Source of the DNA: Candidatus Cloacimonadota bacterium
GTDB taxonomy: Bacteria; Cloacimonadota; Cloacimonadia; Cloacimonadales; TCS61
Reading direction: 5' to 3'
DNA: 64,000 nucleotides
Assembly: GCA_030445745.1 (NCBI GenBank)
Contig: JASUTE010000001.1
Location: 186,001 to 250,000, forward strand
Below, one piece after another: positions 1 through 64,000 of the stretch. The position numbers and the translations under genes were made by a program. The notes under the pieces were generated by a model. It was not told the origin of the DNA. It saw nothing but the letters and a program-made list of their open reading frames with translations, and searched no databases. Every line of letters starts with the position of its first letter. Position 1 is the stretch's first letter.

Positions 1-1080
1 TCCATGCCAACCAATTTTGAATGGTTTTTGAGATTCAATAACCTTCGGTGACAGGAAATTAGAGGTAATGAAGTGAAGAGTTTTCAGGTGCATTGATTTC
101 ATGGCGAGCATAATTGGAATAATATAGGCTGCGATCTCATCTGCTCCTATTTCCGGATCGATGGTTAGAGGGAAATTTTCGAAAGTAGCTCTCTTTACCT
201 CAATATTTTCATACTTCTGGGAAAAGTAAGCTATATCCTCGTCTTTACTGTAATCTCCCGCTATGATTAATTTACTAAATTCGGGAAGATCTTCTTCATC
301 TTCCATAAGCATCAGCTTAGAATAAATTTCCTCTTTGATGTCGAAGCTATTGGCACTGGTCATTATGGGAAATGATTTTTTATATGAATTACCTTCCATA
401 AAGATACCCTTTTTGTATTCGTGACCCAAATACAAGAGCAGAGTATTTTCTGAGGCGGCAAGTTCTTTTGAATTTTTCAGATAATCAGTAAGCAAGATAT
501 CATTACAATCGATAAGGGAATAGAAATATTTTTTATGGGCATTTTTCTTATTGAAATCTTGCAGAAAACTGAATAGCTTATTCTCGCCGCGATGTACTAC
601 TATGGTAGTTTGATCATTTACATTAGGTATGAAATTTATCTGAATGTTTTTATCTCGTTTTTCATACGGCTTCAATATTTCCAGTTCTACCAATTTGCTG
701 CGGGTGATCTTTTTTTGTGGCAGATTAAGTGTGTGAAAATTGAGCTTATCGTTATTGGCATTCAAAGCTAATTTACCGCTATTCAAGGGGAAACGGCGTA
801 ATAGATACTCGAGAGACATAAATTTACTATGCAGATCTTCTCCTTGGTCCAGATCAAAATCATCGCTCTGTTCATTCAAATTTATGGGGCCATTGTTTTC
901 TACATCCCCTTGTTCGAAATTTTTCTTTTTCAATACAGCTCCCGCATATAAGGGAGAATCCATAAATTCTTTTTGTAAAGATACAAGCGAAGCTGAATTT
1001 TTTTGCATTTGTAACTGAGCAATTTTTATATTCTTCCCATCCTCGAATATGCCAAAATGAAATTTGTTCTTTTTACTCAT
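1..1080 (-). CDS. PilM-like pilus assembly protein (3' end cut by window)
   Basis: An open frame of 360 codons runs from ATG at 1080 to the window edge without a stop, so the C-terminus is missing. The start follows an AAGAAGG ribosome-binding site and lies 20 bases after the PilT-like gene. The N-terminus (KFHFGIFEDG then IKIAQL) resembles the opening of PilM/GspL-type actin-fold proteins. A second half-like segment follows, with NTLLLYLGHEYKKGIFMEG near residue 215 and KLIIAGDY near residue 270. No transmembrane segment is visible. PilM binds the PilN/PilO inner-membrane complex in type IV pilus machines, and the gene order PilC-PilB-...-PilT-PilM supports that role here. The similarity is weak and was judged by eye, so the family assignment is an inference from fold-like pattern plus context. 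Confidence 0.6.
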   Translation of the reverse strand, partial: MSKKNKFHFGIFEDGKNIKIAQLQMQKNSASLVSLQKEFMDSPLYAGAVLKKKNFEQGDVENNGPINLNEQSDDFDLDQGEDLHSKFMSLEYLLRRFPLNSGKLALNANNDKLNFHTLNLPQKKITRSKLVELEILKPYEKRDKNIQINFIPNVNDQTTIVVHRGENKLFSFLQDFNKKNAHKKYFYSLIDCNDILLTDYLKNSKELAASENTLLLYLGHEYKKGIFMEGNSYKKSFPIMTSANSFDIKEEIYSKLMLMEDEEDLPEFSKLIIAGDYSKDEDIAYFSQKYENIEVKRATFENFPLTIDPEIGADEIAAYIIPIMLAMKSMHLKTLHFITSNFLSPKVIESQKPFKIGWHG

Positions 1081-1100
1081 AGCGGCCTTCTTTCTGATAC

Positions 1101-2315
1101 TTAGCGAGATATTAACTGTTTTAGCCTTTTTTTGTTGTTAGCGTAGTTAAGAGCTGCTTCCAAACTAATTTTTCTTCTATTCAAAAGGTTAGCTAAGTCC
1201 TGTTCCATTGTAATCATACCCTTTTTGCTTCCTTCCGTAATCATTTGATAGATCTCACCAATATTTTTATTAATTATGGCAGCTCTTACCGAACTGTCAA
1301 CAGCTAATATTTCTTTAGCTAACACCAGTTTACCATCCAATCCTGGAACCAGTTTTTGGGAAATAACTATACTAAGTGTTTCGGCTAATCTTATCCTTAT
1401 TCTGTCTTGTTCGCGTGGTGGGAATTCAGCGATAATTCGGTTCAAGCTATCGATAGCTGAATTTGTGTGTAGAGTAGAAAATGTTTTATGTCCACTATCA
1501 GTTATTTCCAACAGTGTAGCTATTTCATCAGCATCACGGATTTCGCCTATTACCACAATATCGGGGTCTTGCCGCAAAGATTCTATAATACCTTTTTGGA
1601 AGGAGATTACATCGGTTCCCACCTCGCGATGACGCACAATGCATTTTTCGGAAGTATGAATGTATTCGATAGGATTCCCTACGATAACGATATGACCATT
1701 GTTACTGTGGTTATTCATGTCAATTATGGAATCGAGGGTGGTGCTTTTTCCGGAGCCGGTAAGTCCGGTAACCAGTGTTAATCCGAATTTTTCATATTGT
1801 AAGTTCAATCTTTTTACAATAGGTTCTGCAAAGCCCAATGATTCGATGGGAAAGACAAAAGTATTTATTTTACGAAAATTGGCTGCTAAACTGCTTTGTT
1901 CCAAATAAATTGTGCCACGGAACCGAGTTTCTTTGGTATCTTCATCATGTAGTTTTATAGAAAAAGAAAAATCTAGGCTTTTATTTTTATAGAATCTTTC
2001 TTTTTGCTGTTTATTAAGTATGCTAAGTACCACAAAAGCTGATTCCAATTCATCTATTTTCCCAAATTCAGGTGCAGGAGATTTGGTGCCATAAACACGA
2101 TACCAGATCTTTCCTCCACAACCTGGGCCTCCTAAATCCAAGTCAGAAGCATCGATTTGATGTTGATATTGGAGTAGCGAAAATAAATAATTTTGTGCTT
2201 CTTGGCACCATTGAGAGTTTTCTGCAGCTAATTTGTCGAATTTTTTATAAAGTTCACTCGGTGAAATATTAAAAGTTTTTTGTGCTAGCAGTTTGGGTAA
2301 AAATGATAGTGCCAT
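1101..2315 (-). CDS. PilT-like retraction ATPase
   Basis: A secretion-type hexameric ATPase of 404 residues. Seen in the sequence: Walker A GLTGSGKST at 184-192, an Asp box GNPIEY at 213-218, Walker B DPDIVVIGEIRD at 250-261 and a His box GHKTFSTLHTN at 275-285. The C-terminal part (around 342-375) has the length and position of the PilT arm, but the AIRNLIRE signature is degenerate. There is no tetracysteine zinc motif, which separates it from the PilB protein of the same operon. The N-terminal 100 residues include a glycine-rich GGPGCGGK stretch that I do not recognise in ordinary PilT. It should power pilus retraction or act as a PilU-like accessory. It starts 4 bases after the receiver gene stop, so the two are probably translationally coupled. 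Confidence 0.85.
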   Translation of the reverse strand: MALSFLPKLLAQKTFNISPSELYKKFDKLAAENSQWCQEAQNYLFSLLQYQHQIDASDLDLGGPGCGGKIWYRVYGTKSPAPEFGKIDELESAFVVLSILNKQQKERFYKNKSLDFSFSIKLHDEDTKETRFRGTIYLEQSSLAANFRKINTFVFPIESLGFAEPIVKRLNLQYEKFGLTLVTGLTGSGKSTTLDSIIDMNNHSNNGHIVIVGNPIEYIHTSEKCIVRHREVGTDVISFQKGIIESLRQDPDIVVIGEIRDADEIATLLEITDSGHKTFSTLHTNSAIDSLNRIIAEFPPREQDRIRIRLAETLSIVISQKLVPGLDGKLVLAKEILAVDSSVRAAIINKNIGEIYQMITEGSKKGMITMEQDLANLLNRRKISLEAALNYANNKKRLKQLISR

Positions 2316-2318
2316 CGA

Positions 2319-3182
2319 TTACTCCTTATCTGGATTTGTGTAAGTATAGCCCAAGAACATAGCAATTTTGCCCATACTTTTTTTCCATTTCAAATACATC
2401 AGATTCATCAGGTTAATCATAAATAATTTCAGGAGACTTTCCTTGTGATATTTGAAGAATTCTATGATGTTTTTTCGGTTGTAGTGTCTTACCACGCACT
2501 TTTTTTTGGCCTTTAAAGTGGTAAAATTTCTATTGGAAGGAATAAAGGTTTCTTCGCCCCAACTTTGTCCTTCTTCCAGGTTTTCTATCAAGGTTTCACT
2601 GATGTAAACAGAAGCTGTGCCAGTTTCTAAAAGGATTATCGTTCCAGGTTCATCGGTAAGAGGGATTTTTTCTCCGGGTTGATAAGTTTTTCTAACAGCT
2701 AATTCGTGGAAATCCGCTTTTTCTTCCGAACTGAAATTTCTGAGCATAATATTATCGAAAAAATTCTTCCCAGGTGCTGTTTCTTCAGAAGATTTGGGCA
2801 TACTTCCTGTAAGTTCATTATGGTGTTCCATACCTCGCTTAACCACATTTAGTAATTCTTCCCCAATGATAGGTTTGGTGATATAATGAAAAGCTCCACC
2901 GCGGATAGCATTGATAGCTCCATCGATACTAGAATAGCCGGTGGTAATTATTACTACAGCCAGCGGATATTTTTCCTTGATCTTTTTCATTAGCTGCATG
3001 CCATCCATTCGGGGCATGTAGACATCCAATATGAACAAATCGAACTGTTCATATTGCATTTTATCTAAAGCATCTTGGCCGTCTACTGCAGTTGTAACCT
3101 GATAATCTTTATCAGTTAAAAGATCTTTAATAATCTCCCGAATATTTTGCTCGTCATCAACGACTAGTATTTTACGTTTCAT
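2319..3182 (-). CDS. Response regulator: receiver plus cyclic-nucleotide-fold domain
   Basis: 287 residues. Residues 1-120 are a standard receiver: acidic pair D10-D11, phosphoacceptor D53 (ILDVYMPRMDG), T80/T81 and K103. Residues about 143-262 look like a cNMP-binding-like beta barrel (YQPGEKI, then IILLETGTASVYI, then a GE pair at 209-210), but the conserved phosphate-binding arginine/RSA pattern is not evident, so ligand binding is doubtful. No DNA-binding or enzymatic output domain is present. It overlaps the PilS-like gene by 11 bases and immediately precedes the PilT-like gene. Inference: a phosphorylation-controlled adaptor acting on the pilus motor rather than a transcription factor. 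Confidence 0.8.
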   Translation of the reverse strand: MKRKILVVDDEQNIREIIKDLLTDKDYQVTTAVDGQDALDKMQYEQFDLFILDVYMPRMDGMQLMKKIKEKYPLAVVIITTGYSSIDGAINAIRGGAFHYITKPIIGEELLNVVKRGMEHHNELTGSMPKSSEETAPGKNFFDNIMLRNFSSEEKADFHELAVRKTYQPGEKIPLTDEPGTIILLETGTASVYISETLIENLEEGQSWGEETFIPSNRNFTTLKAKKKCVVRHYNRKNIIEFFKYHKESLLKLFMINLMNLMYLKWKKSMGKIAMFLGYTYTNPDKE

Positions 3183-4083
3183 TTTTAAGTTCCCTCTCTA
3201 TTTTTTTTACTAATTCGTTTGTTTTAAGCACCTGCAGTTTTTGCAGAAGCTTAGTTATATCGTTTATTGCCGATGATATCTCGTTGCTGCTTTTAGCTAG
3301 TTTTTCATCTTCATATTTGGCTGCTGCTTCTTTTACTCGGGTTACCGAGAGTGAGATTACACAAAGTGGAGTGTTTATATCGTGATCAAGATGTGAAATT
3401 TTAGCAGCGACTTTACTGAGATTTTCGAATTTTTCATTCTCTTCTTCCAGGTTTCTTAATCCAGCATTCAAAGTATCCAAATCGGCTTGTAATTGGATAT
3501 TTTCATCTTCGAATTTCGCTGATTGAGTGTTCAGTTTTTTTAGCAGATCACTGATGAAATTAGCTATTAGTGCCATACCTGTGAATAAACCTGCATAAGA
3601 GATTAGAAAAATGGTGGTGGAGGGCGTATCCATTGCATTGGTTTCTGTTATAGGGGTTAAGAGAGAGTATTTGTATAACAGTAATAATGCAGTTAAGGCC
3701 GCAGTTGATATGAGACCTGTGATAACACCCCCCATATTTTCCACCGTTAAACTAGCTGTAATAACTCCAATTAGGTATATCCATATAAAAGAACTATGAA
3801 AACCACCTGTGATATGTACTACGGCAGTAGCATAAGCAACATCTAATAAAATCTGTAAAATTGCAAAGAACTGTCTTTGTTTTATAATCTGTATTTGGAA
3901 CAATATATTCATTATTGTTAGTCCTAAAAAGGTGAATATGAAAATGTAAATAGGATACGTTTCTTGTAGTTGGTTAACTTGCAAAATTCCAATGGAAAAT
4001 ATAATAACTAAGAAGAACCAGCGGATATTTGCCCACCATTTGTACATCATTTCTTCGTAATTTTTAACTTTTGTTTGTGCCAT
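3172..4083 (-). CDS. PilS-like membrane sensor with H-box but no ATPase domain
   Basis: 303 residues from the ATG at 4083, chosen because an AAGGAG site lies just ahead of it. An in-frame ATG 21 bases further upstream would overlap the preceding stop and has no such site. About six hydrophobic segments lie between residues 22 and 178. The stretch with ITGGFHSSF at 91-99 and the glycine-rich segment after it resemble the PilS/RegB sensor part. A coiled coil (185-225) leads to a dimerisation/phosphoacceptor helix with H234 in HDINTPL. The protein then ends about 70 residues later: no N, G1 or G2 boxes of a HATPase domain exist. Such a protein could receive or relay phosphate but not phosphorylate itself. 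It is encoded between pilin-like genes and a receiver protein, so they are likely partners. Confidence 0.75.
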   Translation of the reverse strand: MAQTKVKNYEEMMYKWWANIRWFFLVIIFSIGILQVNQLQETYPIYIFIFTFLGLTIMNILFQIQIIKQRQFFAILQILLDVAYATAVVHITGGFHSSFIWIYLIGVITASLTVENMGGVITGLISTAALTALLLLYKYSLLTPITETNAMDTPSTTIFLISYAGLFTGMALIANFISDLLKKLNTQSAKFEDENIQLQADLDTLNAGLRNLEEENEKFENLSKVAAKISHLDHDINTPLCVISLSVTRVKEAAAKYEDEKLAKSSNEISSAINDITKLLQKLQVLKTNELVKKIERELKNET

Positions 4084-4094
4084 AATATTGCTCC

Positions 4095-4988
4095 TTAATT
4101 CCAATTAGTAATATAGTAACTGGAAAATACAGGCATGTTATAGATATCTTCTGAGAGAACATTGGAATCAAAATTAACTTCACAGTTACCTGTAAGTATA
4201 GCATCGCCATCTATTTCTATCGTACTTTCAACAAAAAGTGCACCATCAAAGTTGGCGTTCCCAGAAATACGGACATTGCCCATTATCCAGACAATTCCCT
4301 GGAAATACATGTTCCCAGACACATTTAAATTACCATTAACAATAAGAATTCCACTTCCTTCCCAATTACTTGAGATAATAAAACTTGAATTTTCTTCCAA
4401 ATCGATCCAGGTGATATCTGCAACTGGAGTGATATTGTTCGCCGGATCCACATAATAGTTATTGGCGTAATCTTTGGCGTGCTGTTTATCAATTCCAAAT
4501 ATTTCTTCAAAATCGGGAGGAGTATTTTCGCTAATATCACCATTTACTTCTGCGCTTCCTTGCACTGTTACTGAACCTGCTGCTGTGATAGCTGAACTAA
4601 GGTTTATCTGATTTGAAGGTTGCTGGTAAAGTGTGGTTGACTTAACCTCGGTTGCAGTTTCTCCAGCTACATTAGCGTGTACATATGCCTTTAATAAAAT
4701 TTCATTAGAAGTTATTTTACGATAAATGAGGCTGTCTATACTACCATTTCCGATATCGAAATTGGTATAGGAAAGTTTCAGCAAACTATCTGTAATGGAA
4801 ACTTCGGTGTTGCGTAGTTTCTTAATAGCAAAGTTAAGTGCATAATTTGCCAGTGATTCTGCTTCTTTTTCTACAACATTTTGCGAAATAGTTTTGGGAA
4901 CTTTTTGCATCTTATCTGCCAGAGAAATGCTAATAGCACTTAAAATTGTGCCCAAAATAAGTATTGAAATTATTATTACTTTTCCCAT
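4095..4988 (-). CDS. Membrane-anchored pilus-associated protein with beta-repeat C-terminus
   Basis: 297 residues. One hydrophobic segment (about 4-22) begins almost at the N-terminus, as in PilX/GspK-like minor pilins, though no prepilin peptidase site (G followed by F and E at +5) is visible. Residues 35-65 are helical-looking (EKEAESLANYALNFAIKKL). The C-terminal third (about 215-285) is a string of short beta repeats alternating SGN, NGN and DGD turns, reminiscent of bactofilin-like or parallel beta-helix coils. It lies in the pilus operon between the PilS-like sensor and another pilin-like gene, with 9-11 base gaps on each side. Function is not recognised from sequence; a minor pilin or pilus-tip/assembly role is inferred from position. 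Confidence 0.55.
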   Translation of the reverse strand: MGKVIIISILILGTILSAISISLADKMQKVPKTISQNVVEKEAESLANYALNFAIKKLRNTEVSITDSLLKLSYTNFDIGNGSIDSLIYRKITSNEILLKAYVHANVAGETATEVKSTTLYQQPSNQINLSSAITAAGSVTVQGSAEVNGDISENTPPDFEEIFGIDKQHAKDYANNYYVDPANNITPVADITWIDLEENSSFIISSNWEGSGILIVNGNLNVSGNMYFQGIVWIMGNVRISGNANFDGALFVESTIEIDGDAILTGNCEVNFDSNVLSEDIYNMPVFSSYYITNWN

Positions 4989-4997
4989 ATCAATCTC

Positions 4998-5564
4998 CTA
5001 TAAAAACATGTTGTAAAAATATTGCCAAAGCACTATCTGGCTTTTCAGGTTAACTTCGAAATTTTCCTTGTTTATTCCCTTTTGGAAGAAATCCAATTTA
5101 ATTCTGGCATATCTAATTGAATCTATATAGGTAGTAACAGGGCTACTTAGTTCAGTGTCATCTGCTTTATAATAATTTACTTCTAAGCTATCGGACAACC
5201 AAAAGGGTCCCATAATTAAGCTACCATTTTGATATACTTTTAAAGGATAACCACTGGCAGTACTATCTTCCTGAACCAATTTTATCGTAGCAACAGCTGT
5301 TTCTTGGGCTAATCTCCCCTTAAATTCAAATTCATTGCTTTTAGCGGTAGTTATCATAGTAGAATCTGGATCTACACCAGAGCCTACCCGAGCTAAAATT
5401 TCATTGTTCAAAATCGATGTAACCTCTTCAGAGATATCGTTTAGGGAAACTTGCATTTCCAGATTCATAGCTGTAGTCTGAATGGTAAACAGTCCGTTTA
5501 AAATGCTAACGATCAGCATTCCACCAACAACTGTTGCCCATATAGTTTCCAGAATCGCTGTCAT
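4998..5564 (-). CDS. Pilin-like membrane-anchored protein, unknown
   Basis: 188 residues. An N-terminal hydrophobic helix (about 8-30: ATVVGGMLIVSILNGLF) precedes a soluble domain rich in beta and polar residues (WLSDSLEVNYYKADD, then SIRYARIKLDFFQKG). It has the size and one-helix architecture of minor (pseudo)pilins but no clear prepilin cleavage motif. It is tightly packed with its neighbours (9-base gaps), so it should be made together with PilB and PilC. I do not recognise the family. Confidence 0.5.
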   Translation of the reverse strand: MTAILETIWATVVGGMLIVSILNGLFTIQTTAMNLEMQVSLNDISEEVTSILNNEILARVGSGVDPDSTMITTAKSNEFEFKGRLAQETAVATIKLVQEDSTASGYPLKVYQNGSLIMGPFWLSDSLEVNYYKADDTELSSPVTTYIDSIRYARIKLDFFQKGINKENFEVNLKSQIVLWQYFYNMFL

Positions 5565-5572
5565 GATATCTC

Positions 5573-6007
5573 CTAATTTATCTGAATCTTTGCTAACATT
5601 TTGGTAATAGGGGCACTTTCTGTTCCAATAAAGATAGTGTCCTGATTACCCTTAACAGTATATATTTTAAAATCCAATCTTTGAAAATTACTACTAGAGC
5701 CTACATCTATTCCCAGAGAATCGCAGTAGGAAGAGGAGATGTTATAATGATAGACTTGGCCTTCTACTGAAATACTATTTTCCAAGGAAGAGTATTCAGT
5801 ATAGATTTGGCTGAAGTCCTTAGTTTCGCTAATGATGCTGGCCATAATGCTTTGGTAAATTTTCTCTACTATTTGCAGGCCTTGCAGATAATAATTGGTG
5901 TTATAGATTGTTTCCGCTTGCTCTATTATACCATTATAATAAGTTAGGAACAAGGTAGAAAACAAAATAACTGCAAATAATACAAAGAGTAATTGACCTG
6001 TACCCAT
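5573..6007 (-). CDS. Small pilin-like membrane-anchored protein, unknown
   Basis: 144 residues. Residues 4-23 are a hydrophobic helix (LLFVLFAVILFSTLFLTYY) directly after MGTGQ, followed by an amphipathic helix (about 24-65) and a beta-rich remainder. The start codon overlaps the last base of the pilB stop, implying translational coupling to the assembly ATPase. The helix-then-globular layout fits a pseudopilin or minor pilin, but no prepilin peptidase motif is clear. The family is unrecognised. Confidence 0.5.
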   Translation of the reverse strand: MGTGQLLFVLFAVILFSTLFLTYYNGIIEQAETIYNTNYYLQGLQIVEKIYQSIMASIISETKDFSQIYTEYSSLENSISVEGQVYHYNISSSYCDSLGIDVGSSSNFQRLDFKIYTVKGNQDTIFIGTESAPITKMLAKIQIN

Positions 6008-7785
6008 TAGTTGTTCTCCGAGGTTGCATAGGCTACTTCTTCAATGGTAGTGTAGCCTTGCAAAATTCTATCCATTCCAGATTGACGCATCGAAAGCATG
6101 CCATGCTTTTCTGCCAGTTTTCGAATATTTACTACATCTATATCATCTCCGGCCTTCATTATTGCTTCGCTTATATCCGGATAGAAATAGAGTGCTTCTG
6201 CGATATTGATTCTTCCTTTATAACCAGCTGTACATTTAGGACAGCCCACTGCTTCGTATACTCTCCCTGCTTCCAGGTCTTCTTGCTTCAAGCCAAACTC
6301 CATAGCAGCATTCCATTTCTCTTTGGAAAGTGGACGCTTACAATTATCACATAGTTTTCTCACCAACCTTTGTGCTATTATAATGTTGATCGAATAAGCT
6401 AGCAGGAATGGCTCTACACCCATTTTATACAAGCGAGAGATGGCACTGGGTGCATCATTGGTATGCAAGGTAGAAAGCGTGAGATGACCTGTATTGGCCA
6501 GCTTTACAGCTAAATCTGCTGTTTCCTTGTCGCGAATCTCGCCAACCATGACCACATCGGGGTCATGACGCAAAATAGAGCGGATAGCTTGATCGAAACG
6601 CATTTTGTGGCTTATCTTTAGTTGACGTGCTCCTTTTATAACGTATTCCACTGGGTCTTCACAGGTTAAAACGTTCTTGGTAGGATCGATAACATAGTGC
6701 AAGGCTGCCATCAGGGTAGTACTTTTACCACTACCGGTGGGACCAGTAACTATCACAATACCTTTAGAAGAGCTTATTGCTTTATGAAATTCTTTTTCAG
6801 CAAGTTTCTGAAAACCCAATTTTCTAAAATCTGTAATTACCTTTCTATCGTCAATGACTCGTATAACCACACTTTCGAAGCGGCGATGAAATTCTGAAGA
6901 AACAACGGGAATAATCGAAATACGAAAACGAATAAGGTGGTCATCGATAAACCTTTGTGCAAATCCATCCTGCGCTTCATCGCGCTCGAATCTATCGATT
7001 CCCTGGAATCGATCTTTTACTACAGCAGCGAAAGCTTCTGGCATCGTGTTTTCTTGCCGGTGCCACAGCCGCAACTTGCCGTCTATTCTAAAGTAGATCT
7101 CGAAGGCTGTTTCGGAAGCTGCAATTATGTGAAGGTCGCTAACATCGCTTCTTACAGCTTCCACTAGAGCACCCTCAAATAGATTTACTAGCTGGCTTTT
7201 ATTGATCTTTTCATCTAACTCTTTCTTGTCTACTTCATATTCTTCTTTTTCCACATCAACTACTTCATCACCTACTTCTTCCAAAAGTTCCAAAAATTCA
7301 TTTTTTTGAGGGGATATCAAGTCCATTATATCCATCAAATTGTTGAGTGGGCAATAAACCACTTCGTATTTCTTAAAATCTGTCACTTCGGGTATCTGCT
7401 GGGTCAGTTTATTGGTTGGATCAGCGGATAGTACCTTAAGACGATCTCCTGTTTTTGAGATAATTTTATAGGGAAAGATCTTATGGAAAAACAGCTTTTT
7501 ACGGAAATTCTCTGGGAATTGCTGTAGGATATTTTTGGTTTCTTCGATTTGCTTATCATCAATTTTTTCCAAGGCAATGTATTCTTTTCGGAAAGCATAA
7601 AGTTCTGCTAGAGTGCTATATATGCTATCGTGTGGTATATGAAACTCGGATACCAGGATTTTGGCTAAATTGGAGGGAGTTTTTTCATTACTCTCTTCCA
7701 ATCTTTTTATCGCTTTTTGTAAAATTTCTTCGGTTATAATGTTTTCTTTTAATAAGCGTTTGCCGAATTTTGATTTTTCTATCAT
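6007..7785 (-). CDS. pilB: PilB/GspE-type pilus assembly ATPase
   Basis: 592 residues, the usual length of PilB/GspE. An N-terminal MshEN-like region spans about 1-160. A variable acidic linker (165-195) follows, and then the catalytic core: Walker A GPTGSGKST at 348-356, Asp box CEDPVEY at 375-381, Walker B DPDVVMVGEIRD at 408-419, His box TLSTLHTND at 436-444 and a zinc-binding tetracysteine (C479, C482, C515, C518). The enzyme hydrolyses ATP to drive pilin insertion through the inner-membrane platform. It follows the platform gene by 16 bases. Choosing PilB over GspE rests on the PilT-like gene in the same operon, which type II secretion systems lack. Confidence 0.93.
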   Translation of the reverse strand: MIEKSKFGKRLLKENIITEEILQKAIKRLEESNEKTPSNLAKILVSEFHIPHDSIYSTLAELYAFRKEYIALEKIDDKQIEETKNILQQFPENFRKKLFFHKIFPYKIISKTGDRLKVLSADPTNKLTQQIPEVTDFKKYEVVYCPLNNLMDIMDLISPQKNEFLELLEEVGDEVVDVEKEEYEVDKKELDEKINKSQLVNLFEGALVEAVRSDVSDLHIIAASETAFEIYFRIDGKLRLWHRQENTMPEAFAAVVKDRFQGIDRFERDEAQDGFAQRFIDDHLIRFRISIIPVVSSEFHRRFESVVIRVIDDRKVITDFRKLGFQKLAEKEFHKAISSSKGIVIVTGPTGSGKSTTLMAALHYVIDPTKNVLTCEDPVEYVIKGARQLKISHKMRFDQAIRSILRHDPDVVMVGEIRDKETADLAVKLANTGHLTLSTLHTNDAPSAISRLYKMGVEPFLLAYSINIIIAQRLVRKLCDNCKRPLSKEKWNAAMEFGLKQEDLEAGRVYEAVGCPKCTAGYKGRINIAEALYFYPDISEAIMKAGDDIDVVNIRKLAEKHGMLSMRQSGMDRILQGYTTIEEVAYATSENN

Positions 7786-7801
7786 TTAATCTGTTCCCCT
7801 T

Positions 7802-9142
7802 CTAAAATCCGGTTGGTGGTGAAACTGTTGAAATTTCTGCAGAAACTATGGTGAGCAGTGTGATAACTATTGCTATGAAGAAGCCGATAACAGTTTGAAT
7901 AAGTTCAATAAGTGATTCCATTTTGTAGGTGGTTTCAGCTTCAAAATAGGAAGCTATCTGCTGAGCTGGTTTTAAAATATTACCTGTTTCCGACCCGCTT
8001 TTCAACCTGGAGATCACCGAACGTGGAAAAACTCCGGAGGCCTGCATAGCAGGGACGAATGCTTCACCTTTTTCCAACATTAAAGGTACGGTTACTGTTT
8101 TTATCATTTTTTCTATATATTTATTTCTACAAGCCTCAGCTGAAATTAAGATTGTTTCAATATTATCGGAAGCACCAGCATAAACAGTGGCAAATACTCG
8201 GAAAAAAATCTCGATACTGGTTTTGTGAATAAGGTGGCCGATTACTGGTAACTTTATAATGAACCTATCACGCCATACTTGTCCCGAGGGGGTAGACCAC
8301 CAGCGCCAGATTATTAGTACAGGAATGAAGAATGCTCCCAAAATATACAGATAATTATTACCCAACCAATCACTCAGTTCCAAGGTTTTTTGGGTCATAG
8401 GTGGTAGGTCGATACCCAGTTTAACAAATAGTTCAGTGGTAGCGGGGAAAATTTCCATTACATAATACATTACAGCGCCAATTGTTGCTAGCACAGCAAA
8501 CATCGGTGATACTAACGCTTTCTTAATATTTTTTCTGATCTCGCTGTCGCGCTCTATAAAAGTATTAGTAGCTTCAAATATTTTAGCCATATTACCACTC
8601 TGAGTAGCTAAACCCATCATAAATGCTGGGAATTTGCCAAACACATCGGTATATTTCTTGAAAACTTCCTGGCCTTCAGCTCCTTGTTTCAATTCTTTTT
8701 CTATCTGATACAGAGTTTCCTTAAGAACACTATTATTTTGCTCTTCCGCTAAAAGACTTAATACCTGGCCAAAATTCATTTTATCGTTTAGCATGTTGGT
8801 GCTAAGCTTGATGAACATCTGGATATCACTCTTGGATGGCTTCATTTGGATATCGAATAGCATTGGCGAAATAGTAAAGTCGTCATAACCCATGTTTTTT
8901 AATCCCCTGGCTACCTCTTCTTTGGAATAAGCTTTTTGCTTACCCTTTATCTTTTTCTTATTAGGAAGCTTAATAGTATAGAGGAAAGTGCGCTTTTGTT
9001 CTATATCGGTGATGTTCAAATTGTATTTTTGGGCTAATTTATCAATTTTCTCTTTGGCATTTTTCAAGTTACGCGCATTCACCGTGCCTTGCGCTGACCT
9101 GCCTTGGGGTGAAATCCCTCTGAACCTAAATTCCTTGATCAT
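7802..9142 (-). CDS. pilC: PilC/GspF inner-membrane platform protein
   Basis: 446 residues with the two-repeat T2SSF architecture. A basic N-terminal region (1-105, MIKEFRFRGISPQGRSAQG) is followed by two helical GspF domains (about 108-230 and 310-430). Membrane segments lie near 210-230 (MFAVLATIGAVMYYVMEIF), 262-282 and at the C-terminus (TVIGFFIAIVITLLTIVSA). It anchors the assembly and retraction ATPases and feeds pilins into the fibre. It is the first gene of the pilus operon: an AGAGGAAA ribosome-binding site sits just before ATG and a sigma-54 type promoter lies about 24-40 bases upstream. Confidence 0.92.
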   Translation of the reverse strand: MIKEFRFRGISPQGRSAQGTVNARNLKNAKEKIDKLAQKYNLNITDIEQKRTFLYTIKLPNKKKIKGKQKAYSKEEVARGLKNMGYDDFTISPMLFDIQMKPSKSDIQMFIKLSTNMLNDKMNFGQVLSLLAEEQNNSVLKETLYQIEKELKQGAEGQEVFKKYTDVFGKFPAFMMGLATQSGNMAKIFEATNTFIERDSEIRKNIKKALVSPMFAVLATIGAVMYYVMEIFPATTELFVKLGIDLPPMTQKTLELSDWLGNNYLYILGAFFIPVLIIWRWWSTPSGQVWRDRFIIKLPVIGHLIHKTSIEIFFRVFATVYAGASDNIETILISAEACRNKYIEKMIKTVTVPLMLEKGEAFVPAMQASGVFPRSVISRLKSGSETGNILKPAQQIASYFEAETTYKMESLIELIQTVIGFFIAIVITLLTIVSAEISTVSPPTGF

Positions 9143-9165
9143 AGTTTCCTCTCGTAGAAAACTAA

Positions 9166-9182
9166 TGCAATTTTGGTTCCAC
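9166..9182 (-). promoter_or_regulatory. Sigma-54 (-24/-12) promoter of the pilus operon
   Basis: Read on the minus strand, TGGAAC (plus 9181-9176), a five-base spacer and TTGCA (plus 9170-9166) match the RpoN consensus TGGCAC-N5-TTGCW at nearly every position and at exactly the right spacing. Initiation about 12 bases downstream would leave a leader of about a dozen bases carrying the ribosome-binding site of pilC. The adjacent gene encodes an NtrC-type sigma-54 activator. Confidence 0.7.
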
Positions 9183-9260
9183 TTGTTTCTTTTTTACGAA
9201 TCCTTTATTTATGCTACTCTCTAATTGTAACTTCTATTTTTCTCTGTATTAATAAACATT

Positions 9261-9276
9261 CACCATCATTTTGGTG
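9261..9276. promoter_or_regulatory. Dyad, candidate enhancer (UAS) for the NtrC-type activator
   Basis: CACCA and its exact complement TGGTG flank a six-base spacer. The site is centred about 90 bases upstream of the sigma-54 -24 element, the usual distance for NtrC-family enhancer sites. The binding protein is inferred; only one dyad copy is seen. Confidence 0.4.
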
Positions 9277-9298
9277 TAATAAATTATATTCAGGAAGG

Positions 9299-10681
9299 TT
9301 AGCGAAAATCTGTTGGATCTAAATTGTATTTTTTTAATTTAGGATACAAATTTTGGCGTAAAATTCCAGTAGTTTCTGCAGCTTTGGTAATATTGCCCTT
9401 ACATTTTTCTAAAATGGTTTTAAAATAATCTTTTTCAAATTTTTGTTTAGCTTGTTTAAAATTCAAAGAAGCTAATTTATCTATATTGGAATTTTGAACT
9501 TCTGCTACCGGATAAAGATTATGTGGTAAATCATGAGGTAGAATAGCACTATGTTCAGCTAATATCACGGCTCTTTCTATTACATTGCGCAATTCCCTTA
9601 CATTTCCTTTCCATTCTGCCGAGCGTAAAATAGACATAGCTGGTGACGAAATTTCCAGATCTGGTTTGTTGTATTTCAGTTTAAATTCATCTAAAAAACA
9701 TTTTGCGAAGACTTCGATATCTTCTACTCTTTTACGCAGAGGGGGAATGGAGAGATTAATTATATTGAGGCGATAATAAAGATCTTCGCGGAATTTCCCA
9801 TTTTCTACCAGAGTTTTAATATCTTTGTTGGTTGCCACAATCAGTCTTACGTCGATTTTTATATCCTTTTCTCCTCCTACCTTACGAATTACCTTATTTT
9901 CTATTGCCCGTAATAATTTAACCTGAAATGAGGCTGAAGTCTCGGTAATTTCATCTAAAAACAAACTGCCATGCTGGGCTTCTTGGAAATAGCCTTGCGT
10001 GGAACGCACAGCATCTGTAAAAGCTCCTTTTTCATGGCCAAAGAGATGACTTTCTAACAAAGTTTCAGGGATACTTCCACAGTTTACAGTAACAAATTTA
10101 TTCTCTTTACGTGGGCTATTTTCATGAATTAGTCGGGCTATTAGGCTTTTACCTACTCCAGTTTCGCCTGTTATGAGCATGGTGGTATCTAAAGGTGCTA
10201 TTTTCTCAACCATTTTAAAAATATTCTGCATCACTTTGCTAGTTCCTATTATCGGCTTAGAAGAAACCTGTTTATTCAAAATAGAATTGAGTCTCTTATT
10301 TTCCTGAACCAGCCATTGCTTATTCAAAATTTTATCGATAAGCACAGTTAGTAATTCCAAATCGCTTATTGGTTTCAGGATAAATTCTTCTGCTCCCAGC
10401 TTCATCGCTTCTACTGCATTTTGAATGGTAGCCTGACCACTAATGACTATAATTGAGATATAAGGCCATCTTTTGCGAATAGTTTGCATCAATTCCAAAC
10501 CATTGCGTCCTGGCATTACTAAATCGGTTATGGCAATATTAAAACTCTCTGTTTCTAAAGTCTGTAAAGCTGATTCTGCCGATTGTACAGCGGTTACATC
10601 GTATCTATCGGAAAGAAAATCCTGCAAAAGTTCCAAAGTGTCTTTTTCATCATCTACGATTAAAATTTTATTGTTTTTCAT
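9299..10681 (-). CDS. NtrC/PilR-family sigma-54 response regulator
   Basis: 460 residues in the order receiver, AAA+, Fis helix-turn-helix. Receiver: D10-D11, phosphoacceptor D53, K103. AAA+ domain: Walker A GETGVGKS at 172-179, sigma-54 contact loop GAFTDA at 219-224 (a common variant of GAFTGA), Walker B GSLFLDE at 238-244. HTH at about 429-451 (GNITKAAETTGILRQNL). It opens sigma-54 promoters after phosphorylation. It lies last in a three-gene regulator operon and directly upstream of the sigma-54 promoter of the pilus operon on the same strand, so PilR is the natural role. The GAGGATAAC ribosome-binding site supports the ATG at 10681. Confidence 0.92.
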   Translation of the reverse strand: MKNNKILIVDDEKDTLELLQDFLSDRYDVTAVQSAESALQTLETESFNIAITDLVMPGRNGLELMQTIRKRWPYISIIVISGQATIQNAVEAMKLGAEEFILKPISDLELLTVLIDKILNKQWLVQENKRLNSILNKQVSSKPIIGTSKVMQNIFKMVEKIAPLDTTMLITGETGVGKSLIARLIHENSPRKENKFVTVNCGSIPETLLESHLFGHEKGAFTDAVRSTQGYFQEAQHGSLFLDEITETSASFQVKLLRAIENKVIRKVGGEKDIKIDVRLIVATNKDIKTLVENGKFREDLYYRLNIINLSIPPLRKRVEDIEVFAKCFLDEFKLKYNKPDLEISSPAMSILRSAEWKGNVRELRNVIERAVILAEHSAILPHDLPHNLYPVAEVQNSNIDKLASLNFKQAKQKFEKDYFKTILEKCKGNITKAAETTGILRQNLYPKLKKYNLDPTDFR

Positions 10682-10682
10682 G

Positions 10683-11375
10683 TTATCCTCGAATTGGGAA
10701 CATTATCTGAGCTGTTACCCTCTCTTCTTTGGCAATTAATTTAATTTCTGAATTATATTTTTTTAAAATATATTTCACTAAAGGTAAACCCAACCCATAT
10801 TCGGAATTGTTCTTAGTAGTAAATTCTGGTAAGAATATTTTTTCGGTAGGAGTGGGAATTTTACCTCTGTTATTTATTTCTAATTCAACTCTTGAATTTG
10901 ATAGCTTAGTGGTGATAAATATTTTATTTTCATCGATAGCTTGCAATGCTTCCACAGCATTGTTTAATAAATTATCTAATATCAGATGCAAATCGCCTGC
11001 TGCAATATGTAATTTTGGCAGATTTTTGGTTAAATCGGTTTCCACCTTGATATTATGCTTAAAAAATAAATTAAAACTCATTAGCTTCAAATGATTAACT
11101 ATCTCTTCATTCAGATTCAAGAAAACAGGCATCTCATTCTTAAATTTTTCTATATCCAAAGCTAAATTTTTAAATTCTTTATCAATTTCTAAACCAGCTT
11201 GATATATTTTTTCTACAGCTTTAAGCTCAGGATTTCTATTCCTAAGAATTTGAGCATAGCCCAGAATTGTATTCAACGGTGAATTCAAATTGTGAATTAT
11301 GCCTTCCAATTTACAGCCTAATATAGCTAAGCGAGCTTTTCTTAAAATTTCTAATTCATGCTTCTTCATTTTCAT
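10683..11375 (-). CDS. Soluble histidine kinase without sensor domain
   Basis: About 230 residues from the ATG at 11375 (a GTG 21 bases upstream or an ATG at 11369 are equally possible; no ribosome-binding site decides). It begins almost directly with the phosphoacceptor helix (H-box HNLNSPLNTILGYAQIL) and continues into a HATPase domain (LILDNLLNNAVEAL N-box, YGLGLPLVKYIL G2 box). The G1 box (NNRGKIPTP) is atypical. No transmembrane, PAS or GAF domain is present. Its 5' end overlaps the hybrid kinase gene and its stop is 1 base from the NtrC-type gene, so it is the likely phosphodonor of that activator. The signal must come from elsewhere; the membrane PilS-like protein at 3172-4083 is an attractive partner. 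Confidence 0.8.
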   Translation of the reverse strand: MKMKKHELEILRKARLAILGCKLEGIIHNLNSPLNTILGYAQILRNRNPELKAVEKIYQAGLEIDKEFKNLALDIEKFKNEMPVFLNLNEEIVNHLKLMSFNLFFKHNIKVETDLTKNLPKLHIAAGDLHLILDNLLNNAVEALQAIDENKIFITTKLSNSRVELEINNRGKIPTPTEKIFLPEFTTKNNSEYGLGLPLVKYILKKYNSEIKLIAKEERVTAQIMFPIRG

Positions 11376-13284
11376 TAAATATCTGGTTAAGAACACGCAT
11401 AATATCCTCTATTTTAAAAGGTTTAGCTAAAACTCCCTTGAATCCAAATTCTTTATAGTTGGCCATTACCGGATCCATAGAATAACCACTGGAGACTATA
11501 GCTGTTACTTTTGGATCTATCTCTTTTAATTTATTAATAGCTTCTTTGCCACCCATACCACCTGGTACAGTAAGATCCATAATTACAACTTCAAAAGGTT
11601 CTTCATCCAGTGCTTTTTTATATTTTTTAATTGCTTCTTCGCCATCTGTTGCAGTTTCTACCTGGAAGTTCAGATACTCTAGCATCTCTTTAGCAATATC
11701 TAAGATTATCTTTTCATCATCCATCAGTAATATTTTTTGGGCATTACCTGTGAATTGCTTGGTAGAAGCATCTTTTTCTTTCTCAGCTTTTTGCTGACTT
11801 ACAGGCAGATAGATGGAAAAGGTGGTACCTTCATCTGGATAAGATCTAACGTCGATGTAGCCATTATGATTTTTGATAATGGAAAAAGCAGTGGAGAGTC
11901 CTAAGCCACTACCTTTCGGCTTAGTAGTGAAGAAGGGATCGAAGATGCGATTGATAATATTTTTGGAGATACCGGGGCCTTTATCTTTTATATCGATTCT
12001 AATATAATCGCCATTTTTTATGGGTAAAAAATCTGCTTCCGTAACTCTATAATTCTCTGCTTTTATTTGCAAAACACCACCAGCTGGCATAGCATGATTG
12101 GCATTGATTATAATATTGTTTAACGCTTGATTTAGCTGACCTTCATCCACGTTTACCGGTTTTAATTCTGGATCGATATCATAAACTGGTTTCAGGTTGG
12201 AACCGCGCAGTATAAATTCTGTGCTTTCTTTAATTAATTTTTTTATATCGATGGTTTTTTTAAGAGGTTTGCCGCCTTTGGCAAAAGTTAGCAGTTGTTC
12301 AGTAAGTTTTTGTGCACGTATAGTAGCGTTGGTAGCTTCTTGTAATATCTTTTTTGCCTTTTCATGGTTTTCTATATTAATTTTGGCGAAATCTATATTG
12401 GAAAGGATGGCTGTGAGGATGTTGTTGAAATCGTGAGCTAACCCACCAGCCATTACACCCAGGGAATCTAATTTCTGTATGCGTGCTATCTCTTCTTCTA
12501 AATGTTTTTTTTCAGTAATATCGTTTATAATACCAAAACTTCCCACTAGTTTCTCATTATCTATTAAATCTCGTAAGCGCAAAGTAATGATTCGTTTTTC
12601 TTGGCGCATATTTTTAATAGTTATCTCAAGTTCATTGCTGCCCGGGTTAAGTTGGAAATTAGCAAGTTCCTTTTCCTGCTTTTTGTTATCTAAAAAATTG
12701 AATAAGTTAAATTTGGGAAATGAATTTTTCCCAAATCCAAAGATTTGGCAAGCTGCTTTATTGGCAAAAGTAAAGTTGAACTCTGTATCGAAAGAGACTA
12801 TTCCTTCTTCTATTCTTTCCACAAAATGCCGATACTTTTTTTCGCTTTTTTCCAGAGCTTGCTGCGCTTGTTGTTTCTCTGCTTCTTTTTGGCTTATCTT
12901 CTGTTCCGAAAGGATTAAATTTGCCTGTTCATCTAAAACTTGAAATAAGCGTTTTCTGTTTATAGGTTTTAATATAAAGCCTTTCACATCTAGTTCTATC
13001 GCTTTTAAAAAATAGTCAGTTTGATCATAGGCAGAAACAACTATGAATTTTAGATCGGGAAAGTCTTTCTTTAATTTGGCTATCATATCCAAGCCACCCA
13101 TCTCTTCCATTTTTATATCAGTTAGCACAAGATCAGGTGTGAATTTTTTATATTTTTCTATACCATCTAAGCCGTTAATAGCTGTAATAATCTGTGCAAC
13201 TTTCTTTTTCAGCATCCTTGCTACAAATTCTCGTATAATATTGTCGTCTTCTACATATAAAATCGATATGTCTAATTTACTCAT
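11356..13284 (-). CDS. Hybrid histidine kinase (receiver-PAS-HisKA-HATPase-receiver)
   Basis: 642 residues. An N-terminal receiver carries D56 (LVLTDIKM) and K107. A coiled coil (120-150) and a PAS domain (about 150-258, EEGIVSFDTEFNFTFANKAA) follow. The HisKA helix has H284 in GGLAHDFNNIL, and the HATPase spans about 385-500 (N-box IIINANHAM, G1 DKGPGI, G2 GSGLGLS). A C-terminal receiver carries D570 (VVIMDLTVPG) and a KPF lysine. There is no membrane segment, so it is a cytoplasmic relay kinase. As first gene of the regulator operon it could feed phosphate into the NtrC-type protein or act as a phosphatase/sink. A TTGACA element sits about 50 bases upstream. Confidence 0.9.
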   Translation of the reverse strand: MSKLDISILYVEDDNIIREFVARMLKKKVAQIITAINGLDGIEKYKKFTPDLVLTDIKMEEMGGLDMIAKLKKDFPDLKFIVVSAYDQTDYFLKAIELDVKGFILKPINRKRLFQVLDEQANLILSEQKISQKEAEKQQAQQALEKSEKKYRHFVERIEEGIVSFDTEFNFTFANKAACQIFGFGKNSFPKFNLFNFLDNKKQEKELANFQLNPGSNELEITIKNMRQEKRIITLRLRDLIDNEKLVGSFGIINDITEKKHLEEEIARIQKLDSLGVMAGGLAHDFNNILTAILSNIDFAKINIENHEKAKKILQEATNATIRAQKLTEQLLTFAKGGKPLKKTIDIKKLIKESTEFILRGSNLKPVYDIDPELKPVNVDEGQLNQALNNIIINANHAMPAGGVLQIKAENYRVTEADFLPIKNGDYIRIDIKDKGPGISKNIINRIFDPFFTTKPKGSGLGLSTAFSIIKNHNGYIDVRSYPDEGTTFSIYLPVSQQKAEKEKDASTKQFTGNAQKILLMDDEKIILDIAKEMLEYLNFQVETATDGEEAIKKYKKALDEEPFEVVIMDLTVPGGMGGKEAINKLKEIDPKVTAIVSSGYSMDPVMANYKEFGFKGVLAKPFKIEDIMRVLNQIFNENEEA

Positions 13285-13348
13285 CTTACCATCCCGTTAT
13301 CATAATGTCTTAAAAAAAAGATGTATGAAATATTATGTCAAGGAATAA

Positions 13349-15508
13349 TTATTTGAGTAGTAATAGCTTACGAGTTTGGCTCGCATTACTGGTTGTTAAA
13401 GTATAAAAGTAAATTCCCGCAGCTACTGAGTTTCCTAGCTCATCTTGACCATCCCAGCGCAGGCTATTTTGGTCGGGGCTGAGTGAATAAGTTTTTACCT
13501 TTTGTCCCAGTAAATTATAAATAACCAGCTCAGCAGATTCTGTTTTAACTGGTAATTTATATTTTATAACTGTATAGTTACGATTTTGATTACAATAAAA
13601 TGGGTTAGGATAGTTTTGCTCAAGATTGATGTTATTATAAATTTCAAGGTCTGCTTGATTAGAAGTATTTTGGAATTCTACTGCTCCGATATCGATATTC
13701 GTGCCTGTGATGCGGTTATTTCCTAGTAGATCATATGAAGTATATATAGTTTCCAAATATTGGTTACCATTATCTATACAGGGGGAGCTGGAAGATAAAG
13801 AAAAATCGTAATTTTCTGGATTAGTAAAGTTTGGTTCAATGTTGATATTACCTTCTCCCGAAACTCCGTTTTCTACATTATTGAATTTCGTATAATATGC
13901 TTTTGGTTCTCTTATCTGAATATGCTCAAAATAGTTAGAATAGTTGTTGTAGATAATATTATTATACAGCTTCGGCTTAGAGATAAAATTATAAACAGCT
14001 GCTGCATCATCGTTTAGGTCTTCATTCAAATCTTCGTTCAAGGTTATGGTGTTGTTATTTAAAACTGGATAGGAATTGGAAATAAAGATAGCAGAACCTT
14101 TCTCCCATGCATAGTTGTGGTAGAAAAGATTGTTTATCAGAGAGATATTGGAAAACTGGCTGCAGTAAATTGCACCGCCAAAATAGGCTAAATTATTGGA
14201 AAAGATGCAGTTTTTAATTTCCAATTTAGAAAAGTTATAAATCGAAATAGCGCCACCACTCTGAGAATGCGGATAATTTTCTGTTAAAAGTGCTTTGCAA
14301 TTTCGAAAATGGCAATACTCTAATACAGATTTTTTATTCAAGCTACTAGTTTGCCAAAAATGCAACCCATTCCAACTGCCTAAGGTAGTATTATCTAAGG
14401 TAAAAAATTCAGGATTAGCTGAATTAAACACAATAGGTTCTGCAGCTGTTCCAAAAGCCTTTATACTACCTGCAACATATAGTTTATAGTAATCTTGAAA
14501 AATAATATTACAGCCAGCTGCTATTTGTAATTCAACACCATTTTCTATAAAAATATCAGCTATCACTTCCACAGTATCTGCTGACCACAAAGTGTTTTCT
14601 GTAATATGTCCACCAACCTCAATTTTACTAATTTTACGATTGTGGCTAACAGAAGGCTCTTTGCTGCTTGTTTGGGAAAATAGATTACCTCCAAAAGTTT
14701 GACAACCATAATCCTCAGCACTAGAACCAACTTGCACACGATAATCACCATTTTCGGGATCCATAAGTTGCGGGTCTTGGCCTATGACATTTTGCTGGGC
14801 AGCCCAACTGACCACCTCCGGTTCTGTGCAACCGTACTCACAGAGCGCGACATAATGCCGAAGGCTATCGGCATTTACCTCCTCACTGCTGAAATAAGTC
14901 CAGTTTTCAGATAAGATTGGAAGGCCATACCAATTATTAAACACACTTATTGCTAAACAATTGCCGGTAGGTAGAAAATCGTTTGCTATACCTGTATAGG
15001 CTAAGTAATCGGGACCTGTATTTTGGGTATCAACGATTATATTGCGGGTTACTGTAATATTCTTACCTGCTCCCTGCATCCTAACTGCATAGTCATGTGG
15101 TTTATAAAATGTTACATATTTCACGCTTCCATAGGGCGATTGGTCAGGTAAAAGCCCATGATCTCCACGATAACGGATATTGCCATTTAAAATTATGCAA
15201 TCTTCTATATCTAAACGATTGTGAACATAAGATATAGATATTTGCTGGCCTTGTAGGTCTAAAATGGCTCCATTGCCTTTTATTTTTACATCTAAACCTT
15301 CACTACCTTGCAATTCTTGGCTAATGGGATCAAAAATTTTACCAATAAGCAGACCGCCTTCATAGGTCTGGCCAGTTTGTAAATTAAGAAATTTATCATA
15401 AATTCCATAGGGCTCTGCCTGTTCGTATATTTCTTGCAAGCTCAAACCAGCAAGTGAAAAACAAAATAAAAGCAGACAAATTATAAATAATAACTTTATT
15501 ATCTTCAC
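13349..15508 (-). CDS. Secreted parallel beta-helix protein with C-terminal sorting domain
   Basis: 719 residues. An N-terminal signal peptide is evident (MKIIKLLFIICLLLFCFSLA). The middle (about 60-560) has recurrent short beta strands ending in N- and G-rich turns, e.g. LEIKNCIFSNNLAYFGGAIY, as in right-handed beta-helix (pectate-lyase-like) proteins, with no recognisable catalytic site. The last 85 residues form a FlgD-Ig/type A sorting domain: LEQNYPNPF, then VIYNLLGQKVKTY, then GNSVAAGIYFY, ending in RKLLLLK. Such tails direct export and surface attachment in FCB bacteria, typically through the type IX system; no such machinery is in this window. An acidic tandem NEDLNEDLNDD sits near residue 500. 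A surface or extracellular role is likely; the ligand is unknown. Confidence 0.75.
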   Translation of the reverse strand: MKIIKLLFIICLLLFCFSLAGLSLQEIYEQAEPYGIYDKFLNLQTGQTYEGGLLIGKIFDPISQELQGSEGLDVKIKGNGAILDLQGQQISISYVHNRLDIEDCIILNGNIRYRGDHGLLPDQSPYGSVKYVTFYKPHDYAVRMQGAGKNITVTRNIIVDTQNTGPDYLAYTGIANDFLPTGNCLAISVFNNWYGLPILSENWTYFSSEEVNADSLRHYVALCEYGCTEPEVVSWAAQQNVIGQDPQLMDPENGDYRVQVGSSAEDYGCQTFGGNLFSQTSSKEPSVSHNRKISKIEVGGHITENTLWSADTVEVIADIFIENGVELQIAAGCNIIFQDYYKLYVAGSIKAFGTAAEPIVFNSANPEFFTLDNTTLGSWNGLHFWQTSSLNKKSVLEYCHFRNCKALLTENYPHSQSGGAISIYNFSKLEIKNCIFSNNLAYFGGAIYCSQFSNISLINNLFYHNYAWEKGSAIFISNSYPVLNNNTITLNEDLNEDLNDDAAAVYNFISKPKLYNNIIYNNYSNYFEHIQIREPKAYYTKFNNVENGVSGEGNINIEPNFTNPENYDFSLSSSSPCIDNGNQYLETIYTSYDLLGNNRITGTNIDIGAVEFQNTSNQADLEIYNNINLEQNYPNPFYCNQNRNYTVIKYKLPVKTESAELVIYNLLGQKVKTYSLSPDQNSLRWDGQDELGNSVAAGIYFYTLTTSNASQTRKLLLLK

Positions 15509-15555
15509 TATCGTACCTCTGAGTAAAAAAAATAAGAGTTGAAAAGATTGGCAAG

Positions 15556-15583
15556 AAAAAAAACGCCGCCCTTACGGACGGCG
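15556..15583 (-). terminator. Intrinsic terminator
   Basis: On the minus strand an 8-bp GC-rich stem (one G-U pair, tetraloop GTAA) is followed by eight U. The only mismatch on the plus strand is a wobble pair on the minus strand, which fixes the orientation. It would end transcripts coming from the decayed permease locus upstream. Confidence 0.75.
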
Positions 15584-15808
15584 ACTTCTGATGAGAAAGG
15601 ATCAGAAGAGAGCAGGATTACTCTCTTTATTATGCAATTAGCGTGCCAACTGTCTAAGATTTTATAATTGCTTATTTTATAGTTGATTATGTAAAATCGA
15701 TAATTGTGGGGATAGTAAGTTTTTGTGGACAAAATGAGAATTGTGTTGAATTTGCGCAACAATGTAAAAAATATTTAAACAATACACCTACCCCAGAGAA
15801 AAGCAGAT

Positions 15809-16069
15809 TTATGATAATGTAATCTTTTGAAAAAACAATGGAATAGTATTAATGAAAATCGTTAAAAAGTAGCTATTCCCGAAATTATCAGAGCCAAACT
15901 TATCGGATAGGGAATTTCTTTTTCTAGCCGATACTCCAGCAATAATAATGGTTGGGGTGATTAATCCTACGGACATGGCTAGCAGATGTTGAAAAACCGC
16001 TAGCAAGGCTGAGGTCGGTTTGGGCTTGTCATTTAATCGGAAAACAAAATCGACCTTATCATTCGGCAT
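15809..16069 (-). pseudogene. Remnant of an NCS2 (xanthine/uracil) permease
   Basis: From ATG at 16069 (AAAGG ahead of it) the first 37 or so codons read like the N-terminus and first membrane helix of NCS2 purine permeases: FRLNDKPKPTSALLAVF followed by QHLLAMSVGLITPTIIIAG. The family continues with a second helix of the type ISMALFVSGIGTF. Here that helix (PISLALIISGIATF) is present but in the neighbouring frame, starting near 15934 and ending in a stop at about 15875. So one frameshift and a truncation are visible, and nothing of the remaining roughly 350 residues of the transporter is seen. It is a dead gene fragment beside a tRNA. Confidence 0.7.
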
Positions 16070-16220
16070 TATATGCCTTTGTTAACTTTTCAAAAAAGAG
16101 AGTTTCTTTTCAAAATGGCAAGTTTTTTATATAATCACTAGGAATAAATAAGAAAACTAATCTAATACACTACTTTTTATTGACAGCTGAAACTTCAGCT
16201 TATTTTTGGTTCTCATCTGT

Positions 16221-16296
<76 letters not shown>

Positions 16297-16848
16297 TTGG
16301 TTTCATCACCATTTCACTTTTATAACTAACTGCAAATAAAGGATATAGCCTGGAGCCTGCTTTTTACATTTATTGATATTTACTAAGATTTTTAATGAAG
16401 AGATAAGAAGAAGGAAGAGTAAGAAGAATATTTCCGAACGAAGCTTTTGTGCTAAGATTAATTGTAGCTTTGCTACTTGAATATCATGAAAAGTGGATAA
16501 CCGGTAGAAAATATTTAGATATGGAAGCATATTATGATAATAAGAAAAAAAAGTGAAAAGAAACTAGAAATGAAAAGTGCTTAAATCCTTTAGGAGGAAT
16601 TTACATACTTTTGGGGACTTAACTTCCCATTCCAACTTATAATAAAACCTCTATCTCCTTATATAGCATGCAAACTAATTTTTATTCACAAACAATCTGG
16701 AGATAAAATTCCACGCTTTTCTATTTTTAGTTACAAATGTCTTATTCCAATCCTACAGTTAACCCATTGAAATATAAATAATTTTAACAGGCTAAAAACT
16801 GGTGGTTTTCTTTTGAGAGTAACCATCGGCTTCAGCCGGTGGGTGAAG
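16297..16848. other. Gene-poor stretch with an isolated hairpin
   Basis: No convincing coding frame was found on either strand. The one structured element is a hairpin at 16823-16842 (CCATCGGC, loop TTCA, GCCGGTGG; fully paired on the plus strand counting one U-G). It has no U-run and looks like the terminal hairpins of IS200/IS605 elements, but no transposase or partner end is nearby. Confidence 0.5.
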
Positions 16849-16875
16849 AAAAAAATAAAGGGGCTTTACAGCCCC
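16849..16875 (-). terminator. Intrinsic terminator of the addBA-phosphohexomutase operon
   Basis: GGGGCT/AGCCCC stem with a four-base loop (16860-16875), followed on the minus strand by an A/U-rich run (16849-16859, almost all U in the RNA). It begins about 7 bases beyond the stop of the ACT-like gene. Confidence 0.8.
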
Positions 16876-16881
16876 AAATTG

Positions 16882-17130
16882 CTAATCAAAATTGACTATT
16901 TTAGCCTGCACCCCAGGCAGCAGATTCAGCTTACGAGCCAGTTCCTGATGTTTTTCTGGTTCACCAACCAATTCCAAGAAGATCTTTCCTGTTTCCGAGC
17001 AGTTTTCCAAAACTCCTTCGTGTAAACCTAATCTGGTTTTAATCAAACAGCCCCATTCGGTTAATATTTTCTGTACGGTTACAGCTTCCTTTTTCCGCAA
17101 ATTGATTACGATGATCATAAAGTTATTCAT
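16882..17130 (-). CDS. ACT-like small regulator (TM1266-type family)
   Basis: 82 residues with a ferredoxin-like beta-alpha-beta rhythm: MIIVINLRKKEAVTVQKIL, then IKTRLGLHEG, then GKIFLELVGEPEKHQELA, ending in LPGVQAKIVNFD. This matches in length and pattern the putative iron-only hydrogenase system regulators (TM1266 type), ACT-fold proteins usually encoded with [FeFe]-hydrogenase maturation genes. No hydrogenase gene is in this window; instead it is the last gene of an operon with phosphohexomutase and AddAB, 8 bases after the former. The ligand and target are unknown. Confidence 0.6.
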   Translation of the reverse strand: MNNFMIIVINLRKKEAVTVQKILTEWGCLIKTRLGLHEGVLENCSETGKIFLELVGEPEKHQELARKLNLLPGVQAKIVNFD

Positions 17131-17138
17131 AACTCCTC

Positions 17139-18479
17139 CTAACTTAATTTTTCTTTAACTTCTTCTACCAATTCTTGCGAACGTTTTGTGCTTTCACTTT
17201 CCACATAAATTCTTATGATTGGTTCAGTTCCACTTTTACGAATATGTATCCAATAATTTTCGCCTAAAATTTTTACCCCATCTGTTTTATCTGTTTTGTG
17301 GCCGACGAAAACTCGCTCTACTTTTTCCATAATGCTGTCCAGCATATCAGGTTCAATTTCCATTTTATCTTTGGCAAAGTAGTAATGTGGGATTTCTGCA
17401 GTCAATTCACTCATTTTTTTGTCAGTTTGGGCCAAGTATGCTAAAATAATAGCCATTCCAGCTGGAGCATCGCGAGTGTAGTGCACTTCAGGACAAATTA
17501 TACCACCATTACCTTCGCCACCTATAGGAGATTGCAGTTCTTTCATTTTCTTGCCCACATTTATCTCGCCCACTTTAGTACGATGCACTTTCACGCCAAA
17601 TTCTTCAGCTATATCCTCGGAAGCCATAGAAGATGATAGATTGGTTACGATATCGCCCTTTTTCTGGCTAAGAATAAATTTCTCAGCTAGCAGCAAGCTA
17701 AATTCTTCGCCAATGCATCTCCCAGTTTCATCCACTATTGCCAATCTATCCACATCTGGGTCAGTAGCAAATCCAAGGTCAGCCTTATTTTCTTTTACCG
17801 CTGTTTCCAACTGTTTCAGGTTTTTGGCCAAAGGCTCGGGAGTGTGGGCAAATTGGCCGTTAGGCTCACAGTTTAGTTCTATAACCTGGCAACCTAATTC
17901 AGCTAATAATTTTGGCGATATTACACCGCCAGCGCCATTCACAGAATCAATTACCACTTTGAACTGTTTTTGCTTTATCTTTTCCACATTTAAATAGGGA
18001 ATCGCCAGAATTTTGTCCAGATGCCGACGTGTAGCCTGCTCATCGCTAGTAAGCTTGCCAACTTTATCCCAGCCTACCCAATTTACATTTTGGGAAAATG
18101 ATTCTACCAATTTCTGGGCATTTTCGGGAAATAGAAACATACCATTCTCACCCACAAATTTCATGGCATTCCACTGTGAATTGTTGTGGGAAGCAGTTAT
18201 AGAGATGCCGCCGCTGGCATCAGAATCTTCTACAGCTAGCAAAACTGTAGGTGTGGAAACTATTCCCAGGTCAACCACATCGCAGCCCACACTAAGTAAT
18301 CCGGAAACCACAGCATGAAACATTGCCGGGCCTGTGGTGCGCGAGTCTCTTCCTACCAAAATTTTACCTCTTTTGCTAAAAATACCAAAATGCGCAGCGT
18401 ATTTTTGTGCTATTGCAGGTGTTAAGGTTTCGCCAAAAATACCGCGCACCCCCGAAACACTTACCATTAATTTACTCAT
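17139..18479 (-). CDS. Phosphohexomutase (phosphoglucosamine/phosphomannomutase type)
   Basis: 446 residues with all four alpha-D-phosphohexomutase motifs. The catalytic serine loop is ITASHNNSQWNAMKF (about 95-109; the usual P after SHN is N here). The metal loop is DPDVDRLAIVD. The sugar-specificity loop is GGEGNGGIICPE. The phosphate-binding loop is RKSGTEPIIRIYVES near the C-terminus. GEGNGG and the C-terminal loop resemble archaeal/thermophile phosphoglucosamine mutases, so GlmM activity (glucosamine-6-P to glucosamine-1-P for peptidoglycan and LPS) is plausible, but phosphomannomutase or phosphoglucomutase activity cannot be excluded. It follows addA by 9 bases; AAGGAG precedes the ATG. 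Confidence 0.85.
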   Translation of the reverse strand: MSKLMVSVSGVRGIFGETLTPAIAQKYAAHFGIFSKRGKILVGRDSRTTGPAMFHAVVSGLLSVGCDVVDLGIVSTPTVLLAVEDSDASGGISITASHNNSQWNAMKFVGENGMFLFPENAQKLVESFSQNVNWVGWDKVGKLTSDEQATRRHLDKILAIPYLNVEKIKQKQFKVVIDSVNGAGGVISPKLLAELGCQVIELNCEPNGQFAHTPEPLAKNLKQLETAVKENKADLGFATDPDVDRLAIVDETGRCIGEEFSLLLAEKFILSQKKGDIVTNLSSSMASEDIAEEFGVKVHRTKVGEINVGKKMKELQSPIGGEGNGGIICPEVHYTRDAPAGMAIILAYLAQTDKKMSELTAEIPHYYFAKDKMEIEPDMLDSIMEKVERVFVGHKTDKTDGVKILGENYWIHIRKSGTEPIIRIYVESESTKRSQELVEEVKEKLS

Positions 18480-18488
18480 AAAAACTCC

Positions 18489-21400
18489 TTATAAATCTAT
18501 TTTTAAAAATTTCGTTTTGATCTCGTAGCCCTGTTTCTGAACTACTGGCAGCTGTCCTATCAGTTCAGCGTATTTTTCTAGTTGTTTTTCTTCATAACTA
18601 TGTCCGGTTTTGTAGTCAACTATTAAAATTTGTTTACCGCTGCTGTCAATTTGCAATCTATCCAGGCGAAATTCGCGACCCTGCTGGTCCCACAAGGCAT
18701 ATTCATTAAATATTTTATCCCATTTCCCAGGTTGGTAGTAGCTGGCGTTTGCTTGTAAAAATTGGTTAGCCTTTGCAATCAAATTCAAAAAATCTGGTTT
18801 AGGAAACAAAGTACCGTAGCGAGCTGCTGTTTTCTGTTGGGCTAGCTTTCTTTTTGCCTGGGAATCATAGTCGATTTGAGCCAGGTAGTAATGAATTATA
18901 TTTCCCTTCATAATGCTTTGATCCTCGATAAATTCTGTTTGCAACTGATGCAAGTTAACTGGTTCGCGCTCTACCAAATACTGCCAGTGAAGAATATCGC
19001 AAAATGGTTGCAGTGTATGCAAACGTTGTCTCTCTTCAGGTTCCGGTTCAGAGTTTTGTAAATAGCTTCCCTTTTGCATTTGGCATGTGGTATCATTAAC
19101 TTCTTCAAACTTGTACTCGCTGTAAATTATCTGTGCCAAAAGCTGTTCTGGTGTAGGTTCATCGCGCTTTAAGAACTCTTCCAAACTGCCCTTTTTCTTA
19201 AAATGACAGAACAGAACCAAATTATTGGCAGCACGGGTGATAGCTACGTAATAGTTATTCAGTTCTTCCAAATATTCCCGCTTTTGTATGTGCTGGATAA
19301 CCTTATTATCGGAGCAATTCTGCAAAATGGTGTCGTAGTTGTAGGTAAAAAAGTAATCCTGCAGTTCGCTATAATCTTGGTTGAATTCATAGTAAAAGTT
19401 CAAGCCACGCGTGTTATGCCCACGGTTGGAATCCAACCCGATTACTGAAAACACGGTTTCGAACTGCAATCCTTTGGATTTATGGATGGTGAGCAAGGTT
19501 ATGGCCTGGCTGCTGGATTCTCCCAGCTGGCTGTATTCCTCTTTTTCTGTTAAATCTCGCAAGTAGGAAAGGAATCCAGCTAAATTTTTGGTATAAGCAA
19601 GATCTTTTTGTAAAAATTCTGCTGCCACCAGCCAAAACTGGTGCAGATTTTTTCTGTCTAATTCTGTGGAATACACCTGAGGCAGATTAAAAATATCTAC
19701 AGCCGTAGTCAGCAGCTCTAGCAGCGATTCTTTCTTATCTTTTACCTGCTTTAAAGCCACTACCAATGGTTCAGATAATTCCCAAAAATTTTCCCAGCTA
19801 GTGTGAATGGTTTGCAGATAATATTTTAGCTTGGAACTAGCCAATAAAACCGCATCGGAACGTAAAAATTTTACCAATTCCAGGGGATCTTCATAGCACA
19901 AAAATTTTAGCAGAAAAAGTAGATTTTTTACAGCTTTATGCTCGAACAAAGAAGCAGAACTTTCCAAAATATACTCGATACCGCGCTTTTCCAAAGCTAA
20001 CGCAATTTCCTGCAAGGTGTTGTTGTTACGCGCCAAAATTGCGCTATTTTTCAAATCTACCTGTTCGGCAGCAGGTGTTATCACCTCGTCCACAAATTTC
20101 AGATAGAGTTCTTGCTGGGAAATCTCCTGCTTTTCTCCGGGACCTTTGCGATTCTGAAAGATCACCTTTACATAACCGGGCTCACTGAATTTACTTCTAA
20201 CCTCGTTATATTTCCATGCAGCTGCTGGTGGATACTGCTGCAGTTTACCAAACACAGTATTGATAAAATCGATGAGCTGAGTTTTGCTGCGGTAGGAAGT
20301 AGCCAAAGTGGCTGTATCAAATTCTGTGTTCACCATCTGTTGCACATTGGCAAGCAAATCTTTTTCGCCACCACGCCAGCCATAGATCGCCTGTTTTTCG
20401 TCGCCTACCACAGTTACACCGCCATAATCTTTCTGGCCTATTCCGCTAACAATTTCATTGATAACCGGCTGAAAAATGCGCCATTGCAGTACACTGGTAT
20501 CCTGAAATTCATCGATAAGAATAAACCGCGAGCGATAGGAAAGGCTTTCGGTAAAAATATTCAGTAGCTGGTTACCATCGATAAGCGAAATTTCGGGATC
20601 GTAGATAAAGCGGTAGGTGTAATAATTTATGTCGAAATGAGTAAATTTCTTTTCCACAAATTTAAGTTGATCGTGAATTTGCAACACTTCCAGTGCCAAA
20701 TTTATAATGCGCTCTTGCTCTGGCAACACCAGTTCGTACAGCAGATAATCGGCTAAAATCTGTTTCACCAGCTCCAGTTGCTCCAACAATTCTGGCTTAC
20801 GCTCTTTGCCAACCTTATCATTGAATAACTTATTCCCATTCCAATAATTGCCTTTAGCTAACAGTAACTTATAATTTTCCTGCAAAAAACTTTTTTCTGT
20901 AAGCAATTTAGGAAGCTCTTCCCGAAAATCTAGCTGGTTCATAATCTCGTTTGCTCCAGCTTTTTGGCAGGCTTCGTAAAAGGTTTTATTCAAATATTTT
21001 TGCAGATCTATCTCTTCCGAATTTCCCTTCCTTATAGCTTCGGCCGCTACTATTTCCAATAAAATTTGCAACTCCTGCTGCAACTTAGCTTGGGGAATCG
21101 GTGTGCACTGCTTGCTTCCCACAAATTCGAACAGCCAGCGATTGTTGATGATGTCGTTTATGAGTTTGCCATAACTATCCAGGTTTTTCTGCTTGGCCTG
21201 GGCAAATATCGCTTCATACTTTTCCCAGCGCCCATCCTGAAGGATGTATTCATAAATTTCGGGTAAAAGTTCCTGATTCGCCTGGTTATCGATCTGGTAG
21301 TCGGTAATGTTGTAGTAAGGGGCAATAAGTGTGGAAAAAACGTTATTTATGTAGGCATCTATAGTGCTGATGTTCAGCTTTTGTTTGTTAGTAAGCATTC

Positions 21401-21683
21401 TTTCGAATTGTTGCTGCAAAAAGCCCTTAGTAGTAGCATTTAGGGTAAATTTCTTGTTAATTTTTTGCAGGTTGGAAAGCAATTCTGCTTGCTCTTCACC
21501 CAATAGTTTGCTCAAATGCTGAAAGATCCGCTCGCGGATCTCGGCTGTAGCTTTTTTGGTAAAAGTTATCACCAAAATTTCTTCAAAATCTACTCTGTAG
21601 GTAGCTAAAATGTTGATGAATTCCAGGCTAAGACGATATGTTTTCCCAGTACCAGCGCTGGCTTGAATTAATGATGATCTCAT
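18489..21683 (-). CDS. addA: AddA-type helicase-nuclease subunit
   Basis: 1064 residues: a UvrD-like superfamily 1 helicase followed by a RecB-type nuclease. Walker A is QASAGTGKT at 7-15. Walker B with the Q-containing DEFQDTSVLQW lies near 385, motif IV/V equivalents include LLTIHKSKGLQFETVF, and motif VI is YVAITRAANNLV. The C-terminal PD-(D/E)XK nuclease shows GNIIHYYLAQID, FRLDRLQID and ILIVDYKTG. With AddB it processes double-strand DNA ends for RecA-dependent repair. Its ATG overlaps the addB stop (ATGA), and it is a little shorter than Bacillus AddA. The AGGAGC ribosome-binding site lies inside addB. Confidence 0.9.
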   Translation of the reverse strand: MRSSLIQASAGTGKTYRLSLEFINILATYRVDFEEILVITFTKKATAEIRERIFQHLSKLLGEEQAELLSNLQKINKKFTLNATTKGFLQQQFERMLTNKQKLNISTIDAYINNVFSTLIAPYYNITDYQIDNQANQELLPEIYEYILQDGRWEKYEAIFAQAKQKNLDSYGKLINDIINNRWLFEFVGSKQCTPIPQAKLQQELQILLEIVAAEAIRKGNSEEIDLQKYLNKTFYEACQKAGANEIMNQLDFREELPKLLTEKSFLQENYKLLLAKGNYWNGNKLFNDKVGKERKPELLEQLELVKQILADYLLYELVLPEQERIINLALEVLQIHDQLKFVEKKFTHFDINYYTYRFIYDPEISLIDGNQLLNIFTESLSYRSRFILIDEFQDTSVLQWRIFQPVINEIVSGIGQKDYGGVTVVGDEKQAIYGWRGGEKDLLANVQQMVNTEFDTATLATSYRSKTQLIDFINTVFGKLQQYPPAAAWKYNEVRSKFSEPGYVKVIFQNRKGPGEKQEISQQELYLKFVDEVITPAAEQVDLKNSAILARNNNTLQEIALALEKRGIEYILESSASLFEHKAVKNLLFLLKFLCYEDPLELVKFLRSDAVLLASSKLKYYLQTIHTSWENFWELSEPLVVALKQVKDKKESLLELLTTAVDIFNLPQVYSTELDRKNLHQFWLVAAEFLQKDLAYTKNLAGFLSYLRDLTEKEEYSQLGESSSQAITLLTIHKSKGLQFETVFSVIGLDSNRGHNTRGLNFYYEFNQDYSELQDYFFTYNYDTILQNCSDNKVIQHIQKREYLEELNNYYVAITRAANNLVLFCHFKKKGSLEEFLKRDEPTPEQLLAQIIYSEYKFEEVNDTTCQMQKGSYLQNSEPEPEERQRLHTLQPFCDILHWQYLVEREPVNLHQLQTEFIEDQSIMKGNIIHYYLAQIDYDSQAKRKLAQQKTAARYGTLFPKPDFLNLIAKANQFLQANASYYQPGKWDKIFNEYALWDQQGREFRLDRLQIDSSGKQILIVDYKTGHSYEEKQLEKYAELIGQLPVVQKQGYEIKTKFLKIDL

Positions 21684-24385
21684 TTTTTTTGCTCCTGCAG
21701 TTCGGCCCGATCTCGTCTGGTTATATCCACATCTTCGTATTCTGCTTTTTTAGCCAGTAGCGGATAGCCCTTCTCTAAAATAGTTTCCACCATATTTTCC
21801 AATTCTGTTTTTACATCCAAATCATTTTTTTTCTTTCTCTTAAGCTCTTTTGCTTCGATGAAATAAATGGCTGAGTCCAAAACTTCCTGTTTCTGGGGGT
21901 CATCTAGTAAATAGTACAAAGTTTCATAGAAAATAAGCTGATTCAAATAGCGTTTCACTTTGGGGTAGTTGGCAGCTCCAGTTTTATAGTCGAAAATACA
22001 AATTTTGCCTGCGCTTGTCTCTACTTGCAAGTCGGCGCGGCCCCGCAAAAATATCTTTATCCCATCGTGTTCTGAAACGAATTTTTCGGTCGCCTTGCCT
22101 TTTTCCGGCATAACCTGTAACCAGCCATTTTCAGGCAAATAATTGTTGTAAAGCCGCAAGATAAAATTCTTCACACCTTCTTTGATCAATTCCAAAAAAA
22201 CTTTACGGAAATACTCCTCTGAATAATTTTGCGGTGCTTTGTATTTCAGTTTATAAGATCCTTGAATAAGTTCTACCGCATTTTGAATAAAATTTTCTGC
22301 ATATTTGTAAAAATTACCACTCAACTTATTGGTTTTAAAGGCAGCGATATATTTTTGCCAGACCCGATTCAGCACGTCATGAGCAATATCACCTAAAAGT
22401 GTGCTGCTAAAGTCTGCTTCGATCTCCGGTTGGTGCTGCCGTAGACCTAAAATATTCTGAAAATAATATTCAAAGGGACTCTGCTGGAAGTTATTCCAAC
22501 TGCTAAAGGAAACTTTAAATTTTTGTGGGGCAAAGTCATCAGTATGGAAAGGAATATGGAAAAAATCTGCTGGAATTTGCTGGGGAATTGGCCATTGCTG
22601 TGAGCTTGACTTAAATTGGCCGAAAAATTCCGCATAGAGCTGCGGGCTGGCTTCATATTTTTGGAACTTTTCGGTTAAACCAGCCAGACGTAGCTCCTCT
22701 AAAAACGAGCTCACCTCTACATTTTCAGTTTCGCTGTGTATTGTGTAAATAATTGGTTGCTCACTTTGCGCCAGCAACCTGTAAAAGTAGTATTTATCAC
22801 GATTTTTAATGTCTTCATAAGTTTTCAACCCCAATTTTTGGCGCTGGTTTTCCGAGAATAAGAACTGATTTTTGCGTGCTGCCGGCAACACACCTTCGCT
22901 AATGTGCAAAATATGGAGCTTATTGAATTTCAGGTTGCGCGTATCTTGCAGATTGGTGATTTTATAAGCAGGTCTACTTTCGCTAGTGCTCTTTGGCTTC
23001 TGCGGTTTCAAATAATCCAAAAATAGCTGTCCCAGCATTGGCGCTAGCTTATTAGGAAAAATTTCCCGCCAATTTTCCACGCTATTGTCCAAAGAGGCAA
23101 AATCGGCCAGAGCTTGAAAATAAACCTCGGGAAGGTCGGTATATTTAAATTCATAAGTTTGGGAAAATTTAGCCAGATCAAGTTTATAGGAATAAAATTC
23201 CACCAAAGTTTGGGCATCTTTTACTTTGTTCAAATCATCTATAATCGCTACCAGATCTAGCAACAGCTTCTGCAGCAAATTTTCCTCAGTAAAAAAATCA
23301 ATATCAATCTGCTTGAAATCCTTATCGATAAGTTTAAAAAGTTGCGCCCGCAATTCTGCCTTTTCCTCTATATCAAAATATTCCAGGAACAAATCATCAA
23401 GGCAGGCATCCAGCAGGGTTTGCAAAGAAAACTTGGAATCTTCGAAATCAGTATGAAGCTGGTGCAGATTGTGCAAAAATTGGAAGAAACGACTCTGCGA
23501 AAAGGTGTTTCCACTAGCTATCGCAAATTTTTGAGGATCGAAAAACGCTGAGTAGGGTTGCTGCTGGAAACGGAAATCTAAAATAGTTGCAGGTGCCTGC
23601 AACTGGTTAAATAGATGTGCCAGCATGGAAAAATCATCTTTGAACTGAGCTACAGAAATTTTATCAGTTAAACTGGTAGCGATATCTGCAGCGGTAATAG
23701 CACGCTGTAACTGCAGATTTTCCTGGTTTATCATATCTGCCGGTAACTGATAATAAATTTTCACCGGTAGTTGCACATTTTCTAGAATCTTCTTTTCCAA
23801 TTTGGTGTAGTAAAACTGGTTTACCACTACAACCTGCTGCAAATTTTGGTAGATTGTGCTATCAACCTTGTTTAAATCCAGATTAAAAACAGGGTCGGAT
23901 AACCCGTTTTGTTGCAGATAATTCTGGTAATTATGCTTTAACTGCACAATGCGCCGATACATTTCTTGTTGCCAATCTCCAGCAGATTCTGTTTGTGCCA
24001 AAATTTCCAAGACTTGTTCATCGGAAACAGATTCTTCTGCCAGCTCCTGCCAAAACGGTAACAGCTTCTGCAAGAAATCTATCGCTTTAAAATAGTCATG
24101 CAGTCGGAAGAACTCTCTATCCACCTCGCTCATTATCTTGTAAAGAGTTAGAAGTCTTTTTTCCTCTCGTAGAAGCGGAAATTCGCTGAGAAAGAATTCC
24201 TCTTTAAATTCATCAAAGGTGTAAAAAAGGCTGGCATTGAAATTCCAATTTTGCAAAAATATCTGCTTAGCTTTTTTGCAGCTAGCTCGGGTAGGAAACA
24301 GAAAAAGTGTGTTTTGCTGCTGGTTTTCTGCCACTACTTTGTAATTTATATCTTCCTTGAAATTGATAAAATGAAGCTCCGTCAT
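21680..24385 (-). CDS. addB: AddB-type nuclease subunit
   Basis: 901 residues from the ATG at 24385, preceded by AGGAGCTGAT; an ATG 18 bases upstream lacks such spacing. The N-terminus is a degenerate helicase (TLFLFPTRASCKKA replaces Walker A), as expected of AddB/RexB. The C-terminal nuclease has the order LLGDIAHDVLNRVW, LRGRADLQVE, ICIFDYKTG and QLIFYETLYYLL. The four cysteines that hold the iron-sulfur cluster in Bacillus AddB are not visible: only isolated cysteines remain and the C-terminus has no CxxC. It is therefore probably a cluster-free variant, as in RexB. It forms an operon with DUF554 upstream and addA downstream. Confidence 0.85.
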   Translation of the reverse strand: MTELHFINFKEDINYKVVAENQQQNTLFLFPTRASCKKAKQIFLQNWNFNASLFYTFDEFKEEFFLSEFPLLREEKRLLTLYKIMSEVDREFFRLHDYFKAIDFLQKLLPFWQELAEESVSDEQVLEILAQTESAGDWQQEMYRRIVQLKHNYQNYLQQNGLSDPVFNLDLNKVDSTIYQNLQQVVVVNQFYYTKLEKKILENVQLPVKIYYQLPADMINQENLQLQRAITAADIATSLTDKISVAQFKDDFSMLAHLFNQLQAPATILDFRFQQQPYSAFFDPQKFAIASGNTFSQSRFFQFLHNLHQLHTDFEDSKFSLQTLLDACLDDLFLEYFDIEEKAELRAQLFKLIDKDFKQIDIDFFTEENLLQKLLLDLVAIIDDLNKVKDAQTLVEFYSYKLDLAKFSQTYEFKYTDLPEVYFQALADFASLDNSVENWREIFPNKLAPMLGQLFLDYLKPQKPKSTSESRPAYKITNLQDTRNLKFNKLHILHISEGVLPAARKNQFLFSENQRQKLGLKTYEDIKNRDKYYFYRLLAQSEQPIIYTIHSETENVEVSSFLEELRLAGLTEKFQKYEASPQLYAEFFGQFKSSSQQWPIPQQIPADFFHIPFHTDDFAPQKFKVSFSSWNNFQQSPFEYYFQNILGLRQHQPEIEADFSSTLLGDIAHDVLNRVWQKYIAAFKTNKLSGNFYKYAENFIQNAVELIQGSYKLKYKAPQNYSEEYFRKVFLELIKEGVKNFILRLYNNYLPENGWLQVMPEKGKATEKFVSEHDGIKIFLRGRADLQVETSAGKICIFDYKTGAANYPKVKRYLNQLIFYETLYYLLDDPQKQEVLDSAIYFIEAKELKRKKKNDLDVKTELENMVETILEKGYPLLAKKAEYEDVDITRRDRAELQEQKK

Positions 24386-24403
24386 ATCAGCTCCTATAGC
24401 CAT

Positions 24404-25084
24404 TTAAATAAGAAAAATAACTCCTAAAACCACTACCACAACCAAGGATGGCAGCATATTCAAAACTCGTATTTTTTTTATCTCTAAGATGCGTAAACCC
24501 AGCGCCAATAACATCAAGCCGCCTACTGCCGAAAGCTCGTCCACAATTATCTGATTGAAATAATCGCCTACCAAGGCTGTAAGCAAGGTTAAACCACCCT
24601 GGTAAAGCAGTAGCGGAATTATGGAAAACATAACTCCAATTCCCAAAGTAGCTGCCAAAGCTATAGAGGAAAAACCATCCAATATCGATTTAGCAAGCAG
24701 TAAATTCGGCGCATTTCCCAAGCCTTCTTCAATAGCTCCCAAAATGGTCATTGAGCCCATGCAAAAAAGTAGGAAAGCGGTTAACAAACCTTCTGAAAAC
24801 CGGTCATTTTTACTTCCCAACCTCTTTTTTAGTTTATCGGAAAATTTATTTAAGCTTCCTTCCAAATTTATAAGCTCGCCTAAAATCGAGCCGATAACAA
24901 TGCTGAAGATCATTACGATAAAATTGGATGTTTTGAAAGCTAAATTGATTCCTAAAAAAATAGTAAAAACCCCAATGCCATGGAAAGCAGTTTGCGTAAG
25001 TTTTTGGGGAAATTTTCGGTGCCATAGCAAACCAATGATACTTCCCACTAAAATTGCAGCGCTATTTATTATCGTTCCCAGCAT
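24404..25084 (-). CDS. DUF554 family membrane protein
   Basis: 226 residues with about six hydrophobic segments. N-terminal MLGTIINSAAILVGSIIG, the internal LLFCMGSMTILGAIEEGL and ILDGFSSIALAATLGIG are characteristic of the DUF554 (YqgA/YdfK) integral membrane family, whose transport or signalling role is not established. It heads the addB-addA-phosphohexomutase operon (about 18 bases before addB) and is transcribed divergently from sfsA. Confidence 0.85.
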   Translation of the reverse strand: MLGTIINSAAILVGSIIGLLWHRKFPQKLTQTAFHGIGVFTIFLGINLAFKTSNFIVMIFSIVIGSILGELINLEGSLNKFSDKLKKRLGSKNDRFSEGLLTAFLLFCMGSMTILGAIEEGLGNAPNLLLAKSILDGFSSIALAATLGIGVMFSIIPLLLYQGGLTLLTALVGDYFNQIIVDELSAVGGLMLLALGLRILEIKKIRVLNMLPSLVVVVVLGVIFLI

Positions 25085-25173
25085 CTAAATTCCTTAAAAA
25101 AGATTTGTGGGAAATTAACTTTACACCTTTTATTTGCAAGCTATTTTTAGAAAAATTTTTAAATGAGGAATTT

Positions 25174-25869
25174 ATGGAATTCAGCCAAACATTGGTAAAA
25201 GGCTATTTTATAAAACGTTACAAAAGGTTTTTAACCGATATAAAGTTGGAAAACGGAAAAGTGGTGACAGCACACTGTCCAAATTCTGGTAGCATGAGAA
25301 GTTGTTTGGGCACTTATTGGCCAACCAGGCTGAGTACTAGCGATAATCCCCAAAGAAAGCTGAAATATACCCTGGAAATGCTGTATAATGGCAAAACCTG
25401 GATAGGAGTAAACACCTATTTAGCCAATCAAATCGTAGCCGAGGCAATTTCCAAGGCAGAAATAAAGGAGCTAATAGGGTATACCAATTTAACCAGAGAA
25501 GTAAAATATGGCCAGAATAGCCGCATTGATATTTTGCTAGAAAACGAAGAGGAAAAATGCTATGTGGAAGTAAAAAATGTTACGTTAGTAGAAGCTGGTA
25601 ACTACCTGTTTCCCGATGCGCCCACCCAGCGAGGGCAGAAACATTTGCACGAGCTTATGCAAATGAAAAAGCAGGGACACAGAGCAGTTATGTTCTATCT
25701 CATTCAACGTCAGGATGGCAAAATTTTTGCGCCAGCTTCCCACATAGACCCAGAATATAGCAAATTGTTGAAACAAGCTTATAAGCAGGGTGTGGAAATA
25801 TTGCCTTACCGGACAAAAGTAAGCCCCGAAAAAATAACTCTAGCAAATAGAATTGAGTTCAAACTATAG
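25174..25869 (+). CDS. sfsA: SfsA family protein (sugar fermentation stimulation)
   Basis: 231 residues, the normal SfsA length, from the ATG at 25174, which has AGGAA just ahead. The frame is open further upstream but that part has no similarity. Family features seen: LENGKVVTAHCPNSGSM near 26-42, a nuclease-like core SRIDILLE then CYVEVKNVTLVE, then FPDAPTQRGQKHL. SfsA has an OB-fold plus a PD-(D/E)XK-like domain and binds DNA; its physiological function is unsettled. It is convergent with the SRAP gene, overlapping by 11 bases. Confidence 0.93.
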   Translation: MEFSQTLVKGYFIKRYKRFLTDIKLENGKVVTAHCPNSGSMRSCLGTYWPTRLSTSDNPQRKLKYTLEMLYNGKTWIGVNTYLANQIVAEAISKAEIKELIGYTNLTREVKYGQNSRIDILLENEEEKCYVEVKNVTLVEAGNYLFPDAPTQRGQKHLHELMQMKKQGHRAVMFYLIQRQDGKIFAPASHIDPEYSKLLKQAYKQGVEILPYRTKVSPEKITLANRIEFKL

Positions 25870-26497
25870 AACGTATTAGCTCTGCGCCGTCATTTTGCGG
25901 GTTATTCACTGCTTTACTAACAGGATAAATCAGCAGTTTTTCGTTTTTACCGAAAAAATCTGCGATATTATTCCTAACATTCAGCCAATTATCTTTAGTG
26001 AGCTCATTTAAAACTATCGGCATTCTGTGATGTACATTTGCCAGGGGTTGAGTTGCCTTTTGGGTAAGAATTGTAAAGGTTTGCAGTTCGTTTTCAGTTT
26101 TTTGCCAAGCTTCCCAAATTCCAGCTAAAAAGAAGAGATCTTCATCTTCCAATTTGGCAAAATATGGCTGTCTTTGCTGGTCCCATTCATAAAAACCATT
26201 CACTGGAATAAGACAGCGTCTTTTCTTGTAAGCATATTTAAAGCTAGGTTTTTCAGTTATTGTTTCAGCTCTGGCGTTTATCAATTTATTACCAATTTTA
26301 GTATCTTTTGCCCAAAAAGGAACCAAGCCCCAGCGCATCTCCTGCAAAACTGTTCCCCAGCCATTTTTGCTAATAACAGGGTAGTAGGAACCCGGAACAG
26401 CATTGTAGGTGGGTTGGAATTTTTGTATCTGTTTTAATCTATCGGCAATTTTTTTTATTTGTTGTACACTGCTAAAAATCGCAAATCTACCACACAT
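25859..26497 (-). CDS. yedK: SRAP/YedK abasic-site processing protein
   Basis: 212 residues. The catalytic set of the SRAP (HMCES/YedK) family is intact: C2 directly after the initiator Met, N74 and E78 in INARAET, E104 in GFYEW and H156/H157 in VHHRMP. The protein forms a thiazolidine crosslink with abasic sites in single-stranded DNA and shields them. The patatin stop codon is part of its GGAGG ribosome-binding site, so both are one transcript. Confidence 0.93.
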   Translation of the reverse strand: MCGRFAIFSSVQQIKKIADRLKQIQKFQPTYNAVPGSYYPVISKNGWGTVLQEMRWGLVPFWAKDTKIGNKLINARAETITEKPSFKYAYKKRRCLIPVNGFYEWDQQRQPYFAKLEDEDLFFLAGIWEAWQKTENELQTFTILTQKATQPLANVHHRMPIVLNELTKDNWLNVRNNIADFFGKNEKLLIYPVSKAVNNPQNDGAELIRSIV

Positions 26498-26499
26498 AT

Positions 26500-28632
26500 C
26501 TACCTCCGCGAGAATTTAAAAGCATCTGTAGTACGACCAATATTCAAGTAAAATTGCACTTCAGCATCTTCTCGAAAACCTATTCCAAGCTTTATTGAAC
26601 CCAACTGAGTTTTGTAGCCTAGCTTAGCCCCATAACCATAGTAAAATTTATTTTCTGGTGACCAGCTCCTTTCGTTACCCAAAGAGAGCACATTTGCCTG
26701 TAGGTCAAAGTAAAGATTTTTATATACATTGGTTCTAAGCGCAAAAGTGTTTATTTGGAAGATAGGAGCACTTTTTTCTTTGGGATCCAAACCCAAAAAG
26801 CTGTCTATACCTCCTATAAAGAAAGGATCGAAATTCATATCAAAATCTTCAAAATAACTACCATATTCAAATTGATATTTCAACGAAATCCATTTTTTGT
26901 AGGGGAAAAAAGTTTTTAAAAACAGCCAAAATTTCTTGTACCCGCGGTCACTGAAATAGATATCCCGGGCACCAGAAAGTTTGGCCATTAACTGTGTTCC
27001 TTGCATAGGAAAATCAAAATCATCTAAACTTTCATGATATGCTTTTATACCAATTCCAGTAGATTTGTAGCTGGTTTCTGTGAAATCAGCTATATCCTGA
27101 TATAATTTTTTGCGAAAATGAAAAGCGTAAGCTTCCAATATGAAAGCATCTCGAACGTAGGCTCCCACACCTAAAGTAGTGCCATATTCCAACGATTTTA
27201 CACTGTTAGTTTTCTGGTGGTCTTGGTTATAAGAATAGAAACGGTCTTTTAACAGATTAGGAAAAATACGAAAATACACGCCATAGTGTTTGCCAAAGTT
27301 TTTTACATAATCCAAATTAACTGCCGGCATATTACCCAATTTAAAATTAAAAAGTAGTTTGGAATTTGGCTGCAAAACATTTGTGAGGCTTATTGTGTTA
27401 CTCAAGGTGAAATCGCTTTCTTCATCGTAAGCAACTCCTATTCCCAATTGCCGGCGACGACGCTCTCTTACCATTATCGTAAGCCGATAGGAGTATTTAT
27501 CTCTTTCCAAAACCGGATATATACTTTCGAATAATTTTGAATTATAAACTTCTTCCACTGCCTTCATTATTTCGGTTTTACTGTAAACCTCATTTTCAGA
27601 AAGATCTAAATATTCTTTTATTTTCGAGCTGGAAAGATGCTTATTGCCTTTTATGTTAATATCGGCTATTCTAATTTTGTAAGGAACGGGCGTGTATAGT
27701 TTGGCAAATTTTGGTTTCAGGCTATGTTGTTTTATCTGCTTTATATATTTTTGGGCGGAATTGTACCCAATCTGAATAATCTGTTTCTTTTTATCAAAAT
27801 CCAATAGTTTAAATTCTACCAGATCTGGTTCTATTATCAAATCGCACTGCTTTTCCGAACTCTGCACATGTTTTTGCATATTAACATTCACAGTTTGATT
27901 CAGAACATCTATCATAGTATTTAATTCTTCCTGTTTTGCCAAATAACTATTGGCTTTCACACCTATTACATAATCTGCTCCCATAGCTCGAACCACCTCT
28001 GCTGGTAAATTAGATAAAATTCCGCCATCTATGTACAATGAATCGTCTATGGCAAAAGGTTTCAAAACAGTTGGGAAACTTAAAGAAGCACGAATTGCCT
28101 CGTGCAAATTACCTTCCTGAAAGACCTTCAGTTCACCTGTTACAATATTTGTAGCAGTGCAGCGAAAGGGAATATTGAAGGAATTGAAATCTCTGGTAGA
28201 AGCTGCGCGATAGGTGAAGTCGAACAATAAATTGATTAGATTTTGGCCTGCTGCAAAAGCTTGTGGCAACTGCAACCGGTATTTTTCATCAAAATAAAAA
28301 TTTATATTGGAATAGGGCAGCCAGCGTTTTTGACTAACATAATAATCTTTGCGATAGATAGTATCATCCAATATTTCTAACCAAGCTTGATTTAGCATTA
28401 TCTGTTCGATCTCTTCGGCACTGTAGCCAATGGCGTACATTGCCCCTATCAGCGCTCCACTGCTAGTCCCCGCGATATAACTGATGTGAATATCGGCTTC
28501 TTCCAGAGCTTTGAGAACGCCAACGTGTGCTAATCCTCGCACTCCACCGCCACTCAAAGCCAATCCTATTCCTTGGGCAGCCAGTATGCCGGTGAATGAT
28601 ATTAATAATAAAACTAAACTAATTTTTTTCAT
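26500..28632 (-). CDS. Patatin-like phospholipase fused to POTRA and Omp85-type barrel
   Basis: 710 residues from the ATG at 28632, which starts a clear signal peptide (MKKISLVLLLISFTGILAAQ); an ATG 39 bases upstream would bury it. Patatin domain: oxyanion loop GGGVRG at 28-33, nucleophile S57 in GTSSG, catalytic D202 in YIDGGILSN. A POTRA-like module follows (IADINIKGNKHLSSSKIKEYL, about 315-385). The last 310 residues are aromatic-rich strands of a surface-antigen barrel ending in YLNIGRTTDAFKF. This is the PlpD/type Vd layout, in which the barrel anchors or exports the lipase; FCB relatives are common. A TTGACA lies about 30 bases upstream. Confidence 0.88.
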   Translation of the reverse strand: MKKISLVLLLISFTGILAAQGIGLALSGGGVRGLAHVGVLKALEEADIHISYIAGTSSGALIGAMYAIGYSAEEIEQIMLNQAWLEILDDTIYRKDYYVSQKRWLPYSNINFYFDEKYRLQLPQAFAAGQNLINLLFDFTYRAASTRDFNSFNIPFRCTATNIVTGELKVFQEGNLHEAIRASLSFPTVLKPFAIDDSLYIDGGILSNLPAEVVRAMGADYVIGVKANSYLAKQEELNTMIDVLNQTVNVNMQKHVQSSEKQCDLIIEPDLVEFKLLDFDKKKQIIQIGYNSAQKYIKQIKQHSLKPKFAKLYTPVPYKIRIADINIKGNKHLSSSKIKEYLDLSENEVYSKTEIMKAVEEVYNSKLFESIYPVLERDKYSYRLTIMVRERRRRQLGIGVAYDEESDFTLSNTISLTNVLQPNSKLLFNFKLGNMPAVNLDYVKNFGKHYGVYFRIFPNLLKDRFYSYNQDHQKTNSVKSLEYGTTLGVGAYVRDAFILEAYAFHFRKKLYQDIADFTETSYKSTGIGIKAYHESLDDFDFPMQGTQLMAKLSGARDIYFSDRGYKKFWLFLKTFFPYKKWISLKYQFEYGSYFEDFDMNFDPFFIGGIDSFLGLDPKEKSAPIFQINTFALRTNVYKNLYFDLQANVLSLGNERSWSPENKFYYGYGAKLGYKTQLGSIKLGIGFREDAEVQFYLNIGRTTDAFKFSRR

Positions 28633-28675
28633 TGTTTTAAATTTTAAATTTATTATTTTAATGTCAAGCAAACAA

Positions 28676-28711
28676 AAAAAGACGAAAAGCGGTGCAGCTC
28701 TTCGTCTTTTT
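28676..28711 (-). terminator. Intrinsic terminator downstream of hppA
   Basis: An 11-bp stem (AAAAAGACGAA / TTCGTCTTTTT) extended by an inner AGC/GCT pair encloses the loop. It starts 12 bases after the hppA stop and has A/T tracts on both sides, so it could also work in the opposite direction. Confidence 0.75.
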
Positions 28712-28722
28712 AAAGACTATAT

Positions 28723-31005
28723 CTATTTTTCTATACTTTCTTCGTATTGAATATTCTCCAATACATTTTCCTTGGTATAGAGTTTTTCAATTTTAGGAGA
28801 ATAAGCCACTATAAAGCCTGCAAACACAATGCTAACCATACTCATAAGTTTGATCAGGATATTTATAGAAGGGCCGGCCGTATCTTTGAAAGGATCTCCA
28901 ACTGTATCACCAACTATGGAAGCATTATGTGCTTCTGAATGTTTACCTCCCATTTGGCCAGTTTCAATGTATTTTTTAGCGTTATCCCAAGCTCCACCGG
29001 CATTGTTCATCATAATTGCCAGGACAAGACCTGTGGATAGCCCGCCAGCTAGAACACCCAAAACTCCCGCTATTCCAAATATTAAGCCGGTAGCGATAGG
29101 AGTTACTATTCCCAAAAGTGCTGGTGCTATCATCTCTCTTTGAGCACCAACTGCCGAAATTTTCACACACTTAGCGTATTCTGGTTCAACTTCACCCTTC
29201 AAAATACCTGGTTTCGCTTTGAATTGACGCCTTACTTCTGCTACCATATCGCCAGCAGCTCGTCCTACAGCTTTCATGGTAAGTGCGGCAAATACGAACG
29301 TTACCATAGCACCAAGAAAAATACTAACCAAGAAGCGTGGATTCATTAGATTTATTTTGTAGAAAGCGATAAAATCGGAAATTGTAGCTTGATCTAAGCC
29401 TATTTCTTTTACCAAATTTGTTGTATAATGAATATTCAATACTTTAGCACCTAAAAGACGCAATCCAGTGCGTACCTCTTCTAAATAAGCGGCTAAAAGA
29501 GCCATAGCAGTAAGGGCAGCTGAGCCAATAGCAAAACCTTTTCCAGTAGCTGCTGTGGTGTTGCCAACCGAATCTAGAGCATCTGTTCTCTCTCTTACTT
29601 CTTTAGGAAGCTTAGACATTTCAGCGTTTCCGCCAGCGTTATCGGCAATAGGTCCAAAAGCATCCATAGCTAAAGTAACTCCTAACGTTGCCAACATTCC
29701 CACAGCGCCAAAGCCAATGCCATAAAGCCCAACTTCGGTATATTCGAAACCATGACTTAGACTAAAAGCAGCAATAATTGCAATCACAATAATAATAACC
29801 GGTGCAGCCGTCGATTTCATGCCTACGGCAATACCATCAATAATAACTGTGGCAGGGCCATATTCTGCTTGTTTGGCAATTCCTTGAGTTGGCTTAAAAC
29901 TGTGGGAAGTAGAACGCTCGGTGAAATAACCAATGAGTACTCCAGCGGCTAATCCTATCACACTTGCCAGAAACACACCAAAGGCGTATTGAGGAGGTAA
30001 CATATAATGGGTTATAAAATAACTGGCAATGGCAATTAAAATAGAGCTTCCATAAACACCTTTATTCAAGGCAAACATCAGTTCTTTGGTACCTGCCCCT
30101 TCTTTGGTAGAAACCATGTAAATGCCCAATATGGAAAGTAGTGCTCCAACTCCCGCTAAAGCCATAGGTGCAGTAACAAAATAGATTGCATGTTCTTTCA
30201 TAGCTTGGGTACCAAATCCAAAGATCTGAGTTACCGCAGCCATACCCAAAGCAGCTGTAGCCAATATCGAGCCAGCATAAGATTCATAAAGGTCGGCGCC
30301 CATACCTGCTACATCGCCTACATTATCACCTACATTATCGGCAATAGTAGCTGGATTCCTAGGATCATCTTCCGGAATCCCAGCTTCGATCTTTCCTACT
30401 AAATCAGCTCCCACATCAGCGGCTTTGGTATAAATACCTCCGCCTAAGCGAGCAAAAAGTGCCTGAGTAGAAGCACCCATTCCAAAACTAAGCATTACAA
30501 CCGTAATTGTTTGCAGAGGCATTTTGACCGAATTTAGAATATAGAACCAAATTGATATATCGATAAGAGCCAAACCGACAACAGCTAATCCCATTACACC
30601 GCCAGCACGAAAAGCTATTTTCAAACCTTTATTCAAACTATCACGGGCTCCTTGCGTTGTACGGTTGGAAGCCAAGGTAGCTGTGTTCATTCCTATAAAA
30701 CCAGCTAATCCACTAAAAAAACCTCCAGTTAAAAAAGCCCAAGGGATTAAGGGATGTAAAACTTTTAGAACCCAAGCCATGATGTTGAAAATAATAAAAG
30801 CAATTACGAAGAATATTCCTACACCCTTATATTGCTGCTTTAAATAGGCAAAAGCTCCCTCTCTCACATGTCCGGCAATTCTTTGCATTTGTTCGTTTCC
30901 GGGGTCTTGCTTTTTCACATTACGAAAAAGAATAAATGCAAAAATCAAAGCTAAAATCGCTCCAAATGGTGCTAAATACCATAAAAATGGAATTTTATCT
31001 ACCAT
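28723..31005 (-). CDS. hppA: Membrane-bound ion-pumping pyrophosphatase, K+-dependent type
   Basis: 760 residues from the ATG at 31005 (a G-run GGGGG precedes it; an ATG 12 bases upstream has none). About sixteen membrane segments are expected. Substrate-binding signatures are complete: [18 protein letters not shown], the [19 protein letters not shown] loop, [16 protein letters not shown] and [11 protein letters not shown] near the C-terminus. The Ala and Gly in [10 protein letters not shown] (rather than Lys and Thr) mark the K+-dependent subgroup. That subgroup includes both Na+ and H+ pumps, so the ion is not decided here. It hydrolyses pyrophosphate to build a membrane gradient, an energy-saving device common in anaerobes. 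Monocistronic. Confidence 0.95.
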
Positions 31006-31017
31006 ATATACCCCCAT

Positions 31018-31330
31018 ATCTTTTGTATAACAAACAATTTATCATTTCGCTATTTGTCAAGGAATTATCAAAATAATGATTAATTGATCCCAGCGTTACT
31101 TATTTCTATATTTGCAATATTACCCATAACTATTTTATAATAGACAAAATTTATATTTTTCTACTCCCTGATTAAATAATACTTGACTTGCAAGGCAATC
31201 ATGCAATTTTTTTGACAAATGGGAAAAGAGATTTAGATTATTATATTTGGGAAGTTAGCAAGGATTATGAATTCTGTACTTATAGTAACGGACAAGGGAA
31301 TGTGCAATATTAACAAGGGATGAAAAATAA
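31018..31330. promoter_or_regulatory. Divergent promoter region of hppA and the betaine transporter
   Basis: Two TTGACA boxes point outwards: on the minus strand at plus 31055-31060 for hppA, and on the plus strand at 31212-31217 for the transporter. The latter is followed after 16 bases by TAGATT (31234-31239), a plausible -10. The hppA box has no good -10 at 16-18 bases. No riboswitch-like structure was seen. Confidence 0.4.
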
Positions 31331-32563
31331 ATGGCAGCTAAACAAGAAATTAAATTAGAAATTCAAGATCTCACCAAAATATTTGGTCGCCGACGTAAAG
31401 AAGCGCAAAAACTATTAGAAAACCATCATAGCAAAGACGAGATCCTGGAAAAAACTGGCTGCACTGTGGGTGTGAACAAAGCCAGCTTAAAAATTATGAA
31501 AGGTGAAGTGTTTGTTGTTATGGGGCTTTCCGGAAGTGGAAAATCTACTCTGCTGCGCTGCTTGAACAGGCTAATCGAGCCAACCTCCGGTAAGATAATA
31601 TTAGATGGGATAGATATAACCAATGTGGAATTGGAAAAACTGCGTCAAATACGGAGAACAGAGATGTCGATGGTTTTTCAACATTTCGGTTTATTACCGC
31701 ACCGCACAGTGGCTTCCAATGTTTCATTTGGCTTAGAAATTCAAGGTGTAAAGGAAAATGAATGCAGAAAAAAAGCTTTGGATGTAATAGGGACTGTAGG
31801 CTTGGATGGTTATGAAGATATGATGACTGGTGAACTAAGTGGAGGTATGCAGCAAAGGGTAGGTTTAGCACGCGCCCTGGCTACTGATCCTGAAATTCTT
31901 TTGATGGATGAAGCTTTTAGCGCTTTAGACCCCCTTATCCGCAGAAATATGCAAGATGAACTAATAGATCTGCAGGAAAAAGTACACAAAACCATCGTCT
32001 TCATTACTCACGATTTAGATGAAGCTCTGAAGCTTGGAGATAGAATCGCAATCATGAAAGATGGCTTAATAGTTCAAATAGGCACACCTGAAGATATTCT
32101 TACCAATCCAGCCAACGACTATGTAAAAGCTTTTGTGGAAGATGTGGATAGCAGCAAAGTTATCACAGCTTCAGCAATTATGTTCAAACATCCTGAAAGG
32201 ATCATGGATCCCAAAGATGGGGTTGGATTAGCTATTAGAGTTATGAAAAAAAACGGGATAAACTGTTTGCCGGTAACCGATAGCAACAATAATTTTGAAG
32301 GTTATGTTCATATTGATACTGTAGTAAAACATAAGAAAGAGGGAGGACATACCTTAGAAGGTATTATCGATCCAGAAGTTCCCAAATGCCTCCCCGATAC
32401 ACCTATTGCTGATCTTTTGCCTTTGGTTATAAGTTCAGATTTGCCTATCGCCGTAGTAAATAGCAAAGGCAAACTGGAAGGCATTGTAAGCAAACCTTCT
32501 GTAATCTCAGAAATAACAGGTGAAGATGTCGAATTACAAGAAAAAACGGTAGAGGAGGAATAA
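31331..32563 (+). CDS. proV: Glycine betaine/proline ABC transporter ATPase with CBS domains
   Basis: 410 residues of the ProV/OpuAA type. Walker A GLSGSGKST at 65-73; QHFGLLPHRTVASNVSFGLE Q-loop region; ABC signature LSGGMQQRVGLARAL near 168-182; Walker B LLMDEAFSALDP. Two CBS repeats occupy about 285-400; in OpuA-type systems these sense ionic strength. The protein energises uptake of osmoprotectants. First gene of a four-gene operon; the permease GTG follows after 3 bases. Confidence 0.93.
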   Translation: MAAKQEIKLEIQDLTKIFGRRRKEAQKLLENHHSKDEILEKTGCTVGVNKASLKIMKGEVFVVMGLSGSGKSTLLRCLNRLIEPTSGKIILDGIDITNVELEKLRQIRRTEMSMVFQHFGLLPHRTVASNVSFGLEIQGVKENECRKKALDVIGTVGLDGYEDMMTGELSGGMQQRVGLARALATDPEILLMDEAFSALDPLIRRNMQDELIDLQEKVHKTIVFITHDLDEALKLGDRIAIMKDGLIVQIGTPEDILTNPANDYVKAFVEDVDSSKVITASAIMFKHPERIMDPKDGVGLAIRVMKKNGINCLPVTDSNNNFEGYVHIDTVVKHKKEGGHTLEGIIDPEVPKCLPDTPIADLLPLVISSDLPIAVVNSKGKLEGIVSKPSVISEITGEDVELQEKTVEEE

Positions 32564-32566
32564 AAA

Positions 32567-33400
32567 GTGTATAAACTACCAGTAGGTAAATTTTTTGAAA
32601 GTATAATAGACTGGCTAACTCAGAATTTAGGGCCTTTCTTTGATATTATAAATAGTATCTTAACTGGCATTATCTCAACATTTGAAACAGTCCTTCTGTT
32701 TATTCCACCTCTAATTTTGATAGCTTTAATGGTAGTTTTAGCTTGGCGTATAGCTGGTAAGGGAGTAGCTATATTCTCTATCATTGGTTTGCTGTTGATT
32801 CATAGTATGGGTTTCTGGGAAGAAACAATGATAACTCTTGCCTTAGTAGTAACATCCGGACTATTAGCATTGATTATTGGCATTCCAGTAGGAATTTGGG
32901 CTTCCCGAAAAGATGCGGTAGAAAATGTAGTGCGCCCCATATTGGACTTTATGCAAACGATGCCGGCATTTGTTTACCTTATTCCAGCTGTGCTCTTTTT
33001 CCAACTGGGAAAAGTACCTGGTGCGGTTGCCACAGTTATATTTGCTATGCCACCTGCAGTTAGATTAACCAATTTAGGAATTAGACAGGTGCAGAAAGAG
33101 GTGGTAGAAGCAGCTAGAGCTTTTGGGAGTACTTCGCAGCAACTTTTATTTAAAGTACAGCTACCCCTGGCTACTCCAACTATTTTAGCTGGAGTAAACC
33201 AGACAATTATGCTGGCACTTTCTATGGTTGTTATTGCTGCTATGATTGGTGCTGGTGGACTGGGCGGAGAAATATTGAAAGGAATAACCCAGCTGAAAAT
33301 AGGACTGGGTTTTGAAAGTGGAATATCGGTAGTAATTTTAGCAATTTTCTTAGACAGAATTACCCAGGCAATGGGTGAAAAAAGTCAAAACAAAAAATAG
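32567..33400 (+). CDS. proW: Glycine betaine/proline ABC transporter permease
   Basis: 277 residues starting at GTG behind an AGGAGGAA site. About six to seven membrane segments; the cytoplasmic EAA-type loop is VVEAARAFGSTSQQLLFKVQLPLATP, and PAFVYLIPAVLFFQLGKVPG is typical of ProW/OpuAB. It forms the translocation channel with the ProV-like ATPase. Confidence 0.92.
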   Translation: MYKLPVGKFFESIIDWLTQNLGPFFDIINSILTGIISTFETVLLFIPPLILIALMVVLAWRIAGKGVAIFSIIGLLLIHSMGFWEETMITLALVVTSGLLALIIGIPVGIWASRKDAVENVVRPILDFMQTMPAFVYLIPAVLFFQLGKVPGAVATVIFAMPPAVRLTNLGIRQVQKEVVEAARAFGSTSQQLLFKVQLPLATPTILAGVNQTIMLALSMVVIAAMIGAGGLGGEILKGITQLKIGLGFESGISVVILAIFLDRITQAMGEKSQNKK

Positions 33401-33409
33401 GAGGGATTA

Positions 33410-34267
33410 ATGAAAATTTTAACCAAACTAATACTAGTTTTTGCTGTATTAGCACTTGTATTTGGATGTTCAACGCAAACTGGAAACAAAAAAGCAGACC
33501 TAGTATATGTAAACTGGGCCGAAGGTATTGCCTATACCCACCTGGCAAAGGTTGTATTAGAAGAAAAGATGGGCTATGATGTTACCATTACCGCTGCAGA
33601 CGTAGCTCCTGCTTACACAGCAGTGGCAACTGGCAATAAAGATGCTTTCATGGAAACATGGTTACCTGTACTTCATAAAGATTATATTGAAAAATACCAA
33701 GATAGCCTCATCGATTTAGGCCATGTTTATGAAGGAACTCAAAGTGGCCTAGTAGTACCAGAATATGTTACTATCGATAAAATTTCTCAGTTGAATGACT
33801 ACAAAGAAAAATTCAATGGAGTTATCACTGGTATCGATGCTGGTGCCGGTATTATGAAAACAACAGAAGAACTCATCGATGTATATGGTTTAGAACTTGA
33901 TCTTATGGAATCTAGCGGACCAGCTATGACAGCTGCCCTTAAAGATGCTATAGATAACGAAGAATGGATAGTAGTAACTGGTTGGAAACCACATTGGATG
34001 TTTGGCCGCTGGGATCTAAAATTCCTCAAACAAGATGAAGACAAAATGATGTGGAAACAAGGTAATATCCACATAATGGGTAACAAAAACCTGAGAGAAA
34101 CTAAACCTGAATTGGCTCAATTCCTTAGTAATATGTTCTTTACAGATGCTCAACTTGCCGACTTAATGATCAAAGTAAAAGAATCCGACCAACCAATCGA
34201 AGAAGTTGTAAAAACTTGGATGAATAATAATGAAGATGTTATTAATAAGTGGATTCCCACTAAATAA
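33410..34267 (+). CDS. proX: Glycine betaine-type substrate-binding lipoprotein
   Basis: 285 residues. A lipoprotein signal ends in LVFGCS, giving Cys at about 20. The OpuAC fold is recognisable from VYVNWAEGIAYTHLAKVVLEE, from MKTTEELIDVYGL and from GWKPHWMFGRWDLKFL; aromatic residues W36, Y40, W201, W205 and W210 (approximate numbers) could form the quaternary-ammonium cage. Translation starts 9 bases after the permease behind TAGGAGGG. The exact ligand (betaine, proline betaine, choline) is not determined by sequence. Confidence 0.9.
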   Translation: MKILTKLILVFAVLALVFGCSTQTGNKKADLVYVNWAEGIAYTHLAKVVLEEKMGYDVTITAADVAPAYTAVATGNKDAFMETWLPVLHKDYIEKYQDSLIDLGHVYEGTQSGLVVPEYVTIDKISQLNDYKEKFNGVITGIDAGAGIMKTTEELIDVYGLELDLMESSGPAMTAALKDAIDNEEWIVVTGWKPHWMFGRWDLKFLKQDEDKMMWKQGNIHIMGNKNLRETKPELAQFLSNMFFTDAQLADLMIKVKESDQPIEEVVKTWMNNNEDVINKWIPTK

Positions 34268-34293
34268 CTAGGACTAAAAAAGGAGGATTATCA

Positions 34294-35406
34294 ATGAAAA
34301 AAGTATTAGGAATCTTAATGTTAGTGGCCCTGTTCGTAACCCCGTTATTAGGTGGTGGTTTTAATGTAGGAGGAGCTCTGCGTTATAACTATTTCACCAA
34401 GAGTTGGAATGATAATGTCAAAGACAGACTAGGCGATTTTGCTTTTGATACTTTCCGGTTGAACGTGAGTGGAGAAAAAGCTGGAATCACCCTGGATGCT
34501 GAATACAGATTCTATCCAGAAGTTTCCGGTGGTAATTTCCTGCACCATGGCTATATGGGATATAAATTCTGTGAAAATACTGAAATGCAGCTTGGTGTTC
34601 ACCAAGTTCCTTTTGGACTGCAGCCATATGCTTCTCATAACTACTTCTTCTCAATGCCCTACTATGTAGGTTTGGAAGATGATTATGATGCAGGTATTAA
34701 AGTTCTTCATAAGATAAACGACTTTAGCCTGGCTATTGCTTTCTATAAAAATATGGAAGTACCAAGTGCAGCAAATAACAGATACTCGATAGATATTGTA
34801 AATAATGATCCTGACGATCCTATTCAGGCTAACGAAGAAGTTAATCAGTTCAACCTTAGAGCTGCTTATAACCTTGGCATAGTCGAAATAGGAGCTTCTG
34901 CACAATATGGAAACGTTTACAATACTGTTACAGAAGATAATGGTACTCAAACAGCTTTTGCTGGCCATATAAATGCTAACTACCAAAGATTCAACCTGAA
35001 AGCCGAATACATCATGTATGAAATTAAGCCTGAAAACGGCGATGGAGTTGATGACAGCTATGTTGTAATGGGATCTTTCGGTGCACCTTATGGAGTTGCT
35101 AGCAAAGCTAACATCATAGTTGGTGGTCTTAGCTACTCTCTACCATTGGAATTTGGTCCTATCTCTAACCTCACTTTCTATAACGACTACTCTCTTATGC
35201 AAAAAGATGAAGACAACTTTGAAGATTCTGCTATGAACGTAACAGGCTGCATGGTTAAAGCTGGTAAAGTCTATGCTTATATCGATTATGCAATAGGCCA
35301 GAATCACCCATGGTTGGGCGGTAGCTGGACTAATGGTTTAGTAAATGGTGTAAACGATCCAGACTGGGAAAGTAGATTCAACATTAATCTTGGTTACTAC
35401 TTCTAA
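34294..35406 (+). CDS. Outer-membrane beta-barrel, probably a porin for the betaine system
   Basis: 370 residues: signal peptide (MKKVLGILMLVALFVTPLLG) then alternating amphipathic strands with many aromatic girdle residues, closing with RFNINLGYYF, a C-terminal beta-signal ending in Phe. The N-terminal half (FDTFRLNVSGEKAGITLDAEY, HHGYMGYKF, QLGVHQVPFGLQPY) resembles phosphate/sulfate-type porins and other FCB porin-like barrels. It has its own AAGGAGGA site, lies 26 bases after the binding protein and is closed by a strong terminator, so it is co-expressed with the transporter. A dedicated outer-membrane entry for osmolytes is the inference. Confidence 0.75.
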   Translation: MKKVLGILMLVALFVTPLLGGGFNVGGALRYNYFTKSWNDNVKDRLGDFAFDTFRLNVSGEKAGITLDAEYRFYPEVSGGNFLHHGYMGYKFCENTEMQLGVHQVPFGLQPYASHNYFFSMPYYVGLEDDYDAGIKVLHKINDFSLAIAFYKNMEVPSAANNRYSIDIVNNDPDDPIQANEEVNQFNLRAAYNLGIVEIGASAQYGNVYNTVTEDNGTQTAFAGHINANYQRFNLKAEYIMYEIKPENGDGVDDSYVVMGSFGAPYGVASKANIIVGGLSYSLPLEFGPISNLTFYNDYSLMQKDEDNFEDSAMNVTGCMVKAGKVYAYIDYAIGQNHPWLGGSWTNGLVNGVNDPDWESRFNINLGYYF

Positions 35407-35430
35407 ACCAAACTCGAACAAAATAAAAAA

Positions 35431-35463
35431 AAGGCGGGAAACAAATCCCGCCTTTTTCTTTTT
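35431..35463 (+). terminator. Bidirectional intrinsic terminator
   Basis: A perfect 9-bp stem AAGGCGGGA/TCCCGCCTT (35431-35439 with 35446-35454), loop AACAAA, is flanked by an A-run before and a T-rich run after. It separates the convergent betaine operon and lepA and should serve both. Confidence 0.9.
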
Positions 35464-35471
35464 TAATTTTA

Positions 35472-37271
35472 TTAACTTCTATCAGCCTTCAACACTTCTA
35501 AAAATGCTTCCTGAGGAATTTCCACAGAACCAATTTCTTTCAAACGCTTCTTACCCTCTTTCTGTTTTTCCAATAATTTGCGTTTGCGGGTAATATCACC
35601 ACCATAGCATTTGGCTGTTACATTTTTCCTAAGTGCACTTATGGTGCTGCGGGCTATAATTTTGGAACCAATGGAAGCCTGCAAAGCAATTTTGAATAGA
35701 TGACGCGGGATAACATCTTTCAGTTTTTCGGTAACACTTTTACCCCAATTGTGAGCTTTGCTGGAATGGCACATAAAGCTCATAGCATCCACCCGCTCTC
35801 CATTCACCAAAATATCCACTTTCACTACATCACTTTGCACATATTCTTTAAAACTGTAGTCCAAAGAAGCATAGCCTTTACTGGATGATTTCAATTTATC
35901 ATAGAAGTCGAAAATAATCTCGATAAGCGGCATATCGTAGTGAATAGCCACTCGTTTTTCATCGATGTACTGCATATCTTTTTGCACACCGCGCCTATCT
36001 TGTGCCAATTGAATTATATTTCCCACAAATTCGGTAGGAACTATGATTTCTACTGCCATTATAGGTTCCAAAACACTCTCGATATTCACCGGATCTGGCA
36101 TATCGGTAGGATTGTATACCACTTTTTCTTCGCCCTGGATAGTATTCACTATGAACTTCACGCTGGGAGTAGTGGCAATTATCGGTACATTGTATTCACG
36201 TAGCAAACGTTCTTTTATTATCTCTAAATGCAGCATTCCCAAAAAACCACAACGGAAACCAAACCCTAAAGCCAGAGAACTTTCCGGTTCATACACTAGA
36301 GCCGCATCGTTTAGCTTCAGTTTGGCCAAACTATCACGCAAGTTTTGATAATCTTCACCGTTTAATGGGAAAATGCCGCTGTACACCATCGGTTTAGGTT
36401 CCTCGAACCCGGGCATAGGTTCTGGACAGGGATTTTTTACCGTGGTAATAGTATCGCCCACTCGAGCATCGGCTACTTCCTTTATGTTGGCAATTATATA
36501 GCCTACTTCGCCAGCTTTCAACTCTTTAGCCGGCACATACTCTATACCCAAATATCCGATTTCTTCAATATTGAACTTCTTCTGATTGGAAAATAGTTTT
36601 ATACTATCGCCTCTTTTCAGGACGCCATCAAAAATACGCACCAACACTATCACTCCTCGATAAACATCGAAATGGGAATCGAAAATTAGTGCTTTTACCG
36701 GCTGCAAAACATCACCTGCCGGTGCTGGCATATGCTCTACAATACCGTCTAGTAATTCGGGAACACCTGTTCCTTCTTTAGCGCTTATTTTATATATCAT
36801 CTCTGGGTCAATGCCAATAATTTCCTGAATATCGTGCATGGTACCTTCCACATCAGCTTGGGGAAGATCTATCTTGTTTATTACCGGGATTATCTCCAGC
36901 TCGTTTTCCATCGCCAGGTAAAGATTGCTCATGGTCTGGGCTTCGATGCCCTGGGAAGCATCCACCAGTAACAAAGCTCCTTCACAGGATGCCAAACTGC
37001 GCGATACTTCGTAGGAAAAATCTACATGACCAGGTGTATCGATAAGATTGAAACTGTAAGTCTCGCCATTTTTTTTATGATTCATGCGAATCGCATGTGA
37101 TTTTATAGTTATACCACGCTCTCGCTCCAAATCCATATCATCTAGAACCTGCTGAGCATGCAAGTTTCGGTCGATAACATGCGTTAGTTCCAACATGCGG
37201 TCGGCTAAAGTAGATTTACCATGATCTATATGCGCTATTATGCAAAAATTCCTTATGTTTTTCTGCTTCAT
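35472..37271 (-). CDS. lepA: Elongation factor 4 (LepA) GTPase
   Basis: 599 residues, the standard LepA length. G1 AHIDHGKST at 13-21, G3 DTPGHVDF, G4 NKIDLP, then domain II, the EF-G-like domains and the LepA-specific C-terminal domain (SYEF-like LDYSFKEYVQSDVVKVDILVNG, then VTAKCYGGDITRKRKLL). It back-translocates or remodels stalled ribosomes. A GGAGG site precedes ATG; on the minus strand TTGACA (37326-37321), 17 bases and TAAACA (37303-37298) form a convincing sigma-70 promoter with a leader of about 20 bases. Confidence 0.97.
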   Translation of the reverse strand: MKQKNIRNFCIIAHIDHGKSTLADRMLELTHVIDRNLHAQQVLDDMDLERERGITIKSHAIRMNHKKNGETYSFNLIDTPGHVDFSYEVSRSLASCEGALLLVDASQGIEAQTMSNLYLAMENELEIIPVINKIDLPQADVEGTMHDIQEIIGIDPEMIYKISAKEGTGVPELLDGIVEHMPAPAGDVLQPVKALIFDSHFDVYRGVIVLVRIFDGVLKRGDSIKLFSNQKKFNIEEIGYLGIEYVPAKELKAGEVGYIIANIKEVADARVGDTITTVKNPCPEPMPGFEEPKPMVYSGIFPLNGEDYQNLRDSLAKLKLNDAALVYEPESSLALGFGFRCGFLGMLHLEIIKERLLREYNVPIIATTPSVKFIVNTIQGEEKVVYNPTDMPDPVNIESVLEPIMAVEIIVPTEFVGNIIQLAQDRRGVQKDMQYIDEKRVAIHYDMPLIEIIFDFYDKLKSSSKGYASLDYSFKEYVQSDVVKVDILVNGERVDAMSFMCHSSKAHNWGKSVTEKLKDVIPRHLFKIALQASIGSKIIARSTISALRKNVTAKCYGGDITRKRKLLEKQKEGKKRLKEIGSVEIPQEAFLEVLKADRS

Positions 37272-37683
37272 CTATCCTCCAAGCTTGCTTCTATGACTGT
37301 TTATTAGCTTTGGGCTCAGATGTCAACCATCTCTTTTGGTTTTAGGGTAATGTAACACAGACGGCTATTGGATTTACCGCTTAAAACCATCTGTTTTCAG
37401 TTAGGAAACTTTGGTTTATTTATTTGGTCACTTATTTTAGGTCAAGCTATTTGTGAAGGTAGGGAATAAAGCTATAAAAGAAGTTTTGCATTTAAAGACA
37501 TATTTTAATTAGTTTTTTGTTGTTCACCTAGGAAACTTCACTTTAATTGCTTGACTTAGTTTTATCCCAAAACCATGTTTGTAATTAATAAGTGCCAGAT
37601 GAAGTTTTAGAAAAATTGTAAATAACGAGATTAATTTTTATCGCGTTAGTCTAAATTAATAATTTTAATTACACGGGAGTAAT
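37272..37683. other. Divergent intergenic region lepA/copB
   Basis: Holds the lepA promoter (37298-37326, minus), a TTGACT box on the plus strand (37551-37556), a ten-base direct repeat TAGGAAACTT at 37402-37411 and 37529-37538, and the copB-proximal dyad listed separately. No coding frame is seen. Confidence 0.6.
37623..37648. promoter_or_regulatory. Inverted repeat, candidate operator of copB
   Basis: TAACGAGAT (37623-37631) and ATCGCGTTA (37640-37648) are complementary at eight of nine positions around an eight-base AT spacer. The site ends 36 bases before the copB start, where an operator for a metal-responsive repressor would be expected. No regulator gene is adjacent, so the binding protein is unknown. 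Confidence 0.45.
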
Positions 37684-39678
37684 ATGAACAGCAAAAACAA
37701 TAATAAAAACCATAAAACCAGTTCCAATCACCACGCAATGATGATAAAAGATTTCCAAAAACGCTTCTGGATCTCTCTTATATTTACTTTGCCAGTATTA
37801 TTGCTTTCGCCAATGATTCAGGATTTACTGAGCTACAAGCTAGACTTTAAATACTCAGCTTACCTACTTTTTGCTCTATCTGCTTTTATTTTCTTTTATG
37901 GCGGTTGGCCCTTCCTAAAAGGAATGATACAAGAACTAAAGAAAAAACAACCCGGGATGATGACGCTGATTTCAGTAGCTATAATAGTAGCTTTTGGTTA
38001 TAGCACCGCCACAACTTTTGGTTTGGAAGGTAAAAAATTCTTTTGGGAATTAGCAACATTAATAGTTGTAATGCTGTTGGGACACTGGATAGAGATGAAA
38101 TCAGTGATGGGAGCTTCGCGTTCATTGGAAAAACTATTTGAGATGATGCCTGCAGAAGCACACTTATTAAGCGATGGAGATACCAAAGATGTAAAAGTAG
38201 AGGATCTGAAAAAAGAGGACGTGGTTCTTGTCCGTCCCGGTGAAAAAATTCCAGTTGATGGTGTAATAGTGGACGGAGAAAGCAATATAAATGAATCTAT
38301 GGTAACTGGAGAATCTAAACCTGTAAAAAAAGCAAAAGATGATAAAGTAATTGGCGGTACTATAAACGGTAACGGCTCTTTGCAAATAAAAGTAAAGCAG
38401 GTGGGCGAAGATGCTTATCTAAGCAAGGTTATCAATATGGTTCGTGAAGCTCAGAATAAGAAGTCTAAAACCCAGCATCTGGCCGATAAATTAGCTTTTT
38501 GGCTAACTATTATAGCACTTACAGTAGGCGTAGGAACACTTTCAGTATGGCTGCTTTTAGGCAAACCTTTTGTTTTTGCCTTGGAACGTATGGCCAGTGT
38601 TATGGTGATAACTTGCCCTCATGCTTTGGGATTAGCTGTGCCTTTGGTTGTGGCTATTTCTACTACACTTTCAGCTCAGAATGGTCTGCTAATAAGAAAT
38701 AGGACAGCCTTCGAAAATTCACGAAAAATAACATTACTTGCTTTCGATAAAACCGGCACCCTTACTAAGGGTAATTTTGGTGTAACTCGCTACAAATCAG
38801 TATGCTCTGAGCTATCCGACCAAGATTTGTTAAGATTAGCTGGTGCTTTGGAAGCTAAATCGGAGCACTCTTTGGCTATGGGTATTATGGATAAAATTAA
38901 GCAAGAAGAAATCGAAGTGCCAGAGGCTGAAGATTTTAATGCCATTACCGGCAAAGGTATAGAAGCTACTGTAGAAAACAAAAAAATTAAAGTAGTAAGC
39001 CCCCACTATGTTAAACAAAATAAGATCACCTTACCAGACGAAGCTACGGGAAATGAACAGGAGACTGTGGTTTTTGTAATAATTGATGAAAAATTAGCCG
39101 GCTATATTACTTTGGCAGATGAAATTAGGGAAGAATCTTATCAAGCAGTTAAAACACTTAAAGAAAATGGACTGAAACTGTATATGATGACTGGGGATAA
39201 TGAAAAAGTAGCTAAAAGTGTAAGTGATGAATTAGGGCTAGATGGTTATTTTGCCGAAATCTTGCCTGACCAAAAACTGGAAAAGATAAAAGAATTTCAG
39301 CAAAATGGAGAATTTGTGGCTATGACAGGAGATGGTATTAACGATGCCCCGGCACTGGCAACAGCCGATGTGGGAATTGCTATTGGCTCGGGAACAGATG
39401 TAGCAGCCGAAACAGCTGATATCATCCTGGTGAATAGTAACCCCCAAGATATTGCTGCGCTGGTAATATTTGGCAAAGAAACTTACAAAAAAATGACCCA
39501 AAACTTTGCCTGGGCTACTGGCTACAATGTTGTTGCTATCCCCTTGGCTGCGGGGGTTCTTTATAATGCTGGAATCCTGATAAACCCCGCTTTAGGAGCA
39601 TTACTTATGAGCCTTAGCACTGTTGTTGTTGCCCTAAATGCCCAATTGCTGAAAAGAAAAATGGTGATTGCACACTAG
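37684..39678 (+). CDS. copB: CopB-type copper-translocating P1B ATPase
   Basis: 664 residues. There is no CxxC metal-binding domain; instead a short His-containing tail (H10, H16, H17) precedes the first membrane helix. TGE actuator motif at 208-210; ion-binding CPH at 311-313 in TCPHALGLAVP, which marks the CopB (P1B-3) subgroup rather than CopA (CPC); phosphorylated D355 in DKTGTL; hinge GDGINDAP. Eight membrane helices are expected. It exports copper (Cu2+ or Cu+, subgroup dependent). Single gene with a GGGAG site; a dyad lies just upstream. Confidence 0.93.
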   Translation: MNSKNNNKNHKTSSNHHAMMIKDFQKRFWISLIFTLPVLLLSPMIQDLLSYKLDFKYSAYLLFALSAFIFFYGGWPFLKGMIQELKKKQPGMMTLISVAIIVAFGYSTATTFGLEGKKFFWELATLIVVMLLGHWIEMKSVMGASRSLEKLFEMMPAEAHLLSDGDTKDVKVEDLKKEDVVLVRPGEKIPVDGVIVDGESNINESMVTGESKPVKKAKDDKVIGGTINGNGSLQIKVKQVGEDAYLSKVINMVREAQNKKSKTQHLADKLAFWLTIIALTVGVGTLSVWLLLGKPFVFALERMASVMVITCPHALGLAVPLVVAISTTLSAQNGLLIRNRTAFENSRKITLLAFDKTGTLTKGNFGVTRYKSVCSELSDQDLLRLAGALEAKSEHSLAMGIMDKIKQEEIEVPEAEDFNAITGKGIEATVENKKIKVVSPHYVKQNKITLPDEATGNEQETVVFVIIDEKLAGYITLADEIREESYQAVKTLKENGLKLYMMTGDNEKVAKSVSDELGLDGYFAEILPDQKLEKIKEFQQNGEFVAMTGDGINDAPALATADVGIAIGSGTDVAAETADIILVNSNPQDIAALVIFGKETYKKMTQNFAWATGYNVVAIPLAAGVLYNAGILINPALGALLMSLSTVVVALNAQLLKRKMVIAH

Positions 39679-39828
39679 AGAGGTATTTAAATATTAACCA
39701 TTCTATTACTATCCAGTATTTATTTTAATATTTTTGCTTTTATATTTCCTACCCCCCCCCAGCAAAAAACTTGACGATAAAACCACTTACAAAATCCTTT
39801 TAAAAAATATACAAGGAGCTATATTACA
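39679..39828. other. Short intergenic region with a C9 tract
   Basis: A run of nine C (39752-39760) stands out in the AT-rich surroundings, and TTGACG at 39771-39776 could be a -35 element for the EtfA gene. No -10 at standard spacing is clear. Confidence 0.4.
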
Positions 39829-41016
39829 ATGATAGAGGTAATTAAAGAGAAATGCACTGGCTGCCAACTTTGCCTGAAAGCTTGTGCTTACGATGCTATA
39901 CAAATTGTTGACGATACAGCAGAAATCGATGCTGATAAATGCACACTTTGCGGAGCCTGTGTAAGTGTTTGTCCCGTGGAAGCAATTATTATAAGAAAAT
40001 ATGGTACCCACAGAGTGGACCGCAGCCAATATAATGGTGTTTGGATATTTGCCGAACAAAAACACGGCGAATTGCAACCAGTTGTAGCTGAACTGATGGG
40101 AAAAGGACGCCAGTTGGCCGATACCAAGGAAACTCAGCTAACTGCAGTACTATTTGGCTATCAAATAGAAAATCTGGCACCACAGCTAATAGCTTTGGGT
40201 GCCGATAAAGTTATCGTTGTCGACCAACCAGAACTGGAAAATTTCCTGGATATTCCCTACACGGACGCTTTTGTGGCGATTGCCGAAAAATACAAGCCAG
40301 AGATCATTCTTAGCGGAGCTACCGTTACCGGCCGCTCTTTTATTCCTCGTGTAGCTACCAAATTACACACCGGCCTTACTGCCGATTGCACAGGTTTGGA
40401 AATCGATGCTGAAACTGGTAATTTGAAACAAACCCGCCCCGCTTTTGGTGGCAACATTATGGCTACCATCGTTACTCCAGACCACCTACCCCAAATGGCT
40501 ACTGTACGCCATAAAGTTATGGATCCCGCTGTGCCCGATAACTCCAGAACTGGCGAAATTATTCAAGAAAATGTGGATCTTTCCAAGGCAACCAACTTTG
40601 CAGAATTCCTGGGTTATGAAGCTGATGAAACCCAAACTGTGAATCTTACCGAAGCTAACTTTGTTATCTCGGGCGGACGTGGCCTGAAAAAAGCTGAGAA
40701 TTTCTCGCTTTTAAAAGAGTTAGCAGAATATTTGGATGCTGCTATTGGTGCTTCGCGTGCAGCTGTAGATGCCGAATGGATCACATACCCGCATCAGGTG
40801 GGGCAAACTGGGAAAACCATTAAACCCACGGTTTACATTGCTGTTGGTATTTCCGGCGCTATCCAGCACCTGGCTGGTATGCAGTCTGCGGACTATATCA
40901 TCGCCATAAACAAAGACCCCGATGCGCCAATTTTCAAGGTTGCCGATCTAGGTTTAGTGGGCGATCTGTTTGAAGTTATTCCAGAGGTTTTGAAAAAATT
41001 TAAAACAAATTCCTAA
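39829..41016 (+). CDS. etfA: Electron transfer flavoprotein alpha subunit with N-terminal 2[4Fe-4S] ferredoxin
   Basis: 395 residues. Residues 1-60 hold two CxxCxxCxxxC clusters (C9, C12, C15, C19 and C38, C41, C44, C48). ETF-alpha domain I follows, and the FAD-binding C-terminal domain shows SGGRGLKKAENF, GASRAAVDAEW, HQVGQTGKTIKP, YIAVGISGAIQHLAGM and AINKDPDAPIF. Ferredoxin-fused EtfA proteins occur in anaerobes, often in electron-bifurcating or confurcating complexes with a dehydrogenase. The beta subunit, normally immediately upstream, is absent here: the neighbours are copB and an unrelated hydrolase-like gene. AAGGAG lies about 12 bases before the ATG. Confidence 0.92.
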   Translation: MIEVIKEKCTGCQLCLKACAYDAIQIVDDTAEIDADKCTLCGACVSVCPVEAIIIRKYGTHRVDRSQYNGVWIFAEQKHGELQPVVAELMGKGRQLADTKETQLTAVLFGYQIENLAPQLIALGADKVIVVDQPELENFLDIPYTDAFVAIAEKYKPEIILSGATVTGRSFIPRVATKLHTGLTADCTGLEIDAETGNLKQTRPAFGGNIMATIVTPDHLPQMATVRHKVMDPAVPDNSRTGEIIQENVDLSKATNFAEFLGYEADETQTVNLTEANFVISGGRGLKKAENFSLLKELAEYLDAAIGASRAAVDAEWITYPHQVGQTGKTIKPTVYIAVGISGAIQHLAGMQSADYIIAINKDPDAPIFKVADLGLVGDLFEVIPEVLKKFKTNS

Positions 41017-41036
41017 ACACTTCAAAAGAGGGATGA

Positions 41037-41876
41037 ATGCAGACTAAAACTGATATCACCGTGTTTTCTTCCGATAAAATAAAAAAGAAAGCAGGGGCAG
41101 ATTTAAAAAGCCAATTTCTAAAAAATGATTTGGAAATTACAGATTCAGTTAGTTATTCCCCAATCATAAACAGCTACGACTACTTGATAGGAAGCTGGGT
41201 GCCGCGTTCTGGCAACAACCCACCTTTCCAAACCACCGATATCTGGGTAGAAGAGATGAAAACCTCTGCTTCTTATTTGGCACGTAACAAAATTTGGAAA
41301 TATAACAGTAGCTGGGATCTTACTAAAGGTAGAGCAAACCCACTTTCCAATTTAGGTGTCTACAAAAATATTTTCTGGGACTCCGTGGCGGTGCAGGACC
41401 AAGAACCGAAGCAAAATCAGGAGTATTATCAGAGTTTTCCCATTAAAATTATAGCAAAATACCCGCAGTGCCACTCGCTTTCTCTGGGAAACTGGTGGGG
41501 CGGCAAAACTGCCAAAGAGATTTACAAGATGTGTACCGAAAATGCTGCTAAAGCATTGTTCTTACCACCTACTTTTGGCAAACTAACCAACAATGCACCG
41601 CATCTACTGGCTACCCGCCAACTGTATTCCGATCCATTTGTGAATTTAACTAAGATAGAACAAAACGACATAAAATTATTAGTATATAATGGCAAGCCAA
41701 TCTTTGGCGATGTCAACTTGCTTAAATCCTATCAAATTCGAAAAGCAAACTACTATTTCTTTTCAGTTGATAATCAGGAAAAATGTGTATACGACCATCC
41801 GGAAAAAACAACAGATAAAATAGACGAAATTCTGGGTTATCAAAAAGATTTCCCCTATTTAACCTACCATGCTTAA
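41037..41876 (+). CDS. Amidohydrolase-like protein lacking metal ligands (uncertain)
   Basis: 279 residues, family not certain. IINSYDYLIGSWVPR near 43-57 occupies the place where amidohydrolases have an INxHDHL-type HxH motif, but both His are replaced by Tyr. Near the C-terminus DIKLLVYNGKPIFGD looks like the closing beta segment of amidohydrolases, where a similar NGxPVYGD string is common. Otherwise no catalytic motif, signal peptide or membrane segment is seen, and it is about 100 residues shorter than active enzymes. It starts 20 bases after etfA behind GAGGGATGA and its 3' end overlaps queE by 8 bases. It could be a degenerate binding or accessory protein. Confidence 0.45.
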   Translation: MQTKTDITVFSSDKIKKKAGADLKSQFLKNDLEITDSVSYSPIINSYDYLIGSWVPRSGNNPPFQTTDIWVEEMKTSASYLARNKIWKYNSSWDLTKGRANPLSNLGVYKNIFWDSVAVQDQEPKQNQEYYQSFPIKIIAKYPQCHSLSLGNWWGGKTAKEIYKMCTENAAKALFLPPTFGKLTNNAPHLLATRQLYSDPFVNLTKIEQNDIKLLVYNGKPIFGDVNLLKSYQIRKANYYFFSVDNQEKCVYDHPEKTTDKIDEILGYQKDFPYLTYHA

Positions 41877-42510
41877 ACTAGCCGAAATATTTTACAGTCT
41901 ACAAGGCGAATCCACTTTTGTTGGTCTGCCCTGTATATTTATACGCTTAGCCGGTTGCAACCTGCGCTGCAGCTATTGTGATACTAAATATGCCTATTTG
42001 GTAAAATTTCAAATGAACAATGATGAGATCTTACAAAAAGTACAGCAATACGAACCAGTGAAATTGGTAGAAATAACCGGTGGTGAGCCACTGGTACAGG
42101 TGGAAGTTTACCATCTAATTCAAAAATTACATTCCCAAAATTATAAAATTCTGTTGGAAACGAACGGTACACTGCTGCTAAAGCAAGTTCCCGATTACGT
42201 TCACAAAATAGTGGATATAAAATGTCCCGGCAGCGGTGAAGCAGGTAGTTTCAAAGAGGAGAATCTGCAATTTTTGCGAAAGAATAGAGATGAGATCAAG
42301 TTCGTGCTTTCTGGCAGAGACGATTACGAATTTGCCCGCCGCAAAATTTCCGAATACAATTTAAGGGGTTACAAAATCCTGTTTTCAACAGTATTTGGCA
42401 AGTTGCAGCCAGCTAGATTGGCTAAGTGGATCATAGAAGATAAACTACCAGTGCGCCTGCAGCTACAACTGCATAAATATATATGGTCTCCAGATAAAAA
42501 AGGCGTTTAA
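41869..42510 (+). CDS. queE: 7-carboxy-7-deazaguanine synthase (QueE), radical SAM
   Basis: 213 residues. IFYSLQGESTFVG near 7-19 and the radical-SAM cysteines C30, C34, C37 (CNLRCSYC) are typical; EITGGEPL at 68-75 binds the SAM amino group, and VDIKCPGSGE matches QueE. The enzyme contracts the pterin ring to CDG in queuosine/7-deazaguanine synthesis. No other que genes are nearby. It overlaps the preceding gene by 8 bases and the convergent IMPACT gene by 4. Confidence 0.93.
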   Translation: MLKLAEIFYSLQGESTFVGLPCIFIRLAGCNLRCSYCDTKYAYLVKFQMNNDEILQKVQQYEPVKLVEITGGEPLVQVEVYHLIQKLHSQNYKILLETNGTLLLKQVPDYVHKIVDIKCPGSGEAGSFKEENLQFLRKNRDEIKFVLSGRDDYEFARRKISEYNLRGYKILFSTVFGKLQPARLAKWIIEDKLPVRLQLQLHKYIWSPDKKGV

Positions 42511-43127
42511 CCTAGCTTCAGCTTCCCAACTTTTTCCAATTCCTGCAAATAATTTCGTAATGGTTTCTGCAAATGCTCTTCTACCTGTACCACCAGTTGC
42601 ACCTCAGCACCATATTGAATGTCTATAATCTGTCCCAGCTGCTCTTTGATGTTATATTTCAGCGGTTCGATAAAATCGTAGGTGGTGGTAACCTTGAACT
42701 CTACAGTTTTTACTATTTTTTTTAGCGGTTTTTGCTGAATAGCCGCTTCGGTAGTTTGGCCATAGGCTTCTATTAACCCGCGAATGCCGAGCTTAACTCC
42801 GCCAAAATAGCGCGTAACCACAGCAGCGATATTGGTCATATCGTACTTTTTTAAAGCGTTTAATATGGGTTTGCCAGCTGTACCGGAAGGCTCACTAGCA
42901 TCGGAGCTGTGGTAGGTTTGCCCATTATCGCCCACAATATAAGCCCAACAGTTATGGGTAGCATTTTTATGTTCTTCCGAAATCTGGGAAATAAACTGTT
43001 TAGCCGCTTCTATAGTTTCCACATAAGCTAAATGTGCGATAAATTCCGAGCGCTTTATCTTGCAACTGTATTCACGTTTTTGGGCGATAGAATAGAAATA
43101 GTTCAAACTATGTCTCTTAATACTCAA
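42507..43127 (-). CDS. IMPACT/YigZ family protein
   Basis: 206 residues, starting at TTG (no ATG exists near the conserved N-terminus; AGGAAC lies upstream within the helicase gene). Conserved IMPACT signatures: KIKRSEFIAHLAYV, HNCWAYIVGDNG, SSDASEPSGTAGKPIL, VVTRYFGGVKLGIRGLIEAY. A C-terminal DUF1949-like domain follows. YigZ proteins are linked to translation control but lack a firmly known activity in bacteria. Its 5' end overlaps the SNF2 helicase gene by 11 bases, implying coupling. Confidence 0.92.
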   Translation of the reverse strand: MSIKRHSLNYFYSIAQKREYSCKIKRSEFIAHLAYVETIEAAKQFISQISEEHKNATHNCWAYIVGDNGQTYHSSDASEPSGTAGKPILNALKKYDMTNIAAVVTRYFGGVKLGIRGLIEAYGQTTEAAIQQKPLKKIVKTVEFKVTTTYDFIEPLKYNIKEQLGQIIDIQYGAEVQLVVQVEEHLQKPLRNYLQELEKVGKLKLG

Positions 43128-46100
43128 AAAGTTCCTGCAGCTGATCAGGTGTCATCTTTTTGATAACATTTTGTCCCTGCTCGATCAGGTTTTCGAATAG
43201 TTCACGTTTTTTTTGCTGTAAATCCAATATTTTTTCTTCTATTGTACCCTGGGTTATCATTTTATACACCATCACCTTTTTAGTTTGCCCAATACGATGG
43301 GCCCGGTCTATTGCCTGGTTTTCGCCCATGGGATTCCACCAAGGGTCGGTTATCAGCACTGTATCAGCCGCAGTTAAATTCAACCCGTATCCACCCGTTT
43401 TCAGGCTAATTAAGAATGCTCGTATTTTGTTACTGTTGTTAAAGTTATCTATCCGTTTCTGGCGATGTTTAGTAGAGCCATCCATGTATTCGAAAGGAAT
43501 ATCCAGCTCTGTCATCATCTCTTTCAGCACCTTTAACATCTGGACAAATTGGCTGAAAATAAGCAGTTTACGCCCACTTTCTTTAGCTTCCAGAATTATC
43601 TCGCGCATCAGCTCCATTTTACCAGAAAGTTCACTATCGGTTTTAGCAGTTTTGTCGTAAAGATAGGGATGATCACAAATTTGACGCAACTTGGTAAGAG
43701 CTGCCAGTACGTGCATATAGGTCATGTCACCTGGAAATTTTTGAAACCCTTTTTTCACTTTATCCAAAACTTGCAGATACATTTTTTCCTGAACTTGTGT
43801 AAGTTTGGAATAAGCAATCTGGATCTGTTTATCGGGCAACTCGATAAGCACATCTTGTTTCTTTCTTCTCAGAATAAAAGGCGAAATCATCTGGCTTAGG
43901 CGTTGTTGTGCTTTTTTATCTTGTTCATTGAACTCGGACTTGAACTTCCTATGTGGTGGCAGATAGCCTGGTAGTAAAAAGTCGAAAATAGACCATAATT
44001 CCGAGGCATTGTTCTCGATTGGAGTACCAGAAAGCACCAGTTTATGCCTGGTTTTCAACTTTTTCACAGCTTTGGAACGTAGCGCTGCTGCATTTTTAAT
44101 ATGTTGGGCTTCATCCAGAATTATATAATCGAATTCTATTTCCGCCAGTTTTTTAATATCGTTTTGAATGATAGAGTAGGAAGCTAGCAACACATTCACG
44201 TTTAAATTATCCAGATAGCTGCGTCTTATCTTCTGGTTGCCTTCGTAGATAAGATAGCTGAGGCTGGGATTGAACTTTTTGATCTCTGCTGCCCAGTTAT
44301 ATAACAAAGTTTTGGGACAGATAACAATATTGCGCGAGGTGGAAGGTAGGTCGGAGAGAACTGAAATTGCCTGGATAGTTTTACCTAAGCCCATATCATC
44401 GGCCAGAATTCCGTTCAACCCATAATACTCCAGCATTTTTAGCCACTGGTATCCATTTTTTTGGTAACTACGCATCACTGGGCGCAAAACCGAAGGAACT
44501 TCGGTGGGTTCTGGCAGTTTCCGATTTATGATATTGGTAAACATATCTTCCAAAAACTGCTCTCCTTCTATCCTAATTCCCTTTTTAATTGAACTTAGCT
44601 GGTAAACATAGGGTAGATTGTAAATAGAGAGTTTGTAAGAATCCGATTTTTCTTTTTTACTCCTCTTCAATAGGTTTTCTATCTCATAGAAGGAATCTTT
44701 ATTTTCAAAGTAGAGCAGGCGTCCATCTTCCAACTTCAGAAATTTCTCTTTGGTATTAAAAAACTGTTTCAATTCATCGTGAGAAAAAGTGATATCTTTG
44801 TATTTATATTGAACTTGGTACTCGAACCAGTTGATATTTTCAGAACTTTGAGTTTTTATTATCGGTTTTAAATTAACTTTATATACAAATTCTTGTTTCA
44901 GTTCATCGGAAAGCACAATATTCCAACTAGGAAGTGCATTTTCGAAAATTGTTTTCTTCAGAGCGGCTATGTTATCTTCTCCCTGGAACAATAGCTGAGA
45001 ATTTTCTTCAATACGGTTAGTTTCAGCTTCCGGTAGTTTTTCCAAAAATTCATAGATTTGATATTTTATTTGTGGCGGAATATAGAACCAGGTAATTTGA
45101 CTATTTTGGTCAAACCTCACCAATTCTGCCGGAAAGCGTACTACCGACATGGGAATGAGTACATTATTGCCATAGTCTAACAGCCCATTCATTATTATTT
45201 TTTCACCTTCTTTGAACAGCCTAAAAGTTATGATTGGTGTATTGTGATATATTTCGGGGATTTGGATATCTTCGGCAAAATCGATGTAACATTTCATAAG
45301 CCCTAGCTGACGTGCAACCACAGAAGCCACATAAACCAGATCTTCCTTTTTTAAAATATAACCTTCATCGAATATTTGTTCCGCTACCTCTTTTGTAAAA
45401 GGCAGATTTATATTGTAAACTTGATTTTTATTGAAAATATAGGTGGTTTTTCCTACAAACACAGCTGAGATCTTTTCAGAAGGAGAAGCTTTGAATATAA
45501 ATTCGTCTTCCTTATATCTGTTTACCTGGAAATTTAGATGATATTCCTGTTCGGAAAACTCAAGTTTATCTCCAGTCTCTTTTATAAATAGTTTATGCTG
45601 TAAGGTTTTCATGATAGGGAAAAACTGCACAAAATCCTTTTTATAAATAGTGAAAAAAGTTCCTTTGCGACTAAAAGAACATTTCTGTTGTTGCAGAAGT
45701 TTCAGAAATTCTATCTCCGATTCGGATAGCGCCGAGCTTTGTTTAGCTGCTTTTTCCAAAAGGGGAACATCTTCTTCTTTTACTTCACGGTTAGCAGCCA
45801 ACAACGATATAATGCGAACCAGCATAGGTTTATAGGTAGGAAAATGGAAGCGTATTTTATCGGTTTTCCGATTAAAAATATCACTAATTTCTATAATCGC
45901 ATTCAACACCACCCGCTGCCAGTATTCGTTATAGCTTAGCATCTTGGTTTGGTAAGTTTGTACTACATTTTTTTCCAAAATATCGGTAGAAAGATTATAA
46001 TAAGCATAATTCAATATGGAAAGATAGTGTGAGCAGACCTCAACATCACAGAGACTGCACTTATGTGCGATAATTTTATGCTGTCTTTTGTCGTAGGTAA

Positions 46101-46278
46101 TTTCTAAATCAGCTGGGAATTTCCGCCGATTTTGTGATTCGAAGCGGAAAACTGCATTCCCGGTTTCATCCAGAAATTTTTTATAGCTCACATCGTTCTT
46201 TTGCAGTGGTGTTATAGTGCTTTTAAAATACCAAGAATTTGAGTGCTCGTGATATTCCTTACCAAAAAGTCTGGCCAT
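43117..46278 (-). CDS. SNF2-family ATPase/helicase with SWIM-like zinc motif
   Basis: 1053 residues. An N-terminal SWIM-like motif (C74, C77, C82, H84) and a long accessory region (100-590) precede the SNF2 core. That core has DDMGLGKTIQAI (Walker A), DEAQH (Walker B), LSGTPIENNASELWSIFDFL, LLIFSQFVQMLKVL and DRAHRIGQTKKVMVYK. This is the layout of bacterial RapA-like/SWI2-SNF2 proteins thought to remodel DNA-protein complexes or RNA polymerase. It is followed by the IMPACT gene. GAGGAGC precedes the ATG. Confidence 0.9.
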   Translation of the reverse strand: MARLFGKEYHEHSNSWYFKSTITPLQKNDVSYKKFLDETGNAVFRFESQNRRKFPADLEITYDKRQHKIIAHKCSLCDVEVCSHYLSILNYAYYNLSTDILEKNVVQTYQTKMLSYNEYWQRVVLNAIIEISDIFNRKTDKIRFHFPTYKPMLVRIISLLAANREVKEEDVPLLEKAAKQSSALSESEIEFLKLLQQQKCSFSRKGTFFTIYKKDFVQFFPIMKTLQHKLFIKETGDKLEFSEQEYHLNFQVNRYKEDEFIFKASPSEKISAVFVGKTTYIFNKNQVYNINLPFTKEVAEQIFDEGYILKKEDLVYVASVVARQLGLMKCYIDFAEDIQIPEIYHNTPIITFRLFKEGEKIIMNGLLDYGNNVLIPMSVVRFPAELVRFDQNSQITWFYIPPQIKYQIYEFLEKLPEAETNRIEENSQLLFQGEDNIAALKKTIFENALPSWNIVLSDELKQEFVYKVNLKPIIKTQSSENINWFEYQVQYKYKDITFSHDELKQFFNTKEKFLKLEDGRLLYFENKDSFYEIENLLKRSKKEKSDSYKLSIYNLPYVYQLSSIKKGIRIEGEQFLEDMFTNIINRKLPEPTEVPSVLRPVMRSYQKNGYQWLKMLEYYGLNGILADDMGLGKTIQAISVLSDLPSTSRNIVICPKTLLYNWAAEIKKFNPSLSYLIYEGNQKIRRSYLDNLNVNVLLASYSIIQNDIKKLAEIEFDYIILDEAQHIKNAAALRSKAVKKLKTRHKLVLSGTPIENNASELWSIFDFLLPGYLPPHRKFKSEFNEQDKKAQQRLSQMISPFILRRKKQDVLIELPDKQIQIAYSKLTQVQEKMYLQVLDKVKKGFQKFPGDMTYMHVLAALTKLRQICDHPYLYDKTAKTDSELSGKMELMREIILEAKESGRKLLIFSQFVQMLKVLKEMMTELDIPFEYMDGSTKHRQKRIDNFNNSNKIRAFLISLKTGGYGLNLTAADTVLITDPWWNPMGENQAIDRAHRIGQTKKVMVYKMITQGTIEEKILDLQQKKRELFENLIEQGQNVIKKMTPDQLQELFEY

Positions 46279-46340
46279 AATTGCTCCTCAAAATAAAATA
46301 ATTTGAAATATTATTACACTCTGTTTGTAGTCAAGTGTTA

Positions 46341-46382
46341 AAAAAATGGAAAAGGCGATAGTTATTTCCAACTACCGCCTTT
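46341..46382 (-). terminator. Intrinsic terminator after the small membrane protein gene
   Basis: A 12-bp stem (46351-46362 with 46371-46382, fully paired on the minus strand with one G-U), an eight-base loop and a U-rich run ending in six U. It lies about 22 bases beyond the stop of the gene at 46405. Confidence 0.75.
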
Positions 46383-46404
46383 AATTTTATTTTCAGTTTA
46401 GTGG

Positions 46405-46725
46405 TTACTCTATAGAATAAAGCTTGATATCAACACAATTTTCTGGAAGAGCCGGATAGAAATCTTCGATATAGTCGCGGATAGTGCTTTCCAGATCTTT
46501 ATTTTTTTCTATAACCTGTTTGGGAAAACCAACTGAAATATGAGCTTGTTTCCAAGTTACATTTGTATTTACCTTGGGTTTTTCTCCCACAACATTTTCT
46601 AAATATTGTGGCAGAGTTTTAGATATCTCTATTGCCGATTTAATTCTTTCGAATATCTTAAAACCGGAATAGGCTATTGTACCGAAAATAGCAAACTTGA
46701 ATATTTTTTTACAGAATTTTTTCAT
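46405..46725 (-). CDS. Small membrane-anchored protein, unknown
   Basis: 106 residues: a basic start (MKKFCKKIFK), one hydrophobic segment (about 10-25), an amphipathic stretch and a soluble tail ending in DIKLYSIE. No family is recognised. It lies between a secreted OB-fold protein gene and a terminator and is probably expressed with the former (55-base gap) or alone. Confidence 0.5.
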   Translation of the reverse strand: MKKFCKKIFKFAIFGTIAYSGFKIFERIKSAIEISKTLPQYLENVVGEKPKVNTNVTWKQAHISVGFPKQVIEKNKDLESTIRDYIEDFYPALPENCVDIKLYSIE

Positions 46726-46780
46726 TTTTCCTCCCCTTTAAGCTGAATTTTCTTGAGGGATTTTCTCTAAGAAATTAAAA

Positions 46781-47740
46781 TTATTTCATTAGAATCATTT
46801 TTTTAGTAGACGTGTACTTTCCAGCTTGCATTTTATAGAAATAAACGCCACTTGCAACGTTGCTTCCATTTTGGTTGGTACCATTCCAAATTACCTGATG
46901 TTCACCAGCAGAGAAATTACTATTTGCAAGAGTTTTAACTTTTTTACCCTGAGTATTGAAAATATCTATCTTCACATTCTGTGGTTGTTGCAGATTAAAG
47001 AAGATAGCTGTTTCTGGATTAAATGGGTTAGGATAGTTTCCTACTAAAGTAGCAGCTACAGGAACCGTTTCGGGACTGTTATCAGATTCAGTAGACATAT
47101 CTTCTGGTGTACGTGGGTTCAAGCCGTATTCATCCCAACTGTAGTCCACCATACCGATCAAAGTTCCCCAAAATTGACCAACTTCAATAACAATTGGAGG
47201 GTCTACAGAATCCAGATAGAAGAAACCGTCATCTATCTGGCAGGGAACTGTAGTTGTATCTACAACGTACCATTCACCATACTCACTGGGGGCAGAGGAA
47301 ACATAAACATCATTAAGTTGCACCAAAACACTTTCATATTCTTCGGAAGAGGAAAGTTCTTGAGTGGTTATTACGGTTGGTTCTGGAAGTGGATTACCGG
47401 TACTAAGCACCTCTACATTGGTGGCATCAACTAATTCGGTAAAACTGTAATATTCATCTACAGTAGCAGTAATTTCTATTTCATCACCAAGTTGTAAATC
47501 AGAAGTCCCTGTTGCATAGCAGTAAATTCCACTAAATTCGCCACCAGCTGGCATCGAGATAAATACATTATCATCGTAACCTTTGAAACCAACTGCAGTC
47601 ACAATACCGGTTGTAGTTACTTCCTGCCCAACATAGGGTGAATCTCCACTAGGATCTTCGGGATACTGGATGTCGTAAATAGTTACCGCACTAAGCGCAC
47701 TAAAAACAACTACTAATAAAATAATTAAAGTTCTTCTCAT
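46781..47740 (-). CDS. Secreted OB-fold protein with C-terminal sorting domain
   Basis: 319 residues from the ATG at 47740, which has GGAGGTAAAT directly ahead; an ATG 12 bases upstream would sit before the ribosome-binding site. A signal peptide (MRRTLIILLVVVFSALSA) is followed by an OB-fold-like segment (VGQEVTTTGIVTAVG, then DNVFISMPAG, DLQLGDEIEITATVDEYYS) similar to those in secreted nucleases (YhcR type), but no nuclease domain is present. The last 85 residues are a sorting/FlgD-like domain: GNYPNPFNPETAIFF, DIFNTQGKKVKTL, GVYFYKMQAG, ending in KKMILMK. Likely exported to the surface; function unknown. Confidence 0.75.
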   Translation of the reverse strand: MRRTLIILLVVVFSALSAVTIYDIQYPEDPSGDSPYVGQEVTTTGIVTAVGFKGYDDNVFISMPAGGEFSGIYCYATGTSDLQLGDEIEITATVDEYYSFTELVDATNVEVLSTGNPLPEPTVITTQELSSSEEYESVLVQLNDVYVSSAPSEYGEWYVVDTTTVPCQIDDGFFYLDSVDPPIVIEVGQFWGTLIGMVDYSWDEYGLNPRTPEDMSTESDNSPETVPVAATLVGNYPNPFNPETAIFFNLQQPQNVKIDIFNTQGKKVKTLANSNFSAGEHQVIWNGTNQNGSNVASGVYFYKMQAGKYTSTKKMILMK

Positions 47741-47915
47741 ATTTACCTCCATTTTTTCTTTAATTTTGCATTTTGCATTTTGTAAGTCAAGAACTTTTCT
47801 AAATTTTACTATTAATTTGTTAATTTTTTATAAGGATAGACAAATAACTTTATAGTTGACACCAGCTTGGAAAAATAAATTTTGAAAATCTGAGAAAACT
47901 GGAAAGGAATATATA
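47741..47915. other. Divergent intergenic region of the OB-fold protein and gltX
   Basis: Outward TTGACT (minus, plus 47785-47790) and TTGACA (plus, 47856-47861) boxes lie at promoter distances from the two start codons. A tandem GCATTTT pair (47769-47780 region) overlaps the minus-strand promoter. No gene is present. Confidence 0.4.
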
Positions 47916-49349
47916 ATGCAAAATGAAATAAGAGTCAGATTTGCCCCCAGTCCTACCGGTTATTTACATGTAGGCGGGCTTAGAACAGCTTTATACAATT
48001 TCCTCTATGCTCGCAAAACCGGTGGAAAATTTCTACTTAGAATCGAAGATACCGATCGCAATCGCTATGTGGAAGGAGCAATAGAAAATCTGATTTCTGC
48101 CTTGCAGCTATGCGGAATAGATTATGATGAGGGTCCCGAAAAAGAAGGGGAAGTGGGTCCCTATTTGCAATCAGCTAGAACCGAAATTTATCAAAAATAC
48201 ATAAAAATTTTATTGGAAAAGGACGCTGCTTATCACTGTTTTTGCAGCTCAGAAGATCTGGATAAAATGCGTCAGCAGCAAAAAGAGCAGGGACTCGATC
48301 CTCGCTACGACGGCCGCTGCCGCAAATTAAGCCAGCAAGAAGTTGAAAAGCGTATCGCTGCTGGTGAAAGCTATGTTATTCGTGAAAAAACACCTGAAAC
48401 CGGTGAAATTACTTTCTACGATATAGTGCGCGATAAAGTTACTATACCTTGGGAAACAGTAGACGATCAGATCTTGATGAAATCGGATGGTTTTCCCACC
48501 TATCACCTGGCCAATGTTATCGATGATCATCTGATGAAGATAACACATGTAATTCGTGGTGAAGAGTGGCTTTCCAGTGTTCCTAAACATCTGTTTTTAT
48601 ACCAAGCACTAAGTTGGAAACCGCCGAAGTTAGCTCACCTGCCCCTGCTTCTGAATGAAGATAAAAGTAAGCTTAGCAAGCGTCAAAACGATGTGGCAGT
48701 AGAAGATTACCTGCAAAAAGGTTACCTGCCAGAAGCTCTCATCAATTTTATTGCCCTATTAGGATGGCACCCTGCCAAAGATAAGGAAATCTACTCTTTG
48801 GAAGAGTTGAAAAAAGAGTTTTCCTTGAAAAGAATTAGTAAAGCAGGAGCAGTTTTCAATGTGGAAAAATTGGATTGGATGAACGGACAATATCTGCGAA
48901 ATTTAAGTTTAGACAGAATAGCAGAAGCTGCTAAACCTTTCTTTGCAGAAGCTGGGCTAGATACTTCCAATACGGAGAAATATAAAAAAGTGATCGATTT
49001 GGTAAGAGGCCGCGTGCATACATTGCAACAAATACCAAATGCAGCCATTGTGTTTTACCAACAGCCTCAGCTCGATGCTGCTAAACAGGAAGTGGCAGAT
49101 AAAGAAAGCTCGCAACAAGTTTATAAATTTTGGCTTGAGAAACTTCCTAATTTGGATATCGATAGCAGCAAACAGATAAATACAGCTATAAAGGAAATCA
49201 GCCAAGAAACAGGAGTGAAAGGGAAAAATTTATATATGCCGCTTAGAGTAGCACTTTACGGAGATTTTCATGGTCCAGAAATTCCTGAATTGATCCAAAT
49301 TCTGGGAAAAGATGAAACTTTAGCTAGAGTTGAAAAGTTATTGAAGTAA
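47916..49349 (+). CDS. gltX: Glutamyl-tRNA synthetase
   Basis: 477 residues. Class I signatures: FAPSPTGYLHVGGLRTAL near 8-25 (HIGH equivalent HVGG) and KLSKR in DKSKLSKRQNDV near 250. A GltX-type zinc-region CFCSSEDLDKMRQQQ and a C-terminal helical anticodon-binding domain are present. It charges tRNA-Glu. As GlnS is encoded next, it probably need not mischarge tRNA-Gln. First gene of a long operon; GGAAAGGAAT precedes the start. Confidence 0.95.
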   Translation: MQNEIRVRFAPSPTGYLHVGGLRTALYNFLYARKTGGKFLLRIEDTDRNRYVEGAIENLISALQLCGIDYDEGPEKEGEVGPYLQSARTEIYQKYIKILLEKDAAYHCFCSSEDLDKMRQQQKEQGLDPRYDGRCRKLSQQEVEKRIAAGESYVIREKTPETGEITFYDIVRDKVTIPWETVDDQILMKSDGFPTYHLANVIDDHLMKITHVIRGEEWLSSVPKHLFLYQALSWKPPKLAHLPLLLNEDKSKLSKRQNDVAVEDYLQKGYLPEALINFIALLGWHPAKDKEIYSLEELKKEFSLKRISKAGAVFNVEKLDWMNGQYLRNLSLDRIAEAAKPFFAEAGLDTSNTEKYKKVIDLVRGRVHTLQQIPNAAIVFYQQPQLDAAKQEVADKESSQQVYKFWLEKLPNLDIDSSKQINTAIKEISQETGVKGKNLYMPLRVALYGDFHGPEIPELIQILGKDETLARVEKLLK

Positions 49350-49358
49350 GAGGTAAAG

Positions 49359-51053
49359 ATGACAGAAACTAAAAATTTTATTGAACAAATAATAGACGAA
49401 GACCTGAAAACTGGTAAATATGGGGGCAGAGTGCACACTCGCTTCCCACCCGAACCAAATGGTTATCTGCACATTGGTCATGCTAAATCGATCTGCCTGA
49501 ATTTCGGATTAGCAGAAAAATACAATGGAGTATGCAATTTACGTTTCGACGATACCAATCCTATCAAAGAAGATACTTCCTATACAAAAGCTATTCAGGA
49601 AGATATTAAATGGCTGGGATACGATTGGGCAGACAGGCTCTATTATGCTTCCGATTATTTTGAACAGATGTATGAATATGCTGTACAATTAGTGCAAGCG
49701 GGCAAAGCTTATGTTTGTAGTTTAAGCGAAAAGGAGATTCGCGAATACCGTGGAACAGTTAAAGAACCCGGCAAACCCAGCCCTTACCGTAACCGCAGTG
49801 TGGAAGAAAACTTGGAACTTTTGGAAAAGATGAAAAATGGTGAATTTGAAGACGGCCAGCATACTTTACGCGCCAAAATAGATATGGCCAGTGCTAATAT
49901 GAAAATGCGCGATCCGCTTATCTATCGCATCAGAAACGCCAAGCATCATCGTACTGGCGATAAATGGCATATCTATCCTATGTATGATTTTGCCCACTGT
50001 TTGGAAGATTCTATCGAAAATATAACTCATTCTTTGTGCTCGATAGAATTCGAGAATAATCGTCCACTCTACGATTGGTTTTTAGATCAATTAAGTATTT
50101 ACCATCCACAACAAATAGAATTTGCTCGCCTGAACATGACCTATACAGTTATGAGTAAACGCAAACTTCTGAAATTGATAGAGGAAGGATATGTTTCCGG
50201 CTGGGATGATCCCAGACTTCCCACAATACGTGGTTTACGCCGCCGCGGTTATACACCAAGCTCTATTCGTGAATTTTCCAATATTATTGGTGTAGCCAAA
50301 AGTGATAGCACGGTAGATTATGCACTTCTGGAGCATGTTATTCGCAAAGAACTGAACAAAACTGCTATGCGCGTGATGGGAGTGCTGAAGCCGCTAAAAG
50401 TGATAATTGATAACTATCCTGAAGGTGAAGAGGAGTATTTGGAAGCAGTAAATAATCCAGAAGATCCTGAATATGGAACACGGCAAGTGCCTTTTTCTAA
50501 GGAATTATATATCGAACAAGATGATTTTATGGAAGATCCGCCTCCAAAATTCTATCGCCTTGCCCCTGGCTGCGAGGTAAGATTGCGCTATGCTTATTTC
50601 CTAAAATGTAACTCGGTAGAAAAAGATGAAGATGGTAAGATAACAGCTCTGCACTGTACCTACGACCCAGCTACCAAGGGCGGTTCAGCTCCAGATGGCC
50701 GCAAGGTGAAGGCTACCTTACATTGGGTTTCCGCTAAACACGCTATTGATGCTGAAGTAAGGCTGTACGACAATCTTTTCACTAAAGAAAACCCCGAAAA
50801 TTCTAAAGATGGCCGTAGTTTTGAGCATTTTATCAATGAAAATTCTCTACAAATTCTAAAAAACTGTAAATTAGAACCATCTTTACAAGAAGTGAAACCA
50901 GAAACCAGGGTTCAATTCGAAAGATTGGGCTATTTCTGTGCCGACAGGTTCGATCATAGCTCCAATAATTTGGTTTTCAATCGGATAGTGACTCTGCGTG
51001 ACACCTGGAAAAAGATACAGAAACGTCTGGCTAAGCAAAATAAGAAGAAATAA
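49359..51053 (+). CDS. glnS: Glutaminyl-tRNA synthetase
   Basis: 564 residues. [18 protein letters not shown] near 29-46 with the HIGH motif, RFDDTNP, and [10 protein letters not shown] as the KMSKS equivalent. Two C-terminal beta-barrel domains ([32 protein letters not shown]) match bacterial GlnRS. It attaches glutamine directly to tRNA-Gln. It starts 9 bases after gltX behind AGAGG. Confidence 0.96.
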
Positions 51054-51054
51054 G

Positions 51055-52167
51055 ATGTTCAGGAAGATAAAAGGGCAAGATAAGGCAATTTCGATATTGA
51101 AGCAAGCGGTTGAGGAAGACAAAATTGCTCAAGCTTATCTGTTCTATGGTCCTAAAGGAGTAGGCAAATTTACTACAGCACTCTATTTTGCTATGGCTAT
51201 AAATTGCTTTGCCGAAGATGATATGAAACCTTGCGGTAAGTGTAGTTCCTGCCAAAAATTCCTGAAATTAAGTCACCCAGATTTAACCTATGTTTTCCCA
51301 TCTCCTTTTAGGAAAGATGATATAGATACAAATGGTAATTTGAAATCGGATAAGAACGACGAAATATATAAAGAATTCCTAAAAAACAAGATTGAAACTC
51401 CCTGGAAAAATTTTTACTTTTCCAGTAATATCGAAATTCGTATACCGTTTATACGGGTTTTAATCCATCATTTAAGTCTTACCGCTAATGAAGCCAGAAA
51501 GAAAGTGGTGATAGTGGAAGATGCCGATATGATGAACACTAACACAGCCAATGCTTTTTTAAAAACCCTGGAAGAACCACCGGTTGATGCGGTGATAATT
51601 TTAACTACCAGCAAGCCCAATTCGCTTTTGCCTACGGTTTTATCTCGCTGCCAAAAAATTCCCTTCTATAGCGTACCCCGCCATCTAATAGAGCAAGAAC
51701 TTAAAGAATCACGTTTTTTGGATGATGTACAGGCCAAGATGTACGCCCGTATTAGTAACGGTAACATGGAAAAAGCTTTGCAGCTGGCAGAAGAGGGCAA
51801 CCTGGAAACGCGTACAGCTACAATTGATTTTTTGAAAATAGTGTTACAGCAGAATGACTATGAATTCCTGCAGTTCATGAGCAAATACCGTACTTCCAAA
51901 AATCAGGCTGAGCTGGCTAACCTTATTTCCTATCTAATAATTTGGCTTAGCGACATTTCCTATTTTAAATATAACCCCGAAAATATGGTGAATTTAGATT
52001 ATGATAAGTTGGTGGAACAGCTATACTTGAGCAACCAGAATGTGGATATCTATGTTCCTAAACTGATAGAATTTTTGGAAAAAATGCTGCGGAAATTGGA
52101 TGGTCATGTTAATCCACAGCTTATTATCACCGAGATCTATAATCGATTTTGTCGGACATTCCAATGA
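51055..52167 (+). CDS. holB: DNA polymerase III delta' subunit
   Basis: 370 residues from the ATG at 51055, one base after the glnS stop; the frame is open further upstream inside glnS but that part is not conserved. AAA+ clamp-loader features: GQDKAISILKQAV, Walker A FYGPKGVGKF, zinc cysteines near CGKCSSCQKF, and sensor 1 region VVIVEDADMMNTNTANAFLK followed by LEEPP and LLPTVLSRCQKI. It helps load the sliding clamp. Its stop overlaps the phoB start (ATGA). Confidence 0.92.
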   Translation: MFRKIKGQDKAISILKQAVEEDKIAQAYLFYGPKGVGKFTTALYFAMAINCFAEDDMKPCGKCSSCQKFLKLSHPDLTYVFPSPFRKDDIDTNGNLKSDKNDEIYKEFLKNKIETPWKNFYFSSNIEIRIPFIRVLIHHLSLTANEARKKVVIVEDADMMNTNTANAFLKTLEEPPVDAVIILTTSKPNSLLPTVLSRCQKIPFYSVPRHLIEQELKESRFLDDVQAKMYARISNGNMEKALQLAEEGNLETRTATIDFLKIVLQQNDYEFLQFMSKYRTSKNQAELANLISYLIIWLSDISYFKYNPENMVNLDYDKLVEQLYLSNQNVDIYVPKLIEFLEKMLRKLDGHVNPQLIITEIYNRFCRTFQ

Positions 52168-52853
52168 AAAATAAGCAAAAGATATTTATCGTAGATGATG
52201 AGCCCGATATTTTGGAATTGGTAGCAATAAATTTAGAAAAAGCCGGCTTCCTAACTTCCAAATACGAAGAAGCGCAACCGATGCTAGATTCTTTGCCAAA
52301 GGAGCTTCCCGATTTAATAATTTTGGATTTGATGCTACCAGATGCTGATGGTTTTGACGTTTGTAAGCAGTTACGAGCAAATTCCCAATATAAAGATATT
52401 CCTATAATTATGCTAACCGCCAAAAGTGAAGAGATGGATAGAGTTTTGGGACTGGAGTTTGGCGCTGACGATTATGTGGTGAAACCATTCTCACCGCGCG
52501 AGCTGGTAGCCAGGGTGAAAGCTATTTTGCGCCGGGGTACAAGCACTGCTACCGAACAATCTATCATCGAGATAGGAGATAGTTTGAGCATAGATACACA
52601 AAAATATGAAGTAAAAGTGCAAAATACCACAGTAAATCTAACTTCTACGGAATTTAAGCTGTTATATCTTTTAGCTAAGCGTCCCGGCTGGGTTTATTCT
52701 CGTAATCAGATATTAGATTACCTGTGGGGTAACGATAAAATAGTGATAGATAGAACCATAGACGTACACATAAGAAATTTGCGCGATAAGCTTGGCATAG
52801 CTGGGAAGATGATTAAAAATGTGAGAGGAGTAGGTTATAAACTGGAGCAATAA
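52164..52853 (+). CDS. phoB: PhoB-type OmpR-family response regulator
   Basis: 229 residues from the ATG at 52164, whose ATGA overlaps the holB stop; a TTG 15 bases upstream is less likely. Receiver: D11-D12, D55 (LIILDLMLPD), T/S and K in VVKPFSPREL. C-terminal winged helix: LTSTEFKLLYLLAKRPGWV, VIDRTIDVHIRNLRDKLG and GVGYKLE, the OmpR/PhoB signature. The downstream porin and pst genes and a Pho-box array identify it as the phosphate regulator. Confidence 0.9.
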   Translation: MKNKQKIFIVDDEPDILELVAINLEKAGFLTSKYEEAQPMLDSLPKELPDLIILDLMLPDADGFDVCKQLRANSQYKDIPIIMLTAKSEEMDRVLGLEFGADDYVVKPFSPRELVARVKAILRRGTSTATEQSIIEIGDSLSIDTQKYEVKVQNTTVNLTSTEFKLLYLLAKRPGWVYSRNQILDYLWGNDKIVIDRTIDVHIRNLRDKLGIAGKMIKNVRGVGYKLEQ

Positions 52854-52941
52854 TCTCCGAGCTAAACTGTTTAAACATTTTGCTTGGTTCATAATTATTT
52901 TAGTTGCGGTTTTATATGGTGTTAACTATCATAACTACAAT

Positions 52942-54165
52942 TTGAATAGCATATTGTTAACAATTGCAATAGTTTTAGTAGCTTTAGTAATTGCCTATTT
53001 TTTTGCACGTAAGATTACCGATCCCTTGCAAAATATTTTTACCAACATAAACAAGATCGCCGATAAAAAATATGCACTTAGCCCTTCAACTTTGCCTATT
53101 TTCAATGAAATAATGCGAGATCTACATGCTATTGCTGCCAGATTGGAAAGAAACCAACAGAAAATTTCCAAACATCGCCAAGGATTTTACACACTGCTGT
53201 CTTCTATCCAGGAATCTATTTGGATAATGAATACCAAAGGCATTATAACTGTTGCCAATGAAAGTTTCGAGAACTTAGTGGGTAATAGCAATCTGAAAGA
53301 TTCCTATTTTTGGAATGTTATTCGCTACAAAATTTTGTACGATTTTATCGATGATATCTTCCACGAGCCCAAAACTACCAGCAGAGAAATAACTATTGAA
53401 AATAGGTACTATATTTGCAGCGCTTCCTATACAGCCCAAACTAAAGAAACTATATTTTTGATGTATGATATTACTGAAATACGCAGCCTGGAAACAATGA
53501 AAAAAGATCTGGTACTTAATGTTTCCCATGAATTGCGTACTCCACTTACATCCATCAAAGGATTTTTGGAAACTATTGAACCCAAAGCAGCTAATCAGAA
53601 ATATATTGATGTGATAAAACGCAACACTGAACGTTTAATTCGCATTGTGCAAGATCTACTGAATCTTTCCAAGCTGGAACAAATGGGTGATTTGGAAATT
53701 GAAAAAATTAACATTGCGGAGTTTGTTGATAATTTGAAGAAAATTTTTGAACTAACTTTAAAGGAAAGTGAAAATGAATTAGTTGTTGAGTGGCCAGCAG
53801 AACTTAAATTTTTGGAAGCTGATTACTTTAAATTGGAACAAGTTTTTATTAATTTATTGGATAATGCCATAAAATATACCAAAGGTGGTAAAATAAAGAT
53901 TCGGTTTTCCCAATTAGAGCAGCATATTTTAATCGAGATAGAAGATAATGGCAGAGGAATTGCACCTGAGCATTTACCGCGTTTATTCGAAAGATTTTAC
54001 GTGGTAGATAAATCTAGAACACGCAAATTAAGTAGTACTGGTTTAGGGCTTTCCATCGTGAAGCATATAGTAAATCTGCATGCTGGTAATATTGAAGTAA
54101 AAAGTAAATTAGGAGTAGGAACGAAGTTTAGTATAACTTTACCAAAGCATTATGAAAAAAAATGA
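52942..54165 (+). CDS. phoR: PhoR-type sensor histidine kinase (true start probably upstream)
   Basis: 407 residues from TTG at 52942, the first conventional start. The same frame is open back to 52834 and encodes what looks like the real N-terminus: RAKLFKHFAWFIIILVAVLY, a first membrane helix, before the second helix LLTIAIVLVALVIAYFFA. No ATG, GTG or TTG exists there, so initiation at CTC/CTG/ATA-like codons behind GGAG (52844) or a sequence error is possible. Following domains: HAMP-like RKITDPLQNI, PAS (84-180), H196 in SHELRTPL, HATPase with N-box INLLDNAIKYT and G2 STGLGLSIVKHI. It is the PhoB partner. Confidence 0.88.
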   Translation: MNSILLTIAIVLVALVIAYFFARKITDPLQNIFTNINKIADKKYALSPSTLPIFNEIMRDLHAIAARLERNQQKISKHRQGFYTLLSSIQESIWIMNTKGIITVANESFENLVGNSNLKDSYFWNVIRYKILYDFIDDIFHEPKTTSREITIENRYYICSASYTAQTKETIFLMYDITEIRSLETMKKDLVLNVSHELRTPLTSIKGFLETIEPKAANQKYIDVIKRNTERLIRIVQDLLNLSKLEQMGDLEIEKINIAEFVDNLKKIFELTLKESENELVVEWPAELKFLEADYFKLEQVFINLLDNAIKYTKGGKIKIRFSQLEQHILIEIEDNGRGIAPEHLPRLFERFYVVDKSRTRKLSSTGLGLSIVKHIVNLHAGNIEVKSKLGVGTKFSITLPKHYEKK

Positions 54166-54655
54166 AGATATTTTTGAAAAATATAAAGGTTTAGTAGTAG
54201 ACATAGCCAATAAATATAAACATCTGGGTCTTCCTATAGAAGATCTCATCCAGGAAGGTATGTTAGGTCTTTTACAGGCTCAGCAGAAATTTAAAGAAGA
54301 AAAAGGCGCTAAGTTTTCCACCTATGCCACCTACTGGATAAAAAAATACATTTTAGCTGCTATAGAAAAAGAAAAAAAAGGCTCTTTGAACTCAATAAAA
54401 TTGGTTGATGAAACGGTAAAAGATGAAAAACAACAAGCTAAATTTGATTCTGATATAAAAGTTAGTAAATTCCTAAAATTAACCGATGATATTCCTGTAG
54501 ATGAACAAAAAGTGCTTAGAATGCTTTATGAAGAGCAATATACTTTAAAAGAGATAGCCGAAGAACTAAATATAAGCCGGGAACGTACCCGCCAACTTAA
54601 AGAAAAGGCACTAAGAAGACTAAGATCTAAAACAAAAAATCAAGAAAATTCATAG
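54152..54655 (+). CDS. Minimal sigma-70 family factor
   Basis: 167 residues. Region 2 (about 7-75) is well conserved: DLIQEGMLGLLQAQQKF and FSTYATYWIKKYI, including the aromatic DNA-melting face. A short linker (76-110, SLNSIKLVDETVKDE) replaces region 3. Region 4 (115-160) has the HTH LKEIAEELNISRERTRQLKEKALRRLR, which is closer to group 1-3 sigma factors than to ECF factors. Regions 1.1 and 1.2 are missing. It overlaps the 3' end of phoR by 14 bases, so it is co-translated with PhoBR. It presumably programs RNA polymerase during phosphate limitation; target promoters are unknown and no anti-sigma factor is adjacent. Confidence 0.88.
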   Translation: MKKNEDIFEKYKGLVVDIANKYKHLGLPIEDLIQEGMLGLLQAQQKFKEEKGAKFSTYATYWIKKYILAAIEKEKKGSLNSIKLVDETVKDEKQQAKFDSDIKVSKFLKLTDDIPVDEQKVLRMLYEEQYTLKEIAEELNISRERTRQLKEKALRRLRSKTKNQENS

Positions 54656-54689
54656 ATATTTTAAGCGCTATTTCTCTATTTTTCATATT

Positions 54690-54754
54690 ATTACACCATC
54701 TTAACACTTTCTTAACAATAACTTTATAATCACTTAACTCTCCTACCGTAAAAT
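54690..54754 (+). promoter_or_regulatory. Pho-box array and promoter of the porin-pst operon
   Basis: Four six-base boxes recur with exactly 11-base period: TTAACA (54701), TTAACA (54712), TTTATA (54723), TTAACT (54734); a weaker TTACA-containing one lies near 54690. This resembles Bacillus PhoP boxes (TTAACA repeats every 11 bases) and the 11-base spacing of E. coli Pho boxes. TAAAAT at 54749-54754 lies 9 bases after the last box, where PhoB-activated promoters carry their -10. Confidence 0.75.
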
Positions 54755-54786
54755 TTGGGCGAATAAGCTTTGAATAGGAGGAAAAA

Positions 54787-55812
54787 GTGAAAAGAAGTTT
54801 TTTAATTGTTATATTGGTTATGATTGTTATAACATCAACCAATATTAAAGCAGAAACAAAACTTAATATGGAACTTTGGAACCGTTGGACTTACCAGCAA
54901 GTAGACGGTGATGTAACTAAAAACGAAATGGCTGTTAAAAGAGGTTATTTCCGTTTAGAACCACAACTTACCAGTAATGTAAAAGGACGTTTTAATGTAG
55001 ATTTCTTTAGTAATGATGGTAGCCCGGATGGGGCAGGCTTGAAACTGAAATATGCTTACTTAGATTTTAACAATCTACTTCCAATTAATGATGCCACACT
55101 TACCGTTGGTCTTATGAAAACCTATTTTGGAACAATTTACGACTGGAGTTATCCTACTATCGATAAAGATCCTTCCGATAAGTACAATTTCGTTAGCTCT
55201 ACCGATTATGGTATGGGTGTAAGCGGCTACCTTCCCCAAGGCTATGGTTCCTATGCAGTAGCCGTTTACAATGGTGAAGGCTACAAAAAAACCGGTGGCG
55301 ACATTAACACTGATATGAACTATTTGGCTAACCTGCGCGTATCTCCTATCACAGGCCTTACAGTAGGTGGTTCTTATATGTTCAAAAGTAAAAACGATTC
55401 TGATGCAAGCGACCGTGAAGAATACAACATGATAGCCGGAATGGGTAAATTCGCTTTTGGCGCAGCTTCGATTACAGCTCAGTACCTTACTAAAACTACT
55501 TCTTATCCAAACGACAACAGCTTGGACGATGTTTCTGACAGTGTAATTAGTTTAATGCCTATGTACAAACTTAACAATAAATTTGAACTGGTAGCACGGT
55601 ATGACATCTACGATCCAAACACAGACGTTGACGATGATGGTTATAACACTGCTATTGGTGGAGTTAACTATTATTTGGCACGCGATTCAAAAAATAGTCC
55701 TAAACTAATGCTGCAAGCCAACTACCAGCTGAAATCTTATGAAGATGATAATTCTGATGATGAAAGCACTTTGATGGTGCAACTACGCTGGATCTTCTCT
55801 GAAGAGATCTAA
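54787..55812 (+). CDS. Outer-membrane porin-like barrel, phosphate regulated
   Basis: 341 residues starting at GTG behind TAGGAGGAAA. Signal peptide MKRSFLIVILVMIVITSTNIKA, then amphipathic strands throughout (FRLEPQLTSNVKGRFNVDFF, DATLTVGLMKTYFG, FELVARYDIYDPN) and a final strand TLMVQLRWIFSEEI. The layout is like phosphate-selective porins (OprP/OprO-type superfamily), although the arginine ladder was not traced. First gene after the Pho box and 20 bases before pstS, so it is probably the outer-membrane entry for phosphate. Confidence 0.75.
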   Translation: MKRSFLIVILVMIVITSTNIKAETKLNMELWNRWTYQQVDGDVTKNEMAVKRGYFRLEPQLTSNVKGRFNVDFFSNDGSPDGAGLKLKYAYLDFNNLLPINDATLTVGLMKTYFGTIYDWSYPTIDKDPSDKYNFVSSTDYGMGVSGYLPQGYGSYAVAVYNGEGYKKTGGDINTDMNYLANLRVSPITGLTVGGSYMFKSKNDSDASDREEYNMIAGMGKFAFGAASITAQYLTKTTSYPNDNSLDDVSDSVISLMPMYKLNNKFELVARYDIYDPNTDVDDDGYNTAIGGVNYYLARDSKNSPKLMLQANYQLKSYEDDNSDDESTLMVQLRWIFSEEI

Positions 55813-55832
55813 GAGAAAAGTAAAAGGAGATA

Positions 55833-56648
55833 ATGATGAAATTTAAAATTTTAGCTATTTTAACCGTATTGGCAGTGTTAGCAGTTCCTGCTTTCGCCCA
55901 AGATAATCGTCTTACCGTTGCTGGTTCCACTACTGTACTTCCAATTGCTCAGGCAGCAGCCGAAGCTTATATGGACATGCATCCAGAGATTAACATCTCT
56001 GTTCGTGGTGGTGGCTCTAGTGTAGGCATAGCTTCTATTATAGCAGGTACAGCCGATATTGGTAATGCTTCTAGGCACGCTAAAACCAAAGAACTGGCAA
56101 CCGCTCGTGAAAATGGTATTAATCTTTATGAAAATGTAGTAGCAAACGATGGTATTGCTGTTGTGGTGAATCCTTCTAACTCTATAAATGGCCTTACAAC
56201 TGCTCAACTCAAATCTATCTACGCTGGTGAAGTACAGAATTGGAAAGAATTAGGCGGTCCCAATAAGCCTATCGTGATTATTTCTCGTGACACCTCTTCC
56301 GGAACTTTTGAAGTTTTCAACAATTTGGTAATGTCAGATTCGCCGGTAGCAGCTGGCGCTTTGAAATTAGCTTCCAATAATGCCGTAGCTACCACAGTTT
56401 CCAACACTCCTGGGGCTATTGGTTATGTAGGCTTAGGTTATCTTAACGCCAGTATAAAAGCAATTACTATAGATAATGTAATGCCCACCAAGAAAACTAT
56501 CCAAAATAAGGAATATCCCATTGCTAGGACTTTGCATATGTACACAAACGGCAAACCAACCGGGTTAGCTAAAAAATTCATCGATTTCATAGTTTCAGCT
56601 AAAGGACAAGAAATAGTTGAAGGACAGGGATTCGTTAGCATAAATTAG
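55833..56648 (+). CDS. pstS: Phosphate-binding periplasmic protein PstS
   Basis: 271 residues with a signal peptide ending in VPAFAQ (no lipobox). PstS signatures: VAGSTTVLPIAQAAAEAY, the phosphate loop RGGGSSVGIASIIAGTADIG, NASRHAK, and ISRDTSSGTFEVF. Both ATG codons at 55833 and 55836 are possible behind AAAAGGAG. It delivers phosphate to PstCA. A terminator follows 18 bases later, so it should be made in excess over the permease. Confidence 0.93.
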   Translation: MMKFKILAILTVLAVLAVPAFAQDNRLTVAGSTTVLPIAQAAAEAYMDMHPEINISVRGGGSSVGIASIIAGTADIGNASRHAKTKELATARENGINLYENVVANDGIAVVVNPSNSINGLTTAQLKSIYAGEVQNWKELGGPNKPIVIISRDTSSGTFEVFNNLVMSDSPVAAGALKLASNNAVATTVSNTPGAIGYVGLGYLNASIKAITIDNVMPTKKTIQNKEYPIARTLHMYTNGKPTGLAKKFIDFIVSAKGQEIVEGQGFVSIN

Positions 56649-56665
56649 AAGTGTAATCCTCCCCC

Positions 56666-56700
56666 AGGTCATTGGGAGATTTCTCCCAATGACCTTTTTT
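56666..56700 (+). terminator. Intrinsic terminator between pstS and pstC
   Basis: A perfect 13-bp stem (AGGTCATTGGGAG with CTCCCAATGACCT), loop ATTT, and six T. It lies inside the operon, so partial read-through probably sets the ratio of binding protein to transporter. Confidence 0.9.
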
Positions 56701-56723
56701 AAGAAATTAAGGTAGGAATTAAT

Positions 56724-57587
56724 ATGGATTTCAAAGAGAAAATTTTCCAATCGATTACCTACATCGCCTCGATCTGTACAATAGTATTTCTATTTGGAAT
56801 AATACTGAGTCTGTTTTTTGAAGGATTACCAGTGCTAAATTTCACTTCAATAAAGGACTTTTTATTCAGCAAAGATTGGTATCCTACCATGTTCCCACCC
56901 AAATTTGGAATTTTATCACTTATCGCAGGTTCATTTGTAGTAACTTTAGGTGCTTTGGTTATCTCCATTCCCTTAGGATTAGGAGCCGCCATCTATATTT
57001 CTGAAATTGCCAATAAAAGAGTAAAAGAGATTTTAAAACCGCTAATCGAACTTTTAGCAGGTATCCCTTCAGTAGTTTACGGGTTGTTTGGGATGGCTTT
57101 TTTATCTCCCTTCCTCATCAAAGTTTTTCAAGTACCTATCGGGTTAAATGCTTTTAATGCTTCTATAATTTTAGGAATAATGGTAGTTCCCATAATTTCT
57201 AGTATGTCGGAAGATGCCTTGAGCACAGTTCCCAACAGTTTAAGAGAAGCTTCTTTAGCCTTAGGTGCCAATAAATGGGAAACAATAATGAAAGTAGTGT
57301 TACCAGCAGCCAAATCGGGAGTTATCAGTAGTATAATTCTTGGTTTTGGTCGTGCTATCGGCGAAACAATGGTAGTGCTAATGGTGGCTGGTGGGGCTGC
57401 CCAAATTCCAGATAGTATCTTCGACCCGGTGCGACCAATGCCAGCAACAGTGGCAGCAGAGATGGGTGAAACAGCCATTGGAACTCCTCATTTCCATGCT
57501 TTGTTTGGTATCGCTATCATCCTCTTTATTATAACTTTCATCTCCATTCTGATAATTGAATTCGTAGTTATGAGGAGGAAGAAATGA
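56724..57587 (+). CDS. pstC: Phosphate ABC transporter permease PstC
   Basis: 287 residues, about six membrane helices: SITYIASICTIVFLFGIILSL first, then PLGLGAAIYISEIA, IELLAGIPSVVYGLFGM and the coupling loop LREASLALGANKWETIMKVVLP. Ends in MRRKK. It overlaps pstA by 4 bases (ATGA). AAGGTAGG lies ahead of its start. Confidence 0.95.
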   Translation: MDFKEKIFQSITYIASICTIVFLFGIILSLFFEGLPVLNFTSIKDFLFSKDWYPTMFPPKFGILSLIAGSFVVTLGALVISIPLGLGAAIYISEIANKRVKEILKPLIELLAGIPSVVYGLFGMAFLSPFLIKVFQVPIGLNAFNASIILGIMVVPIISSMSEDALSTVPNSLREASLALGANKWETIMKVVLPAAKSGVISSIILGFGRAIGETMVVLMVAGGAAQIPDSIFDPVRPMPATVAAEMGETAIGTPHFHALFGIAIILFIITFISILIIEFVVMRRKK

Positions 57588-58441
57588 CTAATATTCGTAA
57601 ATTAAAATCGTCCATAGGCATAAATCTTCTCAGATTATTCATTCTGTTAACCGTCTTTTTCCTTTTTTTATTTTTATATGTTATTTTTGCCAAAGGTGGC
57701 AGCGTGGTTAGCTGGGAGTTTCTAACCGAATCGCCCAAGCGCTTTATGACAGAAGGCGGCATTTACCCTGCTATAGTAGGAACATTTTGGCTTACTGTAC
57801 TTTCTATAGGATTTGCTTTACCTTTAGGAATTTTTACAGCTATATTTATGACCAGCTATGCCAAGCCTTACTGGCTGGTACGCATAGTTCGTGTTGCCAT
57901 AAACACTTTAGCTGGGGTGCCATCGATAATTTACGGGCTATTTGGCCTTACTGTATTTGTTCGGTTATTTAATTTCGGTGTTTCCCTACTTTCTGGCGCC
58001 CTAACTCTGGGAGTTTTAGCACTTCCAGTAATAATAAATGCTAGCGAAGAAGCTATTCGTAGTGTTCCGGGAGATTTCAGAGATGCTTCTTTGGCTTTAG
58101 GGGCAACCAAACGTCAGACTATTTTAAGGGTAATTTTGCCAACAGCTCTTCCCAACATACTTACCGGCGCAATTATTAGTATAGGAAGAGTGGCAGGCGA
58201 AACAGCTCCGATAATGTTCACAGCGGCAACCTTCTACACACGTTTGCTGCCAAAATCGGCAATGGATGAAGTGATGGCTCTGCCGTATCACATCTATGCC
58301 CTTATGACAGAAGGCGCTCATCCGGCAAAACAGGTTCCTATGGCCTATGGAACAGCAGTTGTTCTTTTGGCACTAGTTCTGTTGGTAAGTACTGTGGCAA
58401 TTGTAATAAGATATAGAATAAGGAAGAAAAGAAAATGGTAA
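57584..58441 (+). CDS. pstA: Phosphate ABC transporter permease PstA
   Basis: 285 residues with six membrane helices; [20 protein letters not shown] and the coupling loop [22 protein letters not shown] match Pst[23 protein letters not shown] is the typical periplasmic entry. It overlaps pstC by 4 and pstB by 7 bases. Confidence 0.95.
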
Positions 58442-59205
58442 ATAAAACACAAAAAACAGCACATATCTCTACCGAAAACTTGAATTTATGGTTCGATGAC
58501 AACCATGTACTTAAAGATATAAATATTCCAATCTATGATAAAAAAGTTACAGCTATGATAGGTCCTTCTGGCTGCGGAAAATCTACTATGCTACGTTGTT
58601 TCAATCGTATGAACGATCTTATTCCGGGCTGTAAAATAAAAGGGAAAGTAAATCTTTACGACCAGAATATTTATGATAGCAAAGTGGATGTAACCGATGT
58701 TCGCACCAAAGTTGGCATGGTATTTCAAAGACCAAACCCCTTTCCGAAATCAATTTATAAGAATGTAGCTTACGGTTTAAAAGTACGGGGCGAGAAAAAA
58801 GCCAAAATAGATGAATTAGTGGAAAAGAGCTTGAAAGATGCCTGGCTTTGGGATGAGGTAAAAGACAGATTACATGAATCTGCTTTCTCACTATCAGGCG
58901 GACAGCAACAGCGCTTATGCATAGCCCGCGCTTTGGCTAACAACCCCGAGATCCTTCTTCTGGATGAGCCAACCTCGGCTTTGGATCCGCAATCTACCGC
59001 TAAAATTGAAGAGCTGTGTTTGGAACTAAAGAACAAGGTAACGATTCTAATTGTTACCCACAATATAGCTCAGGCCGGTAGAATTTCCGATTACACAGCT
59101 TTTATATTTTTAGGTGAGCTGGTAGAATTTGCCCCAACCAAAGAGATGTTCACTGTTCCTAAAGACAGTAGAACCGAACAATATTTAAGTGGAGCTTTCG
59201 GTTAA
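58435..59205 (+). CDS. pstB: Phosphate ABC transporter ATPase PstB
   Basis: 256 residues. Walker [10 protein letters not shown] at 43-51, [10 protein letters not shown] typical of PstB, Q-loop [19 protein letters not shown], signature [15 protein letters not shown], Walker [13 protein letters not shown], and the switch His in [18 protein letters not shown]. It powers PstCA. Confidence 0.96.
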
Positions 59206-59221
59206 TAACTAAGGCAGGAAA

Positions 59222-59875
59222 ATGCTAAAAGAAGAATTGAATAATTTAAAAAAACAGCTTATTGAAGAATCTATGCTTGTGGAAGAAAACTTGGATCATA
59301 GCTTCAAAGGTTTTTTGGCACATAATGTGCAAAACTTGGACAGAGTTTTCACAATAGAAAATAAGATAGATAAGTTGAACATGAAAATTGAAGAAAACTG
59401 TACCAGTTTAATAGCACTGAAAAGACCTGGAACCAAGAACTTGCGTACCATAATTGCAGTAATGAAAATAAATAACGTGATAGAAAGAATGGGAGATTTG
59501 ACAGTGAATATTGTGAAAAGCTACAAATTCTTACTCGACCATCCCTATCATCGTCCACTTATAGAATTGGCAAGTTTGGCAAAAGAATCTAAGAACATGC
59601 TGAAAAACAGCATAACCTCATTCATAGAAGAAAACGAGGATTTGGCTTTAAATGTATGTAAACAAGATCACAAGATAGATTTGATCCACAAAAAATTCTT
59701 CAAAATTCTTATCAGCGAATCTGACTTGAATATAGCAATAGCTTTTCACTTGAATCGTATTTCCAAAAACTATGAACGTATTTCTGACTTGACGACTAAC
59801 ATTGCTGAATGTTCTATTTACATGATAAGAGGTCATTTAGTAAAGCACTCTGCCTTAGAAACAGGCATTGGCTAA
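59222..59875 (+). CDS. phoU: PhoU-type phosphate signalling protein (first copy)
   Basis: 217 residues, two PhoU three-helix repeats. The repeat signatures RTIIAVMKINNVIERMGDLTVNI and LNRISKNYERISDLTTNIAE contain the paired E...RxxD metal-binding pattern. PhoU links the Pst transporter to PhoR and keeps the regulon off in high phosphate. It lies 16 bases after pstB; its stop lies within the leader of the second pstS. Confidence 0.93.
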   Translation: MLKEELNNLKKQLIEESMLVEENLDHSFKGFLAHNVQNLDRVFTIENKIDKLNMKIEENCTSLIALKRPGTKNLRTIIAVMKINNVIERMGDLTVNIVKSYKFLLDHPYHRPLIELASLAKESKNMLKNSITSFIEENEDLALNVCKQDHKIDLIHKKFFKILISESDLNIAIAFHLNRISKNYERISDLTTNIAECSIYMIRGHLVKHSALETGIG

Positions 59876-59888
59876 ACCAGGAGGTAGT

Positions 59889-60878
59889 ATGAAAAAGTAT
59901 CTTTTACTGTTAGCAGCAGCGCTTGTTATATTTGCCTGTAACAATCGGAACAAGCAAGAAATCTACGGTTTGGGTGCCACCTTCCCGGCTCCACTATACC
60001 AAAAAATGTTCAGTGAATATGAAAAACAAACAGAAGTAAACATAACTTACTCTGCTGTTGGTTCTGGCGCTGGGATCCTGCAATTGCAAAAAGGGCTTAT
60101 TGATTTTGCAGCATCCGACATAATTCCCAAAGATAATGAATTCAAACAAGATATCGTGATGATTCCAACCTGTTTGGGTGCTGTGGCAGTTGCCTATAAT
60201 CTTCCTGCTAATCCATCACTGCGGCTTACTCCCCAGCTGGTAGCAAAGATATTTTTGGGAAAAATAACCACCTGGAACGACCCTCAGCTAAAAAAGATTA
60301 ATCCAAATATTATCTTACCCAATCATCGTATTATAGTAAATCATCGTTCCGACCGCAGTGGTACCAGCGAAATCTTCCATAATTTTTTGAATAAAACCAG
60401 TAAATTATGGCAAGCAGAACAATCAGAAAATTTCGTAGATAAATTCATAGGCTTGAAAGCAACCAGCAACACTGCTGTAGCCGAAAACATTAAACAAACA
60501 CCCTATTCTATCGGATATCTTAGCTCGGCCTACCTGAGCACACATAAACTTTCTGCTGCTGCCATCAAAAATGCTTCTGGCGACTTTGTAAAACCAACCC
60601 CAAGCTCTATAACTAAAGCAGCAGAAAACATAACCGCTTCTGAAATAACCAGCTATATCACTAATTCCAAACAAGGTTACCCAATAAGTAGTTTTACCTG
60701 GCTGCTTGTTCCCAGTAATCTACATAAATATCGCCCGCAAAAAGCTTCTCAGATGATTAACCTATTCCATTGGATGATAACAGAAGGTCAGAGCTATGCT
60801 AAGCAATTGCAATATGCACCGCTTCCCCAGCAAATAATTCCTGAACTGAAAAAAAAGTTAAATAAAATAGGAGAATAA
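59889..60878 (+). CDS. Second PstS-like phosphate-binding protein (lipoprotein)
   Basis: 329 residues from the ATG at 59889 behind AGGAGG; the frame is open 21 bases upstream inside phoU but has no role. A lipobox (LVIFAC, Cys at about 19) replaces the cleaved signal of the first PstS. The fold matches the classical PstS/E. coli type more closely: GLGATFPAPLYQKMF, TYSAVGSGAGI, DFAASDI, VNHRSDRSGTSEIF, ITTWNDPQL. Two different binding proteins suggest different affinities or a link to the second PhoU. Confidence 0.9.
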   Translation: MKKYLLLLAAALVIFACNNRNKQEIYGLGATFPAPLYQKMFSEYEKQTEVNITYSAVGSGAGILQLQKGLIDFAASDIIPKDNEFKQDIVMIPTCLGAVAVAYNLPANPSLRLTPQLVAKIFLGKITTWNDPQLKKINPNIILPNHRIIVNHRSDRSGTSEIFHNFLNKTSKLWQAEQSENFVDKFIGLKATSNTAVAENIKQTPYSIGYLSSAYLSTHKLSAAAIKNASGDFVKPTPSSITKAAENITASEITSYITNSKQGYPISSFTWLLVPSNLHKYRPQKASQMINLFHWMITEGQSYAKQLQYAPLPQQIIPELKKKLNKIGE

Positions 60879-60882
60879 AGAA

Positions 60883-61536
60883 ATGTTAACCAGCAAAATA
60901 GCCGGACTGAAAAAATCTATTATAGAAGAAGCAGATCTTGTGATAAATATGATGGATATTTGTATTCAAGGTTTGTTGGAACGAGATAAAACTAAGTTAG
61001 AAGAAATTGTGGAGCTAGAAGAGCAGGTAAACAACAAAGAAATTGAGCTCGATGAAGCCTGTACAACCCTTATAGCACTTAATCAACCGGAAGCAAAAAA
61101 TCTGCGTACAATTCTTATGATACTGAAAATGAACAATGATTTGGAAAGAATGGGTGATTTGGTGACCAATATGTCTAAATGTGCTTCCTACCTGGTACGC
61201 AAGCCTTCTATTACAAAATTGGTAGCCTTGCCCAAAATGGCTGAAGCTGCCAGCAAAATGGTGAAATCTTCCATCCAGGCTTTTATAGATGAAAACGCTG
61301 AAGAAGCTAAACATGTTTGTGAAGCAGATGATGAAGTAGATGACTTGAAAGAACATATCTACCGCACATTAGTAACCTACATGATAGAAGACCCTACCAC
61401 CATAAAACGAGCTATCTGCTTCAACAACATTGCCTCTTATTTGGAACGGATCGCCGACCTTTCTACCAATATCGCCGAAGAAACCATCTTTGTTGCCAAA
61501 GGCAAGATAGTGAAACATGGTCCCGAGGAAGAATAG
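60883..61536 (+). CDS. PhoU-type protein (second copy)
   Basis: 217 residues, the same length and layout as the first PhoU: RTILMILKMNNDLERMGDLVTNM and NNIASYLERIADLSTNIAEE are the two metal-site helices. The two copies are clearly related but diverged, especially in the linker helix. It lies 4 bases after the second pstS and ends the phosphate operon. Confidence 0.92.
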   Translation: MLTSKIAGLKKSIIEEADLVINMMDICIQGLLERDKTKLEEIVELEEQVNNKEIELDEACTTLIALNQPEAKNLRTILMILKMNNDLERMGDLVTNMSKCASYLVRKPSITKLVALPKMAEAASKMVKSSIQAFIDENAEEAKHVCEADDEVDDLKEHIYRTLVTYMIEDPTTIKRAICFNNIASYLERIADLSTNIAEETIFVAKGKIVKHGPEEE

Positions 61537-62138
61537 ATAGCGTAACCTGCTAAACAACCCGATGGAGGGTAACTCATTGTTGTCTTCCATTTTAAATCCT
61601 TCATATTTCATAACTCATTGTTATTTAATGAGTTAATTTTACAAAAATCATCTTGGCTACTTCCTAACCAACAAATTATTGTCTTAATGTCTTTAGGGAT
61701 AATAAATTAAAAGAAGCCAAACTGAATTATAAAAATGTTGTCCTGCAAAATGAGTTACCTTCGATTTTAGGTGGCCAAAGCACAAACATTTTTGCAAGCT
61801 CAAAATCTCTGAAAAAAGGATGCACAAGAAATTCCAAGTTAGAAAACCTTTTCCTAGGGGAGGTTCAACAGAATTCACCTCCATTCCAAAAACTCTATCC
61901 CAAAAGGCGAGTTGGGTAAAGAATAAATGCTTTCCTGCAACATCTCGGTTGGGAAAATCCAAAGTAATACTCGCTGAAAGCTATCGAGAATATTCTCGGA
62001 CTTTCTCTGCTAGAAAATCAATTAATTTTATTTACCTCAGGCTATATGCGGGTTTATTTTAATCCCGCTATTTAAAATTTTACTCTGTTTTTTGCCAATT
62101 ATGCAGAATTCATTTTAAAATCATAGGACTCTATTGTT
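61537..62138. other. Gene-poor intergenic region
   Basis: About 600 bases with no convincing gene. It contains a 12-base direct repeat TAACTCATTGTT (61570-61581 and 61611-61622); the second copy starts a weak hairpin with ATGAGTTA at 61628-61635. GCGGG/CCCGC at 62048-62068 forms another weak hairpin without a U-run. Long frames of 80-90 codons on both strands in 61690-62060 lack starts with ribosome-binding sites and resemble nothing known to me. Confidence 0.5.
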
Positions 62139-63290
62139 TTATTCTAAAGCTTTTCTCACATTTTTCAATTCTCTTCTAATAGAAATATTCTGTGGACAAT
62201 GAGTCTCACATTCTCCACATTCTATACAGTTGGCAGCCTTAGCCTTATCTAATAAAAACTTCTTATATTGTGTTTTGGCTTGCTCTATATCATTAAATAA
62301 ATAACCATTATTATAAATAGCAAAGTTTTGTGGTATATCAACTCCTACCGGGCAGGGCATACAGTACTTGCATGCTGTACAATTAATTTTCGTTTTATTT
62401 TTAAATACTTTTTTAGCATAATTAACTAATTCAATTTCTTGTTCAGTTAACGAATTAGCCTCTCCCTTTTGGGCAGTTTTAATATTGTCTTTCACCTGCT
62501 CCATGGTGGTCATTCCACTCAAAACTACTGAAACTTCTGGATGGTTCATTACCCATCTGAGTGCCCACTGGGCTGGTGTTCTTTTTATTGGCGCTTCCTC
62601 CCATTTATTCAAAATTTCCTCTGGTACTTTTCCTGCTAATCTACCACCTTTTAGTGGCTCCATGATCACAATCCCCAGCCCTTTATCTGCAGCATATTTT
62701 AAACCTTCTTTACCAGCTTGATAATTTTCATCTAAATAGTTATATTGAATTTGACAAAATGACCAGTCATAAAAATCTACAATTTCTTTAAAGGTCTTGG
62801 GACCATCATGAAAAGAAAATCCAGCGTATTTTATCCGACCATCTTTTATAGCTTGATCTAAAAATTCATCTACACCGCATTTTTTTAAATTTTCCCAGAC
62901 ACCTTTATTTAGTGAATGGAGTAAATAAAAATCTATTTTATCTGTTTCCAGGCGTTCAAGTTGTTCTGCCAATAATCTATCCATATCTTCTCTACTTTGG
63001 ACTAACCAAGTGGGAAGCTTTGTTGCTAAATTCACTTTTTCGCGATATCCATCCTTTAACGCTCTTGCTACAAAAGGCTCGCCTTCTCCTGGTTTATCAA
63101 ATCCTGTACCATGATAAGGATATGCTGTGTCAACATAATTTACTCCATTATCAATTGCATATCTCAGCATATTTGTTGCTTTTTCCTCATCAATATTATT
63201 TTGTTCACCATTAATAACGGGTAATCTCATACAACCAAATCCTAAAACAGAAACCTTTTCATTTGTTTTTCCCATTTTTCTGTATAACAT
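62139..63290 (-). CDS. Aldo/keto reductase with C-terminal ferredoxin-like domain
   Basis: 383 residues. AKR barrel at 1-285: GFGCMRLP at 17-24, catalytic D54 and tyrosines 57/59 in DTAYPYH, K at ATKLP, H at YLLHSL, NADP-type end region VVLSGMTTMEQVKDNI. The C-terminal 90 residues carry two [4Fe-4S] signatures, CTACKYCMPCP and CIECGECETHCP. This COG1453-type fusion is frequent in anaerobes; substrates are mostly unknown and coupling to ferredoxin is inferred. It follows the DUF1893 gene by 11 bases. Low-GC, clostridial-looking composition. Confidence 0.93.
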   Translation of the reverse strand: MLYRKMGKTNEKVSVLGFGCMRLPVINGEQNNIDEEKATNMLRYAIDNGVNYVDTAYPYHGTGFDKPGEGEPFVARALKDGYREKVNLATKLPTWLVQSREDMDRLLAEQLERLETDKIDFYLLHSLNKGVWENLKKCGVDEFLDQAIKDGRIKYAGFSFHDGPKTFKEIVDFYDWSFCQIQYNYLDENYQAGKEGLKYAADKGLGIVIMEPLKGGRLAGKVPEEILNKWEEAPIKRTPAQWALRWVMNHPEVSVVLSGMTTMEQVKDNIKTAQKGEANSLTEQEIELVNYAKKVFKNKTKINCTACKYCMPCPVGVDIPQNFAIYNNGYLFNDIEQAKTQYKKFLLDKAKAANCIECGECETHCPQNISIRRELKNVRKALE

Positions 63291-63301
63291 CTTTTCATCT
63301 C

Positions 63302-63730
63302 CTATATATTTTTTAGCTCTTTTATTTTTTCTTTCAGTTGATAATAAGCAACTTCAGCATCTTCAATATCGATAACTGTCTCTTCTAAGGGACACATACC
63401 ATCACCTGTAAGGTTTGTTATGATTTCCACCTTTTTACCATAATCGACCAGATGATTTTGTTCTTTCAAATAATTTAAAGCCACTTCACTTATAACTTCA
63501 CCATATACTTTTTCTACTCCAGCAAGAGTTATAATTACTGCAGCGGCTTTTCCAACAACCTTATCAATAACAAAAGCATTTTTCAAAACTTCTGGTTCAT
63601 TTTCATAAAAGGAAATTAATGGTGAAATACCCTTCCCTTTAACTGCTCGAATAATTTCATCATTTTTTATAATTATACAATCTGCTTCTCCGGCTTTAAT
63701 AAATCTTTTTGCTTTTTCTAACACCTGCAT
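63302..63730 (-). CDS. DUF1893 family protein
   Basis: 142 residues. The conserved DUF1893 features are seen: ADCIIIKNDEIIRAVKGKGI, DKVVGKAAAVIITLAGVEKVYG and CPLEETV (cysteine in GDGMCPLEE). The family is related in fold to cytidine deaminases but without proven activity. It starts right after an ECF-transporter pseudogene and precedes the aldo/keto reductase. Confidence 0.85.
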   Translation of the reverse strand: MQVLEKAKRFIKAGEADCIIIKNDEIIRAVKGKGISPLISFYENEPEVLKNAFVIDKVVGKAAAVIITLAGVEKVYGEVISEVALNYLKEQNHLVDYGKKVEIITNLTGDGMCPLEETVIDIEDAEVAYYQLKEKIKELKNI

Positions 63731-63731
63731 T

Positions 63732-64000
63732 TTAATTCAACTCCAATTTATAGTTTGAATATTTTTTTACAGAATATACTATTACAGGAATTAAAATTAA
63801 TTAATAATTATTCCCGGTATTCCCGTAATAAAAGCTCCTGTTACCGACTCGCCTGTAAGTTAACATAATTTAAAAATAAAATTGGGAAAAACAAATCATA
63901 TATTATCAGTCCCCAGACCATAGCAATTATAAGTGTTGGATAAATTGCTAATTTGAATTTATGATAAAGCAGTCCACTTACCAAACCATACATAAGCAGC
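63732..64000 (-). pseudogene. ECF transporter S component, C-terminal part, broken by two frameshifts
   Basis: Read from the window edge the frame gives LLMYGLVSGLLYHKFKLAIY and LIIAMVWGLIIYD, typical of ECF substrate-binding membrane subunits. The reading then shifts frame near 63855 to continue as LTGESVTGAFITGIPGII, and shifts again near 63790 to LILIPVIVYSVKKYSNYKL, ending at a stop at 63734-63732, one base before the DUF1893 start codon. Each break corresponds to one missing base. The C-terminal helix and stop are well preserved, so decay is recent or the breaks are sequencing errors. The 5' part lies outside the window. Confidence 0.7.

Follow-up and report, generated by a model that had tools for sequence, protein, structure and literature searches.

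In textbook accounts of PhoBR, a model among two-component systems, transcription relies on the housekeeping sigma factor. E. coli pstS has a four-repeat Pho-box layout, as do the Cloacimonadota promoters described below, and Bacillus subtilis PhoPR has Pho repeats of the same TTAACA type. To our knowledge, neither sigma A nor sigma E of B. subtilis is encoded with phoPR or dedicated to phosphate. PhoB contacts sigma70 in E. coli, and the B. subtilis PhoPR regulator interacts with both sigma A and sigma E (PMC4415409). The nearest precedent for an alternative sigma that needs PhoB is VreI of Pseudomonas aeruginosa (vreAIR, PUMA3), an ECF-type sigma expressed under phosphate starvation. Its promoters combine a pho box with –10 and –35 elements, and it binds them only when PhoB is present (PMC4971064). 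The VreI gene lies next to those of an anti-sigma, VreR, and of a receptor, VreA, at a distance from phoBR, and the targets of VreI are virulence genes.

The window analysed here is a 64,000-nt stretch of a 2.04-Mb Cloacimonadota genome (contig C16:186001-250000) with the gene order glnS-holB-phoB-phoR-sigma, a Pho-box promoter, and then porin-pstS-pstC-pstA-pstB-phoU-pstS2 (Table 1). Unlike VreI, the sigma of this locus is encoded after phoR in the phoBR operon, has no conserved anti-sigma and has the core pst operon as its apparent target; its need for PhoB is predicted. It shares with the E. coli system an OmpR-type PhoB and 11-bp direct repeats, whereas E. coli uses its housekeeping sigma and Cloacimonadota encode a separate minimal sigma together with PhoB and have a conserved G at –13 of the –10 element. 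The earlier note knew of no described pho system arranged in this way, a claim that VreI weakens by its dependence on PhoB and leaves standing in so far as VreI is not encoded with phoBR (PMC4971064). Our own literature search, which was partial in coverage and is weak evidence on this point, found no paper on a sigma gene in a phoBR operon, a pst-dedicated sigma or a Cloacimonadota Pho sigma. The reading that we favor, with a probability of roughly 0.7, is that we are dealing with a Pho-dedicated alternative sigma, which would work with PhoB at Pho-box promoters.

The locus has the makings of a PhoBR system, with PhoB and PhoR homologues beside pst and an 11-bp direct-repeat Pho box ahead of pst. 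PhoB scores 255.7 bits against TIGR02154, below the curated equivalog cut-off of 296.2, and PhoR scores 324 bits as PnpS, below the curated cut-off of 400, and 269.7 bits against the PhoR model TIGR02966. Because phoB overlaps the holB stop, it is likely to be cotranscribed with glnS-holB. No ATG, GTG or TTG start for phoR was found near the phoB stop (52853-52945), the first TTG being at 52942; since starting there would cut the first transmembrane segment, CTG 52867 or another rare start seems likely. The porin-like open reading frame has no Pfam match. The same operon region has two full-length phoU genes (59222-59875 and G000:C16:246892-247512) and two PstS types, a duplication also present in several relatives.

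Table 1. Features of the phoBR-sigma and porin-pst operons, in positions of the window
Feature	Position	Strand	Basis
phoB, OmpR/PhoB-family response regulator	52164..52853	+	Pfam Response_reg and Trans_reg_C; TIGR02154, 255.7 bits
phoR, PAS/HisKA/HATPase sensor kinase	52867..54165	+	HisKA, HATPase_c; start uncertain
Minimal sigma factor, 167 aa, regions 2 and 4 only	54152..54655	+	ORF with ATG start; Pfam
Four-repeat Pho box, 11-bp spacing	54701..54739	+	Repeats in register with related loci
–10 element GTAAAAT (family consensus cGTATAAT, G at –13)	54748..54754	+	Footprint over >50 promoters
Porin-like outer-membrane protein, Pho operon gene 1	54787..55812	+	ORF; orthologues before pstS in most loci
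pstS (PstS family 2)	55833..56648	+	TIGR02136, 283 bits
pstC	56724..57587	+	ORF; orthologues in pst operons
pstA	57584..58441	+	ORF; orthologues in pst operons
pstB	58435..59205	+	ORF; orthologues in pst operons
phoU	59222..59875	+	TIGR02135, 151.7 bits
pstS2, second phosphate-binding protein (PstS)	59868..60878	+	TIGR00975, 282.8 bits

The description of the sigma gene in the earlier note holds in each particular. It had seen a 167-residue sigma consisting of regions 2 and 4 only, on which Pfam and the open reading frame agree, starting inside the end of phoR, where we find that the sigma start lies 14 bp inside the phoR frame, and lying directly upstream of a Pho-box promoter, where a four-repeat array follows the sigma stop. 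The repeats are TTAACA (54701-54706), TTAACA (54712-54717), TTTATA (54723-54728) and TTAACT (54734-54739). TTTATAAT at 54723-54730 might be taken for a –10 element, a reading that we rejected: in register it forms the third repeat, and the –10 that is conserved follows ~25 bp further downstream.

Over 50 related loci have this array, with the register unchanged, ahead of porin-pst, aligning as TTAACA at 0 and 11, yTTATA at 22, TTAACA at 33 and, after 8 bases, (c)GTATAAT at 47-53. Over 56 promoters, which are not fully independent samples as they stand ahead of orthologous genes, the –10 element is conserved at G(–13) in 89%, at T(–12) and A(–11) in 100%, at T(–10) in 75%, at A(–9) in 93%, at A(–8) in 86% and at T(–7) in 61%. 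An exact search with a 39-bp gapped form of the Pho promoter gave 38 sites, spread over 32 genomes, and one site with the pattern reversed, and a matrix of the Pho box only gave 93 matches in the collected DNA versus 0 in the same DNA reversed. When the matrix was trained on the porin repeats alone, it found 40 non-porin sites, 30 of which have GTA at the same offset, against a chance of ~2% each. Behind Pho promoters we found pstS2, phoU, a PHP-domain/GT4 protein, secreted proteins that end in a C-terminal sorting signal and, in some genomes, phoB; a few Pho-box sites have CATATAA or CATATAT in place of CGTATAA, for example at L057 and at pstS2 of L210. The PHP-domain/GT4 glycosyltransferase protein (~790 aa), directly behind a Pho promoter in L282, L192 and L154, may be a candidate enzyme for phosphate-free glycolipids, which would fit glycolipid replacement of phospholipid under starvation. 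One genome without PhoB and without the sigma (G120, 96% complete) has a single promoter-like site with the complete Pho layout, upstream of a gene for a secreted protein (L287:3727), possibly a relic or a sign of an assembly gap. This site and the CATATAA or CATATAT variants count against the favored reading.

The G at –13 sets these promoters apart: 50 of the 56 Pho promoters have it, against 5 of 63 candidate sites for housekeeping promoters (TTGACA allowing one mismatch, N17, TA) in the same DNA. In the source genome, the dyads that are enriched ahead of genes combine TTGAC with a T-rich element, not TATAAT, which suggests that the housekeeping –10 of this genome is T-rich, perhaps Bacteroidota-like; since that element appears T-rich and poorly defined, the –10 comparison is noisy and indicative only. 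In the upstream regions of contigs C16 and C33 (L289-L308), TTGA-N20-TTTT occurs 21 times versus 4.3 expected, and the octamer CTTGACTT occurs 10 times versus 0.5 expected. We also considered the weak T at –7 as the mark of a sigma lacking region 1.2 and dropped it, the control giving no clear contrast. Residues Q437, T440 and R441 of E. coli sigma70 read positions –12/–13. Their equivalents in region 2.4 of the Cloacimonadota sigma are K (28 of 28 orthologues), mostly L or I, and a variable residue, and the RpoD of the source genome keeps YATWWIRQAITR (Q/T/R) at these positions; the equivalent of E. coli W433 is Y or F in 27 of the 28 orthologues. Taken as correlations, the promoter and residue data fit a sigma that would be placed by PhoB and have a –10 preference of its own.

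The RpoD holoenzyme might use Pho promoters, given that their –10 is not far from TATAAT. In the strongest competing explanation, PhoB and RpoD would serve porin-pst as in E. coli, and the small sigma would be a product of the Pho response that drives a second set of promoters, in a serial cascade. We regard this as unlikely. The –10 of the window (TAAAAT) is close to the sigma70 type, and E. coli Pho-box promoters use sigma70 (PMC4415409). However, the G(–13)-T-A signature belongs to the very promoters that have a Pho box and seldom occurs at candidate housekeeping sites, and no second conserved class of promoters was identified.

Part of the case for a cascade comes from outside the phylum. 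Starting from two MAGs, L067 and L068, whose titles read Endomicrobiales bacterium and 'bacterium', we reached two further phyla in which the sigma gene is sporadic (5 of 149 and 5 of 147 genomes) and located at phoBR and/or porin-pst; individual MAGs of these phyla may be contaminated. For the phylum to which a Bacteroidales MAG belongs, 296 genomes were sampled, and 0 of 296 had a sigma relative reaching E 1e-28. Several of the sigma genes from the other phyla are uncoupled from phoR and have a Pho-box array of their own instead, 62-224 bp upstream of the sigma start (L068/L250, L247, L249, L244, L245 and L246); a weaker Pho box precedes the gene in L248 and L242. Three of these loci (L247, L249 and L250), which are few cases, have TCTAAT as the –10 of the sigma-gene promoter, whereas the porin promoter in each of these genomes has GTATAA, so the loci in the other phyla may be a relay. 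The Pho boxes ahead of sigma genes also speak for a sigma dedicated to Pho. The coupling of the sigma to phoR in the window reads more like a gate that needs both PhoB and the sigma than like a serial cascade. The two-layer switch with PhoB proposed by the earlier note divides: adjacency, the tracking of PhoB (see below) and the –10 element argue for a dedicated link to Pho, and the shape of the switch is a matter of inference, the serial layer being matched by the Pho boxes of sigma genes in other phyla and opposed by the gate-like coupling to phoR in the window.

Both sigma70 domains of the protein exceed their Pfam thresholds (Sigma70_r2 at residues 7-75, E 3.1e-17, 62.6 bits versus a cut-off of 24; Sigma70_r4 at residues 117-158, E 1.4e-15, 56.9 bits versus 24.1), and Pfam matched neither region 3 nor region 1.2, with nothing between or before regions 2 and 4. 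An AlphaFold2 model with 28 relatives as input has two confident helical domains and a low-confidence linker between them (mean pLDDT 80.5, pTM 0.45, pLDDT <50 at residues 86-104). The regions are joined by 29-42 residues, and regions 2 and 4 with a short linker are shared with group 4 (ECF) sigmas. By sequence, however, the protein is closer to its own RpoD (98.5 bits; 81.5 to a 291-aa sigma) than to its own ECFs (21.1 and 6.7 bits), and RpoD_Cterm is its best model after the superfamily model. It has no region 3, unlike groups 2 and 3, and it appears to lack the adjoining cognate anti-sigma that is common, if not universal, in group 4: across the ~64 loci no conserved neighbor was found beyond the phoBR/pst genes, and so no conserved anti-sigma among the matched neighbors. 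Elsewhere in the source genome, two ECF-like region-2 matches lie on the same strand, ~1.2 kb apart at most, in open frames of ~330 aa (L006/L007, G000:C15:97809-99013).

The missing regions 1.2 and 3 and the coupling of the start to phoR in most genomes would also suit a protein that is no longer a sigma and acts instead as a co-activator or modulator of PhoB/PhoR, whether as a bridge from PhoB to polymerase or as a PhoR-bound antagonist. This is improbable in our estimation, as the polymerase-binding residues of region 2.2 (L32, Q34 and E35 invariant, D31 nearly so) and those of the –35 helix, which is still RpoD-like (E144 and Q148 invariant), are among the most conserved in the orthologue alignment, as for a working sigma, and the best Foldseek matches of the model are sigma70 chains.

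The dedicated link between the sigma and Pho is strongly supported by the adjacency across the phylum, the tracking of PhoB and the distinctive –10. With a profile built from 28 sigma orthologues, we found an orthologue in 64 of 124 Cloacimonadota genomes at 151-240 bits; the remaining matches reached at most 86 bits and were mostly of RpoD size, giving a bimodal distribution. We examined all 64 neighborhoods, that of the window included, and in 59 the sigma gene immediately follows phoR, in the same orientation. The adjacency that the earlier note wished to see checked in relatives is thus conserved, and orthologues away from phoBR, which it had named as grounds for refutation, were not found among the 64. 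The other five comprise three with the sigma beside phoBR in a different arrangement (L057, L059 and L061), one with an insertion between phoR and the sigma gene (L039) and one in which the sigma adjoins pst and phoBR is on a separate contig (L053 and L219). One and the same ORF, resembling an MNT nucleotidyltransferase, follows phoR in two genomes (L039:998-3067 and L185:1-390) and separates phoR from the sigma gene in one of them, which hints that the insertion is a mobile element or a repeat.

Across the phylum, 69 genomes have a PhoB orthologue, and the two distributions track each other: 62 of the 124 genomes have both proteins, 2 the sigma only, 7 PhoB only and 53 neither (Fisher p 1.2e-24). 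In the two sigma-only genomes phoB is cut by a contig end. The seven PhoB-only genomes were considered as losses of the sigma and rejected on inspection: the contig ends inside the sigma gene in G027 and G020, inside phoR in G003, G005 and G104, and 390 nt past phoR in G021, within the same insertion that splits the G030 locus, and in G059 the sigma gene is present with N-masked stretches. Since all seven exceptions come down to contig ends or masked sequence, no PhoB-positive genome is shown to be without the sigma. Chance or hitch-hiking adjacency without a functional link, for which we found no argument, is dismissed, as the arrangement holds over many families of the phylum with this level of co-occurrence and recurs in two other phyla in different surroundings.

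For the Pho-dedicated sigma, we infer holoenzyme formation, use of Pho promoters and dependence on PhoB, and the steps would most probably be as follows. The sigma would be made together with PhoB and PhoR through translational coupling. At low phosphate PhoR would phosphorylate PhoB, which would then occupy all four 11-bp repeats ahead of porin-pst, and likewise at a few other genes, and recruit sigma-bearing RNA polymerase through sigma region 4, and the altered region 2 of the sigma would open the cGTATAAT –10 element. Lacking regions 1.1, 1.2 and 3 and any conserved anti-sigma beside it, the sigma is probably weak alone and dependent on contact with PhoB. A fuller picture, whose odds we put at about even, is that a region-3-less sigma of the phoBR operon runs the core Pho regulon throughout the phylum as an obligate partner of PhoB with its own –10 code, and that a few lineages have a serial relay, with the sigma gene itself activated first by PhoB.

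Because phoBR is almost always followed by the sigma gene and the Pho promoters share a distinctive –10 signal, the little-studied and uncultured Cloacimonadota probably control their phosphate genes with a dedicated sigma of their own, unlike textbook bacteria. With a sigma in the phoBR operon, the two main routes by which bacteria reprogram transcription would be united in one fixed module, and nature would have supplied a minimal system in which to study how a two-domain sigma opens promoters with the help of an activator. The promoter signature, in turn, could allow phosphate-controlled genes to be predicted across this uncultured phylum.
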